Shown here piece after piece: positions 1-34,390 of a DNA stretch of 34,390 nt (position 1 is its first letter; each line of letters starts with the position of its first letter). This DNA is from an uncultured Alphaproteobacteria bacterium (GTDB lineage Bacteria > Pseudomonadota > Alphaproteobacteria > MPNO01 > UBA2964), in contig CALIBP010000175.1 in NCBI GenBank assembly GCA_938048165.1, forward strand, positions 1 through 34,390, given 5' to 3'. The notes below the pieces were generated by a model that saw only the letters and a list, made by a program, of their open reading frames with translations, was not told the origin of the DNA and did not search any database. Made by a program: the position numbers and the translations under genes.

Positions 1-651
1 CGTACCCAGAAGGCTTCGCATGCGTGGCGTTGGGAAAAACTGGTTAACTTCCCGAAACCAACGATTGCGATGGTCAACGGATATTGTTTTGGCGGCGCAT
101 TCACCCAGCTCTGCGCTTGTGATTTCGCGATCTCGTCGCACGCCGCGACCTTTGGTCTGTCGGAAGTGAATTGGGGGATTATCCCTGGTGGCATTGTGAG
201 TTGGAATGTTGCCGATGTGCTGAGCTATCGCGACGCCTTGTACTACGCTGTCACCGGCGATCCGTTCGATGGCAAAACGGCTGAAAAAATTCGATTGGTA
301 AACTACTCGGTCCCGGCGTCTAAACTCAAAGCGGAGACGGTTAAACTTGCTAAAAAGCTCATGACCAAAAGCCCCAACGCGATGCGCTACACCAAGGAAG
401 CGATCCGAGCCGTACGCCGGATGGGGGTCAATGAGGCTGATGATTATCTGACGGTGAAGAATCAGGCCTGCAAAATGACCGATAAAATCCCTGGCCGAGA
501 CGAGGGCATGCGGCAATTTCTTGATGAAAAGAGTTATCGTCCGGGGTTGGGGCAGCTTGATCTCAAAAAGGCGGCCAGACGCAAGGCATCAAGTTCTGCA
601 ACACCGACAACCCGTATACGGGCTAAGAAAACAGCAAAGAAGAAGAAATAG
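1..651 (+). CDS. p-Hydroxycinnamoyl-CoA hydratase/lyase (feruloyl-CoA hydratase/lyase), 5' truncated
   Basis: Crotonase-fold enzyme. The family hydrates feruloyl-, caffeoyl- or p-coumaroyl-CoA and then cleaves it to the aromatic aldehyde (vanillin type) and acetyl-CoA in the cytoplasm. The frame is open from base 1, so the N-terminus lies outside the window; 216 residues are visible. The MVNGYCFGGAF stretch forms the oxyanion-hole region. SEVNWGIIPGG carries the glutamate that acts in hydroxycinnamoyl-CoA lyases, and the FLDEKSYRPGL end is typical of this subfamily rather than of general enoyl-CoA hydratases. After that family end comes a Lys/Arg/Ala/Thr-rich tail of about 28 residues. The neighbouring LigF-like GST and ABC importer fit aromatic acid catabolism. 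The exact hydroxycinnamate substrate is inferred. Confidence 0.85.
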   Translation, partial: RTQKASHAWRWEKLVNFPKPTIAMVNGYCFGGAFTQLCACDFAISSHAATFGLSEVNWGIIPGGIVSWNVADVLSYRDALYYAVTGDPFDGKTAEKIRLVNYSVPASKLKAETVKLAKKLMTKSPNAMRYTKEAIRAVRRMGVNEADDYLTVKNQACKMTDKIPGRDEGMRQFLDEKSYRPGLGQLDLKKAARRKASSSATPTTRIRAKKTAKKKK

Positions 652-658
652 GCGCGTT

Positions 659-1693
659 TTAGCTCTCTAGCTCAGCCCGCACGATCGCAGCGCCTTCGGC
701 CATGGCTTTGAGCTTGCCGAAGGCGACCGGGCGGCTGAGATATTTCATGCCGCAGTCAGGGGCGACTATCATCTGGTCTGCGGAAACATGTTCCAAGGCA
801 GCTCGAATGCGTCCTGCGATCATGTCCGGGGTTTCAATGTTTTCGTCGCCTAGATCAAGAACGCCAACTATTATTTTTTTGTTCTGAAGAGCATCCAGGG
901 CGGCGTGATCGAGGCCGGGCTGTGCCGCTTCGATTGAAATCTGGTCGGCATTGCAGGCAGCAAGCTCTGGCAGGAAGGAGTAGCCGTTGGGCTTATCCTT
1001 GACCGCGTGGGCATAGCCAAAACACATATGGACGGCGGTTGTTCCCGTAGCGCCCTCGAGCGCTTTATTGATGACCTTGACCGCAAAACGTTTTGCTTGT
1101 TCTGGTTTCGCTTGCATCCATGGTTCGTCTATTTGCACCACGTCAGCACCAGCGGCAAATAAATCTCGTACCTCTTGATTGACGGCTTCGGCGAGCGCCA
1201 TTGCACAGGCTTCATCGTCCCCATAATGCTCATCGACAGCTGTATGGGTCATTGTAAACGGGCCAGGGAGCGTAATCTTGATTTTTAGGTCGGTATTGGC
1301 CCGAAAGAACTCTACGTCGCGGGTTTCGATAGGGCCTGTGCGTTTAATCTCGCCGGTAATGCGTGGAACAAGGATCGGGCGCCCGGAACGACCTGGTACC
1401 TCCGCAGGATTATCGATATCGACACCCTCGAGGGCAGTGGCAAACCGGTTAGAATAGCTTTCGCGGCGAATTTCCCCGTCCGTGATGACATCAATACCGG
1501 CGCGTTCCATATCGTGAATTGCGGCAAGCGTCGCGGCATCTTGGGCTTCTTCAAGCTGGTCAGGCGCGATACGCCATATTTCATGGGCACGGACACGGGG
1601 TGGGACGATGGCCTTGAGCATGTCGCGATCAACCAGCCAGTCAGGCTGTACATAGCTGCCAACCACTGTCGTCGGCAAAAGGCGGGTACTCAT
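659..1693 (-). CDS. MetE C-terminal-domain-like (core MetE) zinc methyltransferase
   Basis: A 344-residue homologue of the catalytic half of cobalamin-independent methionine synthase, with no N-terminal half. Zinc ligands expected for the family are visible: His222 and Cys224 in VHMCFGY, Glu255 in SIEAAQP and Cys314 in APDCGMKYL. The QIDEP motif is at 187-191. The start at 1693 is chosen because GGAG lies about 9 bases upstream; a longer frame reaches 1759 but lacks a better site. Short MetE relatives include core methionine synthases and thiol-transfer enzymes such as epoxyalkane:coenzyme M transferase, so the methyl donor and thiol acceptor are unknown. It is divergent from the GST gene across about 94 bases, and convergent with the hydratase-lyase, whose stop is only 7 bases away. 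Confidence 0.8.
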   Translation of the reverse strand: MSTRLLPTTVVGSYVQPDWLVDRDMLKAIVPPRVRAHEIWRIAPDQLEEAQDAATLAAIHDMERAGIDVITDGEIRRESYSNRFATALEGVDIDNPAEVPGRSGRPILVPRITGEIKRTGPIETRDVEFFRANTDLKIKITLPGPFTMTHTAVDEHYGDDEACAMALAEAVNQEVRDLFAAGADVVQIDEPWMQAKPEQAKRFAVKVINKALEGATGTTAVHMCFGYAHAVKDKPNGYSFLPELAACNADQISIEAAQPGLDHAALDALQNKKIIVGVLDLGDENIETPDMIAGRIRAALEHVSADQMIVAPDCGMKYLSRPVAFGKLKAMAEGAAIVRAELES

Positions 1694-1787
1694 AAATTTC
1701 ACTCCGTTGTCTGAATGCGCTGTTTGCACGATAATCCGCCGCAATTCAATGTTACGCAATTATAGCGAGAGACAAAAAGGAATTGAG

Positions 1788-2582
1788 ATGATTGAGCTCT
1801 ATCATAATGGGATGTCGACCTGCTCGCAGAAGGTTCGCATTACGCTTGCAGAAAAAGGTCAGGAATTTACTTCGCATCATTTTAATCTGCGTGCCCGCGA
1901 CCAGCATCATCCTGATTACCTCGCGCTTAACCCAAATGGCGTGGTGCCGACAATTATCCATGATGGCAAGGTCATCTATGAGTCTGCCGTTATCGATGAA
2001 TATCTCGACACGGTGTTTCCAGAGCCTTCATTGCGGCCGGAATCACCCTATGAATGCGCGAAGATGCGGATTTGGGTGAAACAGCTTGATGAAGGGTTAC
2101 ACGCGGCGAGCGCAACGATTAGCGCCTGTATCGCTTTTCGCTATCAATTCATGGAAGGCAAAACGCCGGAACAGTTGAAAGAAACGCTCGATGGGTATGT
2201 TGATCCTGGAAAGCGCGCCCGTATGAACGAGAACGTCATGAAGGGTGTTGAGTCGTCATTCTTCAAACCAGCGATAAAACGGGTGGTAAAGATGCTGGAT
2301 GATATGGAAAAGGCGCTCGGCGAGGGTGACTGGATGGCTGGAGATACCTACTCCTTGGCGGATATCGCGTTTACACCTTATGTAAACCGGGTTTCACATC
2401 TTCAGCAGGACTGGCTGTTTGATGCACGCCCCGGGGTCGCAGACTGGTTCACCCGAATTCGCGCCCGTCCCTCGTTTAAGACAGCCATGACAGATTGGTT
2501 TATTCCTGACTTCCTGACGCTCATGGAAGCACGGGGGAGTGAAAATCAGGACGGTGTCCGGGCTGTTCTGGAGGGTGAGTGA
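1788..2582 (+). CDS. Glutathione S-transferase, LigF-like
   Basis: A 264-residue two-domain GST. The thioredoxin-fold N-terminus has the active-site region MSTCSQKVR, the cis-proline stretch NGVVPTI and the glutathione-binding ES-V-IDEYLD segment. The helical C-terminal domain has the N-capping-box region YSLADIAF and ends WFTRIRARPSF. The stretch from GKVIYES through the FPE-SLRPE region to KMRIWVKQLDE resembles LigF-type beta-etherases (comparison from memory). Those enzymes use glutathione to break beta-aryl ether bonds of lignin dimers in sphingomonads. The start at 1788 follows AAGGAATTGAG; the frame is open further upstream to 1707. A detoxification GST is the alternative. It is the first gene of the strand leading into the ABC importer, 137 bases away. 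Confidence 0.85.
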   Translation: MIELYHNGMSTCSQKVRITLAEKGQEFTSHHFNLRARDQHHPDYLALNPNGVVPTIIHDGKVIYESAVIDEYLDTVFPEPSLRPESPYECAKMRIWVKQLDEGLHAASATISACIAFRYQFMEGKTPEQLKETLDGYVDPGKRARMNENVMKGVESSFFKPAIKRVVKMLDDMEKALGEGDWMAGDTYSLADIAFTPYVNRVSHLQQDWLFDARPGVADWFTRIRARPSFKTAMTDWFIPDFLTLMEARGSENQDGVRAVLEGE

Positions 2583-2620
2583 GGCCACTCGATATCTCTA
2601 CAAAGTTTCGTTGTGACAAA

Positions 2621-2650
2621 TTGACGGTTGGCAGATCACGCTCATACGTT
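2621..2650 (+). promoter_or_regulatory. Possible sigma-70-type promoter before the ABC importer
   Basis: TTGACG at 2621-2626 is followed 18 bases later by TACGTT at 2645-2650. The -35 is good and the -10 is weak. The position, about 70 bases before the binding-protein start, is reasonable. It is a guess from hexamer similarity only. Confidence 0.25.
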
Positions 2651-2719
2651 ACTATCTGCGAGATTCCAATGCAGGGGGCAATTTAACCCTGTAATTATCG
2701 AATATGGGAGAAGTCGAAA

Positions 2720-3919
2720 ATGAAAAAGACACTTGTTTTAGGCGTTTCAGCGCTCGCGCTTGCGTTAGCCGCTCCGCAGGCAATGGCAGCGAAAGCCAAG
2801 GAAATAAAAATCGGGTTTGTAACAACTCTCTCCGGCGGAGCGGGTGTCATTGGCAAGGATATGCGCAATTCTGTGCAGATTGCGCTCGATCATCTTGGCA
2901 ACAAAATGGGCGGTGTTCCGGTAAAGGTTCTTTTTGAAGATGACCAAGTCAAACCGGAAGTCGGTAAACAGAAAACAGAAAAGCTGTTGCATAAAGACAA
3001 GGTCGACATTATGTCGGGCTTTATCTGGTCTCATGTTGTTCTGGCATCGCGTAACAGCGTTGTAAAAGCCGGCAAGTTCCTGATTATTTCCAACGCTGGT
3101 ACATCGAAGATTGCTGGTCGTCTTTGCCACAAGAATATTTTCTCGACCTCCTGGCAGAATGACCAGGTGCCGATGGCGATGGGTGAAGTGCTCAACAAGC
3201 GCGGGGTGAAGAGCCTCTATATTGTTGCGCCAAACTATGCCGCGGGCCGCGATATGGTAGCCGGTGTGGAACGCACCTTTAAAGGCAAGATCCTCGGTAA
3301 AGACCTGACCAAATGGCCAACACAGCTTGATTTCTCAGCTGAACTCGCCAAGGCGCGTGCTTCCAAGGCAGATGGTGTTTTCATCTTCTATCCTGGGCGC
3401 GCAACGAACGCCTTTATGCGCCAGTATGCGCAGGCTGGGCTGACAAAAACCCCGCTTTATTCGGTGTTCAGTGTGGATTCCTTGAGCCTGCCAAAAATGC
3501 AGCAGGCCAAGCTGACCAACGTATTGGGGACATTTTCGACTCAGTTTTGGGCACCTGACCTTGATACGCCGGTGAACAAGAAGTTCGTTGCGGACTATCG
3601 CAAGAAGTTCGGCAGCTACCCGTCTCATTATGGCGCCCAAAGCTATGATTCGATCATGTTGATCGATAGCGCTGTCCGGGCGGCCGGTGGTGATCTCAAG
3701 AAAATGGATACGATGCGGGCTGCTTTCCGCAAGGCTGACTATGGTTCTGTCCGTGGCAAATATGTTTACGGCAACAACCATTTTCCGATCCAGGATTTCT
3801 ATCTGCGTAAAGTGGTTGCCGATGCCGACGGCAAATGGACCACAAAGATTGAGCAGAAAGTCTACTCCAATCATCAGGACGTCTATGCAAGCAAATGCAA
3901 GATGAAGAAGACCTGGTAG
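2720..3919 (+). CDS. ABC transporter periplasmic substrate-binding protein (branched-chain amino acid / aromatic acid type)
   Basis: A 399-residue type I periplasmic binding protein of the LivJ superfamily. Residues 1-24 form a signal peptide with two lysines, a hydrophobic ALALALA core and an AMA cleavage site. The mature protein opens with KEIKIGFVTTLSGG, which is typical of the family, and continues through two lobes to a C-terminus with paired cysteine and lysines. GGGAGAA lies just before the ATG. Relatives include CouP-type proteins of Rhodopseudomonas that bind p-coumarate and other aromatic acids. With a hydroxycinnamoyl-CoA lyase nearby, an aromatic ligand is a reasonable inference, but an amino acid ligand cannot be excluded. 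It is the first gene of a five-gene importer operon. Confidence 0.88.
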   Translation: MKKTLVLGVSALALALAAPQAMAAKAKEIKIGFVTTLSGGAGVIGKDMRNSVQIALDHLGNKMGGVPVKVLFEDDQVKPEVGKQKTEKLLHKDKVDIMSGFIWSHVVLASRNSVVKAGKFLIISNAGTSKIAGRLCHKNIFSTSWQNDQVPMAMGEVLNKRGVKSLYIVAPNYAAGRDMVAGVERTFKGKILGKDLTKWPTQLDFSAELAKARASKADGVFIFYPGRATNAFMRQYAQAGLTKTPLYSVFSVDSLSLPKMQQAKLTNVLGTFSTQFWAPDLDTPVNKKFVADYRKKFGSYPSHYGAQSYDSIMLIDSAVRAAGGDLKKMDTMRAAFRKADYGSVRGKYVYGNNHFPIQDFYLRKVVADADGKWTTKIEQKVYSNHQDVYASKCKMKKTW

Positions 3920-3940
3920 TTTAGGTTGTTAGTCTAGTGG

Positions 3941-3962
3941 CGGGGACGCAACTGCGTCCCCG
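3941..3962 (+). promoter_or_regulatory. Stem-loop between binding-protein and permease genes
   Basis: CGGGGACGCA pairs with TGCGTCCCCG: ten base pairs around a very tight loop, or eight stable pairs if the loop opens to AACT. It starts 21 bases after the binding-protein stop, and only a short GTTTC follows. It is more likely a partial terminator or an mRNA-stabilising hairpin that keeps the binding protein in excess over the permeases than a full stop, since livH follows only 25 bases later. Confidence 0.65.
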
Positions 3963-3987
3963 TTTCACGTTCTAATACGTTTATTCA

Positions 3988-4911
3988 ATGGTCGATCCTC
4001 ACCTTCTTTTTGAGCAACTCTTTAACGGAGTCCAGTACGGCATATTGCTGTTTCTGCTTGCGGCCGGGTTAACCCTGGTGTTCGGCATCATGGATATGAT
4101 GAACCTGGCACATGGATCGCTCTATATGTTGGGGGCCTATATTGCGGCGACGGTTGCTTTGGCAACAGATTCTTTTTTGCTGGGGATTGCTGTTGCGCTT
4201 CCCGCGACACTGATTGTCGGCATATTCCTGGAAGTTGTTATCCTTCGAAAACTCTATGATCGGGGACATCTCGATCAGGTGTTGGCAACTTTCGGGATGA
4301 TCCTGTTCTTTAATGAGCTGGTCCGGTTGATTTGGGGGCCTGCGGGGATTGAAGTTCCATTGCCGAGTATCCTGAATCAGTCTGTGACACTGTTCAGCAT
4401 TCCTCTGCCGCTCTACCGTATTCTGGTTATCGGTGTTGGGCTGGCCGTTGCAGGTTTTCTATACATCCTTGTGGTGAAAACCAAAATAGGCATGTTGATT
4501 CGTGCCGGGGCGTCGAACCGCGAAATGGTTGGTGCCTTGGGTATTGATATAAAAAAGATATTCACATTGGTGTTTGGACTCGGCGCAGCGTTGGCAGCCT
4601 TAGCGGGTGCCATGGCGGGGCCGATTTTTGCCGCCACTATCGGGATGGGCGAAAACATCCTGATTCAGGTGCTGGTGGTGATTGTGATCGGCGGTATCGG
4701 GTCTATCCGGGGTGCCTTTGTCGGCGCCCTGTTAATCGGAGTGATCGAGATTATGGGACGGTCATTTCTGGATGACCTGTTCAAACTCTTCCTGCCGGTA
4801 AATGCAGCAGAAACAGCGGCACCAGCGGCAGCGTCTATGCTGATTTATATCTTGATGGCACTGGTACTGTTCTTTCGGCCACAGGGCCTTTTTCCGGCAC
4901 GGAGTGGCTAA
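3988..4911 (+). CDS. livH: ABC transporter permease, LivH family
   Basis: A 307-residue inner-membrane permease with about eight hydrophobic segments. The opening GVQYGILLFLLAAGLTLVFG and the following IMDMMNLAHGS stretch are the signature of LivH. The C-terminal half holds the GGIGSIRGAFVGALLIG loop that contacts the ATPase, then ends FFRPQGLFP, a typical family end. It forms the channel with LivM. The gene begins 68 bases after the binding-protein gene, beyond a strong hairpin, and stops 3 bases before livM, so it is translated as part of the operon. The ligand is set by the upstream binding protein. Confidence 0.92.
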   Translation: MVDPHLLFEQLFNGVQYGILLFLLAAGLTLVFGIMDMMNLAHGSLYMLGAYIAATVALATDSFLLGIAVALPATLIVGIFLEVVILRKLYDRGHLDQVLATFGMILFFNELVRLIWGPAGIEVPLPSILNQSVTLFSIPLPLYRILVIGVGLAVAGFLYILVVKTKIGMLIRAGASNREMVGALGIDIKKIFTLVFGLGAALAALAGAMAGPIFAATIGMGENILIQVLVVIVIGGIGSIRGAFVGALLIGVIEIMGRSFLDDLFKLFLPVNAAETAAPAAASMLIYILMALVLFFRPQGLFPARSG

Positions 4912-4914
4912 GGG

Positions 4915-5871
4915 ATGTTACGCCGCCGCGAGACTCTGGTCTTAATCGTTACCTTCGCCCTGTTGGCGATCGTGCCCTATATTGCTTCGATAACTGAAGT
5001 GCCATTTTATCTCGACCTCGGTCGGCGGATGATGATCCTCGCCATCGGCGCGCTGAGCCTGAACCTTATCATGGGGTATGGCGGGATGATCAGTTTTGGT
5101 CATGCGGTCTTTGTTGGCATTGGGGCCTATGTGATTGGCATCTGTGCTGAGCATGAGCTTGTCACCGGATTCATCCAATGGCCTTTGGCATTACTGGCCT
5201 GTGCTGTGTTTGCGTTTATTTTTGGCGCGATCAGTCTGCGAACCCGTGGCGTGTACTTTATTATGATCACGCTGGCCTTGGCCCAGATGATGTATTTTCT
5301 CGGTGTTAGCCTGGATCGCTATGGCGGGGATGACGGTTTGCCACTTGCCGAGCCGAGCGATTTTTCGGGTCTGATTGATCTCGGTGACAAAAACAGCCTT
5401 TATTACCTTATTTTCGTACTGCTTCTCCTGTGTCTTTGGATTTGCAAACGGCTGGTTAATTCACGTTTCGGAATGGTTATTCAGGGCGCACGTTCCAATG
5501 AAACCCGCATGCAGGCGATTGGATTTCCGGTTTTTCGGTATCAACTGACCGCTTTCGTTATTGCTGGCGTGATGGCGGGGCTGGCCGGCATATTGCTTGC
5601 TAATCATACCGATTTCGTCAATCCAGACATGATGCATTGGACCCGCTCTGGCGATCTTATCATTATGGTATTGCTCGGCGGGATGGGTAGCCTGGCAGGG
5701 CCCATCGTCGGCGCGCTGGTTTTTATTTTGTTGGAAGAAGCGCTGTCCGGTGTCACCGAATATTGGCAGTTAATCTTCGGCCCGTTCCTTATCCTTGTTG
5801 TATTGTTTGCGCGCGGCGGGTTACTTGGTTTCCTAGAGAAACGCGGGTCATCGGAGGAAGACGATGGCTGA
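4915..5871 (+). CDS. livM: ABC transporter permease, LivM family
   Basis: A 318-residue multi-spanning inner-membrane protein, partner of LivH. Family features are the N-terminal LSLNLIMGYGGMISFGHAVF stretch, FGAISLRTRGVYFIMITLA in the middle, and the C-terminal LLGGMGSLAGPIVGAL coupling loop. AAGGG precedes the ATG by a very short distance, and translation is probably coupled to livH, which ends 3 bases upstream. The last eight bases overlap the start of livG. The charged tail EKRGSSEEDDG is ordinary for the family. Confidence 0.92.
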   Translation: MLRRRETLVLIVTFALLAIVPYIASITEVPFYLDLGRRMMILAIGALSLNLIMGYGGMISFGHAVFVGIGAYVIGICAEHELVTGFIQWPLALLACAVFAFIFGAISLRTRGVYFIMITLALAQMMYFLGVSLDRYGGDDGLPLAEPSDFSGLIDLGDKNSLYYLIFVLLLLCLWICKRLVNSRFGMVIQGARSNETRMQAIGFPVFRYQLTAFVIAGVMAGLAGILLANHTDFVNPDMMHWTRSGDLIIMVLLGGMGSLAGPIVGALVFILLEEALSGVTEYWQLIFGPFLILVVLFARGGLLGFLEKRGSSEEDDG

Positions 5872-6622
5872 CATAGTCCTGAAAGTCGAAAAGCTGAGGA
5901 AAAGTTTTGGTGGTGTTCTTGCTACGGACGACCTTTCGCTATCGGTGGAGACCGGCAAAATCCATGCTGTCATTGGCCCGAATGGGGCTGGCAAGACGAC
6001 GATGATTGCGCAGCTTGCCGGTGCCCTGAATTCCGATTCAGGCCGCGTCCTTTTTGACGGTGAAGATATTTCCGGAATGGCGCCACCGGCGCGCTCGCGG
6101 CGCGGTATCGCCAGAACATTTCAGATTACCAGTATCTTTCATGAGTTCACCGCACTGGAAAATGTCGCCCTGGCGGTACAGGCACACGACGGCCATTCAT
6201 TCAGATTCTGGCGTGCAGCGCGTGAAGAAGCGCGCCTCTATGAACCAGCCTTGGCCGCTCTGGAGACGGTAGGGCTGGCGGACCGCGCCAATATTACGGC
6301 GCGTAACCTGTCTCATGGTGAGCATCGGCAGCTTGAAATTGCGATGGCGCTGGCGACAAAACCAAAGCTGCTGTTACTCGATGAACCTATGGCAGGGATG
6401 GGCGCGGAAGAATCACAAAAGATGGTATCGATTCTTAATAGGCTGAAGGGGGATCACACGATCCTGTTGATTGAACATGACATGGATGCAGTTTTCGCCC
6501 TGGCTGATCAGATAACCGTTCTGGTTTATGGCAACTCGATTGCTTCCGGGATGCCGGATGAAATTCGCGCTAACGAGGAGGTGCGTACCGCTTATCTCGG
6601 AGATGAGGGGACGGCAAACTGA
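5864..6622 (+). CDS. livG: ABC transporter ATP-binding protein, LivG family
   Basis: A 252-residue cytoplasmic ATPase. Walker A is GPNGAGKTT at 38-46, the signature is LSHGE at 149-153, Walker B is LLLLDEP ending at 175, and the switch histidine is His205 in LIEHDMD. The signature has histidine where LSGGE is common, a usual LivG variation. The RRGIARTFQ segment at 79-87 is typical of LivG and separates it from LivF. The gene overlaps livM by eight bases and livF by one, so the three are translationally coupled. Confidence 0.93.
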   Translation: MADIVLKVEKLRKSFGGVLATDDLSLSVETGKIHAVIGPNGAGKTTMIAQLAGALNSDSGRVLFDGEDISGMAPPARSRRGIARTFQITSIFHEFTALENVALAVQAHDGHSFRFWRAAREEARLYEPALAALETVGLADRANITARNLSHGEHRQLEIAMALATKPKLLLLDEPMAGMGAEESQKMVSILNRLKGDHTILLIEHDMDAVFALADQITVLVYGNSIASGMPDEIRANEEVRTAYLGDEGTAN

Positions 6623-7323
6623 TGTTACGAGTCGAGGCCATAGAGTCTTCTTACGGCACCAGCCAGGTGCTGTTTGGCATGTCGCTGGAGGTAAATGCTG
6701 GTGAAGTGGTGACTCTGATGGGCCGCAACGGGATGGGCAAGACGACAACAATACGGTCGATCATGGGTCTGATGCAGCCGCACGGTGGTGTAACGCATTT
6801 TGAAGATCAACAAATCTCTGATCGGCCGTCACATGAAATAGCAAAGCTCGGCATTGGCTTGGTGCCGGAGGGCCGACAGATTTTTCCCAATTTAACCGTC
6901 CGGGAGAACCTCGTCGCGACGGCGCATAATCTGGCAGAAAATGCGGATCCGTGGACCTTGGATAAGATTCTCACACGATTCCCGTCTCTAGCAGCGCGGA
7001 TCAATGGTATGGGGAACGAGCTGTCAGGTGGCGAGCAGCAAATGCTGGCAATCGGCCGCGCGTTAATGACCAACCCTAAACTTCTGATCCTCGATGAAGC
7101 AACGGAAGGACTGGCGCCGCAAATCCGAACTGAAATATGGCAATGTCTTGAAGACCTGAAAGCGCAGGGGCAATCTATTCTGGTTATCGATAAAAATGTC
7201 GCCGCACTGACCCGCATTGCTGACCGGCATTATATCATCGAAAAAGGCCAGGTTGTCTGGTCAGGCACGTCAGAGGCGCTATTGGCGCATCCCGACATAC
7301 AACATCAATATCTGGGCGTATAA
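6622..7323 (+). CDS. livF: ABC transporter ATP-binding protein, LivF family
   Basis: A 233-residue ATPase pairing with LivG. Walker A is GRNGMGKTT at 34-42, the signature is LSGGE at 134-138, and Walker B is LLILDEA at 154-160 followed by TEGLAP. The GIGLVPEGRQIFPNLTVREN stretch is the LivF hallmark. The segment after Walker B reads VIDKN where LivF proteins usually have VEQN; LivF lacks the switch histidine in general, so this is a modest change. The start shares one base with the livG stop (TGATG). The gene ends the importer operon and is followed by a strong terminator. Confidence 0.92.
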   Translation: MLRVEAIESSYGTSQVLFGMSLEVNAGEVVTLMGRNGMGKTTTIRSIMGLMQPHGGVTHFEDQQISDRPSHEIAKLGIGLVPEGRQIFPNLTVRENLVATAHNLAENADPWTLDKILTRFPSLAARINGMGNELSGGEQQMLAIGRALMTNPKLLILDEATEGLAPQIRTEIWQCLEDLKAQGQSILVIDKNVAALTRIADRHYIIEKGQVVWSGTSEALLAHPDIQHQYLGV

Positions 7324-7339
7324 AGCTCTCGCCATAGAA

Positions 7340-7367
7340 AAAGGCGCTCTGTTTCCAGAGCGCCTTT
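7340..7367. terminator. Bidirectional rho-independent terminator between livF and the TRAP binding-protein gene
   Basis: AAAGGCGCTCTG and CAGAGCGCCTTT form a perfect twelve-pair stem around TTTC. It lies 16 bases after the livF stop and 36 bases beyond the stop of the convergent minus-strand gene. Read on minus, the stem runs into a T-rich stretch (CCTTTTTCTATGG); read on plus, the T-tract is only three bases. It can serve both genes. Confidence 0.85.
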
Positions 7368-7403
7368 CCCGTGCATCACGCTATTTGCGTGATTAAGCCA
7401 CAT

Positions 7404-8396
7404 CTATTTTAGTAGATATTTTTTCAGTTCAGCAAATACCTTTGGATCGATTTTCTTTGAGGCTGCGGCCCATGTCGAATCCATGACAGTCTTGGTGAAA
7501 GCTGCACCAACATCACCCTGTAGGTCGACAACCTTAACGCCATCCGCGAAGACCTTCTTGTTATCCGCATCAGCAAGCTTACGCATATAAGGCGTGCTTT
7601 CTTTCTCGAATTTGAGGCCCCAAGCATCAATATAGTCTTTCTCTTTCTTCGTCAGCTTGTTGTAGACATCAAGATTGATGGCGGCAGTCGTTGACGAACG
7701 CCAGAATCCAGGTCCAACGCGATATTTGATGTATTTGGTCCAACCATAGCGATGGATGCCACCTTCTGGCCATGCCAGGCCTTTAACAACACCACGCTCA
7801 AGCGACGTATACACGTCGCCGGGAGAAATGTTGATCGGCACAGCGCCCATTGCCTTCATGAAAGGATGATATAGCGCGGTGGAGCGCATCTTGTAACCTT
7901 TGAGGCTCAAACCGGTTTTCTTATCTTTCCGCGGAGGATCGATAAGATAGATGTGGAAGTTACCGGAGTTGTAAAATGGGTGGGCCAAAAGCCGAGAGTT
8001 AAGGCCATCCTTCCAGCATTTCTGAAGAACATCCCAGCCGCCGTTTTTGCGGATAACCGACTGAGGTTGTGTTGAAAGGGCAACAACCCGCGCGCAGGGT
8101 ACCAAGCCAGCATAATATCCGCTTGGGCCAAACATCATGTCCACAACGCCACGTTTCAGGGCAGCACCCTGTTTACGGTTTGGAATAACTTCCGGACCAC
8201 CCTTGTAATTCAGGGTAACAGGACCGTTGGCTTTATTCATAGGTGTATGCATTAAATCAAAATAGGCAACAACCTGATCATGCGTACGTGTCAGACTTGT
8301 TGTCACATTCAGCTTTGCAGCTTCGGCAGCAGCACCCGCCATCATGGCGACCGCTGAAATACCAAGTGCTAGGCTGGAAAATCTCAAATTACTCAT
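7404..8396 (-). CDS. TRAP transporter periplasmic substrate-binding protein, DctP family
   Basis: A 330-residue periplasmic solute receptor for a tripartite ATP-independent transporter. Residues 1-26 are a signal peptide ending AAAEA. The mature part has the DctP-type central region, with an arginine in LKGYKMRSTALY where the carboxylate-binding arginine is expected, and a GVVKGLAWPEGG loop. GGGAGAG stands just before the ATG. TRAP receptors usually bind organic acids; the ligand is not identifiable here. The small and large permease genes are about 1.2 kb away on the other strand, past a dioxygenase gene, and no other TRAP receptor is present in the window, so these probably work together. 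Confidence 0.85.
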   Translation of the reverse strand: MSNLRFSSLALGISAVAMMAGAAAEAAKLNVTTSLTRTHDQVVAYFDLMHTPMNKANGPVTLNYKGGPEVIPNRKQGAALKRGVVDMMFGPSGYYAGLVPCARVVALSTQPQSVIRKNGGWDVLQKCWKDGLNSRLLAHPFYNSGNFHIYLIDPPRKDKKTGLSLKGYKMRSTALYHPFMKAMGAVPINISPGDVYTSLERGVVKGLAWPEGGIHRYGWTKYIKYRVGPGFWRSSTTAAINLDVYNKLTKKEKDYIDAWGLKFEKESTPYMRKLADADNKKVFADGVKVVDLQGDVGAAFTKTVMDSTWAAASKKIDPKVFAELKKYLLK

Positions 8397-8609
8397 AAAT
8401 TCTCTCCCTTAACTCTTCTTCTATCTAATAGTAGGATATCAGCGCAGACACTTCACCCGCCGGTAACAATTTTGTCAATATTCGATTTTGTTCGTAGGGC
8501 AGCGTGCTTGTGTGACTTCATGATCAAGTACCCCTAAACGGTAAGAATCAAATATGGCAATTGTAAGGCCATAATAAAATTGGCCAATGTGAGGTGGGAC
8601 TCTAGATCA

Positions 8610-9446
8610 CTATGCTGCGATCAACGGCGCGCCTTCTAACATGCCGCGCTTGAGCAGACGGCGCTCCGTCGGTGGAAAGTCCGTGCGGGCGTGGGTTGAG
8701 CAACGATTGTCCCAGACCAAGAAATCTCCCGGCTGCCAAATATGTTCGTAAATGATCGAAGGGTCTTCGGCATAGGCGATGACTTCCGCAATAAGGGCCT
8801 TCGCCTCGTCATGAGGCATCCCATCAAACGTCGCAGACATCAGCCGATTCACATAAAGCGCTTTTCGACCGGTATCGGGGTGCTGCACCACGGCTGGGTG
8901 CCAGGCATGTTTGACTTTGTCTAACTCGCTCAGATCAGGCTGGCTGGTCTCTTTATAGTCAAAAATTTGCATAACGCGTTTGCCTTCCAGAGCTTTTTTT
9001 AAGCGGTCTGGAAGAATGTCATGGGCCTTATACATATTAACGAACTTTGTGTTGCCGCCAGTTTTCGGGACCTCAACTGAATAGAGGAAAGTAGCTTTGT
9101 GCGGGACATCCACAAACGCCATGTCATGATGAAACCACATTTCACCATCCGGCAAGGAACCGATGAGTTCTCCATTTTTACGTATATTTGAGACCAGCAT
9201 GATGTACGGGTCAGGTTCCTGGCGTCGGTCTGCCGGCCGCGATCGCGCGCCAAGCGGGCCAATCCAGTCACTGCTGGACAATAATTCTTTATCTGAAATG
9301 TTTTGATTGCGAAACAGAATGAGCACGTTTTCGTGCCAGGCCCTGAGAAGTATCTGTTGAACGTCGGCTGAGACTGGTTTGCTTAAATCGACACCATGAA
9401 TCTCGGCACCGATAGCAGGGGAGAGAGGGGTGATTTTGACTGACAT
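8610..9446 (-). CDS. TauD/TfdA-family Fe(II)/2-oxoglutarate dioxygenase
   Basis: A 278-residue cytoplasmic dioxygenase. The N-terminus (PLSPAIGAEIHGVDLS) is characteristic of TauD/TfdA. The iron site is His106-x-Asp108 in WFHHDMAF plus His252 in DNRCSTHAR, and an arginine for 2-oxoglutarate lies in RRLLKRGM (263-267). The family hydroxylates substrates such as taurine, alkylsulfonates, aryloxyacetates or quaternary amines, often releasing sulfite, phenol or amine; the substrate cannot be read here. The start at 9446 is picked because GGCGGAG precedes it; a longer frame reaches 9596 but reads into AT-rich promoter-like DNA. It sits between the two halves of a TRAP transporter, so it may act on the imported compound. 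Confidence 0.85.
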   Translation of the reverse strand: MSVKITPLSPAIGAEIHGVDLSKPVSADVQQILLRAWHENVLILFRNQNISDKELLSSSDWIGPLGARSRPADRRQEPDPYIMLVSNIRKNGELIGSLPDGEMWFHHDMAFVDVPHKATFLYSVEVPKTGGNTKFVNMYKAHDILPDRLKKALEGKRVMQIFDYKETSQPDLSELDKVKHAWHPAVVQHPDTGRKALYVNRLMSATFDGMPHDEAKALIAEVIAYAEDPSIIYEHIWQPGDFLVWDNRCSTHARTDFPPTERRLLKRGMLEGAPLIAA

Positions 9447-9623
9447 CGCAGTGGCTCCGCCAATCTGATTTCTCATCCAGTTTAAGCGCTTAATTTCTCT
9501 TTCTTCAATAGCGGAATAATTTTTCAAATATGATAAAAGCCATATTATTGTTATAGCCGTTGAGTCCTTGTTCGTTTTCGTCCTTAATAGAGGCAATAAA
9601 ATTTAACAGGCGGGGATTCTACC

Positions 9624-10136
9624 GTGAATATAATCATTAATGCATATAACAAACTACTGCATGGCATGGCGGGATTGGCGGGTATCGCGATATTCGCGGC
9701 CTTCGTCATGATTGTCGTTGATGTGCTCATGCGTATTACCGGCCTAGAGCCATTTATTTTCATTCTAACGACGGTCGAATATATCTTGCTGTGGTTCACG
9801 ATGCTTGCCGCACCTTATCTGCTGCGCATAAAGGGCCACGTTTTTATTGATGCCGTAACTCAGTTTCTGCCGCCGGTTATAAAAACAGCGGTTGCGAAAT
9901 TGGTCTATGTGCTCTGTATCATTGGTTGCTGCATCTATGGGTATCACCTGGTTATTTTACTGCAGGAATCTTTGATTTCCGGTGAATTGGATATGCGGAG
10001 CTTCGAAATTCCAATCTGGATACTTTTTGTACCCATGCCGTTTTGCTTCTTTATGTGCGCAATAGAGTTCTGCCGGTTTTTGGTGGGAATAGACGATATG
10101 TATAGTCAATCAATTCAAGAACGGGAAAACGTCTGA
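9624..10136 (+). CDS. TRAP transporter small permease, DctQ family
   Basis: A 170-residue inner-membrane protein with four predicted hydrophobic segments (about 12-34, 48-68, 88-112 and 128-152). The VVDVLMRITG stretch after the first segment and the LRIKGHVFID loop match DctQ. The start is GTG, preceded by AGGCGGGGA. The stop shares one base with the start of the large permease (TGATG), the usual coupling of TRAP permease genes. It is divergent from the dioxygenase over 177 AT-rich bases. Confidence 0.88.
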   Translation: MNIIINAYNKLLHGMAGLAGIAIFAAFVMIVVDVLMRITGLEPFIFILTTVEYILLWFTMLAAPYLLRIKGHVFIDAVTQFLPPVIKTAVAKLVYVLCIIGCCIYGYHLVILLQESLISGELDMRSFEIPIWILFVPMPFCFFMCAIEFCRFLVGIDDMYSQSIQERENV

Positions 10137-11449
10137 TGGAATGGTATTGGGCTCTTGCCACCCTTATAGGGATGGTCATCTTTTTCATGGCGCTGGGCGT
10201 TCCTGTCGCTTTCACATTCATTATTACCAACATTATCGGCGTTATTATTTTCTACGGCAGTACGTCCGGCTGGATTCAGATCGCAGATAATTCAACGCAG
10301 TTGATAACGCGATTTACCCTCGGGCCAGTCCCGATGTTTATTATGATGGGGGCTCTGTTTTTCCATACAGGGCTGGCCATCAGGGTGTTCGACGGGCTGG
10401 ACGTTCTGTTTGGAAAACTGCCCGGACGCTTATGTTTCCTGACAGTTGCCGGTGGTTCCCTGTTCTCGACATTGACTGGTTCCAGCATGGCGAATACGGC
10501 GATGCTCGGTTCCTTGATGGTCCCGGAGATGCAAAAGCGCGGCTATAATTGGCAAATGTCGATGGGACCAATCCTGGGGACGGGCGGTCTGGCTATGATC
10601 ATACCACCGTCGGCACTGGGCGTTCTACTGGCATCGGTTGCCAGTATCGATGTTGGCAAACTCTTGATCGCGGGCTTTATTCCGGGCTTCCTTTTGGCGG
10701 GTCTGTATTCGATCATGATCTTGATACAACTCAAGATGAACCCTGAATCGGCTCCTGCCTATGATGTTGAAATGCCGTCGATCGGGGAACGCATTAAACT
10801 GGTTTGTATCAACATCCTGCCGATGGGCATTATTGTCTTTATGGTGGTTGGCTTCATCATTCTCGGTTGGGCGACGCCGACGGAAGCCGCTGCCTTCGGC
10901 GTATTCGGTGTCATCATTGTGGCGATTGGTTTTCGGGTTCTGACCTTCACGGCGATAAAGACTGCTGTGGAAGCGACCGTAAAGGTCGGTGCAATGGTGT
11001 TCTTTATCATTATGAGTTCAACGGTCTTTAGCCAGCTTCTGGCTTTTTCCGGGGCGAGTGCCGGACTTCTCAAATGGGCGATTAGTTTTGAGATATCCAA
11101 ATATTGGATTCTATTGTTGATGTTCTTCATCTTGATTGCCCTCGGCATGTTTATGGATGCAACCTCAATGATGTTGATCACAGTGCCGATCTTTTTCCCG
11201 CTTGCGGAACAGCTCGGTTTCGATCTGATCTGGTTCGGCCTGTTCGTGCTCATGACATTTGAAATGGCGGGGACGACACCGCCATTCGGGCTCTTGTTAT
11301 ACGTTATGCTAGGTGTGGCGCCGAAAGGCACCACCTTGTATCAGGTGGCGGCTTCGGCCTTCCCGTTCCTAGTATGTGATGCCATTTTGATTCTGTTGAT
11401 GGTTCAGTGGCCTCAGATAGCCCTCTGGTTGCCCAGCCTTATGGGATAG
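10136..11449 (+). CDS. TRAP transporter large permease, DctM family
   Basis: A 437-residue inner-membrane protein with about twelve or more hydrophobic segments, the sodium-coupled transport subunit. Family features include the MALGVPVAFTF opening, GSLFSTLTGSSMANTAMLGSLMVPEM, GTGGLAMIIPPS and the C-terminal GMFMDATSMMLITVPIFFP. Length is normal for DctM. It is coupled to dctQ by a one-base overlap and followed by a hairpin 27 bases downstream. The substrate depends on the DctP-type receptor encoded on the opposite strand. Confidence 0.93.
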   Translation: MEWYWALATLIGMVIFFMALGVPVAFTFIITNIIGVIIFYGSTSGWIQIADNSTQLITRFTLGPVPMFIMMGALFFHTGLAIRVFDGLDVLFGKLPGRLCFLTVAGGSLFSTLTGSSMANTAMLGSLMVPEMQKRGYNWQMSMGPILGTGGLAMIIPPSALGVLLASVASIDVGKLLIAGFIPGFLLAGLYSIMILIQLKMNPESAPAYDVEMPSIGERIKLVCINILPMGIIVFMVVGFIILGWATPTEAAAFGVFGVIIVAIGFRVLTFTAIKTAVEATVKVGAMVFFIIMSSTVFSQLLAFSGASAGLLKWAISFEISKYWILLLMFFILIALGMFMDATSMMLITVPIFFPLAEQLGFDLIWFGLFVLMTFEMAGTTPPFGLLLYVMLGVAPKGTTLYQVAASAFPFLVCDAILILLMVQWPQIALWLPSLMG

Positions 11450-11771
11450 CCATAAAAAAAGCTCGATTCGATCACGCAATGGCGCCCACGTGGCGCCATT
11501 GTTGTTTGAAGGGCGCTGCGGCAAGTAACACCGAATTGAAGCCTATTTGATTGGTCGTAGCGGGCTGTCTGGCCCATAACTGTTAGATCAGATCGCCGCC
11601 TGGTACGGAGATCAGTTTCCCAAGCCCCACGTGATATTCCGGATGATCGACCGTATGGACCAGCCCCTCACAGGTAACCGGTCTGTACCTCGCAGGTTTC
11701 GGTCCTATTTGGTCCGGCCCCGTTCTTTCTCATCACTTTGTTTTGCGGTGGCACAAAGAGGACGGAAGAGC
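11450..11771. other. Intergenic region of 322 bases
   Basis: It holds the dctM terminator at 11477-11501. The frame of the downstream haem-protein gene is open back to 11631, but the residues there look non-protein-like, so this is taken as leader. No convincing promoter, RNA gene or small gene was found in the rest. Confidence 0.5.
11477..11501 (+). terminator. Hairpin terminator after dctM
   Basis: CAATGGCGCC and GGCGCCATTG form a perfect ten-pair stem with loop CACGT, followed by TTGTTTG. The T-tract is interrupted, so strength is uncertain, but the position 27 bases past the stop fits. Confidence 0.7.
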
Positions 11772-12392
11772 ATGGTGTTTCGCTGGGCCACCTGCATTGC
11801 CGAACTTGGAATGGCATTCATAGGGTTATCACTTAAAGCGGATGAGCGACCGTTAACAACGGGCACGCATATGATGGTTGCTGACCCGGCAATGCTGAGT
11901 GGTGCGCGGGCAAAGGCGGAATATCAATCCATAAAAGATACACTGCGTCGGCAATATATGAATTTGGGAAATCCTGTGACAGCAGCCTTTCAGAGTTGGC
12001 GGCGGCCGAATAGGGAACCGGACCGATCTGCTGTCCATGGTCAACGCTTCGTTAATCATTACGCCAATGACCTGGCGCGGGACTATGGAATCTTTCAATC
12101 CGAAAAGCCGTTTCCCGAAGGGGCGATTATTGTCAAAGACAGCTTCGCCGTGACTGAGACGGGCGAGGTTATGTCGGGCCCCATGTTTCTATTGGAAAAA
12201 AGGGAGCAGGGATTTAATCCGCGATCAAAAGACTGGCTCTTTGTGGTGAATGAACCAAATGGCGAGGTCGTTGGAGTTACGAACGGAGCGGGTTCTTCTA
12301 AAAAGCGGTTCTGCGCCGATTGTCATCGTCAGGCACCAGATGGTCAGGATCAGCTTTACTTCATGCCGGAGTCGTTGCGATGGAATAATTAA
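11772..12392 (+). CDS. Cytochrome P460-family c-type haem protein
   Basis: A 206-residue protein with an N-terminal hydrophobic segment (about residues 4-21) that may be a signal peptide or anchor. The C-terminal part has the P460 architecture: FPEGAIIVKDSF at 114-125, the GPMFLLEKR strand, a DWLFVVNEPNG strand, then the haem-attachment motif CADCH at 181-185. Lys122 lies where the lysine cross-linked to haem sits in Nitrosomonas P460 (comparison from memory). P460 proteins oxidise hydroxylamine or handle nitric oxide in the periplasm; cytochrome c'-beta relatives bind NO. The start at 11772 follows GGAAGAG; a longer frame goes back to 11631. The residue 30-110 region is not recognised. The next gene follows after 58 bases. 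Confidence 0.7.
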   Translation: MVFRWATCIAELGMAFIGLSLKADERPLTTGTHMMVADPAMLSGARAKAEYQSIKDTLRRQYMNLGNPVTAAFQSWRRPNREPDRSAVHGQRFVNHYANDLARDYGIFQSEKPFPEGAIIVKDSFAVTETGEVMSGPMFLLEKREQGFNPRSKDWLFVVNEPNGEVVGVTNGAGSSKKRFCADCHRQAPDGQDQLYFMPESLRWNN

Positions 12393-12450
12393 TCTCTAAA
12401 CGTGCATTGCGCGTAAATTTTCAACTTCGGAAAGCGTTCAAAAAAACTAA

Positions 12451-13098
12451 ATGCCAGAAACAAACATTCATGACTTATTTCCGACACCTCTTTGGGTCGT
12501 CGATTTTGACGAGGAAGTCTTTGTGCCGGTGAATAAGGAAATCAAAGCTGGGCTCGCATCCCTTATTGAACACTGTCCAATTGTGCCCCCAGAGGGAACG
12601 TTCCAGACTGATACCGATCTGTATGAGTTCGAAGAGTTTGCCGAAATAATTGCCCTGATCGGAACATCTGTTAAGGGGGCGTTGAATTTTTTAGGAATTG
12701 AAAAGCTTTTTGAGATCACGGGATGTTGGGCCAATATCAACCCTGTCGGCGGTATTAACACGCCCCATACTCATCCCAACAATTATCTGTCGGGGGTCTA
12801 TTACGTCAAAACCGGAGAAGGATCAGACAGAATTTTCTTTTCAGATCCGAGGCCGCAGGCTTCGGTAGTTTCACCGTCGGTTAAGGAAGACAATATCTAT
12901 ACCGGAAATGAGGTGTCGATGGAGGGAAAAGTCGGCAGGCTGATTATATTTCCGGCCTGGCTGACGCACGGTGTCCCAGCCAATCATTCAGGCGATGACC
13001 GGATGAGTATCAGCTTTAATATTATGTCTCTGTCTTTTGGTGATCATATGAGAAAGCCAAAATGGTCGCCTACCCTGCGATTGCGGCGAGCATCATAA
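12451..13098 (+). CDS. Putative 2OG-Fe(II) oxygenase (TIGR02466-like)
   Basis: A 215-residue protein with the layout of the small prolyl-hydroxylase-like family: the LFPTPLWVVDF opening, GCWANINPVGG, HTHPNNYLSGVYYV, then FPAWLTHGV and RMSISFN. His173 and Arg184 fit the distal iron ligand and the 2-oxoglutarate arginine. The proximal ligands appear to be in HTH (106-108); a classical HxD/E is not seen. The biological substrate of this family is unknown to me. There is no strong ribosome binding site before the ATG. It may form an operon with the haem-protein gene, and it converges with the large minus-strand operon 12 bases later. Confidence 0.7.
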   Translation: MPETNIHDLFPTPLWVVDFDEEVFVPVNKEIKAGLASLIEHCPIVPPEGTFQTDTDLYEFEEFAEIIALIGTSVKGALNFLGIEKLFEITGCWANINPVGGINTPHTHPNNYLSGVYYVKTGEGSDRIFFSDPRPQASVVSPSVKEDNIYTGNEVSMEGKVGRLIIFPAWLTHGVPANHSGDDRMSISFNIMSLSFGDHMRKPKWSPTLRLRRAS

Positions 13099-13110
13099 TA
13101 AAAAGGGGGG

Positions 13111-15177
13111 CTAACGGCCCTCTGCGCGCCAAGCCATAAGCAATGTCCCGAGGGCAAGAAGAAGGACGACGAAACCCGGTAGCAATGGTACTTCGCGGAC
13201 GCTCTTAACCGCAAAGTTTTGGTTGTCGAGAAGGCCTAACCAATCGCGTCCAGCGGAGGCCCGTTCGGGTTTGACGCGGCGAAGATCAGGTGCGCCGTCT
13301 TCCATCCATATAATGCCACCGCCGGTCGCTTTACTCAGGGCGCGGAACCGCCGATCCGTCGTCCTCATATCCGAAAATTCCAAAGGATTAAGATTGCCGA
13401 CGGCAGCCAGGGCTGTACGATTGCGATCCGTGACTTTATAGATCCCTGTTTCTGCAACTGGGATCAGGGCTTTGGCTCGTCCACCCGCCCCAGAGGTTAG
13501 CGTCACAGACGTTGTTTGTCCGGAAGGCATGGTCACTTCAACGGGTGTTGTATCCGGATCAACGCTGCGCCGCGTAATTGCCAGCTTGTTGCCTTCCATC
13601 TGTGCCCGTAAGGCGTTCTCTTCGAGCTCAGGCTCTTTCATGAGCCAATGCGCGAGACGTCGCAGCAATTCAGCATGCGGGCCGCCGCCGCCTAATCCGC
13701 GGGCCCACAACCAGATTTGGTCGCTCATCAACTGGGCGACACGGCCTTTTTGAACCCGGTTGACGATTAATATTGGCTTGCCAGACGTGCCACTCATAAG
13801 CGTTCTGCCGCTGCGTTTGATAACCTCAACCTGCCGGAACCATTTTCCCCAGCGTGGAAGTTCTTCGCCGATCCCGGCGCCTGGTAAATCGGCCGTCACA
13901 CTGTGCCGTTGTCCGGTTTTGGTAAGTTTAGCGCGGAGCCCGCCTGTCAGGACGACCCCGGTGGGTTCACCAGGAAGAATACGACCCAACGGTGACTGAT
14001 ATAACGTCTCGTTTCCGGCAAATTCGGGTCCTGCGGCTTCGAGCACGGCACCACCGTTTTCTACATAGCGGGAGACATTGTCGATATAAATCGACGGCAG
14101 CACGCCGCGACGGCGGTAGCGGTCAAAAATGACGAGGTCAAAGTCATTTAGTTTGACTTCGAAGAGCTCGCGGATGGGAAATGCGATAAGCGACAGTTCC
14201 CTGACAGGTGTCATGTCTTGCTTTTCTGGCGGGCGCAGGATTGTAAAGTGCACGAGGTCAACGGAGGGGTCAGCTTTTAGCAGGTTCCGCCAAACCCGTT
14301 CGCCGGGATGAGGCTCCCCAGAAACAAGCAGCACGCGGAGTCGTTCCCTGACACCGTTTATTGATACAACGGCTCGATTGTTTATCGGTGTTAATTCGCC
14401 AGGGACGCTTTGCACCTCCAGTTGGAGGATGTTAGCGCCTGCATGACCTAATATCACTTTGACGGTATGGTCGCGCCCTATAGGTACGCTGATCTGTTTG
14501 GGAGGGCCGCCGTCCTGCACTATCGATACGGGCACATTATCTTCAGGTGTTTGCGTGTCGTCAATTCGGATCGTAAGTTCGACCTCCTTGTCGACGATGC
14601 CGTATTTCGGGACACTCTTTATAATAATCCGGCGGTCAAATTCCTTGCGCTTACCGGTCAGAAGTACGTGAACGGGCCCGGCTAGCGAATCCCCTGCGTT
14701 GGCATCATGAACGTCATGTACCTGGCCATCTGTAATAAAGATTGTGCCGGCCATGCGCGATTGTGGAATATCCGCCGTCGCACGTTCCAGGGCCTTGAAG
14801 AGCCGGGTGCCATCTACTGGCCCACGCGCTGCATCAGAGGCGCCTGCCCTAATTACGCGTAACTCGATATTCCGCAGATTGGGGACGGTTTTTTCGATAT
14901 GGGATAAGGCATCGGCTGAGACAGCGGGTCGATTGCCTAGTTTTTGGCTTGTCGAATCATCGACGACAACGGCCAGTATATCGGGTTTTGCATCGCGATC
15001 TTTCTCAATGGCGACGGGATTGGATAACGCAAGCAAGAGACCGACCAGAGCGGCGGAGCGCCAGGCAATGCCGCGGGCGCGACGGTATATCCCATAACCC
15101 AACAGTACGGTCGATAGTATGGCGAGCGTAATTAGGATCGCCCAGGGGAATAGTGGTGAGAAATCGATGGTGATCAT
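13111..15177 (-). CDS. Membrane protein with VWA-like domain, last gene of the MoxR/DUF58/DUF4159 operon
   Basis: A 688-residue protein with two N-terminal membrane segments (about 11-30 and 40-53) and one near the C-terminus (about 664-682), so most of it lies on one side of the membrane. After the second segment comes a VWA-like strand, ILAVVVDDSTSQ, carrying a DxSxS metal-site motif at 73-77, then TIFITDGQVHD. The middle has a glutamine-amidotransferase-like fold pattern (LRVLLVSGEPHPGERVWRNL and later GGAVLEAAGPEFAG), seen in related operon proteins. The function is unknown; MoxR-linked proteins are generally thought to assemble or stress-protect envelope proteins. It begins 12 bases after the DUF4159 gene. 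The C-terminal tail is short and basic. Confidence 0.75.
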   Translation of the reverse strand: MITIDFSPLFPWAILITLAILSTVLLGYGIYRRARGIAWRSAALVGLLLALSNPVAIEKDRDAKPDILAVVVDDSTSQKLGNRPAVSADALSHIEKTVPNLRNIELRVIRAGASDAARGPVDGTRLFKALERATADIPQSRMAGTIFITDGQVHDVHDANAGDSLAGPVHVLLTGKRKEFDRRIIIKSVPKYGIVDKEVELTIRIDDTQTPEDNVPVSIVQDGGPPKQISVPIGRDHTVKVILGHAGANILQLEVQSVPGELTPINNRAVVSINGVRERLRVLLVSGEPHPGERVWRNLLKADPSVDLVHFTILRPPEKQDMTPVRELSLIAFPIRELFEVKLNDFDLVIFDRYRRRGVLPSIYIDNVSRYVENGGAVLEAAGPEFAGNETLYQSPLGRILPGEPTGVVLTGGLRAKLTKTGQRHSVTADLPGAGIGEELPRWGKWFRQVEVIKRSGRTLMSGTSGKPILIVNRVQKGRVAQLMSDQIWLWARGLGGGGPHAELLRRLAHWLMKEPELEENALRAQMEGNKLAITRRSVDPDTTPVEVTMPSGQTTSVTLTSGAGGRAKALIPVAETGIYKVTDRNRTALAAVGNLNPLEFSDMRTTDRRFRALSKATGGGIIWMEDGAPDLRRVKPERASAGRDWLGLLDNQNFAVKSVREVPLLPGFVVLLLALGTLLMAWRAEGR

Positions 15178-15189
15178 GCCATTCGTTTC

Positions 15190-17991
15190 CTACTGCCCAA
15201 GACGTTCAATAATCGACGGCACATGAACCTGATCAGTTTTGTAGTTGCCGGTCAGGGCATACATCACCCAGTTAACGCCAAACCGGTAGGCAAATTCTCG
15301 CTGACGTTCACCATCAGGCGAGACTGGAAACATTGGCGAACCCTGTTGGTCGACTGCCCAAGCACCGGCCCAATCATTGCTACCAATTAATACCGAGGAA
15401 ACACCGTCATTGTGACGGCCGCCGCGCCGCTCGACCCAAACCGTCCCGCCGCGCCAGCGACCGGGATAACCCTTTAGCAAATAGAACGCCTTGTTGATGA
15501 CGTGGTCTGTCGGCACGGGGATCAATGCCGGGATATCAAGCTCGCGCAACATGGAACGAAGCTTGGTGGCCTCGGCACCACCACTCCCAAAGGGGTCAAA
15601 GGTGAGCTTTGATTGTTCTCGCGTATCAAATAAAACGGTACCGCCGGTTCTCAGGTATGCGTTAAGTTTTTCGATAGCGTTGTCGGACAAGGGACGTTGC
15701 CTAAGGGAGACCGGCCAGTAAAGTAACGGGAAAAACGCCAACTCGTCCCGTTCGATATCCACGCCAATTGGTGTCCCCGCTTCGACGGCAGTTCGGCGTC
15801 GCAAAATGTCTGTAAGACCTACTAACCCAGCACGGCTTACAGAATCGATGGTGGCATCATTTGTGAGCACATAGGCAAGCCGCGTTTCCGATGTTGCGTG
15901 CAGGGCAAATCGTTCCTCTGGGTCCAGGGAGAATGTGGGTTTTGACGGTATTGTCGTCTGAGCAAAAGTTGGCGACGCAAAAAAGGTAAGACTTGCGACA
16001 AGCAGAACGGTAATTCCAGCAATGCGGCCGATCGCGCTGCTCTTTGGCGTGGACGTGGAAACAATGCCGACACCCAAGCCGCGCAATATGTAGCTTATGA
16101 CCAAATCAGCGATCAGGAGTATGAGTGCGACGAGCAGCAGCCACGGTTTAGCATCTATTCCCGTTGTGATCGTATAATCGACGGTTTCGACACCGACAGG
16201 AATATTAATTAACGGCGACAGGCTACGAACGGACGACGCCAAATTAAGCGCGCGACGTGTTTCCCCTTTGCCGTAATACCCCGGCGGTGTCTTGGGTCCC
16301 GCAATGGCTTTGGAAAACGATTTCCCAGGGATGGCAACGGATGCCGAGGATGGCTCCCCTAAGACACCAAACCCATCCATTATCTGTAGTGGAGGGAAGC
16401 TGGTCGCGCCGCCGTCACCGCTAACGCCAAGGCTTAGGGCGGCAATACGTTGCATCATGCCGACGAAAAGGCCCGAAAGCGGCAGGTTGGACCACTCGGT
16501 ATTCGCAGTGGTATGGACCAGGACGAGCCAGCCATTTCCATTCCTTTCCGCGGTGACGAGGGGTGTCCCGTCAGTCAATCGAGCCCAGGTCTTGCCGTTT
16601 AAATCCAGCGTGGGTTGCGCCAGAACCTGGCGATTTATTCGGATGTCGGTAGGGATTGGGAGACCGGCAAAGGGGCTTTTATCTTCGAAGGGCATGAGCT
16701 TGGCCGGTGTCGTCCAGGACATCGTGCCGCCTAGCGCTCGTCCGCCGCCGCGTAGTTGTACCGGTACCAGTTGGTCAACGCCCTGGGCCATGCGAGGCCC
16801 TGCAAAGCGAACGAGAACCCCACCTTTATTTATCCAGGAAAGCAATGAGTCTGACTGAGGTTTGCTGAGTTTCCCGATGTCAGCCAATACGATCATAGCC
16901 AACTTTAGTTTTGTTAGATCGCTGATCGTACCAGTTCTAACATCGCTAAAAGGATCGAGAGCGCGTTTCAAATAGTAATCGTCGCTTAAAAGGGGCACCG
17001 ATCCTTCGGTGAGCCCGCCAACAGCAATGCCGACAGGGCGACGTCGCCACCGTTCATCCAGGAGAAACACAGCACCGGCACTGTCTTCCCCTTCTATCTC
17101 GGCCCTCGCAGCCCGGTTACGAATATCGGGAGGCAATTTAAAACGGGCTTCAGCAGTCGATTTTTCTTGATCAAACAAGGCTTTCTCACGGCCCAAAAGG
17201 CGACCATCTTCATCAAATAGCCTTACCTGAACCTCAGAGCTGCTGAGGGGGCCAGTCACCCGTTGGACCGGAAAGGCCAATCCGCCTGTCACTGTCCGTG
17301 GCTGGGTTAGGGTCTTTGCTAGTGCGACAGAAGGTTCGCGGTAAATCCGCAAGGCACCAAGTTCGCGTAATCGATCCATGAGAGATGCAGCGCCTGCATC
17401 GTTTAAGCCATCTGATAACCAGGCGACATGTGCTGAACCGCTCACTGTTAGGTTTTTGAGGGCATTTAACGCTGACCGTCGATCTGTTGGCCATGGTTTG
17501 GGTTTGATTCGACGGAGTAACTGACGTGCCTCTGCGGGGCGCATCAGGTCGCTAATATAGCTGGACCCAGAACGAGGTTGCTTCGCCGTCATCAGAACCC
17601 GTACAGCGCGCCCCTCGCGATCTGCCTGGTCGACAAGATTTTCAATTGTATCCAATCGTTTTTGCCATGCTGGTGCTGCGGCCCAGCCATCGTCCACAAC
17701 CAGAATCAGGGGCCCACTTCCATAAAGCTGCTTACCCTGATTCCATACCGGATGGGCAAGACCAAGGATGATCAAAGCCGCGATCAGCATGCGCAACAGA
17801 ATCAGCCAAAGCGGGGTTCTGGCTGGTGTTTCTTCTTGTGGCTGTAGCGCGAGTAAAAAGCGCAAGGGCGGGAAGGCACGAACCAATGGAGCGGGCGGTG
17901 TCACCCGCAGTAACCACCATAGAACTGGCAACGCGGCGAGTGCCGTCAATAACCAGGGGGCGGTAAATACGAGAGGTCCCAGGTCAAGCAT
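15190..17991 (-). CDS. DUF4159 protein with N-terminal BatA-like membrane domain
   Basis: A 933-residue protein. Residues 1-90 form a BatA-type N-terminus with two membrane segments (about 10-28 and 60-80). A VWA-like strand follows, LILVVDDGWAAA, in which the DxSxS metal motif is lost. Two more hydrophobic segments lie near the middle (around 635-660 and 675-695). The C-terminal 235 residues are DUF4159, with LAYVLTNDATID, ELAFFPLLYWPVS and GTVLFDTRE. DUF4159 adopts an amidotransferase-like fold without known activity. It begins 3 bases after the DUF58 gene stop. The role is inferred only from the operon: a MoxR-assisted envelope complex. Confidence 0.8.
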   Translation of the reverse strand: MLDLGPLVFTAPWLLTALAALPVLWWLLRVTPPAPLVRAFPPLRFLLALQPQEETPARTPLWLILLRMLIAALIILGLAHPVWNQGKQLYGSGPLILVVDDGWAAAPAWQKRLDTIENLVDQADREGRAVRVLMTAKQPRSGSSYISDLMRPAEARQLLRRIKPKPWPTDRRSALNALKNLTVSGSAHVAWLSDGLNDAGAASLMDRLRELGALRIYREPSVALAKTLTQPRTVTGGLAFPVQRVTGPLSSSEVQVRLFDEDGRLLGREKALFDQEKSTAEARFKLPPDIRNRAARAEIEGEDSAGAVFLLDERWRRRPVGIAVGGLTEGSVPLLSDDYYLKRALDPFSDVRTGTISDLTKLKLAMIVLADIGKLSKPQSDSLLSWINKGGVLVRFAGPRMAQGVDQLVPVQLRGGGRALGGTMSWTTPAKLMPFEDKSPFAGLPIPTDIRINRQVLAQPTLDLNGKTWARLTDGTPLVTAERNGNGWLVLVHTTANTEWSNLPLSGLFVGMMQRIAALSLGVSGDGGATSFPPLQIMDGFGVLGEPSSASVAIPGKSFSKAIAGPKTPPGYYGKGETRRALNLASSVRSLSPLINIPVGVETVDYTITTGIDAKPWLLLVALILLIADLVISYILRGLGVGIVSTSTPKSSAIGRIAGITVLLVASLTFFASPTFAQTTIPSKPTFSLDPEERFALHATSETRLAYVLTNDATIDSVSRAGLVGLTDILRRRTAVEAGTPIGVDIERDELAFFPLLYWPVSLRQRPLSDNAIEKLNAYLRTGGTVLFDTREQSKLTFDPFGSGGAEATKLRSMLRELDIPALIPVPTDHVINKAFYLLKGYPGRWRGGTVWVERRGGRHNDGVSSVLIGSNDWAGAWAVDQQGSPMFPVSPDGERQREFAYRFGVNWVMYALTGNYKTDQVHVPSIIERLGQ

Positions 17992-17994
17992 TGC

Positions 17995-18918
17995 TTATGC
18001 TCCCGGCGTTTCTGCTAGAGCATTGTAAAGTGCGAGCAACGCTGTTTGCGGTGGCTGATCAGTGGCGTGCGCGAGACAACTCCATCCCAGATTGCGGGCA
18101 ATGTCTTCGATTGCGCGCCGGTGTTTCTCCATGAGCTGCACATACTCTGTTCTCACGGCTTCAACACGACCGATCAGCGCCGCCCCCTCGTCTTCCAAAC
18201 CTTCGAAGCGCACGCGACCGGAAAACGGCAGGCTTCGTTCGGCGGGATCGAAAATTTGCAAAAGATGACCGCGCACGCCTAGAGACGCAAAGCCGCGTAA
18301 CGTCTCTTCGATTTCTGCGGGCGGCGTCAGGAAGTCAGATATCATAACGACCCGGGCGTAACGCGGGAGAGGCTCCAGCGGCGGGGCACTTTGTTCCCGA
18401 TCAAAGTCGGTGGAAATAGAGGCGACGAGCCTGTCCATAACGGCGCGGCCATTCGACGGTGGGATTCCGGACCCAAGGAGGGTGATGCGTTCTCCGCCCC
18501 GGATGAGAAGGGAGGCCAGCGCCAGCATGAGAACCGCAGCACGATCAGCCTTGTCTGGTAATCCGTCGTCGGAGTGATATTTCATGGATGTCGAACGATC
18601 TAGCCACACCCAGACGCTCTGAGCCGCTTCCCATTCATTTTCCCGAATATAGAGGTGTTCGCGCTTTGCTGACTGTCGCCAGTCAATCCTTTGGACGTTG
18701 TCGCCCTGTTGGTAACGCCGAAATTGCCAAAACGATTCTCCCTGGCCAACACGGCGACGGCCGTGGACTCCTTGCGCAACGGTAGCAGCAATGCGTTCGG
18801 CAGCGACCAACAAAGGAGGCAAACGAGCAGCTGTTTCCTCTGCTCGTTGTCTGATCGACGCTGGACGTTCAGCTTCCCGATTGCTGAGGCCCACGAGTTT
18901 TAGGCCAAAGGAGCGCAA
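17995..18918 (-). CDS. DUF58 domain protein
   Basis: A 307-residue cytoplasmic or peripheral protein. The DUF58 core is FRRYQQGDNVQRIDWRQSAK at 67-85, followed by the VWA-type metal motif DRSTS at 107-111 within VWVWLDRSTSMKY. These proteins are regular partners of MoxR ATPases. The full frame begins with TTG at 18918 and overlaps the moxR end by 19 bases; a GTG at 18894 just after the moxR stop is an alternative start. Neither has a clear ribosome binding site, so coupling to moxR translation is likely. Its stop is 3 bases before the DUF4159 start. Confidence 0.85.
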   Translation of the reverse strand: MRSFGLKLVGLSNREAERPASIRQRAEETAARLPPLLVAAERIAATVAQGVHGRRRVGQGESFWQFRRYQQGDNVQRIDWRQSAKREHLYIRENEWEAAQSVWVWLDRSTSMKYHSDDGLPDKADRAAVLMLALASLLIRGGERITLLGSGIPPSNGRAVMDRLVASISTDFDREQSAPPLEPLPRYARVVMISDFLTPPAEIEETLRGFASLGVRGHLLQIFDPAERSLPFSGRVRFEGLEDEGAALIGRVEAVRTEYVQLMEKHRRAIEDIARNLGWSCLAHATDQPPQTALLALYNALAETPGA

Positions 18919-19931
18919 AGCCGTTCAATTACCTCATCAATGGTTATGCCATCGGCCCGGGCCGCGAAGCTGAGTGCCATGCGATGTCGCAGCACCGGTT
19001 TCGACAATGCGACGACGTCATCAATGGATGGCGCGTAGCGACCATCCAATAAAGCGCGTGCACGGCACGCTAGCATAAGAGCCTGGCTAGCACGTGGGCC
19101 GGGGCCCCATGCAACATGATCCCGAATCTCGGGTAACGCGCTTTCGGTAGGACGCGCTGATCGCACGAGGTTGAGGATTGATTGTACAACACTATCGCCG
19201 ACTGGAATTTGACGCACCAGCCGTTGTGCTGAAATCAGATCATCTGCCGTAAGCACCTGCTCCGGGGTTGCAGCTTCTGATCCCGTTGTAGCCAAAAGTA
19301 TTTCACGCTCGGCTTCTTCTGATGGGTAGCTTACATCGACCTGCATGAGAAACCGATCAAGTTGTGCTTCAGGCAACGGGTACGTACCTTCCTGCTCCAG
19401 CGGATTCTGGGTGGCAAGGACATGAAATGGGTTCGGTAGAGCGTGATTCTGACCTGCAACCGAAACGGTTTTCTCCTGCATCGCTTGTAACAGGGCTGAT
19501 TGGGTTCTTGGGCTGGCACGGTTGATTTCATCAGCCATTACCAACTGGCAGAAAACTGGTCCTTCGATAAAGCGAAAAGACCGTCTTGTACCGTCTTCTC
19601 CTTCATCAAGAATTTCGGAACCAAGAATATCCGCAGGCATTAAATCAGGCGTGAATTGAACCCTTTTGTCATCGAGCCCGAGGACGGTTCCTAACGTTTC
19701 GACTAATCGCGTTTTACCGAGGCCGGGAAAGCCGATTAACAAAACGTGACCGCCAGCGAGCAGCGTGATAAGAGTTTCGTCGATCACTTGGTTCTGGCCA
19801 AAAATTATCCGGCCAATCCGGTCGCGAACGAGGGCTATACGTTGGCCCAGTGAATCGATTTCTGCGACGAGACGGGCAGGGGGTTCTTCTCCAGGACTGG
19901 TGGATTGAGTTAGGGATTCTGTTTCAGCCAT
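18900..19931 (-). CDS. MoxR family AAA+ ATPase
   Basis: A 343-residue AAA+ protein. Walker A is GFPGLGKT at 67-74, Walker B is LVMADEINRA around Asp134-Glu135, sensor 1 is ATQNP at 173-177, and EGTYPLPEAQLDRF is the MoxR-typical stretch. MoxR proteins act as chaperone-like ATPases with VWA-domain clients; three VWA-like proteins are encoded next. GGAG stands 8-9 bases before the ATG. The start is only 30 bases from the divergent DUF1285 gene, so the two promoters must be compressed or lie inside coding DNA. Confidence 0.92.
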   Translation of the reverse strand: MAETESLTQSTSPGEEPPARLVAEIDSLGQRIALVRDRIGRIIFGQNQVIDETLITLLAGGHVLLIGFPGLGKTRLVETLGTVLGLDDKRVQFTPDLMPADILGSEILDEGEDGTRRSFRFIEGPVFCQLVMADEINRASPRTQSALLQAMQEKTVSVAGQNHALPNPFHVLATQNPLEQEGTYPLPEAQLDRFLMQVDVSYPSEEAEREILLATTGSEAATPEQVLTADDLISAQRLVRQIPVGDSVVQSILNLVRSARPTESALPEIRDHVAWGPGPRASQALMLACRARALLDGRYAPSIDDVVALSKPVLRHRMALSFAARADGITIDEVIERLCAPLA

Positions 19932-19961
19932 ATAGAGTCTCCATGACGCAGGCGGTGCACC

Positions 19962-20537
19962 ATGGATAAGTCACTTACCAGTAGTCCCGGCGACGAGTTG
20001 AAGGACTCGCTTGAGGGTCGTCTTCTTGGCGACAAATCCGGTGAACCGAACGGCCAGCTATTTTGCGGCGATATTGATATGCGTATCGCCCGTGACGGTA
20101 CTTGGTATTATCATGGCTCTCCCATTGAACGAAAACAACTCGTAAAATTGTTTGGTTCGATTTTAAAACGCGATGATCAAGGGGACTTCTGGCTAGAAAC
20201 GCCGGTCGAAAAATGCCGAATTCAAGTCGAAGATGCGCCCTTTCAGGCCGTTGAAATGTCGGTGGAAGGTGAAAAACTAAATCAGCGTTTGTCGTTCAGA
20301 ACCAATGTTGACGATATTGTGATTGCCGGCCCTGAGAATCGCATCAGAGTCGTGATTGATTCCGAGACGGGTGAGCCATCACCTTACCTTAAGGTGAGAG
20401 AAGGAATTGAAGCCTTAATCACACGAGCCGTTTTCTATGACTTAGTGGAACTGGCCGTCGAAATACCAGGCGAAGGTAGAACGGTCCTGGGTGTTTGGAG
20501 TAATGGTACTTGTTTTACGTTGGGCCAAGCGGATTGA
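19962..20537 (+). CDS. DUF1285 domain protein
   Basis: A 191-residue soluble protein with the DUF1285 pattern: DMRIARDGTWYYHGSPIERKQLVKLF at about 38-62, FWLETPVEKCRIQVEDAPF, and TNVDDIVIAG. The function is unknown. It is the first gene of a plus-strand operon with CoA pyrophosphatase, DUF6111 and cca, a common arrangement in alphaproteobacteria as far as I recall. AGGCGG precedes the ATG. Only 30 bases separate it from the divergent moxR gene. Confidence 0.85.
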   Translation: MDKSLTSSPGDELKDSLEGRLLGDKSGEPNGQLFCGDIDMRIARDGTWYYHGSPIERKQLVKLFGSILKRDDQGDFWLETPVEKCRIQVEDAPFQAVEMSVEGEKLNQRLSFRTNVDDIVIAGPENRIRVVIDSETGEPSPYLKVREGIEALITRAVFYDLVELAVEIPGEGRTVLGVWSNGTCFTLGQAD

Positions 20538-20557
20538 AATGACCGCTGGTAGGAATA

Positions 20558-21160
20558 ATGCGTGATCTTCTGACTACAATTTTTGCGGGCCTTGGTGTCG
20601 GGCCCAACCCCTATGCGCCAGGCAATATTTGGCCTGCGCCTTCGGTAGCAGGGCGGGAGACGTCACTGCGCTCGGCGGCCGTTCTTGTGCCGCTGATCGA
20701 GCGGGCGGAGGGGATGACGGTTCTCCTGACACAAAGAACGGAAACCATGTCGGATCATGCGGGACAGATCGCCTTTCCTGGTGGAAGGGTTGAGCCCGGA
20801 GAAGTGACGCCTGAAGAGACGGCGCTTCGTGAAACCGAAGAGGAAATTGGGCTTTCCGCGTCAATGATAGATGTTTTGGGACGGATGAATGCGCGGGACA
20901 CAGGGACTGGATATCGGGTTATGCCTGTTGTTGGATTGATCCAACCGCCTATATCTCTGTCGCCAGATCCCTCCGAAGTCGCCAAAGTGTTTGAAGTGCC
21001 GATGGACTTCGTGTTGGATCCTGCGAATCATCGGCTGGAAAAACGTGACGAACGCGGAAAATCGCGGGAATATTATGTGATGCCTTATAATGATCACTAT
21101 ATATGGGGTCTGACGGCCCGCATTCTGGTTGAATTGGGGAAGATGGTGAGGAACGCATGA
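20558..21160 (+). CDS. CoA pyrophosphatase, Nudix family (NudL-like)
   Basis: A 200-residue Nudix hydrolase that splits CoA and its derivatives to 3',5'-ADP and phosphopantetheine. The stretch from LLTQRTETMSDHAGQIAFPGG into the Nudix box (75-99, with RETEEEIGL) matches the CoA-specific subfamily. That subfamily's box has one more residue than the MutT pattern between the first glutamate and the RE pair, as seen here. AGGA precedes the ATG by five or six bases. Its end overlaps the next gene by four bases (ATGA). Confidence 0.9.
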   Translation: MRDLLTTIFAGLGVGPNPYAPGNIWPAPSVAGRETSLRSAAVLVPLIERAEGMTVLLTQRTETMSDHAGQIAFPGGRVEPGEVTPEETALRETEEEIGLSASMIDVLGRMNARDTGTGYRVMPVVGLIQPPISLSPDPSEVAKVFEVPMDFVLDPANHRLEKRDERGKSREYYVMPYNDHYIWGLTARILVELGKMVRNA

Positions 21161-21378
21161 TCCGCTTGGTTTTATTGTTTGTAGTACCGCTGGTAACGCC
21201 AACCGGGCTTTATATTTTATGGCGCGCTTTTGCTCCTCCGAAACTCGGAGGGTCCAAGGCAATTGCCCGTGAGGATTGGGAGCCATTACCCTGGCCGTGG
21301 CTCATCCTGTCGGGTGGCTCGCTAACGATTATTTCGGTTTTTACCATCATCGCTTATCCCGAACTTCTTGATTTCTGA
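21157..21378 (+). CDS. Small membrane protein, DUF6111-like
   Basis: A 73-residue protein with two hydrophobic segments, about residues 2-22 and 48-70, joined by a charged loop with the LPWPW stretch just before the second. Position and layout match the small protein often found between a CoA pyrophosphatase and the CCA-adding enzyme in alphaproteobacteria. The function is unknown. It overlaps the pyrophosphatase gene by four bases and ends 15 bases before cca. Confidence 0.75.
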   Translation: MIRLVLLFVVPLVTPTGLYILWRAFAPPKLGGSKAIAREDWEPLPWPWLILSGGSLTIISVFTIIAYPELLDF

Positions 21379-21393
21379 CGAAGGCTTCGGCCA

Positions 21394-22626
21394 ATGAAAC
21401 CTGCCGCCTCTATCGATCTACATAGCTGGATGGCTCAGGCGCAGACCCAGGTGGTTATGAAAGCTTTAATGGCTGGGGGACAACCTGCCCGGTTCGTTGG
21501 TGGTTGCGTCCGTGACGCTTTGCTTGGTCTTCCTGTCAAAGATATTGATATCGCTACGCCGGAGAGACCTGAGCAGGTAATAGAGCTTATCGAAAAGGCA
21601 GGCTTGAGGGCGATTCCAACCGGTATTGATCATGGAACCGTCACGGCGATCTGCGATGGAATTCCGTTTGAAATAACAACGCTGCGGCGCGATGTGGAAA
21701 CAGATGGACGACACGCGCGCGTGATCTATACCGCCGACTGGCAAGAGGACGCCGCTCGTCGGGATTTAACGGTGAACGCCCTTTACTGTGACCCAGATGG
21801 CACGGTGTTTGACCCAGTGGGTGGACTGGCTGATCTCAATGAAGGACGTATTCGATTTGTCGGTAATGCACGCGCGCGGATCGAAGAAGATGTCTTAAGA
21901 TTACTGCGGTTCTTTCGGTTCTATGCCCATTACGGTATCGGGGCGGCTGATCGGGAGGCCATATTGGCTTGCCGAGAGATGGCACCGCAAATCGCTACTT
22001 TGTCTGTGGAGCGGGTATGGAAAGAATTGTCACGTTTGCTTCTGGCCCCGGATCCCGGCCCGTCTTTTGATCTCATGGTGACGAATGATGTTCTTTCCCA
22101 TCTCCTTCCGGAGGTTGTTCGCAGTGATCGTTTATCCAATTTGATAAAGGCGGAAGTTACCGCTGAGGTTGACCCTGACTATTTGAGACGTCTTGCCTCA
22201 ATCGTGGATCTTGATGAGGGGGGCGCCCGCGCTCTCGCCGCACGGCTGAAATTTTCAAACGTTGATCGTGATCAGTTTTTTCGCCTTTGCGACCCCGAGA
22301 TTCGACCTGACCCTGGATTTGATTTGAAACAAAACCGGGTGGCGCTGTATCGGCTCGGGCCGGCGCTATTTGATGAACTTATCCTGATTGGGGCGGCTCG
22401 GACCCCTGACCAGGATTGGTTGAGTTTGAGGCCGCTTTCCCAAACGAAACCGGTGCCGCCCTTCTCAATTAAAGGGCAGGATGTTGTAGATCTGGGTGTG
22501 CCCTTTGGAAATGAAATAGGCGAATTACTGGGGCAGGTTGAAGATTGGTGGGTCGCTGGTGACTTTGAAGCGGATCGTAACTCTTGCCTCAGCTATTTGC
22601 AGTCACTTGTCACCGAGCGGTCTTAA
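21394..22626 (+). CDS. cca: CCA tRNA nucleotidyltransferase (class II)
   Basis: A 410-residue enzyme that builds or repairs the 3' CCA end of tRNA. RFVGGCVRD at 33-41 and the catalytic Asp50-x-Asp52 in VKDIDIATP mark the nucleotidyltransferase head. ARRDLTVNAL at 121-130 and EEDVLRLLRFFRF form the neck that selects the nucleotides. The rest is the helical body and tail. No HD phosphohydrolase domain is seen. It is the last gene of the DUF1285 operon. Its final 17 bases overlap the end of a convergent minus-strand gene. Confidence 0.95.
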   Translation: MKPAASIDLHSWMAQAQTQVVMKALMAGGQPARFVGGCVRDALLGLPVKDIDIATPERPEQVIELIEKAGLRAIPTGIDHGTVTAICDGIPFEITTLRRDVETDGRHARVIYTADWQEDAARRDLTVNALYCDPDGTVFDPVGGLADLNEGRIRFVGNARARIEEDVLRLLRFFRFYAHYGIGAADREAILACREMAPQIATLSVERVWKELSRLLLAPDPGPSFDLMVTNDVLSHLLPEVVRSDRLSNLIKAEVTAEVDPDYLRRLASIVDLDEGGARALAARLKFSNVDRDQFFRLCDPEIRPDPGFDLKQNRVALYRLGPALFDELILIGAARTPDQDWLSLRPLSQTKPVPPFSIKGQDVVDLGVPFGNEIGELLGQVEDWWVAGDFEADRNSCLSYLQSLVTERS

Positions 22627-23155
22627 CCAACCTTCCCGTGACGGTTCGGACTCTTTCGCCGCTACGCGTACTTTTGAAAACGATTTTCATGCCAGTGCCT
22701 GAAAGCGTACGGTCATATTGTTGTATGGCGTATGTGCCCTCTTTGTTCACACGAATTAAAAAGAGTGAGAGCGTGGAGCCGGTGATGTTGGCCCAACATA
22801 GCTCCTGGCCCTTCAGAGGATCGCCGCTCGACTTGCAATGAAATGTTCTGGGATTGTCTGTAGGACGCAGCGTTTTGGAACTTTGACGTCTACGGATGTT
22901 CGGCTTGCTAGGATCGCCGCCTTTGCGAATGACACTGATCCAGTCGATTTTGAAACCGTTACCGGCGGGCGCAATTTTGACATCGAAATCGCGCGCGGTT
23001 GTTGCAAAATAGATGCTATCCGCATTTTCTGAAACGCCGCCGCCGTTGAAGGTGCCAAAAAAGGCGTCAATCGTAAGATTAGGTTGTGCAGCCTGTGCCG
23101 CGCTCGAGATTGCTGTAAAAAGTAATGTCGCTGTGAGTACCGCGAAGCGTCTTAT
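22610..23155 (-). CDS. Exported protein of unknown function, apparently starting at ATA
   Basis: Reading minus from 23155 gives 181 codons without a stop. The product begins (M/I)RRFAVLTATLLFTAISSAAQA, a textbook signal peptide with an arginine pair and an AQA cleavage site. It is followed by a mature domain with LTIDAFFGTFNGGGVSEN, the FATTARDFDVKI strand, WISVIRKGGDP, FHCKSSGDPLKGQELCW (two cysteines) and YAIQQYDRTLSG. The frame is open back into hemF, but it has no ATG, GTG or TTG before the mature domain. ATA sits exactly where the methionine should be, 4 bases after GGAGGGG. I do not recognise the family. It follows trmL-hemF on the same strand, so it is probably the operon's third gene. 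An ATG-to-ATA change or a sequencing error are alternatives to true ATA initiation. Confidence 0.7.
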   Translation of the reverse strand: MRRFAVLTATLLFTAISSAAQAAQPNLTIDAFFGTFNGGGVSENADSIYFATTARDFDVKIAPAGNGFKIDWISVIRKGGDPSKPNIRRRQSSKTLRPTDNPRTFHCKSSGDPLKGQELCWANITGSTLSLFLIRVNKEGTYAIQQYDRTLSGTGMKIVFKSTRSGERVRTVTGRLVKTAR

Positions 23156-23157
23156 AA

Positions 23158-23164
23158 CCCCTCC
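23158..23164 (-). promoter_or_regulatory. Strong ribosome binding site before the ATA-start gene
   Basis: GGAGGGG on the minus strand, followed by TT and then ATA. It is one of the strongest Shine-Dalgarno matches in the window and decides the start of the exported-protein gene. Its first two bases abut the hairpin at 23163-23181. Confidence 0.65.
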
Positions 23165-23198
23165 AGAATTTAGTTTTCTGGTCGCTACTATAGCGACC
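23163..23198 (-). promoter_or_regulatory. Two overlapping inverted repeats in the leader of the exported-protein gene
   Basis: GGTCGCTA / TAGCGACC (23180-23187 with 23191-23198) is a perfect eight-pair stem with a three-base loop. CCAGAA / TTCTGG (23163-23168 with 23176-23181) is a six-pair stem with a seven-base loop. They share bases 23180-23181, so both cannot form fully at once, and the second includes the first bases of the ribosome binding site. Confidence 0.5.
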
Positions 23199-23219
23199 CA
23201 ATAACAGATAGCCAGCCTG

Positions 23220-24086
23220 TCACGGCCATTTAGCGACAGGAGGCATAGACATCAAAATTGCTTCGACATTGCCTCCGGTTTTAAGTCCAAATTTTGTGCC
23301 GCGGTCATGCAGGAGATTAAATTCCACGTAGCGTCCGCGTTTTACCAGCTGCTGTTCTCGCTGGTCTGCTGTCCAGTCTTGATCTTTGCGGGTCCTTACA
23401 ATCGAAGGATAGGTTTCTAGGAATGTACGCCCGACGTTTTGAGTGAAGGCAAAGTCTGCTTCCCAATCTCCTGAATCAACATAATCGTAAAAGATTCCGC
23501 CGATGCCGCGAGGTTCCTCACGATGCGGAAGATAAAAATACTCATCACACCATTTTTTGAATTTTTCATAATAGGCACCATCATGGGCGTCACATACTTC
23601 CTTTAGCGCTGTATGGAATTCACTGGCGGCGGCTTCGTCGGCGAGCATCGGTGTTAAATCCGTTCCGCCGCCAAACCATGATTTTGAGGTCGAAATAAAA
23701 CGCGTGTTCATATGAACGGCGGGAACCAGTGGCGAACTCATATGGGCGACTAAAGAAATGCCGGCCGCCCAAAACTCGGGGTTCTCCTCTGCGCCGGGAA
23801 TTTCTTTGCGAAACTCTGGGGAGAATTCGCCATGGACCGCTGAAATATTGACCCCGACTTTTTCAAATACGCGTCCGTGCATGACTGACATCGTCCCGCC
23901 ACCACCATCTGCGCCGGTATGATCCTGCCGATCCCATGTTTTGCGCTGGAACTTTCCGGGCGGTGCTTCTGAGTTTCCGGCCCCGCCCTCTTGTTCTATG
24001 GCCTCAAACTCCGCACAGATTAGGTCTCGAAGTTCGGCAAACCATTCGGTCGCGACAGCCTTTTTTTCGTCGAGTGTCCGGGTCAT
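23220..24086 (-). CDS. hemF: Oxygen-dependent coproporphyrinogen III oxidase
   Basis: A 288-residue enzyme that converts coproporphyrinogen III to protoporphyrinogen IX with O2 in haem synthesis. Family landmarks are [29 protein letters not shown] (His125), the [11 protein letters not shown] stretch, [24 protein letters not shown] and [18 protein letters not shown]. Length is normal. Its start overlaps the trmL stop by four bases. It indicates aerobic growth and fits its place beside the cytochrome bc1 genes, which need haem. Confidence 0.96.
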
Positions 24087-24553
24087 TCTGAAATTCCTGT
24101 GGCAAATCGATTTGTCTGTCTTAAGGCTTCACCCAACACCATTGCACTAGCCATGGCAATATTCAGCGATCTCGTTCCGTTTGCCATAGGGATTCGTAGC
24201 CTGGCAAGCGCCGCCTCGTGCACTTCAGGAGGGGCACCTGCACTTTCTCTGCCCAACAGCAACCTGTCATTGGGTTGGAATGCAAAGTCGCAATAGGGAA
24301 CGTCTCCTGACGTGGTCAGCAAAATAAGCCGATCACCCCTTTCGGAACAGTTTTTGTAAAAATGATCCCATGAGATATGGCGCGTTAAATCGACCTGATC
24401 GAGATAGTCCATGCCAGATCGCCGCAGCCGCCTGTCGTCCAGAACAAAGCCACAAGGTTCGATAATGTCCACACCGACATTCATGCAGGCAGCCATCCTC
24501 AGGATGGTGCCGGTATTTTGAGGGATATCAGGTTGGTAAAGCGCTATTCGCAT
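24083..24553 (-). CDS. trmL: tRNA (cytidine(34)-2'-O)-methyltransferase, SPOUT family
   Basis: A 156-residue SPOUT enzyme that methylates the ribose of the wobble base in certain leucine tRNAs using S-adenosylmethionine. [11 protein letters not shown] at 11-22, [11 protein letters not shown] at 98-108 and [16 protein letters not shown] at 120-135 are the knot motifs. Length matches the minimal TrmL. It is the first gene of a minus-strand operon with hemF and is divergent from petA across 198 bases. Confidence 0.94.
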
Positions 24554-24604
24554 AGTTAATGATCGGTTAATGACCTTTGCATTAAGGTTGTTGTCGATTA
24601 TACC

Positions 24605-24667
24605 CGTGCCCCGTTACAAGGGCACGTATTGCTAGCGTTCCAGGCTTGCTGCGGCGTAAGGCCGCAG
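24605..24667. promoter_or_regulatory. Two hairpins in the trmL-petA divergent region
   Basis: CGTGCCC (24605-24611) pairs with GGGCACG (24620-24626) around an eight-base loop. CTGCGGC (24649-24655) pairs with GCCGCAG (24661-24667) around GTAAG. Both lie in non-coding DNA upstream of petA. They may be leader structures or attenuators; neither has a proper T-tract. Confidence 0.5.
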
Positions 24668-24679
24668 TGTTTGAATCTA

Positions 24680-24707
24680 CTGGTACGTTAATGATATCTG
24701 GTACGTT
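24680..24707 (+). repeat. Direct repeat CTGGTACGTT x2 upstream of petA
   Basis: CTGGTACGTT occurs at 24680-24689 and again, perfectly, at 24698-24707, 18 bases apart. It lies 45-72 bases before the petA start. It could be a paired binding site for a regulator of the bc1 operon; no known regulator is assigned. Confidence 0.45.
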
Positions 24708-24751
24708 TGCAGAGCCGCGACCAGTGCGCGGATATAACCAAGAGGGACATA

Positions 24752-25315
24752 ATGGCGAGTTCTGCTGATACGGCCGGAGATGGCACTCACGGCGCCGAAG
24801 AAGGCGAAACCAGACGTGATTTTCTGATGCTGGCTACCGGGGCCTTTGGTGCCTTTGGTGCTGCTGCTGCGGCGTGGCCACTTATTGATCAGATGAACCC
24901 GGCGGCGGATACGCTGGCGGCATCCACGACTGAGGTCAATCTGGAACCCATCAAGCCCGGCCAAAGAATTTTGGTTAAATGGCAGGGTAAGCCAGTCTTT
25001 ATCGTGCGTCGGACCAAGGCACAGATAGAAGCAGCGGGCGGCGTCGACCTTGCCAACCTTCCAGACCCTGAAACCGATGCAAAGCGGGCGCAGAAACCAG
25101 AATGGTTGATTGTGGTCGGCGTCTGCACTCACCTGGGTTGCATTCCGTCAGGCACCAAGCAAGGCGAATTAAAAGGCGAGTTTGGCGGCTGGTTCTGCCC
25201 GTGCCATGGCTCTCATTACGATACATCAGGGCGGATCCGCAAAGGACCCGCACCCAAAAATCTTCCGGTCCCGGCATACAAGTTCTTGTCGGACAAGCTC
25301 GTTAAAATCGGTTAG
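24752..25315 (+). CDS. petA: Ubiquinol-cytochrome c reductase iron-sulfur (Rieske) subunit
   Basis: A 187-residue Rieske protein of complex III. A twin-arginine signal (TRRDFLML at 20-27) leads into the single membrane anchor at about 26-46. The [2Fe-2S] cluster ligands are Cys125 and His127 in CTHLGC and Cys149 and His152 in CPCHGSHYD, with Cys130 and Cys151 for the disulfide. The start at 24752 follows AGAGGGA; a longer frame to 24707 has no such site. It is the first gene of the petABC operon and takes electrons from ubiquinol to cytochrome c1. Confidence 0.96.
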
Positions 25316-25326
25316 GAGAAAACTGG

Positions 25327-26628
25327 ATGAGCGATTCAAAGTTTAAAAACCCAATCGTAGCCTGGATCGACTACCGGCTGCCGGTTTTTTCATTCATGGA
25401 GCATGAGCTTCATGAGTACCCCACGCCCAAGAATTTGAATTACTTTTGGAACTTCGGTTCCCTTGCCGGAATCATTCTGGTGATCATGATTGTCACCGGT
25501 ATTGTGCTGGCGATGCACTATACGGCGCATACCGCTTACGCCTTTGATTCAATCGAGCGTATTATGCGCGACGTCAATTATGGCTGGTTAATCCGCTATG
25601 TTCATATGAACGGTGCGTCGGCCTTCTTTATCGTGGTATTCATCCATATCTTCAGAGGAATGTATTTTGGATCCTATAAGTCGCCCCGCGAGATTTTGTG
25701 GATTTTGGGCGTTGTTATCCTGTTGATCATGATGGCGACAGCCTTCCTTGGGTATGTGCTTCCCTGGGGGCAAATGAGTTTCTGGGGCGCGACGGTTATT
25801 ACCAATCTGTTTTCGGCAATCCCCGTTGTTGGTGACTCTATAGTTACACTGCTTTGGGGCGGTTTCTCGGTTGATAACCCAACGTTGAACCGGTTCTTTA
25901 GCCTGCATTATTTATTACCATTTGTTTTGGTGGGGATCATTGTGCTTCATATTGTGGCGCTACATCAGCACGGCTCAAACAATCCGATTGGCATCGATAC
26001 AAAGTCACCGCAGGATACGATCCCGTTCCACCCTTATTATACGGTCAAGGACTTGTTCGGTTTAGGGGTTTTTTTGGTTCTGTTCTTCGGGTTTGTGTTC
26101 TTCGCACCGAACTTCCTTGGACACCCTGATAATTACATCGAGGCCAACCCGCTGGTGACGCCGCCACATATCGTGCCTGAATGGTATTTCCTCCCGTTCT
26201 ACGCAATTTTGCGGTCGTTCACTGCAGATGCCCTCATTTATCTCCCAATTTCATGGTTGATGTCAGCCAAGTTGGCTGGCGTATTGGCGATGTTTGCGTC
26301 AATCATGGTGCTGTTTATCCTGCCATGGCTCGATCACTCACCAGTTAGGAGTGCCCGTTTCCGGCCTTTATATAAGCAATTCTTCTGGTTGCTGGTTATC
26401 GATTGTATCATTCTCGGAATTTGCGGCGCGAAGCCAGCAGAGGAACCCTGGACATATATCTCCCAGGCGGCGACGGCTTATTACTTCCTGCACTTTATCG
26501 TCATCCTTCCGTTGCTGGGTTTCTTCGAAAAAACCAAACCTTTGCCAACAAGTATTAGTGAGCCAGTACTGAAAGGGGGTGGGGGTTTATCCTCTGCCGC
26601 CAGTGCGAAGCCGATGGAGAAGGCCTGA
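25327..26628 (+). CDS. petB: Cytochrome b subunit of the bc1 complex
   Basis: A 433-residue membrane protein with eight hydrophobic segments. The two b haems are held by His93 and His194, and His107 and His208 (in [30 protein letters not shown]). PEWY at 284-287 is the quinol-oxidation loop. Length and motifs are those of full-length alphaproteobacterial cytochrome b, not the split b6/subunit IV form. AGGAGAAAACTGG precedes the ATG. Its stop shares one base with petC. Confidence 0.97.
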
Positions 26629-27389
26629 TGCGCAAATCTTTGATTAGCGTTGTCGCGGCTGTTGCTGTTCTCTCGTCCAGCGGTACCATGGCGGCAGGTG
26701 ATGCTGTGAAACCACCCAAGCAGGAATGGTCATTCTCGGGTCTCTTTGGCACGTTTGATCGTGGAGCCCTACAGCGTGGCTTTCAAGTCTATAACGAGGT
26801 TTGTGCCGCTTGCCATTCGGTACGCTTGTTGGCCTATCGGAATCTGATGGATATCGGCTTCACCGAAGATCACGTGAAAAAGATTGCGGCTGCCAAGGAG
26901 GTCACTGACGGCCCGAATGATGAAGGCGAGATGTTTCAACGTCCTGCTCGACCGAGCGACCGGTTTGTTAAACCTTTTCCAAATGAGGAGGCTGCGCGCG
27001 CAGGCAATAACGGTGCCTATCCACCGGATTTGACGCTTATGACCAAAGCAAGAGTAGGTGGTGCGGATTACGTACACGCGCTCCTCTCAGGCTACAAAGA
27101 GCCACCAAAAGAGAAGAAGCTCGCGGAGGGTATGTCCTACAATCTCTATTTCGCGGGTAATCAAATCGCAATGGCACCGCCGCTTAGCGAAGGTGCAGTT
27201 GAATACGCAGACAAGACCAAAGCGACGGTTTCTCAAATGGCGCACGATGTAACGACGTTCCTCGCCTGGGCCGCTGAGCCAGAGCTTGAGTGGCGCAAGC
27301 GGATGGGGGTCAAAGTGATCCTGTTCCTGCTTATTCTGACCGGTTTGCTTTATGGCGTGAAACGTAAGGTTTGGTCAGACCTCCATTAA
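26628..27389 (+). CDS. petC: Cytochrome c1 subunit of the bc1 complex
   Basis: A 253-residue protein with a signal peptide (about 1-23), covalent haem site CAACH at 59-63, the axial methionine Met182 in NQIAMAPPL, and a single C-terminal membrane anchor at about 228-244 ending in a positively charged KRK. It passes electrons from the Rieske protein to soluble cytochrome c. Its start is coupled to petB by a one-base overlap (TGATG). A strong terminator follows. Confidence 0.96.
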   Translation: MRKSLISVVAAVAVLSSSGTMAAGDAVKPPKQEWSFSGLFGTFDRGALQRGFQVYNEVCAACHSVRLLAYRNLMDIGFTEDHVKKIAAAKEVTDGPNDEGEMFQRPARPSDRFVKPFPNEEAARAGNNGAYPPDLTLMTKARVGGADYVHALLSGYKEPPKEKKLAEGMSYNLYFAGNQIAMAPPLSEGAVEYADKTKATVSQMAHDVTTFLAWAAEPELEWRKRMGVKVILFLLILTGLLYGVKRKVWSDLH

Positions 27390-27436
27390 ATAGGCAGGCG
27401 TTGGCTCTCGTGCTGATGCCTCTACTATGATAAATG

Positions 27437-27469
27437 AACCGGCGGTGAAATTTCATCGCCGGTTTTTTT
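27437..27469 (+). terminator. Rho-independent terminator after petC
   Basis: AACCGGCG pairs with CGCCGGTT, and the stem continues inward through TGA/TCA pairs with one wobble to a small loop. It is followed by TTTTT. The stem begins 47 bases after the petC stop, and it separates the bc1 operon from mtnP. Confidence 0.9.
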
Positions 27470-27487
27470 ATGGAACGTTGAAAGTTT

Positions 27488-28375
27488 ATGACAGATACAG
27501 CGAGCCCCCCTGTATTGGGCGTTATTGGTGGTAGCGGTCTCTACGACATTGATGGACTTTCTAATACGCGTTGGGAAACGATCGAAACGTCCTTCGGCGC
27601 ACCGTCGGATGATCTCTTGTTTGGCGAACTTGATGGCCAGCAGGTCGTGTTTTTGCCACGCCATGGCCGGGGACATAAAGTGCCCCCAAGCAGGCTAAAT
27701 TTTCGAGCTAATATCGAAGCTATGAAACGGGCTGGTTGCACAGAGATTATTTCGCTCAGTGCCGTCGGGTCTTTGAAGGAAGAATTGCCCCCAGGGACAT
27801 TTGTTATAGTTGATCAGTTTATTGACCGGACATTTGCCCGCGAAAAAAGTTTTTTTGGCGATGGGCTGGTGGCGCATGTATCGATGGCTGATCCCGCCTG
27901 TCAACGTCTTGGTAACCTGATCGAGCGAGCTGCTGGGGGGCTGTCGAATGAGACGGTACGCGATGGCACCTATCTGGTGATGGAGGGGCCACAGTTCTCT
28001 ACCCGGGCGGAAAGCAAGCTCTATCGGAGTTGGGGTTGTGACGTGATTGGCATGACCAACATGCCGGAAGCCAAGCTCGCTCGCGAAGCAGAGATATGTT
28101 ACGCGACCGTCGCAATGGTTACAGATTATGATTGCTGGCATCAGGATCATGACGACGTCACTGTAGAAACGGTCATCAAAGTGTTGATCGAGAACGCCGC
28201 CGCTGCGAAACAATTGGTGGTTAATTTGGCTCCGTTGATCGGTGGGCGGTCGACCCTTTGCGAGGCCGGCTGCCACAACGCCCTGGATGTCGCGATTATA
28301 ACGGCTCCTGAGGCCCGTGATCCCAAAATGACCGAGAAGCTCGACGTCATTGCCGGGCGGGTGTTACGCCAATGA
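27488..28375 (+). CDS. mtnP: S-methyl-5'-thioadenosine phosphorylase
   Basis: A 295-residue trimeric nucleoside phosphorylase that converts methylthioadenosine (or 5'-deoxyadenosine) and phosphate to adenine and methylthioribose-1-phosphate. [11 protein letters not shown] at 11-21 and PRHGRGH bind phosphate. [31 protein letters not shown] and TDYDCWH are the MTAP-type purine and ribose contacts; TDYDCW favours adenine specificity over the PNP pattern. The start at 27488 comes soon after the petC terminator. The last four bases overlap mtnA (ATGA). Confidence 0.93.
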
Positions 28376-29463
28376 ACGTCGATGGTGTGCCATTCCGGAC
28401 AATTTGGCTTGCCGATAATGGCGAAACTGTCGAGATCATTGATCAAACCCGGCTACCTCATGAGTTTATAACGCGCGCTCTGAATTCAGTTGAGGAGGCG
28501 GCGCATGCAATACGCTCCATGCAGGTCCGTGGCGCGCCACTGATCGGTGCGACAGCGGCATATGGCATATGCCTTGCGGTTCGCGCAGACGCCACTGACG
28601 GGGCATTGCAGTCTGCCTATAACCTTCTTCTTCAGACCCGCCCCACGGCGGTGAATTTACGCTGGGCACTCGACGATATGAAAGCGACCCTTGAACCACT
28701 CGCGGCGGGTGACCGGATAGAAGCTGCCTACCGTCGGGCAGCAGAAATTTGTGATGAAGATGTCGCGATGTGTCGCTCCATTGGTGACCATGGCGTGCAA
28801 CTCGTTCGTGATGCGTGGGATAAAATAGATCGGAGCCGTCCGGTCAATATTTTGACGCATTGTAATGCTGGTTGGCTGGCAACAGTCGATTGGGGGACTG
28901 CGACGGCGCCCATCTATGTCGCTCATGAACAAGAGATACCGGTGCATGTCTGGGTCGATGAAACCCGACCCCGCAATCAGGGTGCAGGACTTACCGCCTG
29001 GGAGCTGGGTCAGCACGGCGTGCCGCATACAGTTATCGTCGATAATGCGGGTGGGCATGTCATGCAACAGGGTGATATCGATCTTTTGATCACTGGAACC
29101 GACCGGACGACAGCTTCTGGAGATGTAGCCAATAAAATCGGTACTTATCTGAAAGCCCTGGCGGCGCGAGACAATGACGTGCCGTTCTATGTTGGGCTGC
29201 CAGGGCCAACGATAGACTGGACGATTAGCAACGGTCGAGATATTCCGATTGAAGAACGTGATCCTGCGGAGGTTACGAGCATCACTGGCAGAACAGCGCA
29301 GGGAACGATAGAAACCGTTTCGGTTACGCCGCCGGGGAGTGCAGCTGCGAATTACGGGTTTGATGTAACACCGGCGCGGCTCGTCACCCGTTTGATTACG
29401 GAACGCGGTATTTGCGAGGCGACAACAGAAGGGTTGTTGGGCCTCTATCCGGAGAACAGATAG
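28372..29463 (+). CDS. mtnA: S-methyl-5-thioribose-1-phosphate isomerase
   Basis: A 363-residue enzyme of the eIF2B-like fold that turns methylthioribose-1-phosphate into methylthioribulose-1-phosphate. Landmarks are [15 protein letters not shown] at 51-65, the catalytic cysteine Cys164 in [29 protein letters not shown], and the catalytic Asp244 in [19 protein letters not shown]. It is coupled to mtnP by a four-base overlap and stops 8 bases before the aldolase/dehydrogenase gene. The classical next enzymes (mtnB, mtnC/mtnW, mtnD) are not in the window. Confidence 0.95.
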
Positions 29464-29471
29464 GAAGTACG

Positions 29472-31517
29472 ATGGAAAATCTCTGGTCCGACAAAGATGC
29501 AGAAAGCTATATCGCTCAATTTATGAGCAATGAAGTAAATCAGGATGTTGCCCTGCGGGTTTACACTTCGCGCCTGCTCGGCGGCGAACCCAGGCTGGTA
29601 CTCCATGGTGGCGGCAATACCTCCGTGAAAACGACGATGCCGGATATGCTAGGGCAAGACACCGATGTTCTTTGCGTCAAAGGATCTGGCTGGGACCTGG
29701 GTGATATAGAACCTCCCGGACTGCCGGCGGTTCGGTTGGAGCCTATCCGGCAGCTGGCGGCCCTTTCTGCATTGTCCGATGAGGGCATGGTCAATGCCCA
29801 GCGGATCAATCTATTGGATTCATCTGCACCGAATCCGTCAGTTGAGACCCTGCTGCATGCCTTTTTGCCGCACAAATTTGTTGATCATACACATGCCAAT
29901 GCCGTCCTGGCACTGACAGATCAGGAAGGTGGTGACGATATTTGCCGAGAGGTATTTGGTAATCGCATGGGGTACGTTCCCTATATTATGCCGGGCTTTG
30001 CTCTGGCAAAGAAAGCCAAAGAGGTATTTGAACAGGACGCTGTTGTTGAGGGGTTGATCCTCCTCAAACACGGCATTTTCAGTTTTGGAGATACGGCTCA
30101 GGAATCCTATGAACGCATGATCGAGATGGTCTCGCTTGCGGAATCTGAGATCGAAAAACGGCGATCTCGCAGTTTTTCGAGCATTGAGATGCCAGCTCAG
30201 ATGGCTTCAGTGGCGCAAATTGCCCCTATTATTCGGGGGCTATGTGCGATGGAAACCGGTACTAATGCGCAGCGCCTGGTTATGGATTTTCGGACCAATG
30301 AGGCGATCATTAACTATGTTGCTGATGCTAATTTAGGACGGTTTAGTCAGCAGGGAACTGTGACCCCGGATCATGTTATTCGGACGAAACCAAACCCGCT
30401 CGTTACGCCCGTGCCAGAGGCGGGCAAGCTTGAAGAATTTGCTGCGGGGGCCCGCGAAGCCGTCGAGAGTTACATTGCTGAGTATCACGCCTATTTTGCA
30501 CGCAATAATAAAACTCAGGCGACGCCAAAGACCGAACTTGACCCAATGCCGCGGGTTATTCTGGTGCCGGGTGTCGGGTTGTTTGGCCTCGGCAATAGCG
30601 CTGGTGCCGCATCAGTTGCGGCCGATCTGGCAGAAACAAATATCGACGTGATCACTGATGTTGAGGCGATGGGTAGCTATGAGGTCATTCCGGAGGCGGA
30701 TATTTTCGATATTGAATACTGGTCACTCGAACAGGCCAAACTCGGGAAATCGGCGGAAAAACCTCTGCAACGACAAATCGCGGCCATAACTGGTGGCGGG
30801 TCTGGCATTGGCGCGGCGACGGCACGAGCCTTTGCTGCAGCTGGTGCCGTTGTGGTTGTCCTCGATCGTGACGAGGTTGCCGCTCAGGAGGTAGCTAACG
30901 CAATTGGTGGGTTAGGTCTCGCCTGTGATGTCACTGATACAGTTTCTGTATCGCAAGCCTTCGATACAATCTGTGAGCGTTTCGGTGGCCTTGATCTGTT
31001 GGTATCCAACGCCGGCGCAGCATGGCAGGGGAAAATTGGTGAGGTCGATGATGAGATTTTGCGCGAGAGCTTCGAGTTAAATTTCTTTGCGCATCAATCG
31101 GTTGCCAAGGCCGCTGTCGGCATTATGAAGGCGCAAGGCACTGGTGGATGCTTGCTGTTCAATACATCCAAGCAGGCGATTAACCCGGGTCCTGATTTTG
31201 GACCGTACGGGCTACCGAAAGCAGCGACCTTGTTCCTCATGAAACAATATGCGTTGGATTACGGTTCCGATGGCATTCGATCTAACGCTGTTAATGCTGA
31301 TCGTATTCGCACGGGTTTGCTCGATGATGAGATGATAGCGGTCCGCTCGCAGGCACGTGGTGTTTCGGAAGCCGAATATATGGGCGGTAATTTGCTGGGC
31401 CGTGAGGTCTTGGCCGAGGACGTTGCCAAGGCATTCCTTGATTTAGCACTGGCGGAAAAGACGACGGCGGCGATTGTCACGGTGGATGGTGGCAATATCG
31501 CGGCCTCGTTAAGATAG
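29472..31517 (+). CDS. Bifunctional class II aldolase / short-chain dehydrogenase
   Basis: A 681-residue fusion. The N-terminal part is a class II sugar-phosphate aldolase: HGGGNTSVK at 45-53 binds phosphate, and His139, His141 and His200 (in DHTHAN and LKHGIF) are the zinc ligands. A linker ends in SYEVIPEADIFDIEYW. From about residue 433 there is an SDR with TGGGSGIG at 440-447, NAG at 513-515, Ser566 and Tyr579-xxx-Lys583. The related Bacillus fusion splits rhamnulose-1-phosphate and oxidises lactaldehyde. Here the gene follows mtnP-mtnA by 8 bases with AGGAAG before its ATG. So the likely substrate is methylthioribulose-1-phosphate or 5-deoxyribulose-1-phosphate, with the SDR acting on the released aldehyde. 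That substrate is inference; the fold assignments are firm. Confidence 0.9.
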   Translation: MENLWSDKDAESYIAQFMSNEVNQDVALRVYTSRLLGGEPRLVLHGGGNTSVKTTMPDMLGQDTDVLCVKGSGWDLGDIEPPGLPAVRLEPIRQLAALSALSDEGMVNAQRINLLDSSAPNPSVETLLHAFLPHKFVDHTHANAVLALTDQEGGDDICREVFGNRMGYVPYIMPGFALAKKAKEVFEQDAVVEGLILLKHGIFSFGDTAQESYERMIEMVSLAESEIEKRRSRSFSSIEMPAQMASVAQIAPIIRGLCAMETGTNAQRLVMDFRTNEAIINYVADANLGRFSQQGTVTPDHVIRTKPNPLVTPVPEAGKLEEFAAGAREAVESYIAEYHAYFARNNKTQATPKTELDPMPRVILVPGVGLFGLGNSAGAASVAADLAETNIDVITDVEAMGSYEVIPEADIFDIEYWSLEQAKLGKSAEKPLQRQIAAITGGGSGIGAATARAFAAAGAVVVVLDRDEVAAQEVANAIGGLGLACDVTDTVSVSQAFDTICERFGGLDLLVSNAGAAWQGKIGEVDDEILRESFELNFFAHQSVAKAAVGIMKAQGTGGCLLFNTSKQAINPGPDFGPYGLPKAATLFLMKQYALDYGSDGIRSNAVNADRIRTGLLDDEMIAVRSQARGVSEAEYMGGNLLGREVLAEDVAKAFLDLALAEKTTAAIVTVDGGNIAASLR

Positions 31518-31521
31518 GAAA

Positions 31522-31549
31522 AAGCCCCGGACCTTGCGGGCCGGGGCTT
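31522..31549. terminator. Bidirectional terminator between aldolase/SDR and dienelactone hydrolase genes
   Basis: AAGCCCCGG and CCGGGGCTT form a nine-pair stem around ACCTTGCGGG. On the minus strand it runs into CTTTTTCC, a fair T-tract; on plus the T-tract is poor. It lies between two convergent genes and probably serves mainly the minus-strand one. Confidence 0.8.
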
Positions 31550-31573
31550 CGTCTCTAAATTACCTAACAGCAA

Positions 31574-32245
31574 TCAGCCGACATGTTGGCCGAAATGGTC
31601 AAGTGTCCGCTTGTGAGCGCGTTCGCATGCACCCTGATTGTAGCTTTCCCGGTCGTCACAGCAGAAGCCGTGTCCCGCGTCGTCATAGACGTAGCAGGGG
31701 ATGTCGGGGTGGGCTTCCTTGATCTCAGCAACCTGGTTCAGCGGGATACCGCCGTCTTTGTCACCAAAGTTAAAGATCACGGGCACTTTCGGTGTGTCAT
31801 CGCGCTTGGCATGGATGCCACCGCCATAGAAGGTTGATGCCGCTGCCAGGCCATCGCATTTGCAAGCCGCAAGCCAGCTGACATAGCCACCGAAGCAATA
31901 GCCAACAATGCCGACTTTACCGGCGCTTGAAACGTCGTTGATGGCAGCCTGAACGTCGTTCTGAATTCCGTCATCATCGAGACTGCCGCGTGTGTCACGG
32001 CCCTTGCCAAAGTCATCCTGACCATAGCCGAGCTCAAGGCCTTTTTCCTTACGGTCAAACAAAGCTGGTGCGATAGCGACATATCCATTCTTGGCGAATT
32101 CATCGACGAGGTTCTTGATGTGCTGATTGACTCCAAAAATTTCCTGAATGACGACAACGCCACCTTTGGCAGAGCCTGACGGTTCTGCCTTGTAGGCGCC
32201 AAGCGTATGGCCATCGGCTGTGGTTAGTTCGGTCATAGATCCCAT
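31574..32245 (-). CDS. Dienelactone hydrolase family protein
   Basis: A 223-residue alpha/beta hydrolase with a cysteine nucleophile. Glu36 in QEIFG, Cys117 in GYCFGG, an aspartate in GDKDGGIP (162 or 164) and His192 in DAGHGFCC match the dienelactone hydrolase set. True family members open dienelactones from chlorocatechol breakdown, but many paralogues act on other esters, so the substrate is uncertain. The start at 32245 is preceded by GGGAGAG; a second ATG lies three codons on, and the frame is open to 32383. It is monocistronic as far as visible, divergent from the lipoprotein gene over 185 bases. Confidence 0.88.
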   Translation of the reverse strand: MGSMTELTTADGHTLGAYKAEPSGSAKGGVVVIQEIFGVNQHIKNLVDEFAKNGYVAIAPALFDRKEKGLELGYGQDDFGKGRDTRGSLDDDGIQNDVQAAINDVSSAGKVGIVGYCFGGYVSWLAACKCDGLAAASTFYGGGIHAKRDDTPKVPVIFNFGDKDGGIPLNQVAEIKEAHPDIPCYVYDDAGHGFCCDDRESYNQGACERAHKRTLDHFGQHVG

Positions 32246-32430
32246 TTTTCTCTCCCTGAAAGGCACCGCGACAGATTCGCGGTCAAAACTATAGACCGGC
32301 TTTTTTAAACGTTGATGACAGTATGTGCAATGCGTGGTGAAGAATACCAAGCTCTCTTTTTTCGTGCTTGTCTCTATCGACATTCTCTTTTTACGGATTT
32401 AGAGTTTACCAAAAGTTGGGAGAGCTGGGG

Positions 32431-33141
32431 ATGAGAATTCAATCACGGAGTGTACGGGGCATAGCGTTTCTTTGCTGTTCGATGTTAGTTCTTTCTGGTT
32501 GCGTTACGACGCATATCAGGAACATTGAAAAGTTTGAGCGTGGCCCCAAACCGCTTTCCGTCTTGTTTATGCCAATTGATGTAGAACTTAGTGAGCAAGG
32601 TGCCAGTGGAATACTTGAACCCAAAGCTGCTTGGACTGAGAAGGCAAAAATAAATCTCGAAACAGGGATAAAAGACGTCTTCTCTGGCAAGAAAAGTGAG
32701 TTGCTACCCTATGCGGAGCCGTCGCCCGGTAGCGATAACGCACGGCTTCATACACAGCTGATTAAACTTCATAGCGCGGTTGGGACCGAAATGTTGTTTC
32801 AGTCCATCCAGCCCCTTCCCACCAAAGAGGGTAAGCTAACGTGGACTTTAGGTCCGGGTGTGAAAAAGTTAAGAGAAACAACCAAGGCTGATTACGCCTT
32901 ATTCGTATATATGCGGGATAGCTATGCGTCTGCCGGGCGTGCGGCGACGATCTTCGTAGCCGCGCTCGTGTTTGGTGTGGGGTTACCTGGCGGGCAACAG
33001 TTGGGGTTTGCTTCCCTTGTCGATCTCCGTACCGGGAAAGTTGTTTGGTTCAATCGCGTAACACGGGGCACTGGCGATTTGAGAACGCCTGAAGAAGCTC
33101 AAGAAACTGTCAAAGTATTGATGAAAGAACTTCCTAGCTAA
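32431..33141 (+). CDS. Lipoprotein of unknown function
   Basis: A 236-residue protein with a lipoprotein signal: basic N-terminus, hydrophobic core and lipobox LSGC with Cys24. The following VTT lacks the inner-membrane Asp signal, so the outer membrane is the likely site. The body has IRNIEKFERGPKPLSVLFMPID, a motif with conserved-looking TKADYALFVYMRDSYASAGR, a hydrophobic glycine-rich run at about 173-190, then SLVDLRTGKVVWFNRV. The last stretch resembles secretin-associated or DUF-type lipoproteins whose name I cannot fix. The start at 32431 follows GGGAGAG. The next gene, also a lipoprotein, begins 2 bases after its stop. Confidence 0.75.
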   Translation: MRIQSRSVRGIAFLCCSMLVLSGCVTTHIRNIEKFERGPKPLSVLFMPIDVELSEQGASGILEPKAAWTEKAKINLETGIKDVFSGKKSELLPYAEPSPGSDNARLHTQLIKLHSAVGTEMLFQSIQPLPTKEGKLTWTLGPGVKKLRETTKADYALFVYMRDSYASAGRAATIFVAALVFGVGLPGGQQLGFASLVDLRTGKVVWFNRVTRGTGDLRTPEEAQETVKVLMKELPS

Positions 33142-33143
33142 AA

Positions 33144-34390
33144 ATGACGCGTCTATTCGACATATTTTCGGTCCCCATCGTTGTCGTCTGTCTCCTGAGC
33201 GGCTGCGTTACGACCTCTGGCGATGGTGATATTGAAAACCCATCAACCGATCAAATTCCTGCATCAACGGTCCAAAACCTGACGCCAGGAGAACGCCCGC
33301 CTTTGGATACACTTGAAGGTGGTCTCTGGATGTCGGTGGAGAAAATTGAGAAACAGATCAAATCATCAGGAACGACGTTTCGGGATAAAGAGCTCCAGCA
33401 ATATGTTTACAAAATCGCCTGTAAATTAGCTGGAGATTATTGCAAGGACATTCGCGTCTATATTCAGCATTTGCCACTATTTAACGCGTCCATGTATCCC
33501 AATGGTATGATGATCGTGAATACGGGGCTGCTGTTAAGAGCCCATAATGAAGCTCAATTGGCTGCCGTCATCGGACATGAGATTGCGCATTATTTACGCC
33601 GCCATGGAATGCAGCGCTTTCGCAATACGCAGGATACGGCAAACGCACTGGTTATCGTCCAGTTTGGTTTGGCCGCTGTCGGCATTCCGGGCCTTGGAGA
33701 CGTTGCAACCCTCATAGCCATGGCGTCCATCTCCGCCTATAGCCAGGATCATGAAAGAGAAGCAGACAGGTTGGGGTTAGAGCTTATGGCGAAGGCCGGA
33801 TATGACCCACGAGAGGCATCCAGAATTTGGCAGCAGCTCATTAAAGAACGAGATGCTGACCCCGAAAATAAGAACAGAGTTGTGTTTTTCGCCAGCCACC
33901 CGAGTAGCCAGGAACGCGCAGATACACTTGCCAGGCTGGCCGATGAGGTCATCAAGGAACAGGGACGAGAAGGCGTTACCAACCAGCTAGCCTATCAAAA
34001 AATTATGGCGCCGCGACGCACAACCTTTTTACGGGATGAGACCCAATTAAGGCGGTATGCCCGGGCGCATAAGTTAATGGAAATGCTGGCTGATATCGGA
34101 CTTCCGAAGGGCGAACTAAACTTTTTTCGGGGTGAACTGCATCGGATTAAAGATGAAGAAGCTGGGGATGAAGAAGACACTTCCGATAAAAAATTCACTG
34201 CTGCCCTGGAGTTTTATACGAAGGCAATCGCGGAAAAGGATTATCCGCCAGAGGTCCATAAATATATGGGGCTGATTTATCGTAAGTTGAAGAAATTTGA
34301 CGAGGCTCGGAAAGCGTTTCGTGAATACCTAAGGCGAGCACCATCATCACAGGATCGCTTAATGATCGAAGCGATTGTCAATAGGATCGG
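33144..34390 (+). CDS. M48 family metalloprotease lipoprotein with C-terminal helical repeats, 3' truncated
   Basis: Open from ATG 33144 to the window end (415 full codons). A lipobox LSGC with Cys21 gives an exported lipoprotein. The M48 peptidase domain follows: NTGLLLRAHNEAQLAAVIGH, zinc motif HEIAH at 145-149, third ligand Glu204 in HEREADRLG, and SHP with His252. A TPR-like region begins near 350 (AALEFYTKAIAEKDYPPEVH, then YMGLIYRKLKKFDEARKAF). The layout is that of BepA/YfgC-type periplasmic proteases that police outer-membrane protein assembly. The gene starts 2 bases after the upstream lipoprotein gene, and both mature proteins begin CVTT, which suggests a joint outer-membrane role. 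The end of the gene is outside the window. Confidence 0.9.
   Translation, partial: MTRLFDIFSVPIVVVCLLSGCVTTSGDGDIENPSTDQIPASTVQNLTPGERPPLDTLEGGLWMSVEKIEKQIKSSGTTFRDKELQQYVYKIACKLAGDYCKDIRVYIQHLPLFNASMYPNGMMIVNTGLLLRAHNEAQLAAVIGHEIAHYLRRHGMQRFRNTQDTANALVIVQFGLAAVGIPGLGDVATLIAMASISAYSQDHEREADRLGLELMAKAGYDPREASRIWQQLIKERDADPENKNRVVFFASHPSSQERADTLARLADEVIKEQGREGVTNQLAYQKIMAPRRTTFLRDETQLRRYARAHKLMEMLADIGLPKGELNFFRGELHRIKDEEAGDEEDTSDKKFTAALEFYTKAIAEKDYPPEVHKYMGLIYRKLKKFDEARKAFREYLRRAPSSQDRLMIEAIVNRI

Follow-up and report, generated by a model that had tools for sequence, protein, structure and literature searches.

Does an ATA at the place where a start codon is expected mark a gene that is still translated, or one that has just been lost? 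The question is raised by a frame in the window (the whole 34,390-nucleotide stretch of DNA analysed here), in which the following features surround the ATA. G000 denotes the genome of the window, and the other G numbers the genomes compared with it.

22610–23155, minus strand: secreted-protein frame (hereafter, the barrel gene); an intact 181 codons plus TGA, with ATA first, a Sec-type signal peptide and then a predicted beta-barrel domain
23153–23155, minus strand: ATA start codon, aligned with the ATG of G002, G003 and G007; likewise ATA in G001
23160–23164, minus strand: Shine-Dalgarno sequence GGAGG, 4 bases 5' of the ATA; also present in G001, G002, G003 and G007
23087–23155, minus strand: signal peptide region, with an RR n-region, a charge-free hydrophobic core and AQA-A (cut site placed by eye)
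23220–24086, minus strand: hemF (coproporphyrinogen III oxidase), the upstream neighbour, a linkage that recurs across the class
21394–22626, plus strand: convergent gene on the downstream side, which overlaps the 3' end of the frame; judged by sequence features, probably a CCA-adding enzyme/poly(A) polymerase-like gene
23183–23216, minus strand: CTGGCY-N17-TATAGT block, conserved in all six genus members, in the stretch that separates the hemF stop from the Shine-Dalgarno sequence

The first-pass annotation, made from the sequence alone, described a 181-codon minus-strand frame with a signal peptide and a mature domain, directly downstream of hemF. Both points hold: translation of the frame (IRRFAVLTATLLFTAISSAAQAAQPN...) is stop-free through all 181 codons before the TGA, the signal peptide is recognizable by eye, and hemF is the adjacent gene on the same strand. 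The claim that there is no well-placed ATG, GTG or TTG also stands. None of the three is found among the open frame's first 60 codons, and the window's list of open reading frames contains none of at least 80 amino acids started by ATG, GTG or TTG in this frame. Two details need amending. Firstly, the ATA was placed 4 bases after GGAGGGG; the distance is correct for GGAGG, but only 2 bases separate the ATA from GGAGGGG. Secondly, CTG was said to be the only rare start codon upstream. CTG is indeed found there, but so are ATC and a further ATA. Folding of the leader RNA gave nothing decisive. When aligned start codons were compared among the window's genes, the barrel gene was the sole clearly orthologous gene with a non-canonical one; the other non-canonical starts in this comparison belonged to frames antisense to real genes or to unreliable N-terminal alignments.

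The codons upstream of the ATA could, in principle, provide a different start: the open frame opens 32 codons 5' of the ATA, after a TGA, within the end of hemF and in a different reading frame, and its CTG, ATC and ATA codons are all in frame with the barrel gene. A canonical codon far downstream could also serve. We regard the use of any of these starts as quite improbable. No upstream candidate sits at the start position of the family, the in-frame stretch 5' of the ATA shows no protein-level conservation (it contains a TGA in G001 and G007), and a canonical start downstream would yield a product without the signal peptide and with little of the barrel.

Between hemF and the Shine-Dalgarno sequence, the conserved CTGGCY-N17-TATAGT block is possibly the barrel gene's own promoter; a generic sigma-70 scan did not call the block as a promoter. 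In G000, the TATAGT lies within a perfect 8-bp hairpin (GGTCGCTA-TAG-TAGCGACC). On the other side of the locus, a single alignment piece covers just 47% of the convergent cca-like gene in G004 (contig C2, near 187500–189000), suggestive of a frameshift or of an indel in the assembly.

A search with the translated product, proposed in the first-pass annotation, recovered orthologues from whole genomes of the same genus and order and from elsewhere in the class; single-sequence searching found them in 14 of 61 genomes, at 37–81% identity to the window protein. With a profile, the family turned up in 74 of the 385 alphaproteobacterial genomes sampled. The window protein, itself a row of the profile, matches it over positions 1–179 of 179 (E 1.9e-85). 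The breadth of the family, together with same-genus orthologues that carry an ATG after GGAGG at the identical position, argues that the ATA frame is not a chance open frame. Full-length profile match, position downstream of hemF and signal peptide are all present in the window protein; the usual ATG start is not, an ATG start with a signal peptide being a usual rather than a strictly defining trait of the family. At the 28 positions that are invariant among the other 11 aligned members, the window protein deviates at M1I and L158I only. Leaving the start codon aside, G000 keeps 26 of 27 invariant residues, and G001 has lost five. A scan of genome contigs added three distant relatives only, and no further close relatives sharing the ATA start.

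At most family loci examined, hemF lies just upstream, and several loci hold tandem copies. Tandem barrel paralogues, mostly behind hemF, occur in many Alphaproteobacteria (loci L071–L073, L076, L077, L080, L081, L086, L087, L089 and L091). Family copies that are frameshifted or contain an internal stop are also found outside the genus (L104 in G015, L093 in G279). A Pfam scan of the window protein returned no family even at E 10, and an NCBIfam scan returned only a meaningless weak match at the signal peptide region. As far as these libraries show, this class-wide, hemF-linked family lies outside Pfam and NCBIfam and is unstudied.

An AlphaFold2 model built from a 12-sequence alignment (mean pLDDT 83) predicts a ten-strand beta barrel. 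Its best matches among solved structures (Foldseek, E 6e-5 to 1e-3) are BFA1 (5yvf) and nitrobindin, with TM scores of 0.4–0.57, followed by lipocalins with lower scores. The likeness to BFA1 and to the calycin-type barrels of nitrobindin and lipocalins is one of modelled fold: sequence identity is 12–15%, there is no profile match, and a PDB sequence search found no sequence relative with a solved structure. The natural reading of the model is that of a small exported, binding-protein-like barrel. A nitrobindin-type heme-binding role, suggested by the fold and the hemF linkage, was considered and dropped because, unlike nitrobindin, the family has no invariant histidine able to bind heme.

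Comparison of the start codon in close relatives, another check proposed in the first-pass annotation, shows ATG in G002, G003 and G007, behind an equally spaced GGAGG, and ATA at the same base in G001. Elsewhere in the family, an ATG lies close to the expected position in nearly every copy examined; in a few copies a nearby GTG or TTG is the nearest candidate start, and one copy is frameshifted. The G001 sequence bears directly on the earlier suggestion that base 23153 is a sequencing or assembly error. The window does come from a draft metagenome-assembled genome (68% complete, 307 contigs), but G001 is a separate assembly of another species, and the same substitution error is improbable twice. 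We therefore consider an error very unlikely indeed. Recent exchange of the gene between G000 and G001 was also considered and is unsupported, since the two copies (~79–80% identical) diverge throughout the gene, start region included (19–27 of 30 identical bases per block).

Many copies of the gene within the genus are broken, and each in its own way. The G001 copy contains two in-frame stops (TAG at codon 117 and TAA at codon 146), both at codons that encode Gln in relatives. In G004, a deletion has removed the Shine-Dalgarno sequence, the start and the signal peptide. The G002 copy keeps its ATG, and its frame is broken by the loss of 8 bases and a tandem duplication of 19. In G005 and G008 no recognizable trace of the gene remains between hemF and the next gene; G006, which has no hemF match, was left out of this tally. 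An intact frame with an ATG is found in the genus in G003 and G007 only. The genus is losing the barrel gene, which is clearly dispensable there.

Has the window's copy, too, been lost? The annotation had read its intact length as a sign of selection until recently. We fitted a purpose-written codon model with branch-specific dN/dS to six orthologues only, on the tree (G000,(G004,G001)), which is supported at 95% by hemF and recovered with most flanking genes (single-gene trees). The G000 branch has a dN/dS of 0.071, against 0.066 for the background (0.05–0.07 across fits); hemF, for comparison, gives 0.04 on the same branch. A dN/dS of 1 on the G000 branch is rejected (2dlnL 17.2, p 3e-5), as it is under other class settings (2dlnL 13.2 and 12.6; on the supported topology, p ranges from 3e-5 to 4e-4) and on the alternative topology (2dlnL 38.8). 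With four taxa, it is not significantly rejected (2dlnL 2.23). Selection until recently is thus borne out in all six-taxon fits, though not with four. The G000–G004 pair shows the same constraint (dN 0.040, dS 1.09). The G004 branch has a dN/dS of 0.03, so the G004 deletion must be young. By contrast, the G001 branch (0.43–0.52) differs from the background and not from 1. G001, with its two stops, thus bears the marks of a pseudogene, while G000 has neither stops nor frameshifts and a background-like dN/dS.

These results limit how long the window's copy can have been dead. The 95% likelihood interval for dN/dS on the G000 branch is about 0.035–0.155; by our arithmetic, the neutral part of the branch is therefore about a tenth at most. 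The probability of remaining free of stops would be ~0.007 if the whole branch had been neutral, and ~0.5 for a tenth of it. Coding constraint is shown for the G000 branch, and the ATA may be dated in either of two ways. Should the ATA predate the split between G000 and (G001, G004), the window's gene was constrained while AUA-started, and must be translated from AUA. With two independent origins of the ATA, the window's copy may be dead, its loss falling in about the final tenth of the branch. A naive neutral reconstruction gives A at the start base in the common ancestor a probability of 0.87, and G ~0.12. The value of 0.87 overstates the case for a shared ATA, because neutrality does not hold for this base in a working gene, and in G001's dead copy the base is free.

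Setting out from what is seen directly (the frame, its ATA, the ATA in two species, the constraint and the breakage in relatives), the simplest reading is common descent of the ATA, which we infer, as we do initiation at AUA. We propose that (i) ATA took the place of the ATG start in the common ancestor of G000, G001 and probably G004, (ii) GGAGG would position the ribosome at the AUA, (iii) the initiator tRNA would pair with AUA through a third-base mismatch, (iv) the product would be low in amount and yet sufficient in the window's species, and (v) the weakly expressed gene may then have been lost in the sister lineages, by stop codons in G001 and by deletion in G004. We give about an even chance to the whole of this account: a real gene whose ATG became ATA in an ancestor shared with G001 (and probably G004), and which is likely still translated from AUA in the window's species. 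The ATA does lie at the orthologous start position, behind a Shine-Dalgarno sequence and with no alternative canonical start. No sign of compensation by a changed Shine-Dalgarno sequence was seen; the relatives with ATG carry GGAGG too.

Somewhat less probable, in our judgement, is that a recent ATG-to-ATA change silenced the window's copy, the ATA of G001 having arisen separately by drift in an already dead copy. Loss is frequent in the genus (the breaks in G001, G002 and G004, the absence from G005 and G008), nearly all examined family members across the class otherwise have ATG, and loss of the start in the last tenth of the branch or less would leave dN/dS unmarked. Moreover, G001 is a pseudogene whose start base is free to drift, and the start of G004 is deleted, both of which weaken the case for a shared ATA. 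However, the identical G-to-A change would be required twice, with the naive reconstruction giving an ancestral G only the low probability above, and the inactivation must have been very recent and have struck precisely the start codon, leaving the rest of the gene unharmed. As in a recent pseudogene made by start-codon loss, the start codon is the sole lesion and the genus orthologues are broken in different ways; the difference lies in the same lesion in two species and in the continuing constraint on the G000 branch. The high rate of loss in the genus thus raises the prior for a recent loss, and pulls against a working AUA start, while the coincidence of an identical lesion lowers it. The ATA common to G001, together with the strong constraint on the G000 branch and in the G000–G004 pair, tilts the balance slightly toward a working AUA start. 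The weights given to these two readings are judgements, not computed posteriors.

Non-canonical starts are otherwise familiar from infC, in which AUU, AUC or AUA is an ancient, regulatory start, autoregulated by IF3. In the genomes studied here, infC starts with ATC in G000, G002, G003, G004, G005 and G007, behind a GGAG-type Shine-Dalgarno sequence and with no canonical in-frame codon upstream. In G009, of the sister genus, it starts with ATA, again behind a GGAG-type sequence and without an upstream in-frame ATG, GTG or TTG (loci L063 on G000:C180, L060 in G009, L061, L062 and L064–L066). Therefore, judged from sequence, the group's translation machinery must use such codons at least once. 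G008 has two different infC genes (L059 and L068) and 8% contamination; one of the two is probably foreign. The barrel gene shares with infC a non-canonical start in the same genomes, and differs in that its ATA is young and the family norm is ATG.

A further parallel comes from Staphylococcus aureus: AUA is the initiation codon of infC, ccpN and citZ, each preceded by a strong or extended Shine-Dalgarno sequence (PMC13009471). In reporters, such non-canonical sites reached ~10% of the yield of AUG in poor medium; in rich medium, the figure was as high as 30% for ccpN (PMC13009471). The barrel gene resembles these genes in having ATA in the position of ATG with a GGAGG-type sequence close before it, and it resembles citZ, which has AUA only in a single strain lineage (PMC13009471), in having an ATA confined to a clade. 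The S. aureus cases were demonstrated by ribosome profiling and reporters, whereas translation of the barrel gene is deduced from sequence; and its Shine-Dalgarno sequence is an ordinary GGAGG, not demonstrably extended.

The ATA-start barrel gene is plausibly a fresh example of initiation at AUA, a rare but already known kind of start. Genes of this sort are missed, or reported as absent, by gene finders that demand ATG, GTG or TTG. It is a little short of an even bet that purifying selection has maintained a non-essential gene for an exported protein, with an inherited AUA start, ever since the two species separated. If so, genes other than infC and regulators can have AUA as a stable natural start, and a weak start would have preceded gene loss in the sister lineages. 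If AUA is used, the locus offers a dated natural case of AUA initiation that can be set beside its ATG relatives; otherwise, the gene has been caught just as its loss begins, in a genus where it is lost repeatedly.
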